Below are positions 1 to 64,000 of a stretch of DNA of 64,000 bases, piece by piece (position 1 is the stretch's first letter; the number at the start of each line of letters is the position of its first letter). The position numbers were made by a program, and so were the translations under genes. Below the pieces are notes generated by a model. The model ran no database searches and was not told the origin of the DNA. It saw only the letters and a program-made list of their open reading frames with translations. The DNA comes from Petrotoga mobilis SJ95 (lineage in GTDB: Bacteria > Thermotogota > Thermotogae > Petrotogales > Petrotogaceae), in the NCBI RefSeq assembly GCF_000018605.1, contig NC_010003.1, positions 186,001 to 250,000 of the forward strand, read 5' to 3'.

Positions 1-206
1 TACCTGTCACAATAGATGGAACTATCAAAATGAGCAAAAAAGGAAGCGTCTTTATCAAACCTTCGAATGTTAATCTATTCATACATGAACCAGTCGAGCC
101 AAAACTTTTCGCTAGCGAAGGAGAATTAAGAGAATGTCTCAAAAGCATAATCAGCGAAAATATTACAAGCGAACCTCAACTAGCTTTAAAAGAAACAAGA
201 GCGTAA
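1..206 (+). CDS. plsC: 1-acyl-glycerol-3-phosphate acyltransferase, C-terminal end (partial)
   Basis: Reading from base 3 gives about 67 codons to a TAA at 204-206. The start lies outside the window. The segment begins with residues of the type PVTIDGT and continues with KPSNVNLFIHEPV, which resembles the last strand region of PlsC-type acyltransferases, where the family typically shows P-V-x-I-x-G followed by G-x-I-x-V-x-x-x-P-I. The catalytic HX4D motif would be upstream and cannot be checked, so the assignment rests on the tail only. Such enzymes make phosphatidic acid at the inner face of the membrane. A ribosome site for the next gene follows 20 bases later, so the two are probably cotranscribed. 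Confidence 0.5.
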   Translation, partial: PVTIDGTIKMSKKGSVFIKPSNVNLFIHEPVEPKLFASEGELRECLKSIISENITSEPQLALKETRA

Positions 207-235
207 TTTCAGTTTTTTAAAGGAGGTTTTCAAAC

Positions 236-754
236 ATGAAAAAAGTAAGCAATGTTACTATGGGAATAGATAAAGTTTCAAATTCACCGATAGTTTTTTT
301 AAAGGTAGAAGATACAAACGTTGTTGTACCAATATGGATTGGGCCATGTGAAGCTGGTGTTTTGGCTTTAATATTGAGAAACGAAGATTTTGAAAGACCT
401 TTAACGCACGATCTCATTGGTAATATTATCGAACAACTTAAAGCTCAACCTATTAAGATAGAAATTGACCAATTCAAGCAGGATATTTATTACGCTAAAT
501 TAGTCCTGAAAGATAGTGGTTCAAAAGAGATCTATATCGATGCCAGGCCTTCTGATTGCATAATTTTATCATTAAAAAATAACTTACCTATTTACATAGA
601 CGAAGAAATAGTATCCGAACACGGTATTGAAGCTTCTTTTATAAACGCAGAAGAACAAAGCGAGTTCAGACAAGATATTGAAAACTTCGATATAGACGAA
701 CTGAGAAGGAAGTTCGAAAATAAAAATAAAACTGAAGATGAAGATGACGAATAA
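236..754 (+). CDS. Bifunctional nuclease (BFN/DUF151) family protein
   Basis: 172 residues, starting at an ATG 8 bases after a consensus AAAGGAGG. Residues 1-135 form the BFN domain. The family signature is clear around residues 103-125, where I-D-A-R-P-S-D-C-I-I-L-S-L is followed by N-L-P-I-Y-I. The C-terminus ends in a strongly acidic tail (KTEDEDDE). DUF151 is widespread, including in Thermotogae, and some plant and bacterial members show nuclease activity; the physiological substrate in bacteria is unsettled. It sits between plsC and a polyprenyl synthase in a tight same-strand group, which does not by itself point to a function. The family call is firm and the activity is inference. Confidence 0.88.
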   Translation: MKKVSNVTMGIDKVSNSPIVFLKVEDTNVVVPIWIGPCEAGVLALILRNEDFERPLTHDLIGNIIEQLKAQPIKIEIDQFKQDIYYAKLVLKDSGSKEIYIDARPSDCIILSLKNNLPIYIDEEIVSEHGIEASFINAEEQSEFRQDIENFDIDELRRKFENKNKTEDEDDE

Positions 755-781
755 TTTTTTCTAAAAGCACGAGGTGAATCA

Positions 782-1648
782 ATGGAATTTCTAAAATTAT
801 TAGAGTTTAAAGATTTCTTTGACAAGAAGATAAAGAATTTTTTCGAAAATTTGGACCTGGAAGATTATTTAAAAGAGCCACTGTTTTATTACATAGAAAA
901 TGGAGGCAAAAGACTTAGACCCTGGATAATATATAACTTCGGACAAATAATCTCTATAAATAAAAAGAATTTAATTGACATTGCGATAGCTGTCGAAATT
1001 TTACACTCATCATCCTTGATACATGATGATCTACCTGCCTTAGACAATGCAAAGTTAAGAAGAGGAGCTCTAACAACTCATTTAAAGTTTGGAGAATATA
1101 AAGCCATACTAGCTGGAGATTATGGATTCACTCTCCCACTACAGATTGTTGCCGGTTTAGATAATATTAAAGAAGGGAACAAACTTCTCTTAGTGGATTA
1201 TTTTATAAAAACCATTTTAAAATTATTTCAAGGAGAAATGGAAGATCTAATCTTCGAAAAAGAAGATAAAAATGTAGGTGAGAAAGAAATTCTTGAGATG
1301 TATTCAAAGAAAACAGGGGCGGTTTTTGGTTTTTGTTTTGCATCTCCTTTTTTAATGGCTGGGGAAGCAGAGCTTGCTAAAGAGATGAATAAAATAGGAA
1401 CTGATTTTGGTGTTTCTTTCCAAATTTTCGATGATCTAAAAGATATCTTTACTAAAGAAGAAGATATTGGAAAAGAAACTAATAAAGATGTAAACAAAAA
1501 AACTCTTTTAAATTTTTATAATTTTCAAGAAACACAAATAATAGCCGATAATATTTATATAAATGTTTTACAAAAATTGGAAGACCTAAATCTAAAAGAA
1601 CTATCTCAACTTTTGAAAGAAGTTCGAAAGATTATAGAAACAAGGTAA
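782..1648 (+). CDS. ispA: Polyprenyl (farnesyl/geranylgeranyl) diphosphate synthase
   Basis: 288 residues. The chain condensation enzyme joins isopentenyl diphosphate to allylic diphosphates for quinone, carrier-lipid and membrane isoprenoids. Both Asp-rich metal sites are visible: the first as DDLPALD at residues 82-88 followed by LRRG, the second as DDLKD at 217-221. The substrate-binding GGKRLRP is at 41-47. The first motif has four residues between the DD pair and the next Asp (DDx4D type), typical of bacterial FPP/GGPP synthases. The third residue after that Asp is Ala-Lys rather than the usual Asp-Asp, a minor variation. The start follows GAGGTG with good spacing. Product chain length cannot be read reliably. 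Confidence 0.88.
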   Translation: MEFLKLLEFKDFFDKKIKNFFENLDLEDYLKEPLFYYIENGGKRLRPWIIYNFGQIISINKKNLIDIAIAVEILHSSSLIHDDLPALDNAKLRRGALTTHLKFGEYKAILAGDYGFTLPLQIVAGLDNIKEGNKLLLVDYFIKTILKLFQGEMEDLIFEKEDKNVGEKEILEMYSKKTGAVFGFCFASPFLMAGEAELAKEMNKIGTDFGVSFQIFDDLKDIFTKEEDIGKETNKDVNKKTLLNFYNFQETQIIADNIYINVLQKLEDLNLKELSQLLKEVRKIIETR

Positions 1649-1716
1649 AAGTCTCAAAAGGAGTTGACTGAGCTATAAAATTCAAACCTTTCAACTTTTT
1701 AAATAAAATTAAATAT

Positions 1717-4071
1717 ATGGAAAAAAAATACAAAATTCTCTTATCGATTGTTGTAATAGGTATTTTAATTCTTGTTTTTTCTATTATTTTTAAAAACATA
1801 TTTTTGCCTCCAAATCAGATAACTCCTTCTTCTAACAATATTCAAATAATGGTTCCTGATTTTGCTTTTCCTTCAAAGAAACACATTGATATAAGCGTTG
1901 TGGATAAAAGTTCTGCGGAATATCAAGAATTGATCAACTACAAAAATTTTTACGGTGAAATATATAAAATTACTTTCTCAGATGAAAGTAATGAATCCTC
2001 TATTTTACCAATTACCTTAAGATACAAGATTCCAAAGGATAATTACTTTGGAGATAACTTCGTCAATTTCTCCTTGGCTTACATCACACAGGAAGAACCT
2101 CCTGTTATCTCTGAATTCAGTGGAGAAACAATAGTAAAAATAGATGACGAGTATTACATAGAAGCGCAAACATTCCAAATAACTAAAGTAAATTATATAG
2201 GTCTAGTCATTGAATCTCCAGAAGAATCATCCAGTGGGCTCAAGGTTATAAAAGAAGCGCCACCAACCCTTGAACCTGATATTATTTTAATTCCTGGAAC
2301 TGATATTAATTTCTTAGGAAAGATAATGAATGTACCTGAAAATGGTTATCCACAATCTTTTTGGTCATCCCTTTTTCCAAATAGAACCATTTGGAGTTAC
2401 AATTACCCACTGACATCTACTAGAAGTAAAAATTACAACGATTCTTTTATCAGTTTTGTTGAAAGAACAGGGATTGATAGTTACATTGAATTTGAAGGAA
2501 GGCGTCTCGCTCAAGAACTTTCTAGATTTCCTAATAAAAAGTTTGACATTATTGCACATGGCATTGGCGGATTAATTGCTAGATATGCTTTGGAGTCTAC
2601 TCAAACAATTCAAAATGTTGAAAATTTAGTACTCATTTCTACTCCAAATAAAGGTAGTAACCTAGCAAACCCCCTTTTTTTCAATTTACTCTTTGGGAAA
2701 AACACAGATATTTTATCTCAATTGTTTAATGTTGAGTATAGCACGATATTAAAAATCACTTTGCAAATTGGTTCTTACCTAGATCAAATAAATTCTTACT
2801 ATGAAGATCTTATTCCTGACTCTGAATTTCTGAACAAATTAAACTCTTTTGGCATAAGAAATGACATCAGATATTTAACGATTATTGGTACTAGTCCCGC
2901 AATTGATGAAGATTTATCAAATAAATATATTGCCAGGCTGTATCCAGAATTTGTTCGAGGAAAGGGAGATGGAATAGTAAGTGTTGACAGCGCTAACTTA
3001 GAAGGGATTGATAAAACTTACTATTCTCAAAAGAGCTTTTATGAAATTTACAATGATTCAGATGTTTTGAATATAATAGTTAATTTTTTAGAAGAATCCG
3101 TCCCTTCATATTCAGTGGAGCCCTTTACAGATGATAATTTCGTCGAATACACATACGAAACAGTAGAAGGTACCCCAACTCCAGATCAAAGTGAAAATCC
3201 CCGCCCAACTATTATTTCTACTTTTAAACTCCCTTCAGCGTATAAAGAAAGTACAATTTTGCTCAATTCTGAGAAGCAAGGAGAAATAGACGAAGATACA
3301 ATGAGCATTATCGAAGTAGGAGAAAATATTTACTTTAAAAGTCCTAATGCTATTTACAACAGCAAACTAGAAAAAATATTTTCAAATAAAATTATGGGTG
3401 GATTAGTATTCAACAACCAGTATTATATATCTACTGTTGATGGAGTATACATTTTGAATGAAAACGGCAAAATTGATAAAATTAATTCACAAATACCTTC
3501 TAAAGGTACCGAAATTTATTATTTACCAAATGTAGGGTTTTTAAGTGTGGAATATGAACCAAACAATTGTAATGTCTATCTCAACGATTCTCTGATAAAT
3601 GAAGGCAGCAATTTTATATCATTAAAAGTAATAAATGGGGAAGTATATGTCATCTTTGAGGATAAAATATCAAAACTACAAAACATGGATATTGTGGAAA
3701 TGATAAATACTTCTACAATTCAAGAAGTTTTGGGAACTCAGTTTGGAGAGATTACTGATTTTGCTTTGTATAACAATGACTACTTTATTTTATTTTCAAA
3801 CTATAAATTAGTTCTGTGGGATAGTTCAAAAAATGGGTTACAACTCATAGAAGACGGAAACATAGGAAGATTAAAATTACAAATATTTAATGATAAATTA
3901 TTTGTATTTGGGAAAGATCATGTGAGTTACTTACTTTTAAAAGAAGCTACTTTCCCCGGTTTTTTTCAAAGATCAGATACTAATATAATTGATGTCCTCA
4001 TCGATAAAAGGGGCAAAGGATGGATGGTTACCAAAAATAACCAAATTGAAATAATTAATTTTTCCTTGTGA
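1717..4071 (+). CDS. Membrane-anchored lipase-fold protein lacking catalytic Ser and His
   Basis: 784 residues. Residues 6-27 form one membrane helix with no cleavage site, so the rest is probably extracytoplasmic. Residues about 190-465 look like a PGAP1/lipase-type alpha/beta hydrolase: strand LIPGTD, nucleophile elbow AHGIGG, then LVLISTPNKGS and GKGDGIVSVDSA. The elbow has Gly282 where active enzymes carry Ser (codon GGC; AGC would be Ser). The acid Asp418 is kept. The segment that normally reads H-x-E-I-Y is S-F-Y-E-I-Y at 440-445, so the His is gone too. Residues about 490-784 are beta-rich repeats, possibly a propeller. The ribosome site is weak. The stop overlaps the next gene's upstream start region. 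A pseudo-hydrolase scaffold is inferred. Confidence 0.7.
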   Translation: MEKKYKILLSIVVIGILILVFSIIFKNIFLPPNQITPSSNNIQIMVPDFAFPSKKHIDISVVDKSSAEYQELINYKNFYGEIYKITFSDESNESSILPITLRYKIPKDNYFGDNFVNFSLAYITQEEPPVISEFSGETIVKIDDEYYIEAQTFQITKVNYIGLVIESPEESSSGLKVIKEAPPTLEPDIILIPGTDINFLGKIMNVPENGYPQSFWSSLFPNRTIWSYNYPLTSTRSKNYNDSFISFVERTGIDSYIEFEGRRLAQELSRFPNKKFDIIAHGIGGLIARYALESTQTIQNVENLVLISTPNKGSNLANPLFFNLLFGKNTDILSQLFNVEYSTILKITLQIGSYLDQINSYYEDLIPDSEFLNKLNSFGIRNDIRYLTIIGTSPAIDEDLSNKYIARLYPEFVRGKGDGIVSVDSANLEGIDKTYYSQKSFYEIYNDSDVLNIIVNFLEESVPSYSVEPFTDDNFVEYTYETVEGTPTPDQSENPRPTIISTFKLPSAYKESTILLNSEKQGEIDEDTMSIIEVGENIYFKSPNAIYNSKLEKIFSNKIMGGLVFNNQYYISTVDGVYILNENGKIDKINSQIPSKGTEIYYLPNVGFLSVEYEPNNCNVYLNDSLINEGSNFISLKVINGEVYVIFEDKISKLQNMDIVEMINTSTIQEVLGTQFGEITDFALYNNDYFILFSNYKLVLWDSSKNGLQLIEDGNIGRLKLQIFNDKLFVFGKDHVSYLLLKEATFPGFFQRSDTNIIDVLIDKRGKGWMVTKNNQIEIINFSL

Positions 4072-4082
4072 GGTGTGTCAAC

Positions 4083-5198
4083 ATTAAGAAAGCAATCACT
4101 CTGTTGATAATTCTGCTCCACATAATGCTAATATTTGCTGATAATTACGAAGTTGCCTACGAATACTATATGAACGGCTTAAACTACTATAGAAATGCCC
4201 AATATGATTTAGCTCAAATTTTTTTTGAGCAAGCCTTGCAACTATCACCTAGATTAGAAAGTGAAATACCAGAAATAAAAATGTATCTAGGATTATCTGC
4301 ATTTCACAACAAAGATTATGCCACAGCTAAAATATACTTGCAACCCCTAAAAGGTATCCCCATTGTGGATGAAGCTCTAAGTGTTATTGAATCTACATCT
4401 CAACAATCAGAGCTTTTAGACACATCAAACCTAAAAATTAATAATACTCAACCGTTGGAAGAAGAGCAGCAAAACTTTAATCTTTTAACCTTTTTTACCA
4501 TAATGCTAATAATATTTGCTATTTCCTTAGCTGCCTCATTTTTTACTGTTTTTTTGATTCGTCGACATGTTACTTTTGAGAAAAGAGAGAACGAGTTAAA
4601 TAATATGGAAACTCTGACCAATATAAACAAAGTAGAAACTCAAGGAATCAAATACAAAACAATAGACCAATTTAATGAACCATACATAAAAAACGTTTGG
4701 CAAGTATCATCCCCTTTAAAAAAACTTATTGGGATAACTTCAAATGAAGACCCTTCACTAGAAGAAGCTATTGTATCCAAAGACCAAAAAGATGGCAAAT
4801 TAAGTGAGATAGAAGACCTTGAGAATAAACTTGATAAGGATATAAACGATATCTTGAAAGAATCAAGCCTGGAAGAGATTGAAGAAATTCTAAATGAGTT
4901 AGAAGGTAATGGTGACAAAAGTAGAGTTCAAGAACCAGCTACTCTTGAAGAGGAAAGTAACGGAAAGAACCAAGAAGCGTATTCTCATTTGGAAAATGTC
5001 ATAAAACCTGATTCTGAGATAAAAAATAACTTTTCTTCGATAATGAAAAAAGAAGAAAAAGAATTATTATTTGAAGATGATTTAGATGTTGGGCTTTTTG
5101 ACATAACTAAGGAATTAGAGACAAAAAAGATTTCTCAAAATAATATACAAAAGTTCTTTCATAAATTATTTTATGACGTTAACAAGGATAAAATATAA
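4083..5198 (+). CDS. TPR-containing membrane protein with acidic cytoplasmic tail
   Basis: The reading frame opens at a GTG (4068) overlapping the previous stop, but that GTG has no ribosome site. A GAGGTG at 4070-4075 is ideally spaced for ATT at 4083, which yields a classical export signal (KKAITLLIILLHIMLIFA). I therefore mark 4083, giving 371 residues. After the signal come one or two TPR-like repeats (about 15-95: YYMNGLNYYRNAQYDLAQ), a linker, a membrane helix near 125-150 followed by RR, and a long charged, Glu/Lys-rich, probably coiled tail. It is translationally coupled to the lipase-fold gene upstream, so the two products may form one envelope complex. No named family was recognised. 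Confidence 0.62.
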   Translation: MKKAITLLIILLHIMLIFADNYEVAYEYYMNGLNYYRNAQYDLAQIFFEQALQLSPRLESEIPEIKMYLGLSAFHNKDYATAKIYLQPLKGIPIVDEALSVIESTSQQSELLDTSNLKINNTQPLEEEQQNFNLLTFFTIMLIIFAISLAASFFTVFLIRRHVTFEKRENELNNMETLTNINKVETQGIKYKTIDQFNEPYIKNVWQVSSPLKKLIGITSNEDPSLEEAIVSKDQKDGKLSEIEDLENKLDKDINDILKESSLEEIEEILNELEGNGDKSRVQEPATLEEESNGKNQEAYSHLENVIKPDSEIKNNFSSIMKKEEKELLFEDDLDVGLFDITKELETKKISQNNIQKFFHKLFYDVNKDKI

Positions 5199-5213
5199 TT
5201 AAAATATTAAATA

Positions 5214-5242
5214 TTGATTTTGTTTTAAATTATTGGTATAAT
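5214..5242 (+). promoter_or_regulatory. Promoter of tRNA-Gly
   Basis: A -35 hexamer TTGATT (5214-5219) and a perfect -10 TATAAT (5237-5242) are separated by 17 bases. The predicted start is near 5249, about 23 bases before the mature tRNA 5' end. Confidence 0.7.
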
Positions 5243-5271
5243 ATATTTGATTTAAAATAAAAATTTCAAAT

Positions 5272-5347
5272 GCGGATGTGGCTCAGTTGGTAGAGCTCCA
5301 GCTTCCCAAGCTGGGAGTCGCGGGTTCGAGTCCCGTCATCCGCTCCA
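5272..5347 (+). tRNA. tRNA-Gly (anticodon CCC)
   Basis: A 76-base cloverleaf with encoded CCA. The acceptor stem GCGGATG pairs with CATCCGC, the discriminator is T, and CCA is at 5345-5347. The D arm is GCTC..GAGC. The anticodon stem CCAGC/GCTGG encloses the loop TTCCCAA, so the anticodon is CCC and reads GGG. The T arm contains GGTTCGAGTCC. It is a single gene with its own promoter upstream and a hairpin terminator downstream. Confidence 0.95.
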
Positions 5348-5354
5348 AAAACGA

Positions 5355-5386
5355 AAGGGGCTTAATGAAGCCCTTCTTTGTTTGTA
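5355..5386 (+). terminator. Intrinsic terminator after tRNA-Gly
   Basis: The hairpin GGGCTT (5358-5363) / AAGCCC (5368-5373) has an AATG loop and is extended by A-T and G-T pairs. A T-rich tract TTCTTTGTTTG follows. It lies between the tRNA and rsmD. Confidence 0.65.
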
Positions 5387-5398
5387 TGAGGTGTAAAA

Positions 5399-5947
5399 AT
5401 GGCTTTGAAGATTGAAAGCGGCAAATTTAAGAATACCAATATAGAAACAGTTGATGATCGTAGGACGAGATATACTCCCGCTACTTTAAGAAGAGCTCTG
5501 ATAAGCATTTTTGATTTTACAGGAGCTAATTTTTTAGAATTTTTTGCAGGTAGCGGCATAATGAGTTTTGAAGTTTTAAGTAATGGGGCAAAAAGTTCTA
5601 CAATGGTTGATATTTCGACTAAGGCCGTGAGCTCGATTTTAAAAAACGCTGAATCTTTAGGGGTACTAAATAAAATAAAAGTTATAAAATCAGATTTTAG
5701 AAAATCTATTACAAAACTTTCAAATGAACAGTTTGATTACATATTTGCTGATCCACCTTTTAATAACAGTTATGTCCAAGAATTTTTGAAATTCATAGAT
5801 TCAAATGTATTTTTAATTAGAAACGGCGGCTACATCATTATTGAAAAATATAAGAATGAAAAATCTGATTATATACCTAAAAATTTAATTAGAGAAGAAG
5901 TAAGAGATTACGGTGATATTGAAATTCTAATCTTTTTTAAACCTTAA
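5399..5947 (+). CDS. rsmD: 16S rRNA (guanine966-N2)-methyltransferase RsmD
   Basis: 182 residues, the usual RsmD length. The N-terminus carries the family pattern K-x-x-x-T-R-Y-T-P-A-T-L-R-R-A-L-I-S-I-F. The SAM-binding motif I is FLEFFAGSGIMSFE (about 45-58). The catalytic motif IV is ADPPFNN (about 119-125), as expected for N2-guanine methylation. It modifies G966 of 16S rRNA in the small subunit. The start ATG follows GAGGTG by 7 bases. A strong hairpin shared with the small RNA on the other strand ends transcription right after the stop. Confidence 0.93.
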   Translation: MALKIESGKFKNTNIETVDDRRTRYTPATLRRALISIFDFTGANFLEFFAGSGIMSFEVLSNGAKSSTMVDISTKAVSSILKNAESLGVLNKIKVIKSDFRKSITKLSNEQFDYIFADPPFNNSYVQEFLKFIDSNVFLIRNGGYIIIEKYKNEKSDYIPKNLIREEVRDYGDIEILIFFKP

Positions 5948-5976
5948 AAAAAGGGCCTTAATAAGGCCCTAATTTG
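5945..5976. terminator. Bidirectional intrinsic terminator (rsmD / small RNA)
   Basis: A perfect 8-bp stem AGGGCCTT (5952-5959) / AAGGCCCT (5963-5970) with a 3-base AAT loop. Read leftward it ends in TTTTTTT, ideal for the small RNA on the minus strand. Read rightward it is followed by AATTTGG, a weaker tail for rsmD. Confidence 0.85.
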
Positions 5977-6039
5977 GAAATGAATTCTTCCGGGGACAGA
6001 ACACTCCAGGAGGGAGGGTAACCTACAAAAGTGCTCTGT
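5946..6039 (-). ncRNA. Candidate small regulatory RNA with C-rich loop
   Basis: Read leftward, a promoter (-35 TTGAGA at 6073-6068, 16-base spacer, -10 TATAAT at 6051-6046) predicts a start at A6039. From that base the transcript immediately forms a 9-bp stem (6039-6031 with 6004-5996, one G-U pair). The stem encloses a 26-base loop rich in C, with core ACCCTCCCTCCTGG. A linker of about 25 bases follows, then a perfect terminator hairpin and seven Ts near 5946. The total is about 95 nt. No convincing ORF fits. Open loops of CCCTCC type are known in Gram-positive sRNAs that bind Shine-Dalgarno sequences. It does not carry the 4.5S/SRP, 6S or tmRNA landmarks. Expression is inferred from the signals only. 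Confidence 0.62.
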
Positions 6040-6045
6040 AGAGAT

Positions 6046-6073
6046 ATTATACATCATGAAATTTTTTTCTCAA
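6046..6073 (-). promoter_or_regulatory. Promoter of candidate small RNA
   Basis: TTGAGA (6073-6068) and TATAAT (6051-6046) on the minus strand, 16 bases apart. It lies in the 165-base gap between rsmD and the alkaline phosphatase gene, and points away from the latter. Confidence 0.68.
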
Positions 6074-6135
6074 AATCTAATTATAGGCAATTACTTTCAA
6101 TTAGCAGCGATTAAAGTCGTTTAACCCCATTTAAG

Positions 6136-7338
6136 TCAATAAATCTCAAAAATAGAAAAAATTTCATTATTTGATATTATATTTTTATCAAATGGAACGT
6201 TGGAAAAAAGAGGTACGTAATCTAATGTATGCCCAAAAGTACTCCAATTTATACCCACAGGATCGTTTAACGCTTCATAAAAACTTTTGATTATTGGCGA
6301 TTGATAAGTTACATTTTCTTCTGAATTCTTGGTATCGTAAAACTCTTTTTCTAAATCAAGCGTCAAACCCAATTTTTCTTGAAACTCTTCATAGTTCTTA
6401 GATTGGTTAAATGTACTTATCAGCTTTTCATAAGAAAACTCAGTGGGTTGAAGCTTATTCAGCGCCAAAAAACCATCGCCTAAACTCAAACCTCCTGTTG
6501 AATGATCCGCAGTTACTATGATTAAGGTTTCTTGAGGATATTGCTTATAAAAATCGATAGCAACTTTTACTGCACTATCAAAGTCTAATATTTCGTTTAT
6601 CAATGAATAAGTATCATGTGCGTGTGCAGCGTGATCGATTCTTCCCCCCTCTATCAGAATGAAAAAAGGAGAACCTTTAAATTTACTCAACGCATAATTT
6701 AAAGTTTCTTCTAACGTAACTCTTTTCGGATCGTCTGTTAAAAAAGTAAAATTTCCATAATACAACATAACAATTTCATTACCAGGAAACGGAATTTTAC
6801 TTAGTTCTTCTGTGTATAAATATCCATACTCTTTTGTGTTTCTATCCTTAAAATAAGCTTTTCCTCCCCCTATGAAAAGATCAAAATTGCTTTCTAAAAG
6901 ATCTTGCATTATCTCTTGGTAATCTCTTCTATTTTCAACGAAACTATAAGCTCCCGCCGGGGTAGCATCGATGATGGTGTTAGTTGTTATGACACCAATT
7001 TTGTACCCTCGTTTTTTTAATTCATAAGTAATGGGCAGTATCTTTTCATCATCAGGATTAATGTTTATCCTGTCGTTGTAGGTTTTTTCTTTAGATAAAA
7101 TTGCCGTTATGGCTGCTGCTGAATCCGTTACTCCGTTAATCGAAGAAGTTTCAACCATTCCATAGTAAGGTAGTTCAAGCATGTGCAGTTGATCTGTGTA
7201 TAAATATTGTTTGTACATATTAGATAACTGCATATGTGGAATTCCCATTCCATCGGCTATAAACAAAAAAACATAGTCAAATGAAAAAGAAAAATACCCT
7301 AAAAGGGCAAGGAGAAAAACCAACAGAATTTTTTTCAC
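6136..7338 (-). CDS. phoA: Alkaline phosphatase, exported
   Basis: 400 residues from a GTG at 7338, which sits 7 bases after GAAGGTG; an upstream in-frame GTG (7347) lacks room for a ribosome site. The N-terminus KKILLVFLLALLGYFSFSF is a signal peptide. The alkaline phosphatase superfamily sites are present: metal ligand in FIADGMG, nucleophile Ser in GVTDSAAA, metal-binding GGRIDHAAHAHD, and TADHSTGG near the C-terminal third. It hydrolyses phosphate monoesters outside the cytoplasm. It is the last gene of the leftward group. No Pho box was identified. Confidence 0.92.
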   Translation of the reverse strand: MKKILLVFLLALLGYFSFSFDYVFLFIADGMGIPHMQLSNMYKQYLYTDQLHMLELPYYGMVETSSINGVTDSAAAITAILSKEKTYNDRININPDDEKILPITYELKKRGYKIGVITTNTIIDATPAGAYSFVENRRDYQEIMQDLLESNFDLFIGGGKAYFKDRNTKEYGYLYTEELSKIPFPGNEIVMLYYGNFTFLTDDPKRVTLEETLNYALSKFKGSPFFILIEGGRIDHAAHAHDTYSLINEILDFDSAVKVAIDFYKQYPQETLIIVTADHSTGGLSLGDGFLALNKLQPTEFSYEKLISTFNQSKNYEEFQEKLGLTLDLEKEFYDTKNSEENVTYQSPIIKSFYEALNDPVGINWSTFGHTLDYVPLFSNVPFDKNIISNNEIFSIFEIY

Positions 7339-7356
7339 TTCTAACACCTTCGTTGT

Positions 7357-8190
7357 TTAATTAATGTTTTCGACTAAATTTTCAAACCTTTTGTCATCTA
7401 ATCTATCAAAATTATTTAAAATGTATCTTTCTATATCAAATATTTTTTCTTTGTCAAAATCCAACCATTCCATGAAGGATATTACACTTTCCCCATAAGG
7501 TTCATCATAAAAACCTGATTTTTTGAGTTCTAACTCTTTCAAATACTCCTCTGGATAAACTTCTCTAAGAAACAATAATGAATTAGTTTCTGCTAATATT
7601 TCATGCCAAGTATCCGTTGGGGAAGCCTTCACCTTGTAACCGAAAAAATAATGAGATAACTCATGAACTAAATCCTTGCTAGAATTAACAACGTAGACAC
7701 TTGGCAAAACTTGAAAAGACCTACTTTGATCCATATAAATAATATACATAGGTTCATCGATTTCTGAAATATTTTCTAAAAAGTCTTTAGATTCAACAAC
7801 TAACTCCTCTAACCATTTTTCATTATAGAAAAAATTATCAAGGTTATAAAGGTTATAAAGAGTATTTTTATTTTTGAAATAAACCATTGCCGATGAATCG
7901 TTACTTTGCCTTTGAACTAAAGAATCTCCGCTTTGACGTAGCAAAAATCCGTTTTGTACATTTAGCAAGATAAACTCCTCAAAAGGTATTTCTTCGTAAA
8001 AAAAGATGTTTTCCTCTTTGAAGGTATATTGAATGTCATCATAGAAAATCACCTGTGTTAATCCCGTCGAAAATACTCTAATATTGTTATCTCCTTCATC
8101 AACTAAAGTAACAGGATAAAAGAAAAAAAATAGAAATAAAATAAAAACAAAAATAGCGAGTAGAGCACTTTTTCTATTATCGATGCCCAT
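7357..8190 (-). CDS. Putative membrane-anchored zinc metallopeptidase (HExxH)
   Basis: 277 residues from the ATG at 8190, preceded by GAAAGGAAT at good spacing; an in-frame start at 8226 would overlap the exchanger gene and has no clear site. One membrane helix (about 10-30, FVFILFLFFFFYP) is followed by an exported domain. Near residue 180 is HELSHYFFG, a classic HExxH zinc site. About 19 residues later comes HEILAETNS, which could supply the third ligand Glu as in gluzincins of the MA clan. No closer family was recognised. It is tightly linked to the exchanger gene upstream and phoA downstream. Protease activity is inferred from the motif. Confidence 0.6.
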   Translation of the reverse strand: MGIDNRKSALLAIFVFILFLFFFFYPVTLVDEGDNNIRVFSTGLTQVIFYDDIQYTFKEENIFFYEEIPFEEFILLNVQNGFLLRQSGDSLVQRQSNDSSAMVYFKNKNTLYNLYNLDNFFYNEKWLEELVVESKDFLENISEIDEPMYIIYMDQSRSFQVLPSVYVVNSSKDLVHELSHYFFGYKVKASPTDTWHEILAETNSLLFLREVYPEEYLKELELKKSGFYDEPYGESVISFMEWLDFDKEKIFDIERYILNNFDRLDDKRFENLVENIN

Positions 8191-8218
8191 TTTTATTCCT
8201 TTCTTCACACTTAAAATA

Positions 8219-9181
8219 TTATCCAATTCTTATACTAATTATTAGGTAGATCACATACAAAGAAAGCAATACAGCTCCCAAACCTCTTCCAACTTTTCTA
8301 TCTTTTTTCATCATCGTACCAAACAACAAGACTAAAGCCAGTAAAAGACCATATGACACATCAAAAGCAACTGATCTATCCGCGCTGGCACCATTTATTA
8401 ATGCTGATATGCCCAGTATGGCAGCGATATTGAAAGTATTGGAACCAACTATATTTCCCATCACAATATCATCTGAATGTTTGATCGCTGCAACAATAGC
8501 GGTTACTAATTCCGGAAGGGAAGTCCCTACTGCAACAATAGTCACCCCTATCAAAGATTCTGAGATCCCAATACTTTTAGCAAATATAACTGCATTACTT
8601 ACCGTCAGTTCTCCTCCTATTATCAACATAGCTAATCCTAAGGCAGAAAAAGTGATTATTTTAGCCCAAGACTCTTCTTTTTCAACTTTTTTCATTTCTT
8701 CATTTTCAACAAGTTGTTTCCTGACTTGTTGATCATTTTTTGCCATATAATAAAGATAAGCCATAAAAATAAACAAAAAGGTTATCAAAATCATACCATC
8801 GTATCGAGTTAATACGCTATTCCCTTCCATTATCATTGCAAATATAACCACTGAAATAATAAGCAAAAAAGGCATTTCTATGTTTACTGTAGATTTTTGA
8901 ATTTTTGTTGGAGATATTAAAAAAGAGATCCCCAAAATTAAACCAATATTTGCAACATTTGAGCCAAGAACATTTCCTAAACCTACACTGGCTCCTTTTA
9001 TAGACGAAGAAATCGTAACAACTAATTCCGGCGCACTGGTACCAAAGGCCACCACCGTCAAACCCGCAAATAGTTCGGAAACACCTAGTTTTCTTGTCAA
9101 TCCAAGGGCTCCTTCTATTAACCTATCTGCCCCTCTTATTAATAGAAAAATACCTAAAGCTATCAATAGAATATTTATCAA
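8219..9181 (-). CDS. Sodium/calcium exchanger family membrane protein (CaCA, YrbG type)
   Basis: 320 residues, starting at TTG (9181) after AAAGGAGTG. It contains the two inverted alpha repeats of cation:Ca2+ antiporters. Repeat 1 has FGTSAPELVVT and GSNVANIGLILG; repeat 2 has VGTSLPELVTA and GSNTFNIAAILG. The paired Glu residues and Asn-containing GSN motifs bind the ions. About ten membrane helices are apparent, with a charged loop near residues 150-172. The likely role is calcium or sodium extrusion across the cytoplasmic membrane; ion specificity cannot be read from sequence. It is followed closely by the putative zinc metallopeptidase. Confidence 0.9.
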   Translation of the reverse strand: MINILLIALGIFLLIRGADRLIEGALGLTRKLGVSELFAGLTVVAFGTSAPELVVTISSSIKGASVGLGNVLGSNVANIGLILGISFLISPTKIQKSTVNIEMPFLLIISVVIFAMIMEGNSVLTRYDGMILITFLFIFMAYLYYMAKNDQQVRKQLVENEEMKKVEKEESWAKIITFSALGLAMLIIGGELTVSNAVIFAKSIGISESLIGVTIVAVGTSLPELVTAIVAAIKHSDDIVMGNIVGSNTFNIAAILGISALINGASADRSVAFDVSYGLLLALVLLFGTMMKKDRKVGRGLGAVLLSLYVIYLIISIRIG

Positions 9182-9188
9182 TCAATAT

Positions 9189-10082
9189 TCACTCCTTTTT
9201 TTCGACGATTACTCTCTTATTTCTGAGGTATACAAAAAGCAAAGAACCCAACACTATCAATATAAAGCTTATAACTACAGCAACTCGTAGATCCCCAATA
9301 TAGAGACTGTCCGTTCTTAACCTTTCAATAGGAATTCGCCCAATAGAATAAAGAATTAAATACAGAGCAGTCACTTCTCCATATGTTTTTCTCTTATTTC
9401 TAATAAAATAAAACAATATTAGAAATACCAACAAATTCCATGCAGATTCATACAAGAATGTTGGATGAAAATACTCATAGGCTTCATACCCTGGCATTCT
9501 ATCCGGTAATGAAATGTACATCTTCCAGGGAAGATTTGTTGGTGAACCGTATGCCTCATGGTTGAAAAAATTACCCCATCTTCCAATAGCCTGAGCTAAC
9601 GGTAAAACAAAGGTGAATAAATCTAACCCTTGAAGAAATGTAAAGGTACACTTTTTTTTCAAACGTGTATACAAAAAAACTACCAAAAAAGCAGCCAATA
9701 TTGCTCCATGTATAGCCAATCCTCCATGCCAAATCTTAAAAATTTCTGAAGGATTTTGAGAGAAATATTCAAGATTAAAAAGAACATAATATAGCCTTGC
9801 ACCTATAATCCCAAATATAATTCCCAAAGAAACAGCTGTGAAAAGATCGTCTTCATTTATTTTTTCTCTTTCAGCTTCTTTTTGAGCAATAAAAGTTGCC
9901 AACAGTATGGATGAAGCAATTAACAGTCCATACCATCTTATTTCTAATGGACCAACTGTGACTAAAACAGGGCTGAAATACCATTCCCCAGAAAAACTTT
10001 TTGGTAAAATAATTATACTAATGACTAAAAAAGAGGCTATCGAAACCAACAAAGTGCTTAAAAAGACTTTATCTCTTTTCAT
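9189..10082 (-). CDS. lgt: Prolipoprotein diacylglyceryl transferase
   Basis: 297 residues, seven predicted membrane helices. It transfers diacylglycerol from phosphatidylglycerol to the lipobox Cys of prolipoproteins. The Lgt signature GRWGNFFNHEAYG (about 165-177) is intact, as are the upstream GARLYYVLFN and HGGLAIHGA. Start ATG follows GAGGAAAAAC. It lies directly downstream of recG and upstream of the exchanger gene. The matching N-acyltransferase gene lnt is at 41154 in this window, so both ends of lipoprotein maturation are encoded here. Confidence 0.95.
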   Translation of the reverse strand: MKRDKVFLSTLLVSIASFLVISIIILPKSFSGEWYFSPVLVTVGPLEIRWYGLLIASSILLATFIAQKEAEREKINEDDLFTAVSLGIIFGIIGARLYYVLFNLEYFSQNPSEIFKIWHGGLAIHGAILAAFLVVFLYTRLKKKCTFTFLQGLDLFTFVLPLAQAIGRWGNFFNHEAYGSPTNLPWKMYISLPDRMPGYEAYEYFHPTFLYESAWNLLVFLILFYFIRNKRKTYGEVTALYLILYSIGRIPIERLRTDSLYIGDLRVAVVISFILIVLGSLLFVYLRNKRVIVEKKE

Positions 10083-10110
10083 GTTTTTCCTCCTAAAGAC
10101 TTAAAAATCT

Positions 10111-12456
10111 CTATAGAACGTTGACCAAATGTATTGAATCTCCATATCTTGTTTGCAATTCGTGTTTTAAATTAGGATATCTATCGAAACTTTGGATAGT
10201 TGCTAAAAATCGCTCTACCTTTTTTCTTGAATTCTCTATTATATTTATATCTTCGACTAAATCCAAAAATTTAAATTCTGGTATCCCGTGCTGTTCCACT
10301 CCAAAGAATTTTCCTGGTCCCCTCCATTTTAAGTCAATTTCTGCCACTTCAAAACCATCTAACGTCTTAGAAAAGGAGTTCATTTTACTTTTTATCTCAT
10401 TGTTGGCATCATCATCTATTACTAAAAAACAATAAGACTGTTTATCACTTCTGCCCACTCTTCCTCTGAGCTGATGCAATTGAGATAATCCAAAACGATC
10501 GGGATGTTCGATGACCATTACCGTAGCATCAGGGATATCTATCCCCACTTCTACTACCGATGTCGAAACTAATATATCATACTCTTTTTGAACAAATTTG
10601 TCCATCACGTCATTTTTTTCTGAAGGTGAAAGCCTCCCATGCAAAAGCCCCACTTTATATTCTTCAAATACTTTACTTAGCTCTTCATACATACTGATAG
10701 CGTTTTTTAATTCTAAGGCTTCAGATTCTTCTATCAATGGATACACGAAAAAAACTTGATTCCCTTGATCCAATTCTTCTTTAACAAATTCATACAAACT
10801 TTTTCTGTTGGATTCAGCAATAAGTATTGTTTTAATAGGTCTTCTACCTTTAGGCATCTCATCAATTAAGCTAACGTCTAAGTCGCCGTAAAAAGTCATT
10901 GCCAAAGTCCTAGGAATGGGAGTAGCAGTCATTACCAAAATATCTGGATGATTCCCCTTTTTAATAAGTTCAAGTCTTTGATTCACTCCAAATCTATGTT
11001 GTTCATCAATCACCACCAACCCTAGTTTTTTAAATTCAACATCCTGTTGAATAATTGCGTGAGTACCAACTACAACATCAATTTCTCCTAATTTTAGCTT
11101 TTCTTTTATTAATATTTTGTCGCTTTCCTTAGTATCTCCTGTTAGCAAAACTATTTTCAAACCTAACGGCTCTAAATCTTTTGAAAGCTTCTTAAACTGT
11201 TGCTTAGCTAAAACAGAGGTAGGGTTCATAACTGCTGCCTGATATCCAGCTTCACAAACATCTATAATCGCTAGTTCTGAAACAACGGTTTTACCAGAAC
11301 CAACATCTCCCTGTAAAAGTCTATTCATAGGATATGGAGAAATTAAATCTTTTCTTATTTCTTCATAACTTCTTTTCTGAGCTTGAGTGAGTTCAAAATT
11401 TAAAGTATTGAGAAATTTTTTCGTTAATTCTCCTTTTATCTCTTTCGTCTCACCTTTTTTCATTTCTTTCATCTTTAATTTCAGATATATCATTGCTAAC
11501 TCAAATAAAATTGCCTCTTCGTATTTTAAAGAGTACCAAGATCTTTCTTTGTGATAAATACTTAAAGGGAAATGAATTCCCTTTATTCTCTTTTTCAAAT
11601 CTAATAAATTGAATTCTTGGACAAATTCTTCAGGTAAAAATTCTTCTAAAAAATATGTCTGTTGGATGGCTTCTTTTGCTATTCTTCGCATAGTTGTTTG
11701 GAAGATACCAAAGGTTAATGGATAAACCGGCAGAATTTCACTTTTGAAATCCTCATCACTTTCAATCACTTGAAAATCTGGAGACTTCATCTGTTTCATA
11801 CCGTATGAATATTCTATCTTTCCATAAAAAGCGGATTTCACACCTCTTTTTAAATAAGATTTAACGTAATCCTGGTTGAAAAAAGTAACGATTATGACTC
11901 CACTGTCATCTTCCACAGAAAAGTTGTAAATAGTTAAACCTTTATTTATTTTTACTTCCTCACTTTTTACTACATTTCCTATTATTACGACTTTTTCGTC
12001 CTCTTTGGCGTTGAATATTTTAACCACCTTTCTTCTGTCTTCGTAATCCCTAGGTGGATAGTAAAAGAAATCTTTTAACGAAAAAATACCTAATTTATTT
12101 AGAATTAAAGCCCTTTTTGTTCCTACTTTTTTTATATATTTTATATCGGTGAGTGGTGCCAATTTTTTTTCTGGTTTTTCCAAAACTTCATCAACTAAAT
12201 ACCGCTCTTTTAAAATCTTTAAGGAATCCTTTAAGCCTTCTAGACGCCTTTCTTTACGTTCTTCTGACAATGTTTTAAGAGGTTTTGTATAAGCCAAAAT
12301 CTTCTTAACATCTTCTAAAAGGCCATTTTCTTGAATTACTTTGAAATTATTTTTTGCAATGCTATAAAAACTTGGGAAGATCTCTTCCCAAGTTATCATA
12401 CCCTTTTCTTTCAGTTGAACTATATAATCAAAAGAATTTATAACTTCTTCAATCAT
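10111..12456 (-). CDS. recG: ATP-dependent DNA helicase RecG
   Basis: 781 residues, as usual for Thermotogae RecG, which have an N-terminal extension before the wedge domain. RecG regresses stalled replication forks and branch-migrates Holliday junctions. Visible motifs are Walker A GDVGSGKT (I), VVGTHAIIQ (Ic), DEQHRFG (II, DEQH box), MTATPIPRTLA (III), VSTSVVEVGIDIPDAT (V) and QLHQLRGRVGRS (VI). The OB-fold wedge is at about 150-260. The start ATG 12456 lies after GGAG with rather long spacing. The small membrane-protein gene lies immediately upstream. Confidence 0.96.
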   Translation of the reverse strand: MIEEVINSFDYIVQLKEKGMITWEEIFPSFYSIAKNNFKVIQENGLLEDVKKILAYTKPLKTLSEERKERRLEGLKDSLKILKERYLVDEVLEKPEKKLAPLTDIKYIKKVGTKRALILNKLGIFSLKDFFYYPPRDYEDRRKVVKIFNAKEDEKVVIIGNVVKSEEVKINKGLTIYNFSVEDDSGVIIVTFFNQDYVKSYLKRGVKSAFYGKIEYSYGMKQMKSPDFQVIESDEDFKSEILPVYPLTFGIFQTTMRRIAKEAIQQTYFLEEFLPEEFVQEFNLLDLKKRIKGIHFPLSIYHKERSWYSLKYEEAILFELAMIYLKLKMKEMKKGETKEIKGELTKKFLNTLNFELTQAQKRSYEEIRKDLISPYPMNRLLQGDVGSGKTVVSELAIIDVCEAGYQAAVMNPTSVLAKQQFKKLSKDLEPLGLKIVLLTGDTKESDKILIKEKLKLGEIDVVVGTHAIIQQDVEFKKLGLVVIDEQHRFGVNQRLELIKKGNHPDILVMTATPIPRTLAMTFYGDLDVSLIDEMPKGRRPIKTILIAESNRKSLYEFVKEELDQGNQVFFVYPLIEESEALELKNAISMYEELSKVFEEYKVGLLHGRLSPSEKNDVMDKFVQKEYDILVSTSVVEVGIDIPDATVMVIEHPDRFGLSQLHQLRGRVGRSDKQSYCFLVIDDDANNEIKSKMNSFSKTLDGFEVAEIDLKWRGPGKFFGVEQHGIPEFKFLDLVEDINIIENSRKKVERFLATIQSFDRYPNLKHELQTRYGDSIHLVNVL

Positions 12457-12499
12457 TGCTCATGAAAACTCCTACTTTTTGAGAGAATATTTTTCAACA

Positions 12500-12751
12500 T
12501 TACTCAATAACTTTCCTTATAATAATTTTATCATCTTTCTTATAAATTTTATATCCATTCAATTCAACTTCTTCAATGTGACCATCTTCTATAAAAGGCT
12601 TAACTTCCATCAAAGAAGCATTTTCAACGTAGAAATCTTTGAGGCTACCTTCAAGTGTGTATCCATAAGAGTTTATTTTCAAAAAAACAGAAAATACGAT
12701 CAAAAACCAACTCAAAGATATCAGCAACAAAAATGTCATTACCTTGTTCAC
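12500..12751 (-). CDS. Small single-pass membrane protein of unknown function
   Basis: 83 residues. The GTG start at 12751 overlaps the preceding stop as TAGTG, so translation is coupled to the O-antigen-ligase-like gene upstream. One N-terminal membrane helix (about 5-25) is followed by a 55-residue polar part with short strands (HIEEVELNGYKIYKKDDKIIIRKVIE). No family was recognised. Tight coupling suggests it serves the same envelope process as its partner. Confidence 0.65.
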   Translation of the reverse strand: MNKVMTFLLLISLSWFLIVFSVFLKINSYGYTLEGSLKDFYVENASLMEVKPFIEDGHIEEVELNGYKIYKKDDKIIIRKVIE

Positions 12752-15375
12752 TACTTTACCAACCTTCTTGTAAAAAATTCGTAATCACTGAAGAAACTTT
12801 CGATTCTATCTTGATATCTAGTATAATTAGGAGATCCTTCTTCTTTTTGACCCTTGTAATAGTTGTAAACAGCCTCATAATTGCTAACAACATTTTCTGC
12901 TAGTTGATTTTTTAAATTTTCATCCCTCAAGGTTGAGTATAACTCAGATAACAATTTTAAGGAACTATCTGGTATCCCTCTAAATTTTTGTGCCATGTAA
13001 TAGTCCGCTTCTCCCTCTTTCTGGGTTATAAAAATTATTTTGTTTATTAATTCATCTTGTGGATATATGTTTATCAGCCTTGCAGTTAACAGCAAATATT
13101 CATAATAAACGTCTTCCCATTCAGGGAACCTATTCCAACCACCAGGAAGGATGTAAATAGCTTGCTGCTCCCAATGATGAAAATTACTGTAAGCTTCATT
13201 TTGAAGTTCTTCTACTACTTCTAACTTATCCAGTGGTATATAATTTTTTAACTGTTCGTATAGAACTACGATGTTATAATATATTCTGCCTATCAATCTA
13301 TAGGCATTTTTTTCATTGAATGATAAGTATGAATACTCCAATTGATTTATGCCATCGTATAGGGTTTGAATTTTTAATGTAATCTGTTTAGCATTGTTGC
13401 TTAGGTCGATAGAATAAATCGGTTCTACGGTGTCTCTCAAAATGTTATCAGGAAATGGCATTAAATCAAGTGAGCCATTAAACTCTTCGATAATAAAATC
13501 GTAACCATCGATTTCTTTTTCAAATATTTTAGGTAAATCTTCATAAGTAAGAGAATTTTGCCGAATACTGGACGTTAAAAGCTGGGACAGGTAAAATGCC
13601 GATTTACCAAAATTAGGGTCCCATTTTAATGATTTCTGAAAATATTCAAAAGCATTATTATAGCTTTGTTCAGCTCTACTTTCATATGATAACTGCATAT
13701 TTTTATAATCTTCTATCTGCGTCTCTATCTGGTTTATACTCTGTGTTATCCTTTGAAAATTTGCACTTCCTGGAGTGTAATTTGCTAATTGTTTTTGAAG
13801 AGTGGATTTTTGAGATTCAAGTTGGCTTATAATATTTGGTATTTGACTTTCAGTAGCGTTAATAAGAGATACCATTGAATTGTATTCACGATTTCCTTTA
13901 ACGAAGAGGGCCTCGGATGTAACCTCGTTTATTTTGTAATAAGACGCTACTACTCCAACCACAACTAAAGGAATAATCACAAACTGACTTTTTTTGATAT
14001 TTAAGCTTTTCACATGTGGATGGAACTGTTCTGATACAGCACTTGAGAGGATAAATACACTTAATATAAGGTTGGGATGCATGTGAAATGCAAACTCTGT
14101 AAATGCGTGGATTACCATGATAGTGGCACTCCATCCAAATAAGGGAAATAAAAGGATTTTGTTGTCATCATCTTTTTCGAGCTTTAAAACTTTAAAGTAT
14201 ACCACCATTAAACTTACGAGCATTAACACTATTGAAGAAAAACCTAAAATACCTGTCTCTCCCAATACCTGTAGATAGTCGTTGTGAGCCCTTTTAAAAT
14301 TATTCCATGCATATAAAAACCTTTCGGGGTTTTCTGCCTGTACCTCAGCTAAGTAATGAACCGCATACACTGGATATGTATTTATTCCACTTCCAATTAT
14401 AAAATGGTTTTTATGGTTCTCATCTGCAAATTGTTTTACAGCGGAAAGCCACGACAAACTTCTTTCATCCCAAGAAGAGACAGAAGTCATTGCTGCGAAG
14501 CGGTCTGCAGCAATTACTTCCCCACCTCGGTTGAATGGAGTTTCAAAATTAAACATAAGAAATAAAAAGGCTAAAACAGATAAAACCAAAATTATCCAAA
14601 TTTTAAACTCTTTACTTTTTACATAATTTTTCAGGGTTTCTTTTTTATTGGAAATGAGGTAAGATATTATAGCGAATCCTAAACCAACAAAAGTGGCAAG
14701 GTAAATCGAACGAGTTTGTGCCAACAAAACAACCCAATACATTATGAAAACATTCGCTAAAGCATATATTCGAATGTAGGTATTCGTATTTTTCCTTAAA
14801 GTAAAATATATAGAAATTGGTAACAGCTGTGCCAAATAGTCTGAAACAAAATTGGGATTCCCTATAGTTGTTCTTAAGGCTATTCTTTGAGAAGGATCCC
14901 CATACTTACCAAAAAACAAATCAAAGCCTAAGAACTTATTCAAAAGTCCATCTATGGCAATAACAGTGCCAGTAACCATAAAAACAAAAAGACCATACTC
15001 AATGAATTTAAAATCTTTTCCAAAGCGTGTAGTAATTACGTAAGAAAAAAACATAACAAGAACAATATAAAAAGCTACTCCTACAGACGTTGGAAGGTAA
15101 TATTTATTCTCCAAGTAGACCGATATTAAAGATAAAAAAGCAGAAATACTGAAAAAAGATAAAAAAATATGTGGATAAGTGAATTTTATTGAAATAGGTT
15201 TAGAAAAGTATTTGAACAAATAATAAATTAAAATAACAACCATGAATAAAGAAAAAACTAAATGTTTTTGGGTAGAATACTCATACACCAAATTGGGTAT
15301 CATTAAAAAAGGTATTAAAGCAAACAAAACTAACAAAATCAATATATCATTAGGAATCTTTGCTTTCTCTTGCAA
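12751..15375 (-). CDS. O-antigen ligase/polymerase-like membrane protein with TPR C-terminus
   Basis: 874 residues from a TTG at 15375, 9 bases after GAGGAGG; the frame extends further upstream to 15417 without a ribosome site. Residues 1-470 hold 10-12 membrane helices and the Wzy_C-type core, including the periplasmic loop with RSLSWLSAVKQF and GSGINTYPVYA and the NDYLQVLGETGILG motif. The C-terminal 400 residues are soluble, with a coiled segment (about 510-560) and TPR-like helices. Such proteins join glycan repeats or glycosylate pilin- or lipid-linked acceptors. No glycosyltransferase cluster surrounds it, so the substrate is unknown. Upstream lies a gap of over 300 bases. Confidence 0.82.
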   Translation of the reverse strand: MQEKAKIPNDILILLVLFALIPFLMIPNLVYEYSTQKHLVFSLFMVVILIYYLFKYFSKPISIKFTYPHIFLSFFSISAFLSLISVYLENKYYLPTSVGVAFYIVLVMFFSYVITTRFGKDFKFIEYGLFVFMVTGTVIAIDGLLNKFLGFDLFFGKYGDPSQRIALRTTIGNPNFVSDYLAQLLPISIYFTLRKNTNTYIRIYALANVFIMYWVVLLAQTRSIYLATFVGLGFAIISYLISNKKETLKNYVKSKEFKIWIILVLSVLAFLFLMFNFETPFNRGGEVIAADRFAAMTSVSSWDERSLSWLSAVKQFADENHKNHFIIGSGINTYPVYAVHYLAEVQAENPERFLYAWNNFKRAHNDYLQVLGETGILGFSSIVLMLVSLMVVYFKVLKLEKDDDNKILLFPLFGWSATIMVIHAFTEFAFHMHPNLILSVFILSSAVSEQFHPHVKSLNIKKSQFVIIPLVVVGVVASYYKINEVTSEALFVKGNREYNSMVSLINATESQIPNIISQLESQKSTLQKQLANYTPGSANFQRITQSINQIETQIEDYKNMQLSYESRAEQSYNNAFEYFQKSLKWDPNFGKSAFYLSQLLTSSIRQNSLTYEDLPKIFEKEIDGYDFIIEEFNGSLDLMPFPDNILRDTVEPIYSIDLSNNAKQITLKIQTLYDGINQLEYSYLSFNEKNAYRLIGRIYYNIVVLYEQLKNYIPLDKLEVVEELQNEAYSNFHHWEQQAIYILPGGWNRFPEWEDVYYEYLLLTARLINIYPQDELINKIIFITQKEGEADYYMAQKFRGIPDSSLKLLSELYSTLRDENLKNQLAENVVSNYEAVYNYYKGQKEEGSPNYTRYQDRIESFFSDYEFFTRRLVK

Positions 15376-15692
15376 ATAATTTACCTCCTCTGTTGTTCGC
15401 TGGTTTGTGCGAACCAATTAATCAAAATAGATTTAAAATTTCTCTGGGGGTTTGATTTGCCGGTTTTCTAAACGATGTTTTTTAATTGTTTTATGGTTTT
15501 TAAAAAGGTTTTAGGGGCTTTGGTTCTTAAAGGCATAAGCCTTTAAGAATGTCCTCCTAACTCTTAAAATAGATTTAAAGGTTGTAGGGGGTCTTGGGGG
15601 GTATCCCCCGTTTGGTGAACTCCCAAACTCAGATTTTAATTCTTGTTGATTTTTGTTTTTGATCTTTGGGGTTTGGGGTTTACCCCAACGCC
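15376..15692. repeat. Gene-free stretch with G/C runs, inverted repeats and an imperfect direct repeat
   Basis: No coding sequence is supported here. The plus strand carries several runs of four to six Gs. There is a perfect 9-bp inverted repeat CTTAAAGGC / GCCTTTAAG (15529-15550), and G5-TAT-C5 near 15595-15610. A GGGG..CCCC pair lies near 15665-15685. An imperfect direct repeat containing AAAATAGATTTAAA occurs near 15424 and 15565, each followed by a G5 run. Just upstream of the TTG start of the next gene is GTTCGC-N8-GCGAAC (15395-15414), a possible operator or leader hairpin. This looks like decayed repetitive elements in the amidase-to-ligase intergenic space. Confidence 0.5.
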
Positions 15693-17060
15693 CTATTTTA
15701 GACCAAAAAAATCAATAACTGCATTTTTAATAATTTCAGCAAAAACATCCACATATTTTCCACTCGTAAACTCATCTACTACTTTAGGGTTACTGATAAA
15801 TTCCATTTCAAATAAAACAGCGGGGCTTCTAGTATAAGCCAAAACAGCAAACTCCGCAGTATAAACTCCCCTAAGTTTAACTCCATTTACATTCAAATAA
15901 TTTCCCAATATATTAGCAAACTTCTCGCTTTCATCTAGACTGTTTTCTTTATCCGTTACCCATGTTTCTATGAGAGTCTTATCAGTATTAAAATCCAAAT
16001 TTTCCCGATAGGCTATTCTTCTCGCATATGCGCTTTCTGAAAAATCAAAATAGTAAACCTCCGATCCATAAACTGTTGTATCTTGAGGATAATCATTCAA
16101 GTGTAAACTAACGAATAAATCCGCAACTTTTTCATTAGAAAAAACCGCTCTATCGTGTAAATCAACGTATACATCGCTTGTCCTAGTTAGATAAACGTCA
16201 ACACTGTAAGGTTTCAATAGTTCTTGAGCTCTTTTTGCTACCTTTAAAGTTATATCTTTTTCAAAAGTTTTGTTTGGACCAACCGCTCCTGGATCTATCC
16301 CTCCATGACCTGGATCCAAAACTAAAACTGGCAAAGTGATTTTATCTTTAAAAGAAAGATCTAATATTATCCTACTTTCTTCAATTAATTCTTCTATATC
16401 CGCAGAGTTGTTCAGTTTTACTTGTATCCATACTTCTGTTGGCGAATAGTGATACGCCTTTATGTAATTAATCTTATTGTTGTATTCTTCATAGTAATAA
16501 GAATTGGGGATTTCGGCACCTTTAATCTTAATCAAATATCCAGATTTATTAACCAAAGGATATATTCCAACATCGTCAGGACTCGAAGAAAGCTCTATTA
16601 TTATTCTAGCATCAGTTTTTTGTATGATCGTTTTTATTGAAGTTAATTGAGTTAGTGGCAGATTCAAGTATACAGCGGAATCGTTAGAAATTAATTCTAG
16701 ATTGATCAACTTAGCCATTAATTCTGCGGTTAAATAAATTTCTCCATCAATTATTTTCAGATCATTTGGATCGAAATGAAGGGATTCAGTGCTGTTGATA
16801 ATGGCTAAACTATTCTGAGGAAAAATGAAAACGTTCCATTTACTATCTTTTACGTAAATCAACGTATCATTATATACATCTAAGGTTCTTCCACTTTTTT
16901 CAGAAATAACCTTTAAACTAACATATAGATTCTCCCCATCTTCGAAATAGTAAGCCGAATCTATTTCTCTCCATTGAAAATAAAGTGCTTTTGGAAACGT
17001 AATAACCGAGAGAAATAAAAAACCAAAAATTATTAACCGCCTAATTATCCCTTTATTCAC
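15693..17060 (-). CDS. N-acetylmuramoyl-L-alanine amidase (AMIN + Amidase_3)
   Basis: 455 residues with a signal peptide (about 8-26, RLIIFGFLFLSVITFPKA). The middle (about 30-230) contains copper-amine-oxidase-N-like and AMIN-like strands that bind cell wall or envelope. The C-terminal Amidase_3 domain starts at VLVLDPGHGGIDPGAVG (zinc ligand His), followed by the second ligand Glu in KTFEKDITL, SLHLNDYP with the third ligand His, and the catalytic Glu in VLFEMEFISNP. It cleaves the lactyl-peptide bond of peptidoglycan. The stop of cheB overlaps its start by 4 bases. Confidence 0.92.
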   Translation of the reverse strand: MNKGIIRRLIIFGFLFLSVITFPKALYFQWREIDSAYYFEDGENLYVSLKVISEKSGRTLDVYNDTLIYVKDSKWNVFIFPQNSLAIINSTESLHFDPNDLKIIDGEIYLTAELMAKLINLELISNDSAVYLNLPLTQLTSIKTIIQKTDARIIIELSSSPDDVGIYPLVNKSGYLIKIKGAEIPNSYYYEEYNNKINYIKAYHYSPTEVWIQVKLNNSADIEELIEESRIILDLSFKDKITLPVLVLDPGHGGIDPGAVGPNKTFEKDITLKVAKRAQELLKPYSVDVYLTRTSDVYVDLHDRAVFSNEKVADLFVSLHLNDYPQDTTVYGSEVYYFDFSESAYARRIAYRENLDFNTDKTLIETWVTDKENSLDESEKFANILGNYLNVNGVKLRGVYTAEFAVLAYTRSPAVLFEMEFISNPKVVDEFTSGKYVDVFAEIIKNAVIDFFGLK

Positions 17061-18124
17061 CTTTTTATCCCCCTTGGTTGATCAGCCAAAATTTCTAACA
17101 TTTTTTCTGCAATATCATAATTGGGAAGAACAAAATCCGCATAACCTTCTTGGACAACAGTTTTAGGCATTCCATAAACAACAGAAGTTTCTTTTGACTC
17201 AGCTATAACTTTCCCGCCGTAATGTTTAACTTTAAATGCCCCTTTCGCTCCATCTCTTCCCATCCCTGTCAGAATAACTACCAGAGCATTTTCTTTAAAA
17301 AACTCAGCAGCTAGGTCAAAAGTGAAATCAGCTGAAGGCCTTACGTTATTAATTTTATCACTTTTGTCTAAAAACAATTTTATTTTATGATCTTCTTGCT
17401 TTAAACCTAAATGAAAATCTCCCGGAGCAATATATACAACATTTTTTTGTAAAAATTCATCATCTTCCGCTTCTTTGACCTTTAAGTTTGAAATTTTATC
17501 CAACCGATAAGCTAAAGAAGCTGTAAAACCTGCCGGCATATGTTGAACAATAATTATAGGAACATTTAAATTTTCAGGTAGTTGCGGAATTATAACATCT
17601 AAAGAACGCGGACCTCCCGTTGAACTCGCTATCAACACAACTTTTTCTCCCAATATATTTACTCTTGCACTTTTCCTTATCTTCTTGCTTCCAACAAAAT
17701 GGATATTTTTCAATTTTTCGATAGAGACCTTCATACTTTCTCTTATCTTTCTCAACAATTCATCCTGAACGTCTCTTATAGTCCAAGAGGTACTTCCAGC
17801 CGGTTTTTGAATAAAATCAAAAGCTCCCTTTTCTAAACATTCTATAGTAATAGAGGCTTCATTTGAAGTTAAACTGCTTACCATAATAACCCTTGTTGGA
17901 GATTTTAACATTATCTCACTTAAAGCATCGAGCCCATTCTTTTTAGGCATTTCAACATCTAAAGTAATCACGTCTGGTTTTAAGGACACAGCTTTTTCTA
18001 CGGCTTCAACTCCATCTTTAGCTAATCCAACCACTTTCATGTCAGGTTCCTTGTCTATAATATCTTTTAGAACCATTCGCATAAAAGCAGAATCATCCAC
18101 TATTAAGATCTTTATCTGCTCCAA
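17057..18124 (-). CDS. cheB: Chemotaxis protein-glutamate methylesterase CheB
   Basis: 355 residues from a TTG start after GAGGAAG. The receiver domain (1-120) has VDDSAFMR with the acidic pocket, phospho-acceptor Asp in VITLDVEMP and Lys in FIQKP. The C-terminal methylesterase domain has the catalytic Ser in ASSTGGPRS, His in VQHMPAGFT and Asp in TGMGRDGA, plus YIAPGDFHLG. It demethylates and deamidates chemoreceptors, giving adaptation. No other che genes are adjacent; a receptor gene lies at 48365-50368 in this window. It overlaps the amidase gene by 4 bases. Confidence 0.95.
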   Translation of the reverse strand: MEQIKILIVDDSAFMRMVLKDIIDKEPDMKVVGLAKDGVEAVEKAVSLKPDVITLDVEMPKKNGLDALSEIMLKSPTRVIMVSSLTSNEASITIECLEKGAFDFIQKPAGSTSWTIRDVQDELLRKIRESMKVSIEKLKNIHFVGSKKIRKSARVNILGEKVVLIASSTGGPRSLDVIIPQLPENLNVPIIIVQHMPAGFTASLAYRLDKISNLKVKEAEDDEFLQKNVVYIAPGDFHLGLKQEDHKIKLFLDKSDKINNVRPSADFTFDLAAEFFKENALVVILTGMGRDGAKGAFKVKHYGGKVIAESKETSVVYGMPKTVVQEGYADFVLPNYDIAEKMLEILADQPRGIKR

Positions 18125-18139
18125 GTATCTTCCTCCTCA

Positions 18140-18595
18140 TTATTTTTCTCTTTTTTTATAAATGAAGCCACATAAATTCAAGAAAAGCAAAAAAACTATT
18201 GCTAAGATTATACCATATTGAGGGCTTAGATTGAAAAAAGCGTCACCGAATATAATTATTCCAATCGCAACAGCGAAAATCGAAGTAATAAAAACCGCAG
18301 CTGCAGAAACATCTTTTATTATCTTTACCGAAGAACTATAAAAAGGATGGAGAAAATCCAACAGTTTCTCTGTTACAGTATTCACTGTTTCCATTATCAA
18401 CACTAGCATAACTGTAAATATTAAAAGTATAAACTCTACTTCAGTTAAGTCGGCAAAAATAGCAACGATTAAAACTATTAATCCTATTAAACTTTGTATT
18501 CTAAAGTTTCTTTGAGATTTATAAATTTCTATGAGCCCTTTTAATGCATAAGAAAAACTACTTTTTAGGCTCCTATTTTCATCGTTTCTATTCAT
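18140..18595 (-). CDS. dgkA: Diacylglycerol/undecaprenol kinase, DgkA family
   Basis: 151 residues with four predicted hydrophobic segments, the last (about 122-145) an extra helix beyond the usual 120-residue family length. The N-terminal SFSYALKGLIEIYKSQRNFRIQ matches the family's A-x-x-G-x-x-x-x-x-x-x-E/Q-x-N-x-R pattern. The active-site region is METVNTVTEKLLDF (about 64-77), where the conserved Glu and Asn bind ATP-Mg. Gram-positive-type members phosphorylate undecaprenol. The start overlaps the end of the oxidoreductase gamma gene by 8 bases. Confidence 0.85.
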   Translation of the reverse strand: MNRNDENRSLKSSFSYALKGLIEIYKSQRNFRIQSLIGLIVLIVAIFADLTEVEFILLIFTVMLVLIMETVNTVTEKLLDFLHPFYSSSVKIIKDVSAAAVFITSIFAVAIGIIIFGDAFFNLSPQYGIILAIVFLLFLNLCGFIYKKREK

Positions 18596-19199
18596 AACCT
18601 TTCCCTAATTTTTTATACATTTTAGTTGACTCTAACGGATACCTTTTTTTATATAAAGCATAACCAATTTTGAGAGCTTTTTCATCAATTTCTAAGTAAC
18701 TTTTTGATACGTTCGATTTGACTTCTTCTATAAGCCTTTCCAAACTAATTACCTCAGTTACTGAACAAAGGACCCCTAACCCTATCATGTTAGCCACATT
18801 TTTGTTTGATAATTCTTCTATAGCTATTTGTGAAGCTGGGACTTTAATTATTTTTTTGGTGATCCTTTCTACATACTGAGGTATATTTTCAACAAATTTT
18901 TCATCGTATAATAAAATACCATTTCTTTTGAGATTCCCAATATGACTTAAACCAACATTATGCATCAAATACAATATATCAAAATTTTTAGCTTCAGGAT
19001 AATCTATAGGTTCTTGATCAAAGAGCACATCACAATAAGAAAGTCCACCTCTCACTTGGGCACCGTAATGTTGAGATTGAACAACCCAAAATCCTTCTTT
19101 TACCAGTGCTTTCGCAAATATTATTCCCATTAAGATGTTACCTTGACCGGCTTCTCCACTGAATCTCACCGAATTAGGTGTACTTATTGAACTACTCAT
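18588..19199 (-). CDS. 2-oxoacid:ferredoxin oxidoreductase, gamma subunit
   Basis: 203 residues. It is homologous to the gamma subunits of pyruvate, 2-oxoisovalerate and 2-oxoglutarate:ferredoxin oxidoreductases. The N-terminus reads RFSGEAGQGNILMGIIFAKA and then QSQHYGAQVRGGLSYCDVLF, both family hallmarks. It overlaps the beta gene by 4 bases, so the two subunits are translationally coupled. No alpha or delta subunit lies adjacent, so the substrate (2-oxoglutarate or another oxoacid) cannot be fixed. Confidence 0.88.
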   Translation of the reverse strand: MSSSISTPNSVRFSGEAGQGNILMGIIFAKALVKEGFWVVQSQHYGAQVRGGLSYCDVLFDQEPIDYPEAKNFDILYLMHNVGLSHIGNLKRNGILLYDEKFVENIPQYVERITKKIIKVPASQIAIEELSNKNVANMIGLGVLCSVTEVISLERLIEEVKSNVSKSYLEIDEKALKIGYALYKKRYPLESTKMYKKLGKGYE

Positions 19200-20029
19200 T
19201 TCGGTGATACCTCCTGTGAAACCAATTTTTTCCTTAATTTTTCATACCTGTCAACGTAGCCTTCTTTTTCAATATTCAGAAATTCACCTATTATAATCTT
19301 ATCTTCCAAATCATTTTCATCCATTTTTTTGGCTTTGCTCAACATGACAGAGTTATCTTTGAAATATTGCAACATTTGGGTAGGTTCCGTCATTTTGTTG
19401 TATCTTCCATAATAAGTGTGACAATTTGTGACTATCTCAACAACCGACATACCTTTGTGTTTTAAGGCGTTTTCTATGTATTTAACGGATAACATGTAAT
19501 GAAAAACGGTTGATCTAGCAACGTAAGTGGCACCAGAAGTGATTGCAAGATTAACTGCATCAAAATTGCTTTCTAAATTCCCATAAGGGGAAGTTGAAGC
19601 GTAAGTCCCAGGAGGTGTTTCAGGTGAATATTGCCCGCCTGTCATGCCATAAATAGAATTGTTGAAGATAATAACTGTTAGATCCATGTTTCTACGGCAA
19701 GCGTGAATAAAATGATTTCCTCCTATTGCAAGTATATCCCCATCTCCTCCCATTACTACCACATTAAACTCTGGCTTTGCTAGTTTAACTCCTGTTGCAA
19801 AGGCCACAGCCCTTCCATGGAGTGTGTGCATAGTGTTAAAATCTAGGTACCCCGTGACTCTTGAAGAACATCCTATACCCGATACAACTGCCACCTTGTT
19901 TTTATCCAAACTTAAATTATCCACTGCTTCCACAAAATTTTTCATTATTATTCCATTACCACATCCAGGACACCATACATGGGTCATTCTATCTTTTCTT
20001 AAATACTTAAAGTATCTCTCTATAGGCAT
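19196..20029 (-). CDS. 2-oxoacid:ferredoxin oxidoreductase, beta (TPP-binding) subunit
   Basis: 277 residues from the ATG at 20029, preceded by AGGTGGGATAAA; longer in-frame starts to 20068 lack such a site. It binds thiamine diphosphate and one 4Fe-4S cluster. Visible are CPGCGNG (cluster Cys pair), GIGCSSR, the TPP/Mg motif GGDGDILAIGGNH, and NNSIYGMTGGQYSPETPPG. The last motif is typical of KorB/VorB-type subunits. It converts 2-oxoacids to acyl-CoA with reduction of ferredoxin. The neighbouring upstream gene is comEB, not the expected alpha subunit. Confidence 0.9.
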   Translation of the reverse strand: MPIERYFKYLRKDRMTHVWCPGCGNGIIMKNFVEAVDNLSLDKNKVAVVSGIGCSSRVTGYLDFNTMHTLHGRAVAFATGVKLAKPEFNVVVMGGDGDILAIGGNHFIHACRRNMDLTVIIFNNSIYGMTGGQYSPETPPGTYASTSPYGNLESNFDAVNLAITSGATYVARSTVFHYMLSVKYIENALKHKGMSVVEIVTNCHTYYGRYNKMTEPTQMLQYFKDNSVMLSKAKKMDENDLEDKIIIGEFLNIEKEGYVDRYEKLRKKLVSQEVSPK

Positions 20030-20064
20030 TTTATCCCACCTTTCCATTTTGATATTTATTTTGA

Positions 20065-20574
20065 TCATTCGATAACTTTTGTTTGTATGTTACAAGTATC
20101 AAAAAACAGTTTTGTTAGACTATCCGGATAACCTTCTCTATAATAAACATTCTTTATTCCCGCATTTATTACCAACCTAGCACATACAGAACAAGGTTGG
20201 TGGGTGATATAAATTGATGCGTTATCAGTGCTAATACCGAATTTAGCAGCTTGCATCAAGGCATTTTGTTCTGCATGAAGACCATAACAAATTTCTTGGT
20301 TTTCTCCACTTTTTATACCTAAATCGTCCCTTATGCAACCTATATCATCACAGTGAGGAAAACCGGACGGTGGTTGATTGTAACCGGTTGCTAAGATCCT
20401 TTTTTCTTTTACAATTACTGCTCCTACTTTTCTATGCAAACAGGTTGATCTTTTACTTACCAAATCCGCTACTTCCATAAAATATTTGTCCCAATCTTTC
20501 CTTTTTTTGAATAAGTTGGGATTATTAAAATTTTTATTCTTCAAATAATTTTCAACTTCGTCCTTTTTATCCAA
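20065..20574 (-). CDS. comEB: dCMP deaminase / ComE operon protein 2 family
   Basis: 169 residues from TTG 20574, 8 bases after GGGAGG; the frame is open further but without a ribosome site. It is a zinc-dependent cytidine/deoxycytidylate deaminase fold. The catalytic HAE is in [14 protein letters not shown] and the zinc ligands are in [14 protein letters not shown]. The stretch [22 protein letters not shown] is typical of dCMP deaminases, as is the insertion rich in Cys/Asp ([12 protein letters not shown]) that often binds a second zinc. It supplies dUMP for thymidylate synthesis. Confidence 0.9.
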
Positions 20575-20587
20575 GAAAAAACCTCCC

Positions 20588-21730
20588 TTAAGTTGGAGAT
20601 ACATCTAATAACTTCTCAAAAACAAACCTTGAAAAGTTTAAACCTTTTGTAGTTAATTTAATAGAATCATCTATAGATATATATTCTTCCAAATTATTTT
20701 TTAACTGATTTAAGACATTGTCAACCACATTTTTAGAGAATCTTTGAACCAAAGAATCATAAGTTATTCCTTTTGTTAGCCTCAAAGACATAAATAGTGT
20801 TTCTAACAACTCAGCAAACTCGTCATTCGCATTTTTTGTGTCGTATGGAAGTTCCTCATTATTTAATTTTGTAATATATGCTTTAACATCTGAAGTATTG
20901 ACATATCTTTCGTTGTTGATATGCCCTCCTGCGGAAACCCCAAATCCGACATAATCTAAGTTATACCAATAAAATTGATTGTGAATACATTCTTTTTGGG
21001 GTAACGACCAACTTGAAATTTCATATCTATTATATTGCAATTTTTTCAATTGATCATAGATATAATCAAGAAGGTCATATACTAAGTCATCTTCCGGAAG
21101 TTTCATTTCCTTGATTTCAAGAAAATGTTTTAAAGGAGTATCATGTGAAGAATCCAATAAATAATAAGAAATATGAGAGGGTTTCATCTTTTCTATAAAT
21201 TCCAAATTGCTATTAACCGTCTCAAAATTTTCATATGGTAATCCAACAATAAAATCTATATTTATATTGTCATAAAAAGACGTCAAAAGTTTATAAGATT
21301 CTAACCCTTTATTAAAATCATGGGATCTTCCAACAGTTTTTAATATCTTATCAGAAGTGCTTTGGAACCCCATTGATATTCTGTTGATTCCTATTTCCTT
21401 GTAAAATTGTACTTTTTTCTCATTAACACTTTCTGGATTTACCTCTATCGTGAATTCTTCTAAATCAGATAGGTCCATATGTTCTTGTAACGAACGAAAG
21501 GTTTGTAAAATAAATTCTTCCTCAACAAAAGATGGAGTTCCACCTCCAAAATAAATAGTTCTAACCTTCCTACCTTTTAATTTTTCACCTTTCAAGGCGA
21601 TTTCTTTACTTAAGGCATTAAAATATTTGGCTTTTAAGGATAAATCAGTTGTAGACACATAATCACAATAAAGACATCTCTTCACACAAAAGGGTATATG
21701 TAAATATACAGCAATATCATTAGAATTCAA
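20588..21730 (-). CDS. hemW: HemW-like radical SAM protein (heme chaperone / coproporphyrinogen dehydrogenase-like)
   Basis: 380 residues from a TTG at 21730 preceded by AAAGGAGGAAG. The radical SAM cluster motif is [12 protein letters not shown], with the HemW-typical fourth Cys replaced here by Val. It is preceded by [19 protein letters not shown] and [17 protein letters not shown] follow, both standard for the HemN/HemW family, and the C-terminal HemN_C winged helix is present. Typical HemW has CxxxCxxCxF/Y; the set of three cluster Cys is complete. It overlaps the upstream hypothetical gene by 11 bases. HemW is thought to deliver heme; annotation as CPO oxidase would be a frequent misnaming. 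Confidence 0.85.
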
Positions 21731-22511
21731 AAAATAAACTTCCTCCTTTTTCGTTGAACGAAAAAAGTAGAGGTAACTTAAGATTTTCATTGTAAAGATA
21801 AAATTCATAAAAAAAGTCTTGACCAAAAGCTATTTTTGTACCAATATGCAAATGTTGATCAAATATATTTAATGGAATTGAAAATCCAATATTTGGATAC
21901 CATTTTTGTTGTATCAGAGACATTCCTACCTCTATTGTATCTACATAGTAACGATCTAAATTAACGATAGGAAAATTAAAATAGAAGCCATTTGAAAAGC
22001 CTAAACTAATAGGCATTTCCACAGGCCTATATATCCTAGCCTTTACTTCAAATAGATTTATATTTTTATTGTTAAAAAGAAATAAATTCCCTATAGCATA
22101 CGAAGGGACATTGAATTTAGCTTGAGTAAAGTTATATATATCATGGTCAAAATTTTTTACCTCAACTCTTTGAAAATTTTTTAATGTCAAAACTCCTAAA
22201 AAATTATTTTCAAGTTTGTACTCATATCCTAGACCAAATTCACTATTATATACGGGTACGTTCACAAAGGCTTTGAAAAAAGACTCTCCACTTTTCAGTT
22301 TTATCGTTCTGTTGAAGATCTTATTTTCTATATACAAAGAGTGGTAATCGGTATAACCTAGTTCTAATCCAAAATCTTCAAAAGACGATGTGTAAAGTGA
22401 AAAGGTTGCACCTTTATTTTCTATCTGAGGCTCAAAAGGAGTGTAACCTACATAAGTCAAAACTATTGTTGAAATAAGCATAAAAGCCCCGATGAAATAT
22501 AATTTTCTCAA
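21720..22511 (-). CDS. Exported beta-rich protein of unknown function (possible outer-membrane barrel)
   Basis: 263 residues. It has an N-terminal signal (RKLYFIGAFMLISTIVLTYVGY) followed by alternating aromatic/hydrophobic strands throughout, ending in GSLFFEF with a terminal Phe, as common in outer-membrane or toga barrel proteins. No named domain was recognised. Downstream it overlaps hemW by 11 bases; upstream comes gatB. The barrel is inferred from strand patterning only. Confidence 0.6.
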   Translation of the reverse strand: MRKLYFIGAFMLISTIVLTYVGYTPFEPQIENKGATFSLYTSSFEDFGLELGYTDYHSLYIENKIFNRTIKLKSGESFFKAFVNVPVYNSEFGLGYEYKLENNFLGVLTLKNFQRVEVKNFDHDIYNFTQAKFNVPSYAIGNLFLFNNKNINLFEVKARIYRPVEMPISLGFSNGFYFNFPIVNLDRYYVDTIEVGMSLIQQKWYPNIGFSIPLNIFDQHLHIGTKIAFGQDFFYEFYLYNENLKLPLLFSFNEKGGSLFFEF

Positions 22512-22533
22512 GGTTTATCACCTCGTGGTTTTC

Positions 22534-23967
22534 TCAATTATCTTCAAGTAATTCTTTGAGTATCTCGTTTGTTTTTTGAGGGCTAGCTTTACCTTTTGTT
22601 TCTTTCATAACTTGTCCAACAAAAAAACCTAAAAGTTTCTTCTTACCATTTTTGTACTTTTCAACACTATCGGGATTTTCTTTTAAAATATTTTCAATTA
22701 TTTTTTTCAATTCATCTTCATTTTCTATTTGCTCTAAACCTTTCTTTTCAACGATCAGTTTGGGGCTATCACCTGTTTTATACATCTGGGGAAAGATATC
22801 TTTAGCAATTTTTGTTGAAATTGTATTTGTATCTAAAAGCATTTTCAACTCAGCAAAATGCTCAGGTTTAATCTTTACATTTTCAATAGTATCATCATTT
22901 TCTTTCATCTCTCTTAATAACTCAGTCAAAATAAAATTACTAACAAATTTGGCATCCTTTGCTAACTTTACACATCTTTCATAGTAATCAGCTAACTCTT
23001 TGTCAGAAGAGAGGATCTGTGCGTCATATTCCGGAATATTGTACTGAGTAACAAACCTTTTAGCCTTCTCTTCTGGCATTTCCGGAATGAGTTTTTTAAC
23101 GGTTTCGATAAGTTCGTCATTCAAAATCAGTATAGGGAGATCAGGTTCAGGAAAATATCTGTAGTCCATCTCTTCTTCTTTTGTTCTCATCGAAAATGTC
23201 TCTTTTTTGTTGGCATCCCACCCTCTCGTTTCTTGTATTAACTCTCGACCTTCTTCTAAATTATTAATAATCCTATCTCTTTCATATTCTAACGCTTTTT
23301 CTACAAATTTGAATGAGTTTATATTCTTAATCTCTACCCTTTTACTTACTTCTTCGTTTTCTTGGTTGAGAATAGAGATATTTGCATCACATCTCAAAGC
23401 TCCTTTTTCCATATCACCCGTTGAAATATCAGCGTATCTAAGCAAATTTCTTAATTTCTCCATAAATATCCTTGCCTGTTTAGGAGTCTCTATATCCGGC
23501 TCGGTTACAATTTCTAAAAGAGGTATGCCTGCCCTATTAAAATCAATTAAACTTTCTTGAGCATAGGAAATCTGATCCCCTTCATGAAGCATCTTAGCCG
23601 TATCTTCTTCCATATGCATCCTTCTTATTCTTATCTTTTTGCCTTCAACGTCGATGTATCCTCCACTTACTATGGGATGAAAATACTGCGTAATTTGATA
23701 ACCCTTTGGCAAATCGGGGTAAAAATAATTCTTTCTATCGAACCTAGAAAACTTATTTATACGTCCATTTAATATTAATCCAGCTTTTATCGCAAGTTTA
23801 AGTGCTTCCTCGTTTAATACCGGCAACGTTCCAGGTTGACCTGTACATACTGGACAAATATTAATATTCGGCTCAGCTTCATAATGCTCTGTACTACATG
23901 AACAAAAGGCTTTAGATTTTGTTAGTAATTGGACGTGTATTTCTAATCCTATAATAGTTTTATACAT
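22534..23967 (-). CDS. gatB: Aspartyl/glutamyl-tRNA(Asn/Gln) amidotransferase subunit B
   Basis: 477 residues, the usual GatB length. It starts with YKTIIGLEIHVQLLTKSKAFCSCS and carries the zinc-site Cys residues (CSC, CPVC) and LPVLNEEAL, RKNYFYPDLPKGYQITQ, RMHMEEDTAK and DFNRAGIPLLEIVTEPD. The C-terminal YqeY-like helical domain binds tRNA. With GatA and GatC it converts Glu-tRNA(Gln) or Asp-tRNA(Asn) to the amide form. It overlaps the gatA stop by 8 bases. gatC is not in this window next to it. Confidence 0.97.
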   Translation of the reverse strand: MYKTIIGLEIHVQLLTKSKAFCSCSTEHYEAEPNINICPVCTGQPGTLPVLNEEALKLAIKAGLILNGRINKFSRFDRKNYFYPDLPKGYQITQYFHPIVSGGYIDVEGKKIRIRRMHMEEDTAKMLHEGDQISYAQESLIDFNRAGIPLLEIVTEPDIETPKQARIFMEKLRNLLRYADISTGDMEKGALRCDANISILNQENEEVSKRVEIKNINSFKFVEKALEYERDRIINNLEEGRELIQETRGWDANKKETFSMRTKEEEMDYRYFPEPDLPILILNDELIETVKKLIPEMPEEKAKRFVTQYNIPEYDAQILSSDKELADYYERCVKLAKDAKFVSNFILTELLREMKENDDTIENVKIKPEHFAELKMLLDTNTISTKIAKDIFPQMYKTGDSPKLIVEKKGLEQIENEDELKKIIENILKENPDSVEKYKNGKKKLLGFFVGQVMKETKGKASPQKTNEILKELLEDN

Positions 23968-25330
23968 AATTTTTCAACTCCCTGGAGGTCTCTTTAAAGA
24001 AATTGTCTGCTATAGTTAATAGTTCCTCATCCTTCATATATCGACCAATGAATTGTATACCAAAAGGTAACCCTTGGACATCACCAAAGGGAATACTTAT
24101 GGCAGGTGATCCATTTAAATTCGCAGGGATTGTAAAAATATCCATTAAATAATAATCTAAAGGTTTTAACTTTTCCCCTATCTTTGGTGGGAGAACAGGA
24201 GATGTGGGGGTCATTATCAAATTATAATCGTTTAAAACTTCCTTTATTTTGTCACTCAACAATTTTCTTACTTTTGAGGCTTTTGAGTAATATTGATCAT
24301 AATAAAGAGAAGATAGATTAAAAGTTCCCATCATTATTCTTCTTTTTACTTCCATACCAAAACCAACTTCTCTAGTAGATTTATACATTCTATTCAAACC
24401 TAAGGCATCGTTCCTCAACCCATATTTGACACCATCGTATCTTGAAAGGTTGGATGAGGCTTCAGCAGGGGCTATTATGTAATAAATTGCTACCGAATAT
24501 TCAAGTTCCGGTATGTCTTTTACGTCAACTATTGCTCCTTTGCTTCTCAAAAAGTTAATAGCCCTTTCAAATTGTTTTATTACATTATCATCTGCATTTT
24601 CATGGTAAACAACCTTTGGAATGCAAATTTTGGTTTTGGATAAATCTATCTCTACATCTTTTACGAGATCTTTATCGTGCTCCAACGTGGTTGAATCCTT
24701 GGGATCTTTTCCTTTCATAATTTCTGTAACAGTTCTAGCGTCCTTAACATTATTCGCAAAAACACCTATTTGATCCAATGAAGATGAAAAAGCGGTTAAA
24801 CCGTATCGTGATATCATACCGTATGACGGCTTAAATCCAACAACACCACAAAAAGCGGCAGGTTGTCTTACTGAGCCTCCGGTATCGGATCCCAGAGAAA
24901 ATGGAACGTACCCTGCTGCTACAGCTGCAGCTGAACCTCCACTACTACCCCCTGGGACTCGTGCCAAATCCTTAGGATTTCTTACAGGTCCAAAGGCTGA
25001 ATGTTCGTTGGTATTACCCATGGCAAACTCGTCCATATTAGTTTTCCCTACTACTGTAAAACCTGCTTTTAAAAGTCTTTCAACGGCAGTTGCGGTATAA
25101 GGAGAATTATAATTTTCAAGGATTTTAGAACCGTTTGTTGTTTTAGTCCCTTCAACTAAAATGTTATCCTTGACCAAAAAAGGTATGCCAAAATAATCGC
25201 CATCTTTGTTGCCTTCTGCCTTTTCTATTCTCAAAACTGAATTTATTTCTTTATCTTTTTCATAAATCTTTTTGATACTTTCTTCTATGACATTTTTACC
25301 AATCAAATCATCTATGGTCAAATACATCAC
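23960..25330 (-). CDS. gatA: Aspartyl/glutamyl-tRNA(Asn/Gln) amidotransferase subunit A
   Basis: 456 residues, amidase-signature family. The catalytic triad is visible: Lys in PFLVKDNI, cis-Ser in GGSSGGSAAAVAAG and the nucleophile Ser in SLGSDTGGSVRQPAAFCG. It generates ammonia from glutamine for GatB. The start is uncertain: GAGGTG immediately precedes the ATGs, so a TTG a few codons in (before the TIDDLIG segment) fits spacing better. Confidence 0.96.
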   Translation of the reverse strand: MMYLTIDDLIGKNVIEESIKKIYEKDKEINSVLRIEKAEGNKDGDYFGIPFLVKDNILVEGTKTTNGSKILENYNSPYTATAVERLLKAGFTVVGKTNMDEFAMGNTNEHSAFGPVRNPKDLARVPGGSSGGSAAAVAAGYVPFSLGSDTGGSVRQPAAFCGVVGFKPSYGMISRYGLTAFSSSLDQIGVFANNVKDARTVTEIMKGKDPKDSTTLEHDKDLVKDVEIDLSKTKICIPKVVYHENADDNVIKQFERAINFLRSKGAIVDVKDIPELEYSVAIYYIIAPAEASSNLSRYDGVKYGLRNDALGLNRMYKSTREVGFGMEVKRRIMMGTFNLSSLYYDQYYSKASKVRKLLSDKIKEVLNDYNLIMTPTSPVLPPKIGEKLKPLDYYLMDIFTIPANLNGSPAISIPFGDVQGLPFGIQFIGRYMKDEELLTIADNFFKETSRELKNYV

Positions 25331-25348
25331 CTCAAAAAAGAGTTTTAA

Positions 25349-26029
25349 TTAAAATATGTAGTATCTAAAATCGAATATCAAAAGTAAAACAAAACTTGCA
25401 ATAATTAATCCGTAAGACAAGTAAGAAAACGTTCTCCACCCTTGGTAACTCCTCTTCGTGTACCTTATAGATGTTAACCAACCAAAGGTAAAACCTATTC
25501 CTAATCCTCCTAAATGGGCAAAATTGTTTATATTAGCACCTGGTAAGAATCCCCAGATCACGTTTATTAAAATAATGGGGAGTAAAGCGGTACCTGTTAC
25601 AGGTCTCAATATAGTTGGGGTATCGTGCCTAAATCCCGCCCCAAAAAGCAGACCTATCAATCCGAATATCGCACCTGATGCACCTACAGAGATCGCATTA
25701 GGTAAAAATAAGTGGGTTAAAAGGTTACCAAAAATACCTGATAACATGTATATTGAGATAAATCTTTCTTTTCCATAAGCCCTTTCAACTATGTTACCCA
25801 CGTAAAATAAAGCGATCATATTGAAAAATATGTGAAATAACCCACCATGAACAAACATTGATGTAATCAATCTGAACCATTCTCCGGCTGTGATTAAATT
25901 ACCCAATTGTGCACCAAAAAGTATGTATATACGTGGGTTAGAAAAAGCGCTTAAACCACCAAATAAAAACATCATTATAAATATCAAAACATTCAACATT
26001 ATTAAGTAACTCGTGACATTTCTTTGCAT
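25349..26029 (-). CDS. Rhomboid-family intramembrane serine protease
   Basis: 226 residues with six predicted membrane helices and a short extra C-terminal segment. The catalytic Ser is in VGASGAIFGLIG, the catalytic His in NFAHLGGLGIGF, and the L1-loop region FRLITSMFVHGGLFHIFFNM contains the family's W/F-R and H-x-x-x-H/N elements. It cleaves membrane protein substrates within the bilayer. No substrate is suggested by the flanking tRNA-charging genes. Confidence 0.92.
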   Translation of the reverse strand: MQRNVTSYLIMLNVLIFIMMFLFGGLSAFSNPRIYILFGAQLGNLITAGEWFRLITSMFVHGGLFHIFFNMIALFYVGNIVERAYGKERFISIYMLSGIFGNLLTHLFLPNAISVGASGAIFGLIGLLFGAGFRHDTPTILRPVTGTALLPIILINVIWGFLPGANINNFAHLGGLGIGFTFGWLTSIRYTKRSYQGWRTFSYLSYGLIIASFVLLLIFDFRYYIF

Positions 26030-26065
26030 CTCTTTCTCCTTTCTTTGTCTATGTGTATGGTATGC

Positions 26066-28498
26066 CTAGGATTCTCGAAGTTTGATCCCTTTATTGTTCA
26101 AACTTTCTAAAATAGATCTTTCGACTTGATTGACTTCTTCTTCTGTCAAAGTTTTATTTTCTGATCTATAAACTATTGAAACGGTAATACTTGTTTTATC
26201 TTCTTCTATATTTTTTCCTCTGTAAACATCAAAAATTTTAAAATCTTCTACGATATCTGCCACACTTATTATTATTTCTTGAATCTCTTTAAATTCGATG
26301 TTTAGTGGAACAATCATAGAATACTCTCTTTTGATAGCAGGAAAATCTACTTTTCTGAATTCCCTTTTTATTTCTTTCTTACCTTCAAATATTTTATCCA
26401 AATTTATCTCACAGATATATATAGGGTCTTTTATTTCGTAATAATTATCGGCTATCACCGGATCAAGTAGACCTAAAAAACCAATTTCTTCGTTGTTGAT
26501 AAATAGACGAGCACTTTGAGCTTTCAAAAAACCAGGTTGATCACTTCTTACGTATTCTACTTTCACATGAAATTCATTCAATAAGTTTTCTAAAGCACCT
26601 TTTACAGAATAAAATGTAACCTCTCTCTTATCCGTGAAATCATCATTATTTTCTCTCCCTGTTGCCACAAAGGCGAGATTAGTAAACTCCTTTGCACCTG
26701 TTTCACTGTCTTTATCTGCATGGAAAACTTTATCAATTTCGAACATTTTTATATCTTTTGTTTGGTTTCTATAATTAAAAGAAACTGAATCTAACAAACC
26801 ATATATCAATTTGGATGACATGTATTCTAATTCTGAGGAGATAGGATTAATCAATCTTAACTCCAATTCGTTTTCCATCCACATTCTGTTGCCATTGTTC
26901 AACGGAAAGGTCTTTGCCTCATGATAACCATTAGCCAACATAGTATCTTCTACCTTTTCTTTAAAAGAAACAAAATCTCCCTTACTTCCTATCAATCCAT
27001 TTAGATTTGGGAAAGCAGGCTGAATTTTTGAGTAACCGTAAACTCTACCAACCTCTTCAACGAGATCAATATCTTGGGTAATATCTGGTCTTTTTGTGGG
27101 AATAGAAACGTTCCATTCTTCATCTATTATATCCCAAGGTAAATCAATCATCTTGACTACATCTTCCATTGCCTTCTGCTGCGAACTTTTTTCCACTATT
27201 GTGAAAGAGAAATCTAATTTTTTTAATATTTGTTCAATTTCTTTTTCTGCTAAGTCTTTCCCCAACCTATCGTTTATAAAACTTTTTTTAATCGATATTT
27301 TTTTATTTTCTATAGGCTTAGGATATATATCCGTTGTAGCTCCTTCTACCTTTCCTCCTGCCAATTCGTTAATCAATTTAATCAATCTACCCATAACCAT
27401 CTCACTATCGTTTGGATCAACTCCTCTTTCAAAACGATACGAAGAATCAGAGGTTATCTTATGGTAAGTAGAGGACTTTCTTATATTGACAGGATCGAAA
27501 TGGGCAACTTCTAATAAGATATCTTTCGTATTTTCATTGATGCCGCTTAATTCTCCCCCCATTATGCCACCAAGTGCAATTATGTTGTCACCATCGGTTA
27601 TAAGTGTTTCTTCCCCTTCCATGGTGTACTCTTTACCATCCAAAAGCAGGATTTTTTCGCCTTTTTTAGCTTTTCTAACTACTATTTGGTCACCTATAAG
27701 ATCTAAATCGAATGCATGGATGGGGTGACCTGTCTCTAACATTACATAGTTTGTTATGTCTACAATATTATTTATACTTCTTATTCCTGACCTTCCTAAC
27801 CTTTTAACCAGCCACATTGGGGATGGACCAACTTTTATATCTTTTACAACTGTTGCCATATATCGATTACATTTTTCATATTCTATTCTTACCGGAAACC
27901 CCTCACCCTTACTAATTTTTATATAGTCAGGTAAATTAAATCCCACACCACAATCTATTGTTTCTAACTCTTTGGCAACACCTAAGTAAGACAGTAAATC
28001 AGGCCTATTGGGAAGTATATCTAATTCCAAAATTTGGTCATAAAGATCAAAAAATTTTACAAAATCCATTCCATTCGGAACGTCATCCACTATTCTGTAA
28101 ATTTTATCCGCATCCCCAGATATACCTAATTCCTTCAAAGAACACATCATTCCCTCAGAGATAACTCCCTTGAATTCTCGTTCTTCTATTTTTATATTGT
28201 TTGCTAAAGTTGCCCCAGGAAGTGCAACTGGAACTTTTTCTCCAATCTTAACTGTAAGATCCCCGGTGACTATATTTTTGATATCTTTCCCTACGTCTAT
28301 CTTACAAACTACTAAATTATCAGCATTTTCAAGTGGGGTTATTTCCATAATCTCTCCAACTGTTATATTATTAAGATTATTCCCCGCTTTTTCAAAACCT
28401 TCTACATCTACCGAGTGGAGTTTTATTTCTTTTACTAATTCTTCGATATTTTTTGTGACTTTTATATAATCTTCAAGCCAATTTAAAGATACTTTCAT
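26066..28498 (-). CDS. pheT: Phenylalanyl-tRNA synthetase beta subunit
   Basis: 810 residues. It carries an N-terminal tRNA-binding (EMAP-like) domain, with VGEIMEITPLENADNLVVCKIDVG, the B3/B4 editing domain, the B5 domain (SIKKSFINDRLGKDLAEKEI), a catalytic-like core (DLVEEVGRVYGY), and a C-terminal ferredoxin-fold anticodon-binding domain (FRKVDFPAIKREYSMIVP). With PheS it forms the alpha2-beta2 enzyme charging tRNA-Phe. It starts 45 bases after pheS; no T-box leader was seen upstream of the pair. Confidence 0.97.
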   Translation of the reverse strand: MKVSLNWLEDYIKVTKNIEELVKEIKLHSVDVEGFEKAGNNLNNITVGEIMEITPLENADNLVVCKIDVGKDIKNIVTGDLTVKIGEKVPVALPGATLANNIKIEEREFKGVISEGMMCSLKELGISGDADKIYRIVDDVPNGMDFVKFFDLYDQILELDILPNRPDLLSYLGVAKELETIDCGVGFNLPDYIKISKGEGFPVRIEYEKCNRYMATVVKDIKVGPSPMWLVKRLGRSGIRSINNIVDITNYVMLETGHPIHAFDLDLIGDQIVVRKAKKGEKILLLDGKEYTMEGEETLITDGDNIIALGGIMGGELSGINENTKDILLEVAHFDPVNIRKSSTYHKITSDSSYRFERGVDPNDSEMVMGRLIKLINELAGGKVEGATTDIYPKPIENKKISIKKSFINDRLGKDLAEKEIEQILKKLDFSFTIVEKSSQQKAMEDVVKMIDLPWDIIDEEWNVSIPTKRPDITQDIDLVEEVGRVYGYSKIQPAFPNLNGLIGSKGDFVSFKEKVEDTMLANGYHEAKTFPLNNGNRMWMENELELRLINPISSELEYMSSKLIYGLLDSVSFNYRNQTKDIKMFEIDKVFHADKDSETGAKEFTNLAFVATGRENNDDFTDKREVTFYSVKGALENLLNEFHVKVEYVRSDQPGFLKAQSARLFINNEEIGFLGLLDPVIADNYYEIKDPIYICEINLDKIFEGKKEIKREFRKVDFPAIKREYSMIVPLNIEFKEIQEIIISVADIVEDFKIFDVYRGKNIEEDKTSITVSIVYRSENKTLTEEEVNQVERSILESLNNKGIKLRES

Positions 28499-28543
28499 CG
28501 TTACCTCCCTCTAAAATTTTGCTTGCCAATGACGGATAATTGA

Positions 28544-29581
28544 TTATGAATTTTCTATAAACCTAATGTCGTTTTTGTATAATTCTCTCATATCTGGAAT
28601 GTTATATTTCAACATCGCTACTCTTTCAATCCCCATTCCAAAAGCAAAGCCTTGCCATACTTTTGGATCGTAATTAACGCTTTGAAAAACGTTTGGATGA
28701 ACTAAACCGGCTCCCAATATTTCTATCCATCCGGTATTTTTACAAACATTACACCCTTTCCCTCCACAAAAGATACAACTGATATCTACCTCAAAACTTG
28801 GTTCGGTAAAAGGGAAATAGCTCGGACGCAACAAGACCGAAACTTTATTTCCAAAAAATTTTTGAGCAAAAACTTCAAGATACATTTTTAAATGGGAAAC
28901 GGAAACATTTCTATCAACATAGAGCCCTTCTACCTGATGAAAAACCGGGGAATGAGTGGCGTCTAATTCATCTTTTCTGTATACCCTTCCCGGGGATATT
29001 ATAGCCAAGGGGGGCTTACTTTTCAACATAGTTCTCACTTGAACGGGAGAAGTATGCGTCCTTAAAAGCTTTTCTTTGTCCAAAGACAAATAAAAAGTAT
29101 CCTGCATTTCTCTGGCAGGATGCCATTCAGGAGTATTAAGTGCGTCAAAATTGTACCAAGAATTTTCAATTTCTGGACCTTCAGCTACCGAAAAACCCAT
29201 TCCAATGAATATTTCTTCTATTTCTTTCCTTGTTTTTGTGATCAAATTCTCTTTTCCTATCTTTCTACGAGCCCCAGGAATCGTAATATCAACCCAGTTT
29301 TTTTTCTCCTTTTCTTCTCTTTCTTTTTCTTTCAACTCACTTAACTTCTCATCAAAAAGGGTTTCTAATTCTTCTTTTAGTTCATTTACACTTTTACCAT
29401 ACTCTTTTTTTAATTCTACATCATCGATATCTTTAAGACTGTTCATTAGAGACTTGATTAAACCTTTCTTACCTAAATATTTAGATTTTAGATTTTGAAA
29501 TTCCTGCATATCTGTTATTTCTTGTATTTCTCTTTTTAAAGTACCTATGATTTCATCTCTGTCTATTGTTAAAGCCATCAA
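28544..29581 (-). CDS. pheS: Phenylalanyl-tRNA synthetase alpha subunit
   Basis: 345 residues. The N-terminal coiled-coil arm (1-90) binds tRNA. The class II catalytic core has motif 2 at SPGRVYRKDELDATHSPVFHQVEG, followed by FRPSYFPFTEPSFEVD, and motif 3 at GFAFGMGIERVAMLKY. A four-Cys cluster (CIFCGGKGCNVC) may bind zinc, a feature seen in some bacterial PheS. It is the first gene of the pheST pair. Confidence 0.97.
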   Translation of the reverse strand: MMALTIDRDEIIGTLKREIQEITDMQEFQNLKSKYLGKKGLIKSLMNSLKDIDDVELKKEYGKSVNELKEELETLFDEKLSELKEKEREEKEKKNWVDITIPGARRKIGKENLITKTRKEIEEIFIGMGFSVAEGPEIENSWYNFDALNTPEWHPAREMQDTFYLSLDKEKLLRTHTSPVQVRTMLKSKPPLAIISPGRVYRKDELDATHSPVFHQVEGLYVDRNVSVSHLKMYLEVFAQKFFGNKVSVLLRPSYFPFTEPSFEVDISCIFCGGKGCNVCKNTGWIEILGAGLVHPNVFQSVNYDPKVWQGFAFGMGIERVAMLKYNIPDMRELYKNDIRFIENS

Positions 29582-29635
29582 AATCCTCCTAAATTTTAAA
29601 AATTTTAGCTTTGAAAAGTACTTTTTTCTGAATTA

Positions 29636-30142
29636 TCATTTGAAATAATCTTTTGATCCAGATATGATAGGTTCTCCCAACATATTAACTACTCTGTCTG
29701 TGGTAGCTTGCAATAGTTCAAAAGAATCACTTATCACTAATATACTGCAATCCTTTCTATAATAAGAAATGATCGTTGAAATGTCAGAAAGCTCGTCGTA
29801 ATTAATATCACACTTTTTTGCTCCTATAAATATCAAATGACGCCTTTTAGGTTTGTTTTTAAGTATGTTGTATATGCTATCTTTCCAAATTTGAGGAACC
29901 ACTATATGAGTAAAAGATCTTCCCACCCAATTCATACCATTTGCAAGAAATCCATTTATTTTAACTTCCTTTGCGTACTTTTCAGGTTCAGAAATTAATT
30001 TAAAGAAATACGATGTCATTAATTCAGTCTCACTGGTATATAAACCTAACGAATTACCTTTTTCCAACTTAATCTCTGGAAAGGTGATAGAAGGTTGTAC
30101 AATATCCAGCATGATGCTATTTGAAATTTCCTCTTCAATCAC
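29636..30142 (-). CDS. Conserved-looking protein of unknown function
   Basis: 168 residues from GTG 30142, 6 bases after AGAGGTG; a second in-frame GTG at 30151 is too close to that site. The sequence alternates strands and helices (HLIFIGAKKCDINY, CSILVISDSFELLQATTD) as in a Rossmann-like alpha/beta fold, with no P-loop or catalytic signature I can name. There is no signal peptide and no membrane helix. The gene reads leftward from the divergent region shared with the FetA promoter, ahead of pheS. No function is proposed. Confidence 0.6.
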   Translation of the reverse strand: MIEEEISNSIMLDIVQPSITFPEIKLEKGNSLGLYTSETELMTSYFFKLISEPEKYAKEVKINGFLANGMNWVGRSFTHIVVPQIWKDSIYNILKNKPKRRHLIFIGAKKCDINYDELSDISTIISYYRKDCSILVISDSFELLQATTDRVVNMLGEPIISGSKDYFK

Positions 30143-30318
30143 CTTGCACACCTCTTTTTATCATTTTTTGAATCTCTCAAAGCACTTATCTATTAAAGCT
30201 ATTTTAAGACACTATTATCTAATTTATAAAGAACTACTTTTAATTGTAATCAGGTACAAAGGCATAACAATTTTTTCAGTGAATTGATTAATACCAATAG
30301 TTATCCCTCCAAAAGAAA

Positions 30319-30327
30319 ATTATACCA
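30319..30327 (-). promoter_or_regulatory. Possible extended -10 promoter reading leftward
   Basis: On the minus strand the sequence TGGTATAAT (TGn plus TATAAT, the hexamer at 30324-30319) fits an extended -10 element. The -35 region is poor. It would serve the unknown gene at 29636-30142 and is back-to-back with the FetA promoter. Confidence 0.4.
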
Positions 30328-30354
30328 TAACAATAGAAAAAACTGACATCTTTA

Positions 30355-30405
30355 TTGACAATTTGAAAAAAAGAGTTATAATTACAATATCGATTTCCGA
30401 TATCG
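30355..30405 (+). promoter_or_regulatory. Consensus promoter with palindromic operator over the start site
   Basis: A -35 TTGACA (30355-30360) and a -10 TATAAT (30377-30382) are both perfect, separated by 16 bases, predicting a start near 30389. Over that start lies the inverted repeat ATATCG-N5-CGATAT (30387-30403); its right part is also a perfect 8-base palindrome CGATATCG (30398-30405). A strong promoter with a repressor site at +1 implies tight repression. The PadR gene at the end of the operon is the natural candidate regulator. Confidence 0.72.
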
Positions 30406-30431
30406 ACATTAGATATAAGGAGGGAATAATT

Positions 30432-31076
30432 TTGATCGAATTTAAAAATGTTTCAAAAAAATTCCAAGATAAGTACGTTCTAAGAAATTTTAATCTCAAG
30501 GTTCAAGAAGGGAGTAAAACTCTTATCTTTGGAAAATCCGGAATTGGAAAAACCACTATTTTTAGATTACTTTTAGGATTCATTAAACCAGATGAAGGAC
30601 AATTACTATACAAAAATGAAGAGTTGAATGGTAAAAATGTATGGGATTTAAGAAGAGATGCTGTGTACATCGGGCAGGAATTAGATATTTCTGATGGAAC
30701 CGTAAGAGAAATAATTCGTACTATATTGAATTATAAAATAAATCTCAAAGTACCTTTTGAAGAATCAAAATTAATAAAATTATTTGATTTTTTTGAACTA
30801 CCAGCAAATATTTTAGATAAAGACTTCCAATCTCTTTCAGGTGGAGAAAAACAAAGAGTTTTGATATCTATTTTTACACTTTTAAACAAAAAATTATACT
30901 TACTAGATGAGATTACCTCTTCTCTGGATAGAGAAATGAAAAATAAAGTCATAGAATATTTACTATCAAAAAAAGAGTGGACTTTGATTGCAATATCTCA
31001 TGATCAGGAATGGTTAAATAAAGAAGGTTTGAATATAATAGAAATGGGAGGGAATAATAATGGAACCTACAACTGA
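30432..31076 (+). CDS. fetA: ABC transporter ATP-binding protein, FetA (YbbL) type
   Basis: 214 residues from TTG 30432, preceded by AAGGAGGG; the open frame before it runs through promoter and operator and is not coding. Walker A is GKSGIGKTT, the signature is LSGGEKQRV, and Walker B is LYLLDEITSSLD. The short length and the overlap (17 bases) with a FetB permease gene identify it as the ATPase of a putative iron or metal exporter. It is the first gene of the four-gene operon. Confidence 0.85.
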   Translation: MIEFKNVSKKFQDKYVLRNFNLKVQEGSKTLIFGKSGIGKTTIFRLLLGFIKPDEGQLLYKNEELNGKNVWDLRRDAVYIGQELDISDGTVREIIRTILNYKINLKVPFEESKLIKLFDFFELPANILDKDFQSLSGGEKQRVLISIFTLLNKKLYLLDEITSSLDREMKNKVIEYLLSKKEWTLIAISHDQEWLNKEGLNIIEMGGNNNGTYN

Positions 31077-31851
31077 TATTTCTTTATTTTCACTTGCAAT
31101 GGCGTATTTGTTAATATTTTTCCCCATTATCTTGAGTTATATTTTTAATTTAAAAATTACCCGAGATACTTTAATTTCAACATTCAGAATGAGCATTCAG
31201 CTTTTCATCATGTCTTTAATTTTAGTATATCTTTTCCAATTTGATTATACATGGTTGAATATAGGCTGGTTATTTTTTATGATTTCTTTTGCTGTATTTC
31301 GAGTTATTGGTAGCAGCGGTTTAAATTTCAAAAGGTTCGTTTGGCCAGTATTTTTTGCCCTTGGTATTTCTAATTTTATTGTACTCTTTTACTTCGATTT
31401 TATAATTTTAAGATTGGATGATATTTTCACCGCAAGATATTTCGTTGTCCTAGGTGGAATGCTCTTAGGTAACGCTTTAACAGGAGATATTATTGGAATT
31501 AGTAATTTTTATAAAGATATAGAAAGAAATAAACAACGATATTTTTTTGCTTTGGGAAATGGGGCTACCGTTTATGAAGCCACACTTCCATATTTAAGGA
31601 ACGCATTAATATCTGCCCTTAGACCAACCATAGCAAGTATGGCTACAGTTGGAATCGTGTATCTGCCTGGAATGATGACAGGTCAGATTTTGGGAGGTGC
31701 ATCTCCACAAACAGCTATAAAATACCAAATTGCCATATATGTAGCTATTTTAACATCGGTTTCTCTTTCTGTAACCTTAACGATATTATTCACAATGAAA
31801 AGTAGCTTCGATGAGTATGGGATACTTCGCCAAGATATCTTTAAAAAATAA
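31060..31851 (+). CDS. fetB: FetB (YbbM/UPF0014) family metal-export permease
   Basis: 263 residues, seven or so membrane helices. The family hallmarks are seen: NALTGDIIGISNFY, then ALGNGATVYEATLPYLRNALISALRPTIASMATVG and the strongly conserved LPGMMTGQILGGASPQTAIKYQI near residues 205-228. In E. coli FetAB exports iron and protects against peroxide stress. The start ATG lies inside the fetA 3' end, after GGGAGGG. Substrate metal is inferred from the family. Confidence 0.9.
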   Translation: MEPTTDISLFSLAMAYLLIFFPIILSYIFNLKITRDTLISTFRMSIQLFIMSLILVYLFQFDYTWLNIGWLFFMISFAVFRVIGSSGLNFKRFVWPVFFALGISNFIVLFYFDFIILRLDDIFTARYFVVLGGMLLGNALTGDIIGISNFYKDIERNKQRYFFALGNGATVYEATLPYLRNALISALRPTIASMATVGIVYLPGMMTGQILGGASPQTAIKYQIAIYVAILTSVSLSVTLTILFTMKSSFDEYGILRQDIFKK

Positions 31852-31871
31852 GCAAAGGAAGGTGTTCTAAA

Positions 31872-33053
31872 ACGAAAAAAACAGCTATTGGTTTTATAGT
31901 TGCTATGGGAATTGTGAGTTTATTCGCAGACATCACACATGAAGGAGCAAGAAGTTTAATCGGTCCTTATTTAGGTTTATTAGGAGCAAGTGCTACAGCG
32001 GTGGGAATCATTTCAGGTTTAGGTGAGTTCATAGGTTATGGTTTAAGGTTGTTAACGGGTTATTTAAGCGATAAAACTCATAGATATTGGCTTTTCACAT
32101 TTTTAGGTTATGGAATGGATCTATTTGCTGTTCCTTTATTGGCTCTTGCCGGAAGATGGGAAATAGCAGCCATGCTAATAATTATGGAAAGAACAGGAAA
32201 AGCTATAAGAAAGCCTTCGAAAGATACCCTTATGTCTTATGCAGCACGAAATGTGGGAAGTGGTAAAGGATTTGCCATAGCAGAGGTCCTTGATCAAATT
32301 GGAGCTGTCTCAGGACCTGTTATTTTAAGTTTGATTCTATTATTCAAGTCGGGGGATGAGTTAGCAAATTACCGATTCGCATTTGCAATATTATTGATAC
32401 CTGCATTGATTACTTTAATCTTGTTGTTGATTAGTAGATTGAACTTTCCACAACCCGAGAAGTTTGAAGTGAAAGAGGAGAAAATCAACTTTGAGGGAAT
32501 ATCAAAATCGTACTGGTTGTATTTAGTAGCCATTTCCCTGATTGCTGCAGGTTTTGCGGATTTCCCTTTGTTGGCGTTCCATTTTCAAAGAATTGATATT
32601 TTCAATTCAACTATGATACCTTTTATGTATGCGATAGCTATGGGCGTGGATGCTATTTCTGCATTGATCTTCGGCTTCCTTTACGATAAAGTCGGAGTTA
32701 CAAGTCTTATAATTGCCTCCAGCCTCTCAATATTCTTTTCACCCTTTTCATTTTTATCTGAATCTTCACTGTTAGTGATTTTAGGTGTTATTTTGTGGGG
32801 AATCGGAATGGGTGCCCAGGAATCCATTTTAAAATCTGTAGTAGCCGATATCGTCACCCCTGAGAAAAGAGGAACAGCATATGGTTTTTTTAACGCTATC
32901 TTTGGCCTTTTTTGGTTCATAGGTAGTGCAGTTATGGGAATCTTGTACGATCGCGCAATCGTGAGTTTGGTTGTCTTTTCCATGATAGTAGAAAGTGCAG
33001 CCGTTTTCACTCTTTTTCTGCTTAAATCTAAGCTTGGCAACCCTCTAAATTAA
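31872..33053 (+). CDS. Major facilitator superfamily transporter
   Basis: The first ATG (31905) has no ribosome site and would cut into the first membrane helix. A strong AAAGGAAGGTG (31854-31864) is correctly spaced only for ACG at 31872, giving 393 residues beginning KKTAIGFIVAMGIVSLF. There are twelve predicted helices. The MFS loop 2-3 motif appears as GYLSDKTHRYW and again as GFLYDKVG in the second half. ERTGKAIRKPSKDTLM is reminiscent of drug/metal efflux MFS proteins. As the third gene of the FetAB operon, it may export the same or a related toxic ion or compound. Substrate unknown. Confidence 0.75.
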   Translation, partial: TKKTAIGFIVAMGIVSLFADITHEGARSLIGPYLGLLGASATAVGIISGLGEFIGYGLRLLTGYLSDKTHRYWLFTFLGYGMDLFAVPLLALAGRWEIAAMLIIMERTGKAIRKPSKDTLMSYAARNVGSGKGFAIAEVLDQIGAVSGPVILSLILLFKSGDELANYRFAFAILLIPALITLILLLISRLNFPQPEKFEVKEEKINFEGISKSYWLYLVAISLIAAGFADFPLLAFHFQRIDIFNSTMIPFMYAIAMGVDAISALIFGFLYDKVGVTSLIIASSLSIFFSPFSFLSESSLLVILGVILWGIGMGAQESILKSVVADIVTPEKRGTAYGFFNAIFGLFWFIGSAVMGILYDRAIVSLVVFSMIVESAAVFTLFLLKSKLGNPLN

Positions 33054-33073
33054 AAAGAAAGGGGGAAATAATC

Positions 33074-33403
33074 ATAAAAGAATCAAAAGATTATATTGAA
33101 AAGAATAAATATTTAAATAAAATCTTGAATGGTTTGATTCAAATACATATATTGCACCATTCACAAAAAGCTCCAATCTATGGAAGCTGGATGATTTATG
33201 AATTAAAAAGGCATGGGTACAATATTAGCCCAGGTACTTTGTATCCTTTATTACACAAGATGGAAAAAGAAAATCTTCTCACTAAAAGAACTGAAATAGT
33301 AGAAGGTAAAAAAAGAATATACTACTCTATTACAAGCCAAGGAGAAAACCTATTAAAGGAATTAAAAGCAAAAGTAAAAGAACTATTTCATGAAATAATA
33401 TAA
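33074..33403 (+). CDS. PadR-family transcriptional regulator
   Basis: The best ribosome site, AAAGGGGG (33058-33065), points to ATA at 33074, giving 109 residues starting KESKDYIEKN. Alternatively a TTG at 33125 gives a 92-residue protein without a visible site. The PadR winged helix is clear: IYGSWMIYELKRHGYNISPGTLYPLLHKMEKENLLTKR, with recognition helix SPGTLYPLL, then KRIYYSITSQGENLL. It ends the fetAB-MFS operon and is the likely repressor of the palindrome at 30387-30405. The ligand may be a metal or a substrate of the MFS pump. Binding is inferred. Confidence 0.82.
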   Translation: MKESKDYIEKNKYLNKILNGLIQIHILHHSQKAPIYGSWMIYELKRHGYNISPGTLYPLLHKMEKENLLTKRTEIVEGKKRIYYSITSQGENLLKELKAKVKELFHEII

Positions 33404-33452
33404 TTATATAAAAAAGGTGAGATTTGCCTTTACTTTCACATTCAAAAAGTTA

Positions 33453-33461
33453 TGATATAAT
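33453..33461 (+). promoter_or_regulatory. Extended -10 promoter of proA
   Basis: TGATATAAT is a full TGn-TATAAT element (hexamer 33456-33461). No good -35 is present, as is usual for extended -10 promoters. The predicted leader to the proA GTG is about 48 nt. Confidence 0.55.
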
Positions 33462-33515
33462 TAAAAAACATAGAAAAAAGAACGGGGAAAAGATCGACAG
33501 AGGGAGGGTATAATA

Positions 33516-34766
33516 GTGAATTTACAGGAATATGTCTTAAATAAGGCAAAAAAGGCTAAAGATACTTCAAGAAAATTTAGCTCCTCTTCCGAAACAGATA
33601 AGATCAGAATTCTTAACTATATTTCGGAAGAGCTAATGGCCAATAAAAACTATATAATATCAGAAAACCAAAAGGATGTCGAATCGGCTAAAAACACTGG
33701 GATGTCAAGCAGTCTTTTAGATAGATTGTTACTGAACCAGGAAAGAATCACCAAAATGGCTGAAGGTGTCCAAAAAGTCGCACAACTTCAAAGTAGTGTG
33801 GGCAACATCTCTCAGATGTGGAAAAGACCAAACGGCTTGATGATTGGAAAGATGGTAGTTCCTTTAGGGGTAATCGCCATTATATATGAAAGCAGACCAA
33901 ATGTAACAGTAGATGCAGCTGCTTTATGTATAAAATCTGGTAATTGTGTGGTATTAAGAGGTGGTTCTGAAGCGATTCATTCTAACAATGCCTTAGTAAA
34001 AATTATCCACCAAGCTATTGAAAGAGCTGGTTTCTCAAAGGATATAGTGCAGTTCATTGAGATTACAGATAGGAAAGCCGTTGATGAATTGATGAAACTG
34101 TACGAATACATCGATGTTTTGATACCTCGAGGCGGACCATCTTTAATTAAAAATACCGTTGAAAATTCTATGATCCCTGTTATACAAACGGGGGCTGGAA
34201 ACTGTCACGTTTATGTTGATAGACAAGCAGATCTCGAAAAGGCACTAAAAATCGTTGAAAACGCTAAAATAAGCAGACCATCAGTATGTAACGCCGCAGA
34301 AAAATTGTTGGTTCACAAAGATATAGCGGAAGAGTTTCTACCAAAAATATATACACTCTTTGAAAAGAAAGTAGAATTAAGAGGTTGTGAAAAAACCTTG
34401 AAAATAATACCTCAAATGAAAGCGGCACAAGAAGAAGACTGGTCAACTGAATATTTAGATTACATAATGGCAGTAAAAATTGTTGATAGCACTGAAGAAG
34501 CGATAAACCATATAAACAAGTACAGCACAAAACATTCTGAAGCCATTATAACCGAAAATTATACGATCGCTCAAAAATTTCTAAACGAAATAGACTCTGC
34601 TGCGGTTTATGTCAATGCTTCTACGAGATTTACCGATGGTGAAGAGTTCGGTTTTGGTGCAGAAATGGGAATAAGTACACAAAAATTACATGTTCGAGGA
34701 CCGATTGGAATCAACGAATTAACGACCACCAAATATATTATCTTGGGAAACGGGCAGGTTAGATAG
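33516..34766 (+). CDS. proA: Gamma-glutamyl phosphate reductase
   Basis: 416 residues from GTG 33516, 5 bases after GAGGGAGGGTA. It reduces gamma-glutamyl phosphate to glutamate semialdehyde in proline synthesis. Visible are MVVPLGVIAIIYESRPNVTVDAAALCIKSGN, VLRGGSEAIHSN, DVLIPRGGPSLI, and the active-site Cys in ARPSVCNAAEKLLVH-type form (here KISRPSVCNAAEKLLVH). proC follows one base later. proB is not in this window. The ribosome site is perfectly complementary over 11 nt to the loop of the candidate small RNA at 5946-6039. Confidence 0.96.
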   Translation: MNLQEYVLNKAKKAKDTSRKFSSSSETDKIRILNYISEELMANKNYIISENQKDVESAKNTGMSSSLLDRLLLNQERITKMAEGVQKVAQLQSSVGNISQMWKRPNGLMIGKMVVPLGVIAIIYESRPNVTVDAAALCIKSGNCVVLRGGSEAIHSNNALVKIIHQAIERAGFSKDIVQFIEITDRKAVDELMKLYEYIDVLIPRGGPSLIKNTVENSMIPVIQTGAGNCHVYVDRQADLEKALKIVENAKISRPSVCNAAEKLLVHKDIAEEFLPKIYTLFEKKVELRGCEKTLKIIPQMKAAQEEDWSTEYLDYIMAVKIVDSTEEAINHINKYSTKHSEAIITENYTIAQKFLNEIDSAAVYVNASTRFTDGEEFGFGAEMGISTQKLHVRGPIGINELTTTKYIILGNGQVR

Positions 34767-34767
34767 T

Positions 34768-35592
34768 ATGAATGAAAAACTGTGTGTAATAGGATTGGGA
34801 AAAATGGGGAGCACGTTAGTAAAAGGTCTAATCCAAACAAAAACACTTAAAAGAGAACAAATAATCGGAACAGATCTCTTTGAATACGATTCTGAAAAAA
34901 ATTCTAATTACTCCGACATAAAAACTATCTCGGATAACGCAAAAGCGGTGAAAGAATCCGACATCGTTCTTTTAGCTGTGAAACCACAAGTAATAGACAA
35001 AGTATTGGAAGAAATAAGTTCTTCTTGTGAAAACAAGATAGTTATATCAATAGCTGCAGGAGTAAGTCTGCGCCATTTGGATAAAGCTTTACCAACTTCA
35101 TCAAAGATAATAAGAGCTATGCCCAACACCCCTATTTTAGTAGGTGAAGGTGTTATTGCTATTAGCAAAAAGAAGAACGTTGACGAAAATGACTTGAAAA
35201 GGGTTAAGGAGATTTTGGAAAGCGTTGGAAAGGTATATTTGGTTGAAGAGGATATAATGGATGCGATAACGGCTTTAAGCGGGAGCGGACCAGCATATGT
35301 CTATATGATGATAGAGGCTTTATCCGACGGCGGTGTCCTGATGGGTTTACCTAGAGAGCTTTCCACTGAATTTGCCGCAAGAACATTACTTGGCGCTGCA
35401 AGGATGGTTTTAGAAACGGGAAAACATCCTGGAGAGTTGAAAGATATGGTTACTTCCCCAGGAGGCACAGCAATTAAAGGAATAGAAGTTTTAGAATCTC
35501 ATGGTTTACGAGGTATCCTTATGGACGCAGTAAAAGAAGCAACTATAAGGTCAAAAGAACTTAATTCACAAAGGGGTGTGGATGTTGATTGA
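34768..35592 (+). CDS. proC: Pyrroline-5-carboxylate reductase
   Basis: 274 residues. It performs the last step of proline synthesis. The N-terminal Rossmann motif is VIGLGKMGSTLVKGL. AVKPQVIDKVLEEI, RAMPNTPILVGEGV, and the C-terminal dimer/active-site stretch ALSGSGPAYVYMMIEALSDGGVLMGLPR with MVTSPGGTAIKGIEVLESHGLRGILMDAV are all typical. Start ATG is one base after the proA stop, and the end overlaps purB by 11 bases. Confidence 0.97.
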   Translation: MNEKLCVIGLGKMGSTLVKGLIQTKTLKREQIIGTDLFEYDSEKNSNYSDIKTISDNAKAVKESDIVLLAVKPQVIDKVLEEISSSCENKIVISIAAGVSLRHLDKALPTSSKIIRAMPNTPILVGEGVIAISKKKNVDENDLKRVKEILESVGKVYLVEEDIMDAITALSGSGPAYVYMMIEALSDGGVLMGLPRELSTEFAARTLLGAARMVLETGKHPGELKDMVTSPGGTAIKGIEVLESHGLRGILMDAVKEATIRSKELNSQRGVDVD

Positions 35593-36880
35593 AAGGTACT
35601 CTCTTTCTCCAATTAAAGACATTTGGACTTTAGATGCCCAGTATAAAAGATGGCTTGAAGTAGAAATAGCTGTAATAGAAGCCTTTGAAGAACTTAACCT
35701 TGCTCCCAAAGGCACATCCCAAAACATTCGACAAAAAGCAAAATTAGACGTTCAAAAAATATTAGACACAGAAAAAATAGTGGATCATGACGTGATAGCC
35801 TTTATAAAAGTGGTAACTGAAGACATGGGAGATGAGGCAAGATACTTTCACAAGGGTTTAACATCATCAGATGTTGTCGATACAGCTTTATCCTTAGCTA
35901 TAAAAAGAGCAGAAGAGATTATTCTTGATGAGCTAACTCAATACATAGCTAACCTCAAAAAATTAGCTGTGGATCATAAGTATACTATTATAGTTGGAAG
36001 AACCCATGGGGTACACGCTGAGCCAACATCTTTTGGATTAAAAATTTTAGGATTTGTTGCGGAAGAAGAAAGAAACAAAGAAAGATTAGAAAAGGCTATA
36101 GATAACATTTCCCAAGGAAAACTCAGCGGGGCGGTTGGAAATTATGCTAACATAGAACCAAAAGTAGAGGAAATCGCTTTGAAAAAACTCAATCTCAGAC
36201 CTTGTAAAGTATCTACTCAAGTTTTACCAAGGGATCTTCACGCTGAATTTTTCAGTGTTTTAGCTATGATAGGAAGCAGTATAGAAAGACTTGCCATAGA
36301 AATCAGGCACCTTCAAAAAACAGAGGTCCTGGAAGTAGAAGAACCTTTTAAAAAAGAGCAACGGGGCTCTTCAGCGATGCCACATAAGAAAAACCCCATA
36401 TTGTGCGAAAGGTTGACCGGGATGTCAAGAATGCTAAGATCTTATCTATCTTCTGCTTATGAGAATATCTCCTTATGGCACGAAAGAGATATTTCTCATT
36501 CGTCTGTAGAAAGGGTGTTTATACCGGATGCAACCATGCTTACTTACTATATGTTGAATAAAGCAAATTACTTAGTTGAAAACTTAGTGGTTCACAAAGA
36601 TAGAATGAAAGAAAACATAGAAAAATCGTATAATTTAATTTATTCTCAACGGGTATTGCTGAAGTTAGTTGAATTAGGGGTAAGTAGAGAGGAAGCTTAT
36701 AAAATAGTTCAAGAAAACGCTATGAAAGCTTGGAATGAAAGGCGTGATTTTAAAGCAATTTTATTGGAAGATAATAGAGTAAAGGCAAAATTATCAGATA
36801 AAGAAGCATTTGAAGATATATTCTCACCTGATTATTATCTAAAAAATATAAATGAAATTTATGAAAGGTTTGAACTTTAG
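35582..36880 (+). CDS. purB: Adenylosuccinate lyase
   Basis: 432 residues from ATG 35582; an in-frame GTG at 35576 is too near the ribosome site AAGGGG. It splits SAICAR and adenylosuccinate in purine synthesis. Visible are FHKGLTSSDVVDTALSLA, IVGRTHGVHAEPTSFG and the fumarase/aspartase signature GSSAMPHKKNPILCERLTG, with catalytic Ser/Lys. SLWHERDISHSSVERVFIPDA is also standard. It overlaps proC, so purine and proline genes share one transcript. Confidence 0.97.
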   Translation: MLIERYSLSPIKDIWTLDAQYKRWLEVEIAVIEAFEELNLAPKGTSQNIRQKAKLDVQKILDTEKIVDHDVIAFIKVVTEDMGDEARYFHKGLTSSDVVDTALSLAIKRAEEIILDELTQYIANLKKLAVDHKYTIIVGRTHGVHAEPTSFGLKILGFVAEEERNKERLEKAIDNISQGKLSGAVGNYANIEPKVEEIALKKLNLRPCKVSTQVLPRDLHAEFFSVLAMIGSSIERLAIEIRHLQKTEVLEVEEPFKKEQRGSSAMPHKKNPILCERLTGMSRMLRSYLSSAYENISLWHERDISHSSVERVFIPDATMLTYYMLNKANYLVENLVVHKDRMKENIEKSYNLIYSQRVLLKLVELGVSREEAYKIVQENAMKAWNERRDFKAILLEDNRVKAKLSDKEAFEDIFSPDYYLKNINEIYERFEL

Positions 36881-36897
36881 TAGAGGGCTGCAGGCCC

Positions 36898-36960
36898 ATT
36901 CCTTAGAAGGGTGGGGAGCGGGGCGAAGGGGCCGCTATTAAACAAGTTTTTAGAATTTTT
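36898..36960 (+). repeat. G-quadruplex-type leader repeat, copy A (upstream of Lon-type protease)
   Basis: The segment contains G3-T-G4-AGC-G4-CGAA-G4 (36909-36931), a textbook four-tract G-quadruplex pattern, then CCGCTAT and AACAAGTTTTTAGAAT. Copy B on the minus strand at 40960-41015 matches it over roughly 55 bases with a few single-base and two-base gaps. The G tracts end 66 bases before the ATG of the protease gene and are in the sense strand. CCTTAG-AAGG just before them can form a small hairpin. Confidence 0.75.
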
Positions 36961-36997
36961 AACAACGGTAAAAGTGCAAATAATGGAGGCGTAGATA

Positions 36998-39370
36998 ATG
37001 AAACTAACTTTAAGTGATTTTGAAATTAAAATCCCAGATATCAAAATCGATAACACTTCAGAAATAAAAATTGGTTCTTATCAAGATTACACCATACAAA
37101 CGGATGCTTGTGAAATTTTACAATTTGCCTTGGAAAGCAGCAACGATTCAAACAATGTTTTCTTAGTTGGTCCAAATCGTAGTGGTAGAAGAGGTATGAC
37201 TCGAAAGATAATCGAAAGAATATCGTTAACTCAAAAAGCTCCTCAAGATCTTATGTATGTTTTTAATTTTAAGGAAGAAAAGAAACCCAAGTTGTTGAAA
37301 CTGCCCGCCGGAGAAGCCAAAAATTTCAAATCTGAATTGCAATCTATTATTAATTCCTCTGTACAAGTTTTAAATAAAACGATGCAGACAGAAGAATTTC
37401 AACAAAGGTTAAGTTCGTTAGAAAAAGAATACAACGAGCAGAGGGAAAAATTGTGGTCAGATCTGAGAAAACAGGCTCAAGCTCTTGGTTTTATACTTGA
37501 GGCTTCTGAAAAAGGTATAGTGAGCGTTCCAGTGTACGATGGCAAAAAAATAAGCACCTCTGAGTTTGAAAATCTTCCGGAAGAGATAAAAGAGTATTTT
37601 CGAAAAAATTCCGAGAAGTTGCGAGAATTAATTGAAAAAACAATGGTAAAGATCACGGAGATGGATAAAGAATACTGGGAGGAAGTTAAAAACTTACGAC
37701 GTTACTGGGCAGCTTTTAGCTTAGCTAAGCTTTTCGAACCCCTTGAAAAGAAATATCTCAAATATTCTGATGTTTTTGAATACCTTCAAAACTTGAAAGA
37801 GGACATAGCTTCTCACCTATCCCAATTAACTTCCGAAAATCAAAATCTAATAACTTATCTTAAAGAAAAAAGATACAATGTCAACATTATAGTGGATAAT
37901 TCTTATCTACAAGGTGCACCTGTGATAGAAGAAGACAATCCCACTTTTTCAAATTTAGTTGGTAGAATAGAGTATTATTCCCAAATGGGACTCCTTCAAA
38001 CGGATTTTACAATGATAAAATCTGGAGCTTTTCACAGGGCAAACGGTGGTTATCTAATAATGGAAGCAGAAAAAGTTTTAAGAAAACCTTACGCGTGGGA
38101 GGTAATTAAAAGGTTTTTATCGGAGAAAGAAGTAAAAATTGAAAATATTCAAACCGCTGAAGGCTATTCGAGTGTTGAAAGTTTGGAACCAGAACCTTTA
38201 TCTTTAACCGTTAAAGTGATTCTCATAGGAGAAGAATGGGTGTACAATTTATTAAGAGTTTACGATAGCGAATTCGAAAAACTTTTTCCCATAAAATCAC
38301 AATTTGACTATGAGGCAGAGTTAAGCAACGAGAATTTAAATAAATTTTTAGCTTTCTTAAGCAACACAGTGGAAGAAAACGATATCTCACACTTTACAAA
38401 AGATGCGATTGAAGAGATTATCAAGTACAGTTGTAGGATGAATGGAAACAACAAAAGGTTCTCCTTAAGATTGGGGGAAATTAAGAATCTACTAATAGAC
38501 TCTTTCAACATTTCACGGAAAAATGGATCAAGCCCATACATAACCGCCAAAGATATAAAAGATACTACAAAGTTTAGAGAAAAAATGTTTTCCTTTCATA
38601 AGAAAAAATTATTTAATGCGATAAAAGAACAAAAGATTGACATAAGAACTGAAGGCTCTGAAGTCGGACAAATAAATGGATTGACTGTTTTGGATACAGG
38701 AGATTTCACCTTTGGGCATCCCGTCAAAATAACAGCAAAAAGTTACAGATCCTCTTCTGAAAAAATCATAAACATACACAGGGATATCGATTTAAGCGGG
38801 AAAATATACAAAAAATCCTCATTGATCATAGAAAACTATTTCAAACATAAATTTTCTTCTTTCATAGAAACAGGTTTCGGTGTATCTTTAAATTTTGAAC
38901 AAGTTTATTCTATCATCGAAGGAGACAGCGCTACAATAGCAGAAACGCTGGCTTTAATGTCTTCCATAGCTAACATTCCATTGAAACAAAATATTGCCAT
39001 CACCGGATCTATGAATCAAAACGGAGAAGTTTTGCCAGTTGGAGGAATAATCGAAAAAATTGAAGGATTTTACGACGCCTGTAAAAATCTCAATTTTACT
39101 GGAGATCAAGGGGTGATTATTCCAAGTAAAAATATCGATAATATCGTATTGAAAGACGAAATAAATGAAGATATACAAAATGGAAAGTTCCATATTTGGG
39201 CTATTGATAATATAGATGAAGGGATCGAACTAATGACAGATTACAAAGCAGGGACACCAAATGAAAACGGTGAATACGAAGAAGGCACATTTTATTACTA
39301 TGTAAGTGAAAACCTCAAGAAATTATCAAAAGAGGAGAAAAAAGAAAAAGACGAAAAAGATAACAAATAG
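36998..39370 (+). CDS. Lon-family ATP-dependent protease (LonB/COG1067-like)
   Basis: 790 residues. It lacks the N-terminal domain of classic Lon. The AAA module begins near residue 55 with a P-loop-like FLVGPNRSGRRGMTRKI, in which the usual GK[ST] reads GRR, so nucleotide binding is atypical; Arg at this place recurs in this subfamily as far as I recall. A long coiled insert spans about 125-280. The C-terminal Lon protease domain has the Ser in EGDSATIAETLAL and the Lys in GEVLPVGGIIEKIEGFYDAC, so the Ser-Lys dyad is intact. The acidic/basic tail ends KEKDEKDNK. It is a soluble quality-control protease by family. It is preceded by the G-tract repeat leader. Confidence 0.88.
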   Translation: MKLTLSDFEIKIPDIKIDNTSEIKIGSYQDYTIQTDACEILQFALESSNDSNNVFLVGPNRSGRRGMTRKIIERISLTQKAPQDLMYVFNFKEEKKPKLLKLPAGEAKNFKSELQSIINSSVQVLNKTMQTEEFQQRLSSLEKEYNEQREKLWSDLRKQAQALGFILEASEKGIVSVPVYDGKKISTSEFENLPEEIKEYFRKNSEKLRELIEKTMVKITEMDKEYWEEVKNLRRYWAAFSLAKLFEPLEKKYLKYSDVFEYLQNLKEDIASHLSQLTSENQNLITYLKEKRYNVNIIVDNSYLQGAPVIEEDNPTFSNLVGRIEYYSQMGLLQTDFTMIKSGAFHRANGGYLIMEAEKVLRKPYAWEVIKRFLSEKEVKIENIQTAEGYSSVESLEPEPLSLTVKVILIGEEWVYNLLRVYDSEFEKLFPIKSQFDYEAELSNENLNKFLAFLSNTVEENDISHFTKDAIEEIIKYSCRMNGNNKRFSLRLGEIKNLLIDSFNISRKNGSSPYITAKDIKDTTKFREKMFSFHKKKLFNAIKEQKIDIRTEGSEVGQINGLTVLDTGDFTFGHPVKITAKSYRSSSEKIINIHRDIDLSGKIYKKSSLIIENYFKHKFSSFIETGFGVSLNFEQVYSIIEGDSATIAETLALMSSIANIPLKQNIAITGSMNQNGEVLPVGGIIEKIEGFYDACKNLNFTGDQGVIIPSKNIDNIVLKDEINEDIQNGKFHIWAIDNIDEGIELMTDYKAGTPNENGEYEEGTFYYYVSENLKKLSKEEKKEKDEKDNK

Positions 39371-39382
39371 CTGTGATTAATT

Positions 39383-39419
39383 TTAAAATCCCCCATCGTA
39401 TATAGATGGGGGATTTTAA
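39383..39419. terminator. Bidirectional terminator between convergent peptidase genes
   Basis: A perfect 15-bp stem: TTAAAATCCCCCATC (39383-39397) pairs with GATGGGGGATTTTAA (39405-39419) around a 7-base loop. The A/T ends supply a U tract in both directions. It separates the Lon-type gene (+) from the carboxypeptidase gene (-), 12 bases after the first stop. Confidence 0.92.
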
Positions 39420-40919
39420 TTATAAACCATAAATTGCAGAAAACTTTTCTTTTATATACTCTACAAAATATTTGGGATTAAGAGTTTCACCTGTAACCTT
39501 TTTCAAAAGTTCTTCTGGTTCGTACATTTTACCGTACTTATGGACATTCTCAACCATCCAGTTCAAAACTTCTTTTGAATCTCCTTTTTCTATTTGAGAT
39601 GGATAATCTTTTAGATCTTTTTTCAATTTTGAGAACAATTGAGCACTGTAAAGATTACCCAACATATATGAAGGAAAATAACCAAATTGTCCATTTGACC
39701 AATGAACATCTTGCAAAACACCTACTGCGTCGTTTGGCGGCACAATACCTAAATATTCTTTCATTTTATCGTTCCATACCGTTGGAAGTTCATTTACTTT
39801 TATTCTATCGTTTATCAGTGCTTCTTCGATTTCAAATCTCAGCATAATATGAAAGTTGTAAGTTACTTCATCTGCCTCAGTTCTGATGAAATCTTTTTTA
39901 ACTATATTAACACCTTTATACAGCTCATCACTACTTATTCCTTCAAAAGATGGGAAAATATCTTTTAACTTTTTAGAAAAGAAAACCCAAAAATGAGGCC
40001 CTCTTCCTATAATATTTTCCCAAAATCTTGATTGGGATTCATGCACAGCCATAGAAGCACCTTCATCCAAAGGAGTCTCTGAAAATTCCTCAGGGATATG
40101 AAGTTCGTATAAAGCATGTCCACCTTCGTGCATAGTTGAAAATAAAGAATATCTCAAATCTTTGTTGTTGTATCTTGTTGTAATTCTTACGTCTTTTGGA
40201 CCAATTTTTGTTGTGAAAGGATGAGCAGACATGTCCATACGTCCAGAATCGAAATCGAAATTCATAAATTTTAACGCTTCCAGGGATAACTCTTTTTGCT
40301 TATTTACGTCGAAATCTCCTTCAAAGAAATCGTATCTTGGTTCTTTTCCCTTTTCTAAAAGCTCTTTCAGAAAAGGTAGTAGATACTCTTTTAAATAATT
40401 TATTGTACCTTTCACCGTTTCTGTTTTCATTCCAGGTTCGAATAAGTCTAAAAGAGCATCGTATCTATTTTTTTCATATCCCAAAGCCTCTGCTTGCTCT
40501 TTTTCTAAAGATACGACTTCTTGCAAATAAGGCTCAAATAAAGAAAAGTTATTTTCCTCCCTGGCTTTTTTCCAAAAATGACCTGCTTTTGAAGTCGTTT
40601 CGGCTAATTTTCTGACAAGCTGTGGAGGTAACTTTTTAAACTTATCGAAATCTTTCTTGGTTACTCTTACCATTGCTTGATCAATTTCACTCAATTCATC
40701 ATAATTTTCCTTCTTTGAAAAATAATCCAAAAATTCACCCATCTGATCAGAAACAGACATTCTAAAAAGTGCCTCCATAAGTTCTCCCAAAGCTTTAGAA
40801 CGATACTCAAAAGCATTGTTGGGAGCGTTAGTTTCTAAATCCCAGTGCATGAGTGCGATAGCCTGACTGTATCTTGAAATCTTGGCTTGAAACTCTTTAA
40901 ATTCTTCCAATTTAGACAT
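39420..40919 (-). CDS. M32 family metallocarboxypeptidase (Taq type)
   Basis: 499 residues, the normal length for thermostable carboxypeptidase Taq. The zinc motif is in FSTMHEGGHALYELHIPEEF (HExxH as HEGGH), with the third ligand Glu in DEGASMAVHESQSRFWEN. IRTEADEVTYNFHIMLRFEIE and GYFPSYMLGNLYSAQLF are family hallmarks. It removes C-terminal residues from peptides in the cytoplasm. Its own promoter and a 120-base leader containing G-tract repeat copy B lie upstream. Confidence 0.95.
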   Translation of the reverse strand: MSKLEEFKEFQAKISRYSQAIALMHWDLETNAPNNAFEYRSKALGELMEALFRMSVSDQMGEFLDYFSKKENYDELSEIDQAMVRVTKKDFDKFKKLPPQLVRKLAETTSKAGHFWKKAREENNFSLFEPYLQEVVSLEKEQAEALGYEKNRYDALLDLFEPGMKTETVKGTINYLKEYLLPFLKELLEKGKEPRYDFFEGDFDVNKQKELSLEALKFMNFDFDSGRMDMSAHPFTTKIGPKDVRITTRYNNKDLRYSLFSTMHEGGHALYELHIPEEFSETPLDEGASMAVHESQSRFWENIIGRGPHFWVFFSKKLKDIFPSFEGISSDELYKGVNIVKKDFIRTEADEVTYNFHIMLRFEIEEALINDRIKVNELPTVWNDKMKEYLGIVPPNDAVGVLQDVHWSNGQFGYFPSYMLGNLYSAQLFSKLKKDLKDYPSQIEKGDSKEVLNWMVENVHKYGKMYEPEELLKKVTGETLNPKYFVEYIKEKFSAIYGL

Positions 40920-40959
40920 CTTTTTACCCCCTCTTACATAAATTTTTTCACTCTTTAGA

Positions 40960-41015
40960 TATTCTAAAACTTGTTATAGCGCCCCTTTGCCCCGCTCCCC
41001 ACCCTTAAGGATAAA
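40960..41015 (-). repeat. G-quadruplex-type leader repeat, copy B (leader of carboxypeptidase gene)
   Basis: On the minus strand the tracts are G3-T-G4-AGC-G4-CAAA-G4 (41004-40982), followed by CGCTATAACAAGTTTTAGAAT. It matches copy A closely. The G tracts end 62 bases before the carboxypeptidase ATG, almost the same distance as in copy A, and are again sense-strand. Before them, CCTTAAGG is a perfect palindrome. Confidence 0.75.
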
Positions 41016-41045
41016 GGAGTAACACAAATTTTGTTAGTTATCCTT

Positions 41046-41074
41046 ATTATATCAGATTTCTTGAACTATCACAA
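41046..41074 (-). promoter_or_regulatory. Promoter of carboxypeptidase gene
   Basis: Minus-strand -35 TTGTGA (41074-41069) and -10 TATAAT (41051-41046) with a 17-base spacer. The predicted start is near 41039, so the leader is about 120 nt and includes the G-tract repeat. Confidence 0.65.
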
Positions 41075-41089
41075 AGTTTGCTGTATAAT
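41061..41089 (+). promoter_or_regulatory. Promoter of lnt
   Basis: A -35 TTGAAC (41061-41066) and a perfect -10 TATAAT (41084-41089) with a 17-base spacer. It overlaps the divergent carboxypeptidase promoter, so the two cannot easily be occupied together. Confidence 0.68.
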
Positions 41090-41153
41090 ATTGTAACGAC
41101 AACATAATTATACAAGAAACAAGATTTTCAAAATATAATCCATGGGGGTATAT

Positions 41154-42629
41154 ATGAAATATCTACTTACTTTAATTTCAGGTGTTTTAACCGGTTTGGC
41201 TATGCCGGGTAATTTATTTTCTTTTTTCATCTGGTTTTCATTGGTTTTCTTTCTTAGAAACATAGCCAGATCAAAAACTCATTATGAAAGATTACTTCAT
41301 ACGATAATATATTCCTCTTCCATGCTTGTAACTACTCTTTGGTGGCTGCTTCCTACTTTGTCTAAAAATATACCCCAAATTTTAAAAAATTATTCTTCAA
41401 TAGTAGGTTTTTTTGGATACGTTGGAATGATAATACTTTTAATGATACCTTACCTCATCATTTGGCTGTTATCAGAACTTTACCATCGAAAAGATAGGCA
41501 ATACAATTATCTTTCTTTGGTTTTTTTCTATTCTTTTGCCTACACTGTTGCGGAAATTTTGAGGGGTTTTGGAGATTTGGCTTTTATGGGAGGAAATTTA
41601 TCCTACGCCCTTTACGATCATACAGGGATAATACAAATTGCCTCAATTATAGGGTCTTTTGGTCTAACTTTTATCATAGTTTTTGTCAATGCCCTGATTG
41701 CTTTCGATAATTCACGTGATAAGGTATTTAAAATTCTTGCTATATTTACTACTATATACATTTCTAACTTTGCTATAGTGAGGTATCTACCTCCCATTAA
41801 TGGCACAAACGATTCCATAAAAGTTGGAGCCGTTCAAACGAATGTTCCTCAAGAGATAAAATACTCCTCAAATCCAATACAAGATTATTCAACTTTTTCT
41901 AAGAATATCGAAGAATTTAAAAATAGGGATGTGGATGTAGTAGTTTTTCCAGAATCAACTTTTCTTGAAGACATCTCAAAATCAGAAATAGAAAGTCAAA
42001 TGGTAAGAGACATTCAAAACTTATACAAACCTGTAATATTAGGACACCCAAGGATAGGAAACGATAACCATTTTAACTCTGCCTGGGTATATAACCCACA
42101 TGGGAGTATTGAGGGTATCTACGATAAGGTTAAATTAACACCATTTGCCGAATTTTTACCGTATGAAACTATATTTGGAAACTTTGATGTTTTTAGATTA
42201 TTAAACTATTATACCCCTGGGGAAGATTACCTAACCTTTTCATTGAACGAAACTGATATTGGAGTACAAATATGTTTTGAAACCTATTTCCCGGAAGTCG
42301 CAATTAATCAAGCTAAGAATGGAGCAAATTTATTGATTGCAATATCTAACGACGGTTGGTTTAATTCGAAAACAGGCCTGTTTCAACACTTCAGTCAGGG
42401 CGTTTTTAGAGCAGTAGAAACGAGAAGAGATTTCATCCAGGTTTCAAATACAGGCTTAACCGGCTCAATCGACAAATATGGAAGAATTACCAACATATTT
42501 GAATCCAAAGAAGAAAAAACGGGAATCTTTTTTGTCAATCCAAACGATAACATCTCTTTTTATTCTAAGGCTTCAGATATATTAAAAATCTTATTTTTTA
42601 TCGGAGCTCTTCTGCTTGCAATTCTTTAA
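41154..42629 (+). CDS. lnt: Apolipoprotein N-acyltransferase
   Basis: 491 residues from ATG 41154, preceded by GGGGG at 41144-41148; an ATG at 41142 falls on that ribosome site. The N-terminal half has about six membrane helices and the C-terminal half is the nitrilase-like domain. The catalytic triad is recognisable as Glu267 (FPESTF), Lys325 (YDKVKLTPFAEFLPYE) and Cys374 (VQICFETYFPE). It N-acylates the lipobox Cys of mature lipoproteins. Lnt implies triacylated lipoproteins, consistent with an outer envelope (toga). Confidence 0.94.
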   Translation: MKYLLTLISGVLTGLAMPGNLFSFFIWFSLVFFLRNIARSKTHYERLLHTIIYSSSMLVTTLWWLLPTLSKNIPQILKNYSSIVGFFGYVGMIILLMIPYLIIWLLSELYHRKDRQYNYLSLVFFYSFAYTVAEILRGFGDLAFMGGNLSYALYDHTGIIQIASIIGSFGLTFIIVFVNALIAFDNSRDKVFKILAIFTTIYISNFAIVRYLPPINGTNDSIKVGAVQTNVPQEIKYSSNPIQDYSTFSKNIEEFKNRDVDVVVFPESTFLEDISKSEIESQMVRDIQNLYKPVILGHPRIGNDNHFNSAWVYNPHGSIEGIYDKVKLTPFAEFLPYETIFGNFDVFRLLNYYTPGEDYLTFSLNETDIGVQICFETYFPEVAINQAKNGANLLIAISNDGWFNSKTGLFQHFSQGVFRAVETRRDFIQVSNTGLTGSIDKYGRITNIFESKEEKTGIFFVNPNDNISFYSKASDILKILFFIGALLLAIL

Positions 42630-42631
42630 AT

Positions 42632-43627
42632 TCAGTATCCAAATTCTAAATCAATTAAGTCTTTTGCCGTACCATCTTTTAGAAAACTTTTTATATTTTC
42701 TACAGTTTCATCGATACTGTACTTTGTAGCTTCAGTGTTATAGCCTCCAACATGTGGAGACAAAACAACGTTATCAAAGGTATGAATCGGATAATTAGCT
42801 GGCAAGATCGATGGCTTTTCTTTGGAAGGATAATTGTACCAAACATCTATAGCGGCTCCAGCTAATTTTTTAGATTTCAAAGCCTCGTATAGTGCCTTTT
42901 GATCTATAACATCACCTCTTCCAACATTTATTATGTATTTGCCAGTCATCTTATTAAACACCTTTTCGTCGATAAGACCTTTTGTATATTTCGTCAAGGG
43001 CAAAGTTACGAATACAATTTCACTTTTTTCTATTACATAATCTAAATTGGAACTAATCTCATCCACATTTTCAATATCTATATTTGCGTTTCTTTTATAA
43101 CCAACAATTTTACAGTCAAAGGTTTTAAGCATTTGTGCAAGATTTTTTCCTATATTGCCTAATCCCAATATTGCACAACTTTTGTTCTGAATAGATACCC
43201 ATGAATCTTTAACGCTTTCTCCGGCACTAAATCCATGCCAAATTCCTTCTTTTAAATCGTTATGATAAGGTACAATTTTTCCAAGAAGAGCTAAAGCAAG
43301 AGTAAAAGCCCTTTCTGCAACTATTCTAGCATTACCATGACTATTTGCAACGCTAATGCCTTTTTCTTTAAGTATTTCTAAAGGTAATTGGTTCACTCCA
43401 GCATAGGGAACAAAAATTATTTTCAAATTCTTTGATTTTCCCAAGACGTTCTCGTCCAAGTCTCCACCAAACACTATTGCATCTGCAACTTCCATTGCAT
43501 CTTTAATATTGCTGATTTCATCACTATCTAAAAATTCATCGTTGGGAAATAATTTCTTCAATTCACTAATTTTTTCTCTCCAATACGAGTTTAACTTGTT
43601 CATAAACAATACTTTCAATTTTTTCAA
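42632..43627 (-). CDS. D-2-hydroxyacid dehydrogenase (phosphoglycerate dehydrogenase-like)
   Basis: 331 residues. The NAD-binding motif is AILGLGNIGKNLAQML (about 165-180). The catalytic residues sit in INVGRGDVIDQKALYEAL (Arg), the following AAIDVWYNYP (the Glu position is less clear), and LSPHVGGYNTEA (His). It lacks the ACT domain of SerA, so serine synthesis is only one option; glyoxylate/hydroxypyruvate reductase or another D-hydroxyacid substrate are others. It ends 2 bases from the convergent lnt stop. Confidence 0.8.
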   Translation of the reverse strand: MKKLKVLFMNKLNSYWREKISELKKLFPNDEFLDSDEISNIKDAMEVADAIVFGGDLDENVLGKSKNLKIIFVPYAGVNQLPLEILKEKGISVANSHGNARIVAERAFTLALALLGKIVPYHNDLKEGIWHGFSAGESVKDSWVSIQNKSCAILGLGNIGKNLAQMLKTFDCKIVGYKRNANIDIENVDEISSNLDYVIEKSEIVFVTLPLTKYTKGLIDEKVFNKMTGKYIINVGRGDVIDQKALYEALKSKKLAGAAIDVWYNYPSKEKPSILPANYPIHTFDNVVLSPHVGGYNTEATKYSIDETVENIKSFLKDGTAKDLIDLEFGY

Positions 43628-43679
43628 TGCCCCCTCGAAGTGATTAGTTTTTAAGGAAACTGTTTAATGATCCATACTA

Positions 43680-43688
43680 ATTATATCA
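43680..43688 (-). promoter_or_regulatory. Extended -10 promoter of the 2-hydroxyacid dehydrogenase gene
   Basis: Minus-strand TGATATAAT (hexamer 43685-43680) is a full TGn-TATAAT element. No strong -35. It lies just downstream of the xylB terminator and about 50 bases before the gene start. Confidence 0.5.
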
Positions 43689-43714
43689 CAAAAAAAGTCG
43701 GAATTAAATTAACA

Positions 43715-43745
43715 ATTTTAAAAGCGGCTTTAGCCGCTCTTTTTA
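43715..43745. terminator. Terminator after the xyl operon
   Basis: The hairpin AAAGCGGCT / AGCCGCT with a short TTA loop (about 43721-43739) has T/A-rich flanks in both directions. For the leftward xylB transcript the stem is followed by TTTTAAAATTG. Confidence 0.75.
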
Positions 43746-43749
43746 TATA

Positions 43750-45222
43750 TCATTTTTGAATTTTTGCCAACTCTTCGAAATTTCCCTTCAACGATTTATA
43801 CAAATTCTTGTAAGCCTCATAATAATCATCGTAAATCTTGATATCTTGATAATTAGGTTCAATAATTTCTTTGAATTTTACCCATTTTAAAACATCTTCA
43901 AGCTGTTGGCCATCTCCTACTGCAGCCAACATAGCCGCTCCATAAGCACCACCTTCATCAATCTTTGGCATTTTAACGGGCATTTTGAAGTTTGTTGCAA
44001 CTATCTTTGCCCAACTTTTATTTTTAGCTCCTCCCCCCACTATCCTCATATCTTTTATTTCAGTTTTTTCTTTTATAAGTTCAAAGGAATCCCTCAGGCC
44101 GAAGGTTATACCTTCCATTGTTGCTCTTAGTATGTCGTTTTCAGTATTCAAAGAAGAAATTCCAAAGAAAACACCTCTTGCGTTAGGGTCTCTATGTGGG
44201 GTTCTTTCTCCGTTTAAGTAAGGAAGAAAAATAATACCATTTGAACCTGGTACTGATTGGTTTATTCTTTTTTCTATTTCTGTCCAATCTGAACTGTGAA
44301 AAAATCGATTCTTTACCCAATTTAGAGAATGAGCGGCTGAAAGCATTACCCCCATGTAGTAATATTTATCTTGTATTACACTGTTAAAGTAATGTATTTT
44401 TCCCGATAAGTCAGGTTCTTTTTTATCAGTGAGGGTTAAAACAGTGCCTGAAGTTCCGATACTAACCATCGACTCTCCTGCTTTTGATATACCTATTCCA
44501 AATGCAGCTGATGCATTATCTGCTCCCCCAGAAACAACCTTTGTGTTCTTCCATCCCAATTCTTTTTGTAAACTTTCTTTTACTTCCCCTCGAATCCCAT
44601 AAGAAGGATACAATTCAGGCATTATATCCATATTAATACCAAAAGTTTCCAAAATCTCTTCATCCCAATAATTTGTTTTTACATTAAAACACGCCGTTCC
44701 AGACGCATCCGAGTAATCTATACCAATGGTTCCTGTTAACTTAAAAACTACATAATCCTTAGGTAGAAGAATCTTCTTTATTTTTTTAAAATTCTCTTTT
44801 TCATTTTCTTTTAACCACAGTATTTTGGGGAAAGTGAAACCTTCTAAAAAGGGATTGCCTATTTTGGAGATAACCTTTTCTTCGCCACCAAAAGCTTCTG
44901 TAGCTTCTTTGCACTGTGGGGTCGTCCTTTGATCACACCAAAGGATTGCAGGCCTAATAGGCTCATTATTTTCATCCAAAACCACCAAGCTATGCATTTG
45001 TCCGGAAAACCCTATTACATCTATTTGATGCGTTCTAGACACTTTTTTTAATATTTCGTATACACCAATCCACCAATCTTCAGGCTCTTGTTCAGCCCAT
45101 GCCGGTTTGGGAACTTTCATATCTAATTCATAGGAATAACTATCCAATAATTCTCCTTCTTCAGATACTACTAAACCCTTCAATCCAGTTGTCCCAACGT
45201 CAATTCCTAAGTACTTATGCAA
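43750..45222 (-). CDS. xylB: Xylulokinase
   Basis: 490 residues from TTG 45222, at good spacing from GAGGTG; an in-frame GTG at 45231 overlaps that site. FGGY kinase family. The N-terminal KYLGIDVGTTGLKGLVV binds phosphate, IGFSGQMHSLVVLDE and AILWCDQRTT contact xylulose, GGADNASAAFGIG contains the catalytic Asp, and RIVGGGAKNKSWAKIVA is the second FGGY signature. It phosphorylates D-xylulose for entry into the pentose phosphate pathway. It is the last gene of the xyl operon, 15 bases after xylR. Confidence 0.96.
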   Translation of the reverse strand: MHKYLGIDVGTTGLKGLVVSEEGELLDSYSYELDMKVPKPAWAEQEPEDWWIGVYEILKKVSRTHQIDVIGFSGQMHSLVVLDENNEPIRPAILWCDQRTTPQCKEATEAFGGEEKVISKIGNPFLEGFTFPKILWLKENEKENFKKIKKILLPKDYVVFKLTGTIGIDYSDASGTACFNVKTNYWDEEILETFGINMDIMPELYPSYGIRGEVKESLQKELGWKNTKVVSGGADNASAAFGIGISKAGESMVSIGTSGTVLTLTDKKEPDLSGKIHYFNSVIQDKYYYMGVMLSAAHSLNWVKNRFFHSSDWTEIEKRINQSVPGSNGIIFLPYLNGERTPHRDPNARGVFFGISSLNTENDILRATMEGITFGLRDSFELIKEKTEIKDMRIVGGGAKNKSWAKIVATNFKMPVKMPKIDEGGAYGAAMLAAVGDGQQLEDVLKWVKFKEIIEPNYQDIKIYDDYYEAYKNLYKSLKGNFEELAKIQK

Positions 45223-45237
45223 ACTGATCACCTCATT

Positions 45238-46434
45238 CTAAATTACCGCTTTTTCTGCAAAATCATCCATTACCCTTAAATTTGCTCCTGTTAGACATGC
45301 TGTATCTATATCAAAAACAGGCCTCATAGGCTTTTTGAAAGATTTTAATGCTGGTTTCAGAGCCCGCGTCCTTATAATATTTTCAATCTCTGTGAAATAC
45401 TCATCCGGAAAAAGATACCCATACCCCCCAAAAATTACAAACTCAGGATTTAAGATATTTATTAAATTAACCGTTCCTACTCCCAAATAATACAACATCT
45501 GTTTAATTATTTCATTGGCGTTTCCTTCCTTCTTCTCTGCTTTTAAAAGAAGATTTCTGAATTTTTCTTCGTAATTGTTGCCTTCCAATCGCCCATTGCT
45601 GTATTCGTATATCTTAGAAACGGTATCAATTGAAGCAAACGTCTCCCAACATCCTTGATTATTACAAAAACATTTTCTCCCATCTTCATCGATACTCATG
45701 TGACCAAACTCACCTGCTGTGTAATTAGGCCCTAAATGAATTTGACCGTCTATAAGCAAAGCTCCTCCTATCCCCTGAGATATGAAAACATAGACTCCGT
45801 TGTTTAGGTTGGCAATATTCTTGTTAAAATACATCTCTGCTTGTAGAGCTAACTTTGCCTCATTTGCAGCGAAAATTGGTTTGTCACATTTGGGTAGTTC
45901 CTTTAAAAGAGCTGCTTTAAGATCGATCTCACTCCAATTAAAATGAGGTACGTATTCGATAATCAAGTTTTTCCTATCGATCATTCCTGGAAAAGAAAAA
46001 GAAAGGCCTACTATATTATTCCCATTAGCATTTTCATATATTCTTTTTATCTCAACAGCTAATTTACCAATAAAAACATTAAAATTTTTTGGGGTTTCAA
46101 ATTCAACAATCTTATTTATTGAATTATTCATATATCCAAGACCTACGACTGTTTTTTCAACTCCAACCTTAACGATAATGGAAGCAGCAACGCCTTTCGC
46201 TGCTTCCAGTTTTATAGGTTTCCTTCCAACCCTTTTAGAAGATTTTCTATCTCCTTCTTCTATTAAGTTTTTAGAAATCAAATCATATGTAATCTTTGTC
46301 ACCGTACTTTTATCTAAACCTGTAAGCTTAGAAATCTCATTTCTGGAGATGCCAGAATAATATCTGATTAAATTGAAAACCATTAATTTGTTTGAGTATC
46401 CCATTCTTTCTGCATTGATTTTCTTTATCTTCAA
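45238..46434 (-). CDS. xylR: ROK-family transcriptional regulator of xylose genes
   Basis: 398 residues with a TTG start. The N-terminal winged helix (about 10-75) contains SRNEISKLTGLDKSTVTKITYDLISKNLIEEG. The ROK sugar-binding domain follows, with GVYVFISQGIGGALLIDG, AGEFGHMSI and the zinc motif CFCNNQGCWETFAS. ROK repressors of this type lack kinase activity and respond to xylose or a derivative. Position between xylA and xylB makes it the likely self-regulator of this operon, and the 28-base palindrome at 48139-48166 is its candidate operator. Confidence 0.9.
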   Translation of the reverse strand: MKIKKINAERMGYSNKLMVFNLIRYYSGISRNEISKLTGLDKSTVTKITYDLISKNLIEEGDRKSSKRVGRKPIKLEAAKGVAASIIVKVGVEKTVVGLGYMNNSINKIVEFETPKNFNVFIGKLAVEIKRIYENANGNNIVGLSFSFPGMIDRKNLIIEYVPHFNWSEIDLKAALLKELPKCDKPIFAANEAKLALQAEMYFNKNIANLNNGVYVFISQGIGGALLIDGQIHLGPNYTAGEFGHMSIDEDGRKCFCNNQGCWETFASIDTVSKIYEYSNGRLEGNNYEEKFRNLLLKAEKKEGNANEIIKQMLYYLGVGTVNLINILNPEFVIFGGYGYLFPDEYFTEIENIIRTRALKPALKSFKKPMRPVFDIDTACLTGANLRVMDDFAEKAVI

Positions 46435-46458
46435 AACAAAGGCCTCCCAATTTGTCGT

Positions 46459-47775
46459 CTATTCGTAGATGTATAGATTCAATAAGTTTTCCAAATATTC
46501 TTGTCTTCCCGATTTTGGTACTCCCACTTTTTTATCTAGTACATACTCTTCGAGTTCTTTGAAATTAGTTCGTCCATCCACTATCTTTTTACCCATTCCC
46601 TCATTAAAAGTATTATACCTTTTTTCTACAAAGTCTTCCAAAACTTTGTCTTCTAAAATCTTGTTGGCTAATATCAATCCTAACGCAAACGCATCCATTC
46701 CTGCTATATGTGCGTAGAACAGATCAATATTTTCGTAAGAAGGCCTTCTGACATGTGAGTCAAAGTTCAAACCACCTGGAGCTATCCCACCATTTTTAAG
46801 TATTTCATACATTGCCAAAACGTTTTCAAATACGTTTGTTGGGAATTGGTCTGTATCCCATCCTAACAATAGATCACCCATATTAGCATCAACGCTGCCC
46901 AATATATTATTTATTCGTGCATACCTTAATTCATGCTGAAAAGTATGACCAGCAAGAGTGGCATGATTTGCTTCTATATTGAACTTGAAATACTTATCAA
47001 GATCGTATTTTTGCAAAAATGCATAAGAGCTTGCAACATCAAAATCATATTGATGTTTTGTGGGCTCTTTTGGTTTGGGTTCTATCAAAAATTGGCCATC
47101 AAAACCAATTTCTTTGGCGTAATCTACAGCCATGTGCATAAAATTAGCCAAATTGTTCAATTCCAACTCCATATTGGTGTTTAAAAGGGTTTCATATCCT
47201 TCTCTTCCACCCCAGAAAACGTAATTTTCACCATTTAATTCCTTAGTTATTTCAAGTGCTTTTTTTACCTGTGCAGCGGCATATGCATACACATCCGCAT
47301 CACAAGATGTAGCCGCACCCTGCATAAACCTTGGATGAGTGAAAAGATTTGCTGTTCCCCAAAGAAGCTTTATACCCGTTTCTTTCATTCTCTCCTTTAT
47401 TCTTTCTACTACTTTATCTAATAACTTATTGGTTTCTCTCAATGTCTCTTGTTCATCAACCAAGTCTCTATCATGGGTACAAAAATATTTAACACCCAAT
47501 TTGCTCATGAACTCAAATGCTGCATCACATCTTGCGTAAGCTTTATCTAAAGGATCCGAAAATTTGTTCCATTCTCTGTTGGCACTTTCGACCCCGAACA
47601 TGTCCCTTCCTTCTGCGGTGAAAGTGTGCCAGTAAGCCACAGAAAATCTCAAGTGTTCTTCCATAGTTTTATTACCAATTTTTCTCTCGGGATCATAATA
47701 GTGAAAAGCTAATGGATCCTTTGATTCCTTACCTACATACTCAACTTTTTTAATATCTTTGAAGTATTCTGCCAT
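46459..47775 (-). CDS. xylA: Xylose isomerase
   Basis: 438 residues, the class II length. It interconverts D-xylose and D-xylulose. The two signatures are visible: [16 protein letters not shown] (metal ligand Glu) and [19 protein letters not shown] (Glu, His). The catalytic His is in [27 protein letters not shown] supplies further metal-binding Asp residues. Start ATG follows GGAGGTC. It is the first intact gene of the operon; upstream only a fragment of xylH remains. Confidence 0.98.
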
Positions 47776-47808
47776 TTTAAGACCTCCTATATGTTATTTT
47801 GCAAATAG

Positions 47809-48108
47809 TTATGCCTCTTTCTTTTTATTTGCAACATCAAACCATACCGCAAATATTAATACTAACCCTTTTATTATAGACTGCCAAAACACAGGGACAT
47901 TCATAAGACTCATTCCATTGCCTAAACTTGCCATAACAAGCGCTCCAATTACTGCACCAACAACAGTACCAATTCCACCCATTAAGCTTGTACCACCTAT
48001 AACACACGCAGCTATTGTATCTAACTCCGCTCCTTCTCGGGCCGGAACAGAAGCTGCATTAAGTCGCGAAGTAAAAAAATACCTCCAAGAATTAAGCTCT
48101 GCCATCAT
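47809..48108 (-). pseudogene. xylH: Remnant of xylose ABC permease xylH fused to an operon leader
   Basis: From about 48070 leftward the frame encodes the last 85 or so residues of an XylH/GguB-type permease: [18 protein letters not shown], then [36 protein letters not shown] and [21 protein letters not shown]. Family members have nearly 400 residues, so about 300 are missing. The 15 residues before SRLN are unrelated and arise from a leader in which a strong GGAGGT (48086-48081) is now followed by T-rich bases and then xylH codons, without a start at the right place. A deletion that joined the ribosome site of the first operon gene to the end of xylH explains this. Confidence 0.82.
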
Positions 48109-48138
48109 TACGAGAATAACATCGATAATTTATTTATT

Positions 48139-48166
48139 TTTTTACCATTAGTACTAATGGTAAAAA
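48139..48166. promoter_or_regulatory. 28-base perfect palindrome, candidate XylR operator
   Basis: Each half is TTTTTACCATTAGT and its exact complement, centred on GTAC between 48152 and 48153. It lies about 12-39 bases downstream of the predicted start of the leftward xyl transcript, where a bound repressor would block elongation or initiation. It could instead form a hairpin in the leader. XylR, encoded in the operon, is the obvious candidate ligand-responsive binder. Confidence 0.65.
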
Positions 48167-48184
48167 CCACATATAACTATGTTC

Positions 48185-48214
48185 ATTTTAAAATATTTTA
48201 TTTGATATTGTCAA
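48185..48214 (-). promoter_or_regulatory. Promoter of the xyl operon
   Basis: On the minus strand a perfect -35 TTGACA (48214-48209) is followed after 18 bases by TAAAAT (48190-48185), predicting a start near 48178. The leader then contains the palindrome and the orphan GGAGGT. Confidence 0.68.
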
Positions 48215-48284
48215 CCATTAATTTATCCAATCAACTAATATTAGGAACAATCACTTTTCAACCTTTTCGCTTTATTTGTTAACA

Positions 48285-48304
48285 TTAAGGGGTTAACCCC
48301 TTAA
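48285..48304. repeat. 20-base perfect palindrome
   Basis: TTAAGGGGTT and its exact complement are adjacent with no spacer. It lies between the receptor gene's end and the xyl promoter. There is no T run after it in either direction, so it is not a convincing terminator; a protein site or repeat remnant is possible. Confidence 0.45.
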
Positions 48305-48342
48305 AATCCCCAAATCCAATATCTTTGTTCAATTAAAAATCT

Positions 48343-48362
48343 TTTTGCACAAAGCTGCAAAA
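48343..48362 (-). terminator. Weak hairpin after the chemoreceptor gene
   Basis: TTTTGCA (48362-48356) pairs with TGCAAAA (48349-48343) around a 6-base loop, followed leftward by AGATTTTT. It starts 3 bases beyond the receptor stop codon, so it is a plausible but weak intrinsic terminator. Confidence 0.45.
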
Positions 48363-48364
48363 TT

Positions 48365-50368
48365 TTATATCTTAAAACTTCCAACCAATCCTTTTAACTC
48401 TGTGGCTAATTCACTCAACTCTTTCGCTTCTTCGTTTATCCCTATCCCTTGTTTTACTTGTTCGTCTATTACACTTCTTGACCTTTCTAGTTGTTCACTT
48501 ATTTCTGTTACCGCTTTCGCTACCCTGTCCATCGCTGTGCTCATCTCTTGCGCACTTGCACTTTGTTCCTCTGCACTTGCCGTCATGTTTTCTATCCCTT
48601 GGTCCATCCTTTCTATCCTTTCTTTTATACGATTGAAACTTTTCTGTACATTCTCCATCTTTTCGTTTATTTCTCCTATCGTTCCTACTACCTTGTTCGT
48701 CGATTCGTTTACTTTGTTCGTTCCTTGCGTTATGTTGGTTAGTATTTCGGATATTTCATCCGTTGCATTCCTTGATTCTTCCGCTAACTTCCTTATCTCA
48801 TCCGCTACAACTGCAAATCCTCTTCCTGCTTCCCCTGCCCTTGCCGCTTCTATCGCTGCGTTTAGTGCCAACAGGTTCGTTTGCTCCGTTATCGAGTTTA
48901 TCGTTTCTACTATACTTTGTACGTTCTTGGCGTTGCTTGCGAGTGTTTCTACTTCTTTTTGACTTTCTTTCGTCCTTTCTACCGCTTCTTTCACAGCTTG
49001 ACTTATGCTTTCTATCGTTTTGCTTCCTTCTTCTGCAGCTTTACTTGTTTCATCTGCTTCTTCACTTAGTCTTTGTGCGTCTTGGGATACACCTTGTGCA
49101 GCCCTTGCTACTTCGTCTACACCTGAGGTCACTTCTTCTACGTTTCCTGCCGTTTCTTCCGTACTTGTTTGTATCTTGTCCATCTGGTTTTTGAGTTCTT
49201 CTGAGTTCTTCCTGCTTTCTTGTGATGAGCGCGTTAGACTTTCTGATGCGTTTTCTACTTTGTCCGATGCCTGTTTTATTGACCCCATGGATCTTCTTAA
49301 TTCTTTACTCATTTCTGATAGGGCGTTTGCCATCTGACCTATCTCGTCTTTGCTTTTACTTTCAAAGTTTACCGTTAGGTCTCCTTCTTTGAATTGGTTT
49401 ATCTTGTTTTTGAAGTCTAACAGTGGTTTCGTTATACTCCTTATTAGATAGATGACCATGATTATCGATACTACGAAAGCTACTACGGTTAGGATGGCTG
49501 TCAAGGTTATTGCTTGATTGTTTTCTTCTATGAGTGATGGACCTAACGTGTCTTGTTGGACCTTTAATTCATTTCTTTGTTCTTCTAATAGGTTAAGTAT
49601 CTCTACCCTTGCTTGTTCCATCTGCCCGATTATGGGTTGTTGGGATTCTATCGCTGTGACTATTTGATCAAAGGTGCTTTTGAACTGTTCGACCATGTCT
49701 TTCATCTCGTTGAACAGTTCAGTTAATTCGTCTGATACTAATCCTTGCTCTAAAATGGCTATTTGTGATTCTAACTCATCAAAAGCATTCATGACACTGT
49801 TTTTGTCACCTACTGATTTAGAAGAAAAATAAACAGAAGCAAGCTCTTTTATACTATCTACTATTTCTAACGAGCTATCAGCGTAAAAAACGAGGGTTGA
49901 AATGTTATTTTCTTGGGCTAAGGTTTTAAAGTCAGTAATACTTTGGCGTAATTCATTGGATATATCTTTAAAATCTTGATTTACGAGCCTATTTTTTCCT
50001 TCATTCAATTGAACAATTTGATTAAAGCTGTTTTCATAGTCGCCTATCTTTGTGATTATGTTTTGTACTAGTGTAGAATCGGTAGTTTCATCTGTAAAGA
50101 AGCTTTGAACTGTATCGATATTCTGAATAATAATTTCTCTTGTTTGTTCATCATAGTTGATCACATAATCTTTGAAGGCTAAAGCAGCTTCAAAAAAGGT
50201 GTTTTCTATTTCAGAGATTTGATTCGTTTCATCAGCTAAATCTCTATAACTACCCAAACCATCGTTGGACCTTATCAAAGAAAAGATATTGAAAAATACC
50301 GCTGCCCCAAATAAAATAAAAATTATAACGATAATTAAAGTTATCCTTCCCCTTATGCTTTTAAACAA
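48365..50368 (-). CDS. Methyl-accepting chemotaxis protein
   Basis: 667 residues. Membrane helices are at about 9-30 and 285-310. Between them lies a mostly helical extracytoplasmic sensor domain (about 31-284) with Gln/Glu-rich coils. HAMP is at about 305-360. The cytoplasmic signalling coiled coil has the hairpin tip at [43 protein letters not shown]. The C-terminus has no CheR-binding pentapeptide. The signalling half uses more C/G-ending codons than the sensor half, and long antisense open frames appear over it. It sits between the xyl operon and xylanolytic genes and may sense sugars, which is inference. Confidence 0.95.
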
Positions 50369-50412
50369 GGTAATCCACCTCGATTTTTATATTAAATTCC
50401 GCAAAAGAAGCT

Positions 50413-52746
50413 TTAATTTTCTTCCAGAATCACATCGCTAAAAAACTTCTTGTTTTGAGGCAAAATTCGAATATCTTCATTAATGTAGAACTTTCCAGTT
50501 AACCTTATATCTTCAGAAGAGGATCCCACCATAACTTTAAAATAACCTTTTTCAACTAAAAATTCCATTTTTTCATTATATAGCGCTAAAGTCTCTATTG
50601 GGAGATTAAAAATGATTCTTTTCTTTTCTGAAGGTTTAAGTGTAACCCTTTGAAAACCCTTTAATTCTTTTACAGGTCTAGTTACACTGGCTACTTCATC
50701 ATTCATATACAGCTGAACAATTTCGTCACCCGTTTCTTCACCTATGTTTTTAACATCCATGCTTATTTTCACAATTCTATCGTTATTTTCAATTTGAAGA
50801 TTCCCATATTCAAATTGCGTATAACTGAGGCCATGACCAAAAGGATATAGTGGTTTGGCAGGTGAATCTGTATAATCTCCCCACCATTGACTCCTTCCTC
50901 CAGAAGGCTTGTGATTATAATAAACTGGAATTTGCCCCACATGACGCGGAAAAGATATAGGTAATTTCCCTGAAGGGGATTCATCACCCAAAATAATATC
51001 TGCCAGAGCATTGCCACCTTCTTCACCAGGTAACCAAGCTTCAAATATTGCAGAAACATTTTTTGACACCCAGTCTAACGAATATGGCCTTCCGTTTACA
51101 AGAACAACAATTACAGGTGTTCCAGTATTTATAACAGATTTTAGTAAATCAAGTTGTACGCCTGGTAAAATCAACGTAGAACTATCACGAGATTCACCAG
51201 TTGTGCAATCCAATGTTAACCCGGATTTATCACCTAAAACTAGAAGGGCAACATCAGAGTTTTCAGCAAGTTCAACCGCTTCTTTAATCATTTCTTTGTT
51301 GTCATCATTTATTTCACAACCTTTTGCGTAAGAGGTTTCTACATTTAATTTTTCTAATTTTTCTTTCAAACTTTCATATATGGTTTTTATTGGCAATTCA
51401 CTTTCGGAAAAAGTAATTCCCTCCATTGCAGAAGTACCAAAAGCTCCTTGTTTTAAGGTTTCTAAGTGTGTTAAATAAGTATAATCCCCTGTTAAATTTC
51501 TAGCGCTGTTTGCATTCGGCCCAATTACTGCAACTTTTTTTATTTTTGAATTCTTTTTCAAAGGTACTATTCCGTCATTTTTCAATAGAACAATTGATTT
51601 TTTAGCAATTTCATATGCAAGTTTTCTATCCTCAGGTGTATCCAAATTATCTGGAACTTTTTCCAAATCGACATAAGGATTTTCAAATAATCCCATCTCA
51701 AACTTTAATCGCAAAATATTTCTAACAGATTTATCAATAAATGCTTCGGAAAACTCTCCATTCTCTATCGCATTCTTTAATGGTTCTTTATAACAATCAA
51801 AAGAGGGAAGTTCAACATCGATCCCAGCTTTTAACGCTTTTATGGCCGCTTCTTCTTTATTTAACGCTATTTTATGATATTCCATCAATGAATTGATTGC
51901 AAAGTAATCGGAAACAACAATACCATCAAAACCCCATTCCTCTCGCAAAATCCTTCTCAACAAAGTTTCAGAGGCTCCACAAGGTATACCATCAATCTCA
52001 TGATAAGCATTCATAACAGATTTAACTTTTCCTTCCTTAATAGCAGCTTCAAAAGGAAAGAGAAAGGTTTCTTTTAGTTCCCTTTCTGGGATATGAGCTG
52101 GCGCCCAATTCATCCCACCTTCAGAAACCCCATAACCCACAAAATGCTTTAAAGTAGCTACTATTCCATTCTTCAAATCATCAGATTGTAATCCTTTAAC
52201 ATATGCAACTCCCATCTTTGCTATCAAATATGGATCTTCTCCAAAAGTTTCCTCAGTTCTCCCCCATCTAGGATCTCTAGTTACATCAACAACCGGAGAT
52301 AATCCCTGATGTATTCCAAGGGCTTTCATTTGATTTCTTATACTTGTTGTCATTCGCTCTATCAATGGAGGTTCCCACGTACTTGCCGCACCAATCATCT
52401 GAGGGAAAATGGTCGCACCTCTCGTCATGTAACCACTCAAACACTCTTCATGCATAAAAGCGGGAATCCCCAATCTTGTTTCAGTGAGAAGAAATTTTTG
52501 AATTTTATTTGCTAACTCGGCTGTTTTTTTTGGAGAGAATCCTGTAGCCCCTCCTGGACGAGTTATTTGACCAATTCCTTCTTTCAATAAATTTTGAGCT
52601 TTTTCAAAAGAGAAATTACCATTATCAAGAAGTTCGTAGCTCCAAAAAGAACCAAGTTGGGCTATTTTTTCATCCAAAGTCATTTGTTCTAAAAGGTCTT
52701 CAATACGTTCTTCTATAGGTTTATCCGGATTTTTGTAAACTTGCAT
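50413..52746 (-). CDS. Glycoside hydrolase family 3 beta-xylosidase/beta-glucosidase
   Basis: 777 residues from ATG 52746, preceded by AAAGGGGGAAG; the longer frame to 52818 runs through the end of the aguA relic. There is no signal peptide, so the enzyme is cytoplasmic. The GH3 N-domain contains the nucleophile Asp280 in GIVVSDYFAINS. RITRPGGATGF, HEECLSGYMTRGATIFPQ and VATLKHFVGYG are family signatures. The second domain spans about 390-620, followed by PLYPFGHGLSYTQFEYG and a C-terminal fibronectin-III-like domain. Length and sequence type match Thermotoga beta-xylosidases acting on xylo-oligosaccharides; activity on other beta-linked sugars is possible. Confidence 0.93.
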   Translation of the reverse strand: MQVYKNPDKPIEERIEDLLEQMTLDEKIAQLGSFWSYELLDNGNFSFEKAQNLLKEGIGQITRPGGATGFSPKKTAELANKIQKFLLTETRLGIPAFMHEECLSGYMTRGATIFPQMIGAASTWEPPLIERMTTSIRNQMKALGIHQGLSPVVDVTRDPRWGRTEETFGEDPYLIAKMGVAYVKGLQSDDLKNGIVATLKHFVGYGVSEGGMNWAPAHIPERELKETFLFPFEAAIKEGKVKSVMNAYHEIDGIPCGASETLLRRILREEWGFDGIVVSDYFAINSLMEYHKIALNKEEAAIKALKAGIDVELPSFDCYKEPLKNAIENGEFSEAFIDKSVRNILRLKFEMGLFENPYVDLEKVPDNLDTPEDRKLAYEIAKKSIVLLKNDGIVPLKKNSKIKKVAVIGPNANSARNLTGDYTYLTHLETLKQGAFGTSAMEGITFSESELPIKTIYESLKEKLEKLNVETSYAKGCEINDDNKEMIKEAVELAENSDVALLVLGDKSGLTLDCTTGESRDSSTLILPGVQLDLLKSVINTGTPVIVVLVNGRPYSLDWVSKNVSAIFEAWLPGEEGGNALADIILGDESPSGKLPISFPRHVGQIPVYYNHKPSGGRSQWWGDYTDSPAKPLYPFGHGLSYTQFEYGNLQIENNDRIVKISMDVKNIGEETGDEIVQLYMNDEVASVTRPVKELKGFQRVTLKPSEKKRIIFNLPIETLALYNEKMEFLVEKGYFKVMVGSSSEDIRLTGKFYINEDIRILPQNKKFFSDVILEEN

Positions 52747-52789
52747 AAAAACTTCCCCCTTGTAAAGTATTTTATCGTTTTTGTTTTTT

Positions 52790-53851
52790 TCAGTATATTT
52801 TTCTCCCTTTTTCATCATAGATCATTGTTTTTCTATAAAAGTATGAATTTATAACATCTCTCCATTCTTTAGCACTTTCCTTCCTACTCCTAAAGGCGCT
52901 GTATATTTCTCATATATATTCCATGACTTTAACATAATTTCTGATAAATTATTTAAAACAGTTTCATTATTTCCGAAAGTACATTTTATCCATTCTTCTA
53001 TAATTTTCTTGCCAGTCAAGGAAGGATCCCAAGCAAGGCGACCAAATCCGTACAAATTTGCTTGTGCTAAAGTATGGCCAGTCCAGTTAATTTCATCCCC
53101 TATATTTGATATTCCGGCTATTCCAAAATTCTGTGAATTAAATACAGAACCAGAAACGATCTTTGCTACTGAGGTCCCCTCACCAAATAAGAAAGTATCA
53201 AAGTCTTTAACTTCTTTCCATTGGGGAACAAGATAACAAAGATGTTTTTGTTGTCCAGTGTATTCTCGAGTAATCTGAAATTCAAGTATTTGATTTGTTT
53301 TTTGGACCCCCGCAAATAAAGGATTTACCTGCGTATCCTCTTTCTATGGTTCCCTCCAAATTATCCCAGTGATTAATAATTCTAAGAGGAACATAAGGGT
53401 TTTCTAATAGCTTTAGCTGATCTAAAGTTTTTCCCATTTGTATGTTTTGAATTAATTTGTAGGTACCGTATAGCAAACCTCTATCAGATTTCGCTGCTAT
53501 TAAAATAAATTTTTTTGTAGAATTTTCTACTTTTTTGATCAAAAAGCCTTCTTCATTTAATGATGTGTATTCTTCTTCTTTTATTGTGTTATTGAAAAAT
53601 GAACCACCCTCTAATTCCGAAATTATTGTAAAAGTACGTTTAATAGGTTTGTTAGTTATGATGGCTTCTATATTAAAAAATTTCTTTATACTATAATAAA
53701 GTTCATTTTTAATAGAATCGATTATATATCCATCGATACTTATTACAATATTTTTAAAATATTCTTTATATTGATCATATAAACTTGGAGTTTCTAATCT
53801 TTGGTAATTCAACCAACATTGATAATCTACATCATTTGAATATGGAAACAT
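52790..53851 (-). pseudogene. aguA: GH67 alpha-glucuronidase pseudogene with two internal deletions
   Basis: Three pieces in two frames are recognisable. Codons from ATG 53851 (good GGAGG site) encode the AguA N-terminal part, from DYQCWLNYQRL to [18 protein letters not shown], near 53310. The frame then shifts into [21 protein letters not shown] and on to [14 protein letters not shown] and KYTAPLGVG, near 52885. A second shift returns to [16 protein letters not shown] with a TGA at 52790-52792, the natural C-terminus. Intact GH67 enzymes have about 670-680 residues; only about 350 codons remain. The missing central part held the catalytic carboxylates. The relic still has a good start signal, and its last bases precede the GH3 gene start by 44 bases. 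Confidence 0.9.
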
Positions 53852-53897
53852 TTAAACTTCCTCCTAACCACCAAGAATAAAAAGTACAAATTTTTAC

Positions 53898-56800
53898 TTA
53901 TTTTTCTAAAATAATATTCCCAAAGTTTACAGTGCTCTGATAATTATTCCCAGTTGGGTCATTCCAAGTGGTTATACCTACTCTACTTCCAGTTGCACCT
54001 GCATCATTGACTTGAACATCAAATCCAACGACTTCTCCTCCACTTGGGGAAATAAATTTCCAAGAAATTGCTGCTTCTACTATATAACCATTTTCTACAA
54101 TCTTTGTAGCAGTTTTAAAATTGGCTGCAGAGCCTCCCGTACCAAATGAAGGGGTATTTACGTAATTGACTCTGTACTGTGCATCATCATTTTCGTAAAA
54201 ACCTGTTTTATTATTATTTTCATCTATGAATATTTCTAATGAATCCTGCTCCCAAGCGTTTGTATTTTCTTTATTAAGAACCGGATCTTCAACAATAGCC
54301 AATACATACAAAGCATTTTCATCCCAAAGTACTCGAAAGCTGGCTTTTGCGTTATTTGAGCTACTCGATACAATAGTTTCGGTGATATATTCTTCGTTTT
54401 GAGACCAAACCTCATCTATTTCTGCATCTATAACCGGTGTACCGTATTTTGCTGTTCCTACGGATGCACCTTCCAAGGTTAATACTCCATAATTTATTGT
54501 TTGCGATTTCTGTTGATTTGTATTATCACTCCAACTATATATGTTCTCTCCGTCTATTACTGCTATGTCAAATCCAATTTTCTGCTCTTTTTCTAATTTT
54601 TTCGGAAGATTTATGGAACATTCAAAAGAATACTTTTTATAGCCTGGACTAACGAAATATTCAACTTCCACATCTTCTTTATTTTTCTCAACAGTCCAAT
54701 CTGGATGAATGATTACCCATCTATCATCTTCTTGTAGGTAAGGTGTCTTGGCATTACTAGGATCAATGAATATCGCCACTCCATCTTCTTCATCACTTGT
54801 TTCATTAAAGACTTCACCATAAATAAACAATTTGTTTTCATCCCATATTATTCTGGCATTAAGTTTTTCTTTTCCATTTTCATCATTTATAAATATTGGT
54901 TTTGAAAACAAATAATCGTCATCTAACATACCATATGGAATAGCGGTACCTTGAGAGATTGCATTGGATTTTGGAACAATTGGCAAAACAGCTGGTTCTA
55001 CAATTCCCCAATATGCATATTTCGATTGATAATCTTTATCAAACAAAAGCGGCCAATCATTTCTGGTTTGATTTTTCCAAGAATAGTCGTCTTTAAGACC
55101 CCAGAAAGTTACACTGGTTATAACATCATCGTATTTTTTGAGGATATCAAAAAGTTCTTGGTATTTGTACCCTTGCTCAACTAAGGCTTCGTATGGTGGA
55201 GACATGTAATTGGATCCTTGATCTGTATAAATACTCATATCAATTTCAGTTATTTGAATTTCTATACCAGGAATAGAACTAAATAACTTAATAGCCTCTT
55301 CAACCTGTCTGAGATCCGTTCCAATTCCAATATGCATTTGCATTCCAATCCCATCAATTGGAACTCCTTTTGCTTTTAATTCCTTTACCATGTTGTATAT
55401 ATAATCTCTCTTTTCTGGCTCGTAAGTATTGTAATCGTTATAGAAAAGCTTAGCGTTTGGATCGGCTTCATGAGCGAATTTGAATGCATACTCAATATAC
55501 TCTGGGCCCATGATTTCATACCAAAGAGACCTTCTATAACCATCTGGTTGATTGGGATCAATGGCTTCATTGACAACATCCCACGCGTATACTTCTCCCT
55601 TGAAATGTCCGACAACGTCGTGTATATAAGTTTCCATTCTTGAAAGAAGCTCGTCCTTTGAAATTAAATTTCCATCTTCGTCTTTAAAGAACCACTCAGG
55701 TGTTTGATTGTGCCAGACTAAAGTATGTCCGCGAACTTTTATCCCTTTTTCTTTAGCATATTCAATATACTCATCGGCAACTGAAAAATCATAACTTCCT
55801 AACTCCATTAAAATACTTTCTGGCTTCATTTCGTTTTCAGCGGTAATAGAGTTAAAGTGCTTTTCGACCATCTTCATTTCAAGAGGATTAACTAGAACTT
55901 TGTAAGGAATAGCAACTCCTATATCAAAATTGTCTTTATATTTATCTTTTAAAGCCATAATTTCCCATTCAGGTTCATAGAGAGGAATCGATTTATCTAT
56001 TATTGAAAAATCATCCAAATAAAATGAGAGCGTAGGATTCGGTGATTCAATATAAAAGATCAACTCTTCCACTACTGCTCCAGATTTAACGGTATAAGAA
56101 CCTGTCAATTGTGTCCATGTATCCGAAGGAACCTTTTTTTGCCATAAGATCGTGTCGTAGTTAGTATTAGCGTCAGAAGCGTATTTTCTTTGCATTGTGA
56201 GAGTGATTAATTGATCTTCCCCCGTATCTTGATATACATATATTTCAAAATCATAACTGGTTCCAGGTTTTAAGGTTTTTGCAAGATTTATTTGTGCGCC
56301 ATTCCAATTGCTTTTTCTTCCCTCAACAGCTAAAGAATATTTCCCACTATAGGATACTTCATTAGATAGCGAAATAGAGACTTCATCTCCTCTTGGTTCC
56401 CAACTATGCTGTTCGTCTTCAAAACTTGTCTTAGAGATCACTCCTGCTCTTTCAACTTTGTTAGTTCCCAGAATCTGAAAGTTGTCTATATAGTATGTGA
56501 AGTTACTTTCCAAAGGAGTTACTATTCTCAGGGAAAATTTTTCAACAGGTTCATTAAAACTAAATTTGAACTCTTCATTTATCTCCTTCCAATAATTTGG
56601 CATCACAACCTTCTCTGCGATTGTTTCAAAGCGCTCCCCTTTACTATCTTTTATATAGGCTACTATCCTAAATAATTGAGGATCAGGAGAAGTTTGATAA
56701 ATACGAGTAGTAATTTGGAAATTAGCTGAATTAAAAATTTGCCAATCTTTTGTTAGATCAATTTCTGCTCCTTCCCATCCTGAGGTTCTATTCTCTATCT

Positions 56801-57023
56801 TTAAGGATTTTTGAGCTTCGTAGGAAAATTCATCTACTACTGTAATCGAAACTGCTTCTCCAACTTTTTCAATTTGAACCGGTTCTTCGAAGTTCAAAAC
56901 CATCTCATAATCTCCTGGATTTATAAATCCATTTAGACTATTTGTCTCACTTGATCCTCCCAATAGAATAGCAGCCAGTAAACCAATACCTAACAATGAT
57001 GCTACAAATAATAAATCCTTCAT
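53898..57023 (-). CDS. xynA: Endo-1,4-beta-xylanase, CBM22-CBM22-GH10-CBM9-CBM9
   Basis: 1041 residues from ATG 57023, after AAAGGAGGAGTGG; the longer frame to 57077 lacks a site. The N-terminal hydrophobic segment ([22 protein letters not shown]) is an uncleaved anchor or signal. Two CBM22 modules follow (about 35-185 and 195-340). The GH10 barrel is at about 355-680, with [14 protein letters not shown], acid/base Glu486 in WDVVNEAI and nucleophile Glu593 in QITEIDMS. Two CBM9 modules (about 700-860 and 870-1040) complete it. The architecture equals Thermotoga maritima XynA. It degrades xylan at the cell surface, perhaps tethered to the toga. Confidence 0.96.
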
Positions 57024-57154
57024 TTTACCACTCCTCCTTTCCACAAAAATAGTCCTGCCTGAGATATTCCAAAACATACTTTAACCTAACCGTTACCTTA
57101 TGAATCCCTTTTAAAATCAAAATCTTAATTTCACTATGACACATAGATATCGAA

Positions 57155-57952
57155 CTATAAAGTCAGATATCTACCACCTTCTACCTTCACTGGATTACCA
57201 TCCACTCCTATCCATACTGTTAAAGAAGAAGGATTATAAACTATTTTTTTATTTACACTAAACTTTAAATTCCTTAAAGCTTTCAAATAATCCACAATCT
57301 CTACATTTGTCGCATACCAAATTGTTTCATCGTTCGATATTTTTTTGCAAAACTCTTCAATCATATCCCAATTATTATTTCTCTCAAATTCAAAACTGTG
57401 TCCCCATACATACAACAAAGGCATAGTTTCGTTAGATTCTAATTTCTTGAATTCTTCATATTTTTTTAACAAGTTATCATCATGATGACAAGTAGGATTC
57501 CACCTCAAAAAATGTGTAGGTAAAGAAAAGTTACCATGGGAACTAACTGTTCTTGAATATTCAATTCCCAAATATGGAAGTAATTCTAAAAGTTCTTCAT
57601 CGTAATCCCCATAAGGATATGACATTCCCCTTATTGGATAGTTTACTAAAGACTCTAATCTTTCCCTATCCTCCATAATTTCCTCAATTATTGATTCCTT
57701 TGGTACTCTTGTGAGATAAGGGTGATTTAATGTATGTATAGCAACTTCATGCCCCTCAAAGAGATCCCTTATTTCGGAAGAGTTTAAAAATGGTTCTGAA
57801 TCTAATTTTCCTGAATTTAAATGGAAGGTACCTTTGATTCCGTACTTATTGAAGATCCTTATCAATCTTCTGTCATAAATTTGTCCATCATCATAACTCA
57901 TGGTTAAAGCCTTTATTTTACCTTGTGGATAAAAGCCGAAAGATATTTTCAT
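57155..57952 (-). CDS. Polysaccharide deacetylase (CE4/NodB-like), possible acetyl-xylan or chitooligosaccharide deacetylase
   Basis: 265 residues from ATG 57952, about 10 bases after GAAGGAG; an upstream frame extension lacks a site. NodB motif 1 is MSYDDGQ (Asp-Asp pair), motif 2 is VAIHTLNHPYL with two metal His. Motif 3 may be GMSYPYGDYD, and WGHSFEF with its His is plausible as the last motif. No signal peptide, so it acts in the cytoplasm on imported oligomers. Position inside the xylan island favours deacetylation of xylo-oligosaccharides, but this specificity is inference. Confidence 0.75.
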   Translation of the reverse strand: MKISFGFYPQGKIKALTMSYDDGQIYDRRLIRIFNKYGIKGTFHLNSGKLDSEPFLNSSEIRDLFEGHEVAIHTLNHPYLTRVPKESIIEEIMEDRERLESLVNYPIRGMSYPYGDYDEELLELLPYLGIEYSRTVSSHGNFSLPTHFLRWNPTCHHDDNLLKKYEEFKKLESNETMPLLYVWGHSFEFERNNNWDMIEEFCKKISNDETIWYATNVEIVDYLKALRNLKFSVNKKIVYNPSSLTVWIGVDGNPVKVEGGRYLTL

Positions 57953-58011
57953 TGTATACTGGCTCCTTCTCAACAATTCTGAAAAATAGAACATTTAGTA
58001 TCGATTTTTCA

Positions 58012-59928
58012 TTACCAAATTTTGATATAATTCTTACCCTTTTTTAAATTAGAGATTGGACCTAAGGAACTCTTTTCTGGTTTTTGTTTATCTAAAAAGT
58101 CTGTGTCTAAAACTAAATTTCCACCATCAGGACGTTCAAAATCAGCATCAACAATCCTAACTCTTTCTAAAGAATTTGTTGAACATACTTTGCCTGCAAT
58201 ATCTTCAAAAGTATCGGGAAGTTCACAAAACATATAAACTTCTTCACCTTTCTCGATAACACTAAATTTCGAATCAAAACTTTTATCAACTAACTTCTCT
58301 TTTTCTCTTTCAAATGGTTCCGCTCCATTGAAGTAGGCATTGTTATTAATATACACCGGTTGTTCTATTAACTCAAGAGTTTTAATATCCCAACCTTTTT
58401 CATCTACCTTCTTCATGTACTCTTCTAATGATGTTGTATGATTCATATAATGTGATGTCCCAACACCTTCTATACCATCTTTTCCAATGAAGATATTGTT
58501 GTAGAAACGATCGTCACCACCGTAAACACAGGCATACCCTGCAACCGTTGTACTATGTGGTCTATGGTATGGAGTATAACGGTTTAATACTTTCCTTTTC
58601 TCCATCTTACCAGCAATTAAATTGTTAATGTAGGCACCACCCTGAGACATGTTATCTATTGCATATTCAGAAGCTAAGATGTTGTGATCGATAACATACG
58701 GACCATGACTTACTTCCACAAATAAATCACGGTTATTTTTGTAAAATAAGTTTTTACTTACCCTCGTTCCTTGGGCTTGCCAGTCCAGCCATAATCCCAA
58801 AGAACAATCATGTATACGATTATGGTAAATCTGAACATCTATGGCTGCATGTAATTTGATACCTGCAATCTCATGTCCCCAAAATTCTCTTTTTATAGCA
58901 ATTCTATAAATGTGGTTATTGTAGATTTCACTAAAAACACATCCTAAATGACCTACAATAGCATTTTGACCACAATCATAAATTGTATTGTTCCGAATAA
59001 TATGTGACCCAATACTTTCTTTACTCCATCCGATATGTTCAGCACTAAAAACAGATTCTAATTGATATTGATGCCCAGTTTTGTCTTTACGAGTTGAATG
59101 ATATAGATGGCCGGTCGAACCTTCCTTACCTATACTTATTGCACTACATTTTGAATCATGAATAATATTGTTTTCAATTATCCAACCTTTGCTCCAATTT
59201 GCTCCAATTAATCCAGGTTGATCTGCTGTTGGTGGGACCCATGGTGTCGCAGCATGAGCCATTTCAAAACCTTTCACCGTTATATAATCTCTCCCAATTT
59301 GATCTGGATAAAAACAGGATCTGCGTACATTGATCTCTACTAATTCTTCATTTGGGTTCGCACCATGGAAGTTTGCGTATATAGTTGTTTTTTGATCATC
59401 TACTTCCGCATACCAAACATACTTTGTTTGCTCTGGATTTAAAACCGGAACCTTTTTTTGTGTCCAATGGTCTACCGTCTCTGTTCTAATCTTAGGATCT
59501 TTCAAATCTTCAAAGCTGTTAGCTTCGTAAAATGACATACCGTTTAGATAAACGTCTCCTAAATGTCTCTTCTGATCAGTCGTAACAAGCCAATCACCAA
59601 ATATCTCTTCTTTGTATGGATTAAACTCACCAAAAAATGAGTTTGGTAATTCACATTTCCAAATATTTCCTTCAACCTTTTGCCAATCTTGGATCCTTTC
59701 AGATCCTTTAATAATTACCTTTTCTCCTTCAGCTGCTTGATATGTAATTCTTCTTTTGTTGCTTAATCCTTTGTTTTTAGGTTTTACCCATTCACGATAT
59801 ACCCCTTCGTGAACTATAACTTTATCTCCAGCCATAGCAACAGAAGCAGCTTTATTTATCGTTAAAAAAGGATCTTGTTTAGTTCCTAAAGCTCGATCAA
59901 AGCCAGTCTTTGCCACATGATATTCCAT
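58012..59928 (-). CDS. Glycoside hydrolase family 120 beta-xylosidase
   Basis: 638 residues, no signal peptide. It is a right-handed parallel beta-helix protein closely resembling the GH120 beta-xylosidase of Thermoanaerobacterium saccharolyticum. Asp382 (GLWLDWQ) and Glu405 (FVEVSHG) fall at exactly the positions of the nucleophile and acid/base known there. Other hallmarks are HDCSLGLWLDWQAQGTRV and MSQGGAYINNLIAG. Annotation as pectate lyase would be a mistake caused by the shared fold. It removes xylose from the non-reducing end of short xylo-oligosaccharides in the cytoplasm. Start ATG follows GGGGGA. It lies between the transporter ATPase and the deacetylase. Confidence 0.92.
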   Translation of the reverse strand: MEYHVAKTGFDRALGTKQDPFLTINKAASVAMAGDKVIVHEGVYREWVKPKNKGLSNKRRITYQAAEGEKVIIKGSERIQDWQKVEGNIWKCELPNSFFGEFNPYKEEIFGDWLVTTDQKRHLGDVYLNGMSFYEANSFEDLKDPKIRTETVDHWTQKKVPVLNPEQTKYVWYAEVDDQKTTIYANFHGANPNEELVEINVRRSCFYPDQIGRDYITVKGFEMAHAATPWVPPTADQPGLIGANWSKGWIIENNIIHDSKCSAISIGKEGSTGHLYHSTRKDKTGHQYQLESVFSAEHIGWSKESIGSHIIRNNTIYDCGQNAIVGHLGCVFSEIYNNHIYRIAIKREFWGHEIAGIKLHAAIDVQIYHNRIHDCSLGLWLDWQAQGTRVSKNLFYKNNRDLFVEVSHGPYVIDHNILASEYAIDNMSQGGAYINNLIAGKMEKRKVLNRYTPYHRPHSTTVAGYACVYGGDDRFYNNIFIGKDGIEGVGTSHYMNHTTSLEEYMKKVDEKGWDIKTLELIEQPVYINNNAYFNGAEPFEREKEKLVDKSFDSKFSVIEKGEEVYMFCELPDTFEDIAGKVCSTNSLERVRIVDADFERPDGGNLVLDTDFLDKQKPEKSSLGPISNLKKGKNYIKIW

Positions 59929-59967
59929 GTTTTTTAAATCCCCCTTTTTATTTGTACGACACTTGTT

Positions 59968-60978
59968 TTATTTTTCTTCCTTATTCTCATACAACCAACA
60001 ACGGACCATACGGTTTTCTGTTTGTATTTCTGGTGGCATATTATCTTTACACTTTTCCATAACAAACGGGCATCTACCTGCAAACTTACATCCTTTTCTC
60101 ATGTACTCTTCTGTTTCCAATTCTTTTATACTTATCCGTTCTGTCCATTTCTTTTTCGGATCAGGTTCCGGTATCGATTCTTTTAACATCTGTGTGTATG
60201 GGTGTTTCGGATTCATCAGTACTTCTTCCACCCCACCCATCTCTATTATGTTCCCTCTGAACATTATCCCTATCCTGTCACTTACGTAGTATGCGGTCGC
60301 TAAATCATGCGTTATGTACAACACACTTACATTGTACTTGTCCCTTAAATCTTTGAACAAGTTCACTATCGACATCCTCAACGATGCATCCACCATCGAT
60401 ACCGGTTCGTCTGCTACCAACAACGATGGTGTCGTTATGAGCGATCGCGCTACCGATATCCTTTGTAGTTGTCCTCCTGAAAACTCGTTGGGGTACCTTC
60501 CTTTTACTTCCGTCATACTTAATCCTACCGCCTTTAGTGCTTCTTCTACCCTTTTTCCATTCCCGTTCTTTGTTATCCCGTATTGCTTTGCTGTGTCGTA
60601 TAGGTATCTGTCTACCTTCCTCAACGGATTGAATGTTTCAAAAGGATTTTGAAATACCGATTGTACTTCTTTCATGAACTCTTTTTTCTCTTCCCATTTT
60701 TTTAGGTTTACTATGTCTTTACCTTTGTAGTACACTTCACCTTGTGTTGGTTCAAGAAATCCTAGCAGCATCTTTGAGACCGTTGATTTTCCACATCCAC
60801 TTTCCCCTGCAAGTGTGAATATTTCATTTTTGTATATGTGAAAGTTCACATCATCTACCGCTAGTAATTTACTTCTTGCAAATCCCCCTCCTACTACGAA
60901 TACCTTTTGTAGTTTTTTCGTTTCCAACAACTTTTCTTGTGTATTTATTGCCGTTTTATTTTCTTGCATCTTCCACAC
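59968..60978 (-). CDS. Oligopeptide/oligosaccharide ABC transporter ATPase, OppF type
   Basis: About 336 residues; the start is uncertain between the GTG at 60978 and the ATG three codons later, both near AAAGGAG. Walker A is GESGCGKST, the signature is FSGGQLQRISVARSL, Walker B is LLVADEPVSMVDAS, and the switch His is in YITHDLATAYYVS. The C-terminal oligo_HPY extension has Cys residues (CKFAGRCPFVMEKC...MVRCW) that in some members bind an iron-sulfur cluster. With OppD, B, C and the binding protein it should import xylo-oligosaccharides. Confidence 0.92.
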   Translation of the reverse strand: MWKMQENKTAINTQEKLLETKKLQKVFVVGGGFARSKLLAVDDVNFHIYKNEIFTLAGESGCGKSTVSKMLLGFLEPTQGEVYYKGKDIVNLKKWEEKKEFMKEVQSVFQNPFETFNPLRKVDRYLYDTAKQYGITKNGNGKRVEEALKAVGLSMTEVKGRYPNEFSGGQLQRISVARSLITTPSLLVADEPVSMVDASLRMSIVNLFKDLRDKYNVSVLYITHDLATAYYVSDRIGIMFRGNIIEMGGVEEVLMNPKHPYTQMLKESIPEPDPKKKWTERISIKELETEEYMRKGCKFAGRCPFVMEKCKDNMPPEIQTENRMVRCWLYENKEEK

Positions 60979-61972
60979 GCTCCTTTGAGTTCAAAAAACA
61001 GGCTGATTTGTGTCCGTCACTTATCTCAACGAGTTGTGGACGTTCCTTTTTACATATTTCCATCGCATATGGACATCGTGGATGGAATGGACATCCTTGC
61101 GGTAGGCTCGCTAGTGAGGGGGGTGATCCAGGTGCACTGACTTTGTAACTTTTGTCTCCCATCTTTGGTAGTGAGCCTATTAGAAATTTTGTGTATGGGT
61201 GTAGTGGGTTTTCGAATATCTCATCCGTTTCCCCTTCTTCTACAAACATACCTGCGTACATTATCCCCATCCTGTCCGTTATGTTCGCATGTACAGCCAT
61301 GTCGTGGGTTACCAGTATTATCGTGTTTTTTTGTATTTTTTGTATGTCTTTTAGTAATTGTATTACCGCCCTTTGCGCTACTACATCCAACGCCGTTGTT
61401 GGTTCGTCCGCTACTATGATCCTTGGATTGAGTATCGTTGCTAAGGCTATCGTCGTCCTTTGCCTCATTCCTCCAGATAGTTGGTGTGGGTATGATTTTA
61501 ATACCCTTAGCGGTAATCCCAAGGCGGTTAAATGTTTCTTCAGTGGTTCTTCAAATTCTTTTTCTTCGTCTTTTATCTTTTTGTGTGAGGTCACAAAGTC
61601 TTTGAATGATTCTTTTATCCTTATTATCGGATTCAACGCACTCATCGATCCTTGCGGTATGTACGATATGAATTGCCATCTTAATTTCCTGTATTCTTCT
61701 TGACTCATTTTGGTTATGTCTATCTCTTTCCCTTCAACTTCGTAGTATATCTTTCCATCTACTATCCTCAGTGGTGGTTCGGCTAAACCACATATCGTTT
61801 TTAGAAATGTGCTTTTCCCACATCCACTTTCCCCTGCTATCCCGTATATTTCATCTTCTCGTATACTTATACTTACATCGTTGACCGCTTTTACTTCTTT
61901 TTTCTCTTCTTGCATTTCAAATATGTAATACGATTTTAGTTTTTCTGTTTTTAATACTTCCAACCTTTTCAC
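60956..61972 (-). CDS. Oligopeptide/oligosaccharide ABC transporter ATPase, OppD type
   Basis: 338 residues; a TTG four codons in fits the ribosome site GGAG better than the GTG at 61972. Walker A is GESGCGKSTFLKT, the signature is LSGGMRQRTTIALA, Walker B is IIVADEPTTALD, and the switch is LVTHDMAVHAN. The C-terminal extension contains CPFHPRCPYAMEIC. It overlaps oppF by 23 bases and oppC by 4. Codon choice is visibly richer in C/G third positions than in the flanking glycosidase genes. Confidence 0.93.
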   Translation of the reverse strand: MKRLEVLKTEKLKSYYIFEMQEEKKEVKAVNDVSISIREDEIYGIAGESGCGKSTFLKTICGLAEPPLRIVDGKIYYEVEGKEIDITKMSQEEYRKLRWQFISYIPQGSMSALNPIIRIKESFKDFVTSHKKIKDEEKEFEEPLKKHLTALGLPLRVLKSYPHQLSGGMRQRTTIALATILNPRIIVADEPTTALDVVAQRAVIQLLKDIQKIQKNTIILVTHDMAVHANITDRMGIMYAGMFVEEGETDEIFENPLHPYTKFLIGSLPKMGDKSYKVSAPGSPPSLASLPQGCPFHPRCPYAMEICKKERPQLVEISDGHKSACFLNSKERVEDARK

Positions 61973-62832
61973 TCCTTCGCCTTACCGATTCTTTGTATCC
62001 TTGTCCTTGGGTCTAGGTATTCACTTAGACTTGTCGAGAGTAGGTACAAGGCTACAAACAAGAAGATCGATATTATTACAGGTGTTAGTATCCACCACCA
62101 GTATCCCAGTAGCATCGCTTGGTAGTTTACCGCCCAGTGTATCATCGTTCCTATCGTTGGTATTTCTGTGTTGGATAAACCCAATACCGATAACGTTACT
62201 TCCATCCCTACCGCCCATATCATGTTGTTTATCAACGTCGAGAATATTACCGGTATTATGAATGGAAAGTATTCTTTTATTACCAGGTTGAACGTCCTTG
62301 TCCCTGATAGTATCGATGTGTATGTGAATTCCCTTTCCCTTAGACTTAGTATTTGTGATCGTATTACCCGGGCATCCCACGCCCATCCAAATAGACTTAG
62401 TATGAGTCCTAATAGTACCATCGTTAAGTTTTCCCTTATTACCGATGCTATCAGTATCAGGATCGGTAAGAGCGGTATTACCACAAAACTGTCGTTTATC
62501 GACATCAATACTTTGTCGGTTTTTCCCCCTTTGTACCCCGATACTAATCCCATTATTATCGCTATCATCCTCGATATTCCTGAGGCTATCAACGCTATCG
62601 TTAGTGAGTTCCTTATCGCAAACGTAGATTGCCAGAATAGGTCTTGTCCTTGGGATGTCGTTCCGAATATGTGTGGCCAACTGGGTGGTTTGTCCCTAGG
62701 AACCACGTTCCACCTTAGTGGATCGTATGGCGAGAAGAATGAGAGTATTGACATGAAGGCTAAAATACATATTACTATGAACGCAAATCTGAACCTTCCA
62801 TCTTTCATTAGTTCCTTGAATCCTTCCAACAT
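61969..62832 (-). CDS. ABC transporter permease, OppC/DppC type
   Basis: 287 residues from ATG 62832 after GAGGTG. There are six membrane helices. The N-terminal segment has the OppC pattern FGTTSQGQDLFWQSTFAIRNSLTIALIAS, and the EAA-like loop region is near ILSGTRTFNLVIKEYFPFIIPVI. It forms the heterodimeric channel with OppB. It ends 4 bases into oppD. Confidence 0.93.
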   Translation of the reverse strand: MLEGFKELMKDGRFRFAFIVICILAFMSILSFFSPYDPLRWNVVPRDKPPSWPHIFGTTSQGQDLFWQSTFAIRNSLTIALIASGISRMIAIIMGLVSGYKGGKTDKVLMSINDSFVVIPLLPILILIASVIRENLTMVLLGLILSLFGWAWDARVIRSQILSLREREFTYTSILSGTRTFNLVIKEYFPFIIPVIFSTLINNMIWAVGMEVTLSVLGLSNTEIPTIGTMIHWAVNYQAMLLGYWWWILTPVIISIFLFVALYLLSTSLSEYLDPRTRIQRIGKAKE

Positions 62833-62839
62833 TATCACC

Positions 62840-63847
62840 TCATCTGTACCTTACTCTTGGGTCAAAGAGTGGATATATTAGATCTATTATCAGCGTTGCT
62901 GACGCTATCCCTATTACCGATAACGAGACTATCCCTATTATTAGGTTGTAGTCGTTTGAGTTTATCGCTCCGTATAGTAACGTTCCTAGCCCTGGATAGG
63001 CGAATACTATTTCTGTTATCAATGCCCCTCCAAAGATTTGCCCTAAAGATAGGGCTAAGTTTGTTACTTGCGGTAATAACCCGTTTCTGAATACGTATTT
63101 GAAGGCTATCTTTGATTCTTTTAATCCACCGGCTTTCGCATACATCACATAGTCTTCGGCTACTATGTTTGATACTATGAGTTTCATCGTTTGTATGTTG
63201 GCTGCTATTCCTAAAACCATCAACGATATCGCAGGTAGAAACGAGTGTAATAACACGTCCGATATGAACGCCCAGTTGAACCCTATTTGTCTTCCAACTG
63301 AGTATCCACCCGCCGATGGGAATATCGGTATCAGATAGGCAAATACTATGAGTAGTAGTAATGCAAATATGTAGTAGGGTATGGGCCTTACCACCATCGC
63401 TATGTTATCTAATGTTTGTGCCCATGTTTTGTTTTTGAAGTATCCTGCAAGCGCCCCTATTATACTTCCTACTAACCAAGAGATGATTGTAGTTGTTAAT
63501 AGTAATCCAGCCGTCCAGGGCAGTGAGTCCATTATTAGCTCCATTACAGGTACAGGAAATTGAAAAAGGGATGGACCAAAGTCTCCATGTAGCAGTCTTC
63601 CCCAAAAGGCAACGTATTGTTCAAACATCCCTCCTTCTAATCCGTACATCTCTGTGAGCGATTGCCTTAATGCTTCAACTGCCGCTGGGTCTAAGAAGGC
63701 ACCTTGTGATGTCATTTGACTGATTACTTGTTGTACGGGATCAACCGGCGTTAGCCTGGGTACAATAAATACCACCGTTATCCCTACGAATACTACAACT
63801 AGAAATTGTATTATTCTTGGTAGCAAGTATCGCTTGAAAAATAGCAA
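62840..63847 (-). CDS. ABC transporter permease, OppB/DppB type
   Basis: 335 residues from TTG 63847, preceded by GGAGGTG. N-terminal RYLLPRIIQFLVVVFVGITVVFIVPRLTPVDP is the typical first helix. The long periplasmic loop (about 50-100) contains LYGLEGGMFEQYVAFWGRLLHGDFGPSLF, and the EAA-like loop is DYVMYAKAGGLKESKIAFKYVFRN. It is followed after 1-7 bases by oppC. The upstream gene is the binding protein, separated by a stable hairpin. Confidence 0.94.
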   Translation of the reverse strand: MLFFKRYLLPRIIQFLVVVFVGITVVFIVPRLTPVDPVQQVISQMTSQGAFLDPAAVEALRQSLTEMYGLEGGMFEQYVAFWGRLLHGDFGPSLFQFPVPVMELIMDSLPWTAGLLLTTTIISWLVGSIIGALAGYFKNKTWAQTLDNIAMVVRPIPYYIFALLLLIVFAYLIPIFPSAGGYSVGRQIGFNWAFISDVLLHSFLPAISLMVLGIAANIQTMKLIVSNIVAEDYVMYAKAGGLKESKIAFKYVFRNGLLPQVTNLALSLGQIFGGALITEIVFAYPGLGTLLYGAINSNDYNLIIGIVSLSVIGIASATLIIDLIYPLFDPRVRYR

Positions 63848-63867
63848 AGTGTTACACCTCCATAATA

Positions 63868-63885
63868 AGCCCCCCGAAGGGGGCT
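63868..63885 (-). terminator. Stable intra-operon hairpin with TTCG tetraloop
   Basis: On the minus strand AGCCCCC-TTCG-GGGGGCT forms a 7-bp stem with the exceptionally stable C(UUCG)G loop. Only TTATTATGG follows, so termination would be partial. It lies between the binding-protein stop and the oppB ribosome site, where such hairpins usually protect the upstream mRNA and lower permease expression. Confidence 0.6.
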
Positions 63886-63906
63886 CAATGTATTTATATG
63901 TAGCCC

Positions 63907-64000
63907 TTATTTCCTTCCTGTTGGTTCAAGAAAGGGCAGTACGTATTTGAAGTTAGGCCAGTGATGATAGGGAATCATATATGGATTTTCAGCACCAGGA
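63907..64000 (-). CDS. ABC transporter substrate-binding protein, C-terminal end (partial)
   Basis: The frame reads PGAENPYMIPYHHWPNF and continues to a TAA at 63909-63907; 30 codons are visible and the rest lies beyond the window. Position directly before oppB, same strand, makes it the oligosaccharide-binding protein (family 5 SBP) of this transporter. The aromatic C-terminal tail is compatible with that; the family itself cannot be proved from this piece. Confidence 0.6.
   Translation of the reverse strand, partial: PGAENPYMIPYHHWPNFKYVLPFLEPTGRK

Follow-up and report, generated by a model that had tools for sequence, protein, structure and literature searches.

Results

Organization of the locus

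The analysed window is a stretch of 64,000 nucleotides of the Petrotoga mobilis SJ95 genome. On its minus strand, directly downstream of a phoA-like alkaline phosphatase gene, a small RNA (sRNA) gene was predicted on the basis of fold, conservation and absence of a conserved open reading frame. The features of the locus are:

6136–7347, minus strand: phoA-like alkaline phosphatase gene, the constant upstream neighbour in the neighbourhood comparison
6046–6073, minus strand: sigma-70-type promoter of the sRNA, TTGAGA-16-TATAAT, the top-scoring promoter-like site (11/12) in the first 14 kb
5946–6039, minus strand: predicted sRNA of 94 nt
6031–6039, minus strand: 5′ arm of stem 1, ACAGAGCAC, pairing with 5996–6004
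5996–6004, minus strand: 3′ arm of stem 1, GUGUUCUGU, pairing with 6031–6039
6008–6023, minus strand: putative seed 1, GGUUACCCUCCCUCCU, inside the 26-nt loop closed by stem 1
5988–5999, minus strand: putative seed 2 in the linker, CUGUCCCCGGAA, invariant in all aligned relatives
5976–5991, minus strand: hairpin 2 of the computed fold, GGAAGAAUUCAUUUCC, short, weak and variable, overlapping the 3′ end of seed 2
5946–5970, minus strand: intrinsic terminator with U7, stem 5970–5952 and U tract to 5946

The −35 element TTGAGA covers positions 6073–6068 and TATAAT positions 6051–6046 of the minus strand with a spacer of 16 nt, and the predicted transcription start is A6039. Both the promoter and the predicted start had been proposed in a first-pass annotation and were confirmed at the sequence level, as was the 9-bp stem that begins at the start and encloses a loop of 26 bases, which extends to 12 bp in the computed fold. 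The computed fold of the sRNA has −35 kcal/mol; relative to dinucleotide shuffles its z score is −4.8, and 0 of 200 shuffles were as good. In the computed ensemble the unpaired probability is about 0.6–0.7 for seed 1 and 0.43–0.80 for seed 2. The same annotation had described the terminator as shared back-to-back with rsmD; the leftward terminator with U7 stands, but the case for sharing is weak, as the hairpin is followed on its rightward side by TAATTTGG without a T run. The scan listed the terminator on the minus strand only, and rsmD is absent beside the sRNA in three genera.

A conserved reading frame was not found in the sRNA, in line with the earlier description of a unit without ORF; the only frame, starting with GTG, is broken by a 1-nt insertion in genome G008, and a coding RNA was therefore rejected. 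Having a promoter, a terminator and no conserved ORF, the locus is predicted to be an independent short transcription unit, and it is present as a single copy in the host genomes according to the covariance model search. The palindrome TGAGAAAAAAATTTCA over the −35 element was considered as an operator and rejected, its frequency being estimated to be about that expected by chance and the palindrome being lost in G006, G008 and G009. A similar sequence, TGAGAAATTTTTTTCA, is located upstream of a hutH-like gene in the hut region.

Comparison with known RNA families

At the Rfam gathering threshold the whole window contained one tRNA only and nothing at the sRNA locus, and a permissive search of the sRNA itself returned chance-level matches to unrelated families, with no RsaE up to E = 10. 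The single match of the genome to SRP RNA (RF00169) above the cut-off is located elsewhere, at G000:1619454. Covariance models of 6S RNA and other curated families gave no match at the sRNA locus, and neither did that of GcvB; the seeds are C-rich and not G/U-rich. A CsrA sponge of the CsrB/RsmZ type was rejected as well, since only one GGA, that of the linker, is invariant and the GGA of the loop is absent in G009 and G006. These negative results agree with the earlier statement that landmarks of SRP, 6S, tmRNA and RNase P RNA are missing. The RNA chaperone Hfq is encoded at G000:1488926.

Conservation and distribution

The locus was recovered by DNA search in genomes of the own genus and of other genera of the same family. 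A covariance model built on seven members was used with strict filters to search 103 genomes of the phylum and detected the sRNA in 12 genomes from 6 genera of its own family (E < 1e-12), while the family's genera g6 and g8 and the rest of the 103 genomes gave nothing convincing. When GTDB genomes, from which close relatives may have been excluded, were scanned with the exact pattern, a single record was matched, a Thermotogota MAG. Candidates for homologues outside the family were weak matches (E 0.04–1), and those inspected were without the architecture of the sRNA; matches to GGTTATCCTCCCACTT in g6 correspond to the rpmE/S1-domain intergenic region, and no sRNA was present beside the phoA homologues of g6 and g8 genomes in the sequence read.

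In every listed genome the TATAAT element is identical and is separated by 6 nt from the start of the RNA. Of 52 core positions, 34 are invariant across six distinct sequences, including UACCCUCCCUC in the loop and CUGUCCCCGGAA in the linker; the second of these C-rich segments, with its invariant part UGUCCCCGGAA, had been overlooked in the first-pass annotation together with the likely regulon. The pairing of stem 1 is kept in 98.3% of cells, compared with 33–62% for slid controls. One pair of this stem is altered on both sides and four are altered via one-sided changes, with six further pair types; the covariation is limited (69 of 500 shuffles do equally well) because the sequence conservation is so high. 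In G006, G008 and G009 another hairpin of greater length takes the place of hairpin 2, and the terminator stem varies among genera yet remains paired (GGGCC, GGUCC, GGCCCG, AGGCC, AGCCC).

In all seven other genomes with an examined neighbourhood the phoA-like gene lies directly upstream of the sRNA on the same strand. On the downstream side four of them have rsmD, and the other three, G006, G008 and G009, have an O-antigen-ligase-like/TPR gene. Loss of both stem and loop in relatives had been named as a refuting outcome, and stem, loop, promoter and terminator are all kept, even in the three genera in which the rsmD side is replaced. The conserved signals, core and pairing, combined with a changing downstream neighbour, therefore point to an independent unit under selection.

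Matches of the loop to ribosome-binding sites

Targets of seed 1 were searched with the loop complement, allowing up to 3 mismatches, or with its exact core ACCCTCCCTC. The complement was found at the ribosome-binding sites of gltB (UAGGAGGGAGGGUU immediately 5′ of the AUG), proA (GAGGGAGGGU 5′ of the start), a nifV-like gene, metQ and others. Further leaders with seed 1 matches were those of alr (G007), hom and the argD-argG junction (G003), metQ and glgP (G008/G009), and a transporter gene was also among the matches of G008. Among nine genomes of the family that do not carry the sRNA, the core gave one match (G010). The proA site is located within the window:

33483–33509, plus strand: candidate site in the proA leader, CGGGG (seed 2) followed by GAGGGAGGGT (seed 1), just 5′ of GTG 33516

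The computed energy of the loop with the proA ribosome-binding site was −17 to −23 kcal/mol in 9 of 9 sRNA-carrying genomes of g1, g3 and g7 and −7 to −12 kcal/mol in 7 of 7 sRNA-less genomes of g6, a comparison confounded by phylogeny. In G006 the proA leader has no strong site (−7.7 kcal/mol) despite the presence of the sRNA. In G003 the hom gene (L155, contig C38, near 83178) seems to carry a frameshift close to its start, either a mutation or an error of assembly; its leader retains GAGGGAGGGT.

The nifV-like gene was named as a homocitrate synthase gene by its match to NCBIfam nifV_homocitr. Its leader carries AGGAGGGAGGGU in seven genomes, and in G013 and G007 it carries AGGAGGGTGGGU; AGGAGGG(A/T)GGGU is found in 9 of 9 genomes, in G003 with one further base change. 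In every case the same leader (L172–L180, e.g. G000:C1:1866602-1866657) also contains a conserved hairpin between Shine-Dalgarno motif and start codon, whose arms change in a compensating manner from genus to genus (GUACG/CGUAC, GUACAC/GUGUAC, GUGCGC/GCGUAC) and which may be a separate structured regulatory leader. Another observation concerns a presumed urocanate hydratase gene (L159, G000:C1:255085; also L157, L151 and L165), in which GAGGGAGGGTA, the exact complement of the loop core, occurs in the coding region (YEGGYCP).

Matches of the linker and genome-wide rankings

The complement of seed 2, CCGGGG, was found upstream of eight such genes, in each case at a distance of no more than 130 nt: metF, hisF, hom, leuB, ilvD, carB, gltB and gdhA. 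Eight of the 15 loci counted for this motif are amino acid or nitrogen genes, their functional labels having been given after the list was seen, while the composition-matched controls CCCCGG, GGGGCC and GGCCCC yielded essentially no amino acid genes (N-terminal sequences judged by eye). On a liberal reading at most 3 of 40 random ORFs were related to amino acids, giving a Fisher P of 0.0006 for the CCGGGG set against random. Taken together with the loop matches, CCGGGG and/or AGGAGGGAGGGU is present in the leaders of gltB, gdhA, proA, hom, ilvD, carB, leuB, metF and the homocitrate synthase gene; the leaders of amtB and metA match the seeds less perfectly. In gltB, proA, hom and gdhA, CCGGGG precedes the G-rich Shine-Dalgarno sequence, an order which fits an antiparallel duplex. 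Target conservation was compared across genomes for four genes; five g1 genomes retained both sites in the leaders of proA, gltB and hom, and G003 retained both in that of proA.

Hybridization energies were ranked over 2.0 Mb of the own genome with 1832 ORFs. With loop and linker combined, gltB ranked 1, proA 2, gdhA 5, amtB 6, hom 7, metQ 11 and ilvD 16, and with the linker only the top five were ilvD, a gene for an Rrf2-type regulator, carB, leuB and metA, an interspersed repeat being masked. The whole-RNA ungapped search gave the ilvD leader as best match (17 of 18 nt), with the homocitrate synthase leader (13 of 13 nt) among the next few and gltB at 12 of 12 nt; the carB and leuB leaders contain 10 contiguous nt matching the sRNA. 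Several of these genes are clustered: gltB and amtB belong to a glnA-gltB-gltD-amtB-glnB-like cluster, carB and the homocitrate synthase gene to an arginine/lysine-type cluster, and ilvD is the first gene of an ilv-leu operon. Except for glnA and the tested genes, the neighbours in these clusters, like hisF, were identified by visual inspection of their sequences.

The masked repeat is G-rich, roughly GGGTGGGGAGCGGGGCGAAGGGGCGC, and is located just 5′ of many genes, including near position 36998, with a strand bias in the sequence fetched. Its core has 32 + 73 = 105 fuzzy matches in 2.0 Mb and inflates counts of CGGGG. Elsewhere in the genome, at G000:C1:838359-839675 (L304), a gene for an IscB RNA-guided endonuclease was noted (NCBIfam guided_IscB).

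Some complementarity to Shine-Dalgarno sequences is found with any C-rich RNA. The energies of the linker were no better than those of shuffled linkers, those of the loop beat most shuffles (for the 10th-best gene, 0 of 60 shuffles were as good), and for the whole RNA 11 of 300 shuffles reached the best ungapped match, while 8 of 300 reached the number of matches of at least 12 (P about 0.03–0.04). Complementarity strength alone thus exceeds that of shuffles only modestly, and the case rests on conservation and functional coherence. Since the targets differ in G006, G008 and G009 and the proA site is absent in G006, the regulon has turned over there or was missed. At the sequence level, the sRNA gene, its conservation and the concentration of its complementarity on nitrogen and amino acid genes are demonstrated.

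Discussion

Proposed mode of action and alternative explanations

We consider it quite probable that the locus encodes a trans-acting base-pairing sRNA of about 94 nt with its own promoter, which would occlude ribosome-binding sites of nitrogen and amino acid genes. Nitrogen assimilation and amino acid genes are probably switched at the mRNA level, because two C-rich stretches of the RNA match their mRNA start regions; conserved seeds that are predicted to be unpaired and are complementary to several mRNA leaders are what is expected of such an sRNA. Stem 1 would display the open C-rich loop ACCCUCCCUCC as seed 1, which would pair with unusually G-rich Shine-Dalgarno regions, and the strand from stem 1 to hairpin 2 would display UGUCCCCGGAA as the second seed, which would pair with CCGGGG, at the Shine-Dalgarno sequence itself in carB and metF and upstream of it in gltB, proA, hom, gdhA, ilvD and leuB, thus serving as an anchor or as an alternative site. 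Binding would block the ribosome, so that less GltB, GdhA, AmtB, ProA, Hom and MetA would be made, and the products of the ilv-leu and arg/car operons and the homocitrate-synthase-like enzyme would likewise be lowered. Translational repression by Shine-Dalgarno occlusion appears to be the most economical reading, and upstream pairing may possibly stabilise some mRNAs. The complementarity of loop and ribosome-binding sites supports the post-transcriptional regulator that had been suggested in the first-pass annotation. The RNA is presumably transcribed and would pair in vivo, presumably with involvement of Hfq and in response to nitrogen or amino acid sufficiency.

Three other explanations were weighed. 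The RNA could pair broadly with G-rich Shine-Dalgarno regions, the amino acid set being mostly coincidence and the key targets being others, such as the Opp peptide transporters, glgP or a handful of further genes. The weak linker energies relative to shuffles, the high position of Opp transporter genes in the linker ranking and the other targets in G008/G009 would agree with this, but it is made unlikely by the share of amino acid and nitrogen genes among the CCGGGG loci, compared with essentially none for the control motifs, and by the retention of both sites in gltB, proA and hom and of the homocitrate synthase leader motif in all nine genomes.

An RNA with a structural or protein-binding role (SRP, 6S-like or a CsrA sponge), whose C-rich segments bind protein or rRNA and not mRNAs, would account for the extreme conservation of loop and linker and for the compact fold. 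It is nevertheless very unlikely: the SRP RNA is encoded at another locus, there is no 6S, SRP, CsrB or other Rfam match, a single GGA is conserved while that of the loop is missing from two genomes, and the leader matches would be left unexplained. Least likely of all is a cis element, be it an attenuator of phoA, a fragment processed from the phoA 3′ UTR or the leader of the gene that follows. The sRNA does always lie immediately 3′ of phoA and co-oriented with it; it has, however, its own near-consensus promoter, which in all genera stands at the same distance from the start of the RNA, its terminator precedes any downstream gene, the latter varies and is convergent in most genomes, and the conserved segments are unpaired seeds and not a switch.

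Comparison with known systems

Thermotogota are a deep branch, in which regulation by sRNAs is, to our knowledge, almost unexplored. RNA-seq of Thermotoga maritima revealed only 12–13 putative ncRNAs, for which neither structure nor targets were defined (PMC3636130), and a census lists one Rfam sRNA family for Thermotogae (PMC9029176). The sRNA described here comes from the same phylum as these ncRNAs but was found only in its own family, and no earlier report of it was found in the literature searched. In streptococcal csRNAs and Listeria LhrC-type sRNAs, which are multicopy, CCUCC-type loops occlude Shine-Dalgarno sequences; the C-rich loop mode is common to them and to the predicted sRNA, which is a single-copy RNA with no homology found to either.

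GcvB is about 200 nt long and uses a G/U-rich seed on C/A-rich targets, so that the predicted sRNA is shorter and reversed in seed and target composition. In enteric bacteria, GcvB acts as a multi-target sRNA on genes of amino acid uptake and biosynthesis (PMC11878033, PMC9409037), and the predicted targets would fit a GcvB-like amino acid regulon.

In Firmicutes, RoxS and FsrA act via C-rich regions, RoxS on Shine-Dalgarno sequences (PMC8216469), and RoxS can also activate by blocking 5′-3′ decay (PMC5419742). Unpaired C-rich regions and Shine-Dalgarno pairing are shared by the predicted sRNA and RsaE/RoxS and FsrA, which act on central-metabolism mRNAs (PMC8216469), and the C-rich unpaired motif on Shine-Dalgarno regions fits an RNA that would work like RsaE/RoxS. 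It differs from RsaE/RoxS and FsrA in phylum, neighbours and sequence, in its second seed CUGUCCCCGGAA and in a predicted regulon of nitrogen and amino acid anabolism. The likeness to RsaE/RoxS drawn in the first-pass annotation consequently holds for the mode of action, with a C-rich loop matching ribosome-binding sites, but not for the family.

We class the predicted sRNA as a new family of a kind, the base-pairing sRNAs, that is already known. On balance, with confidence slightly above even, we regard it as the first base-pairing sRNA of Thermotogota with a definable regulon: a family-specific RNA with two seeds and an origin independent of GcvB and RsaE, which would coordinate ammonium assimilation (amtB, gdhA, gltB) with ilv-leu, arg/car, pro, hom/met and homocitrate synthase via a bipartite CCGGGG...GGGAGGG leader code. 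With its two seeds and some ten concrete targets, it offers a defined RNA, which makes sRNA regulation in Thermotogota directly testable. The closest analogues are GcvB by function and RsaE/RoxS by pairing style, the sRNA belonging to neither family; if the proposal is true, a GcvB-like amino acid regulon arose independently with C-rich seeds of Gram-positive style.
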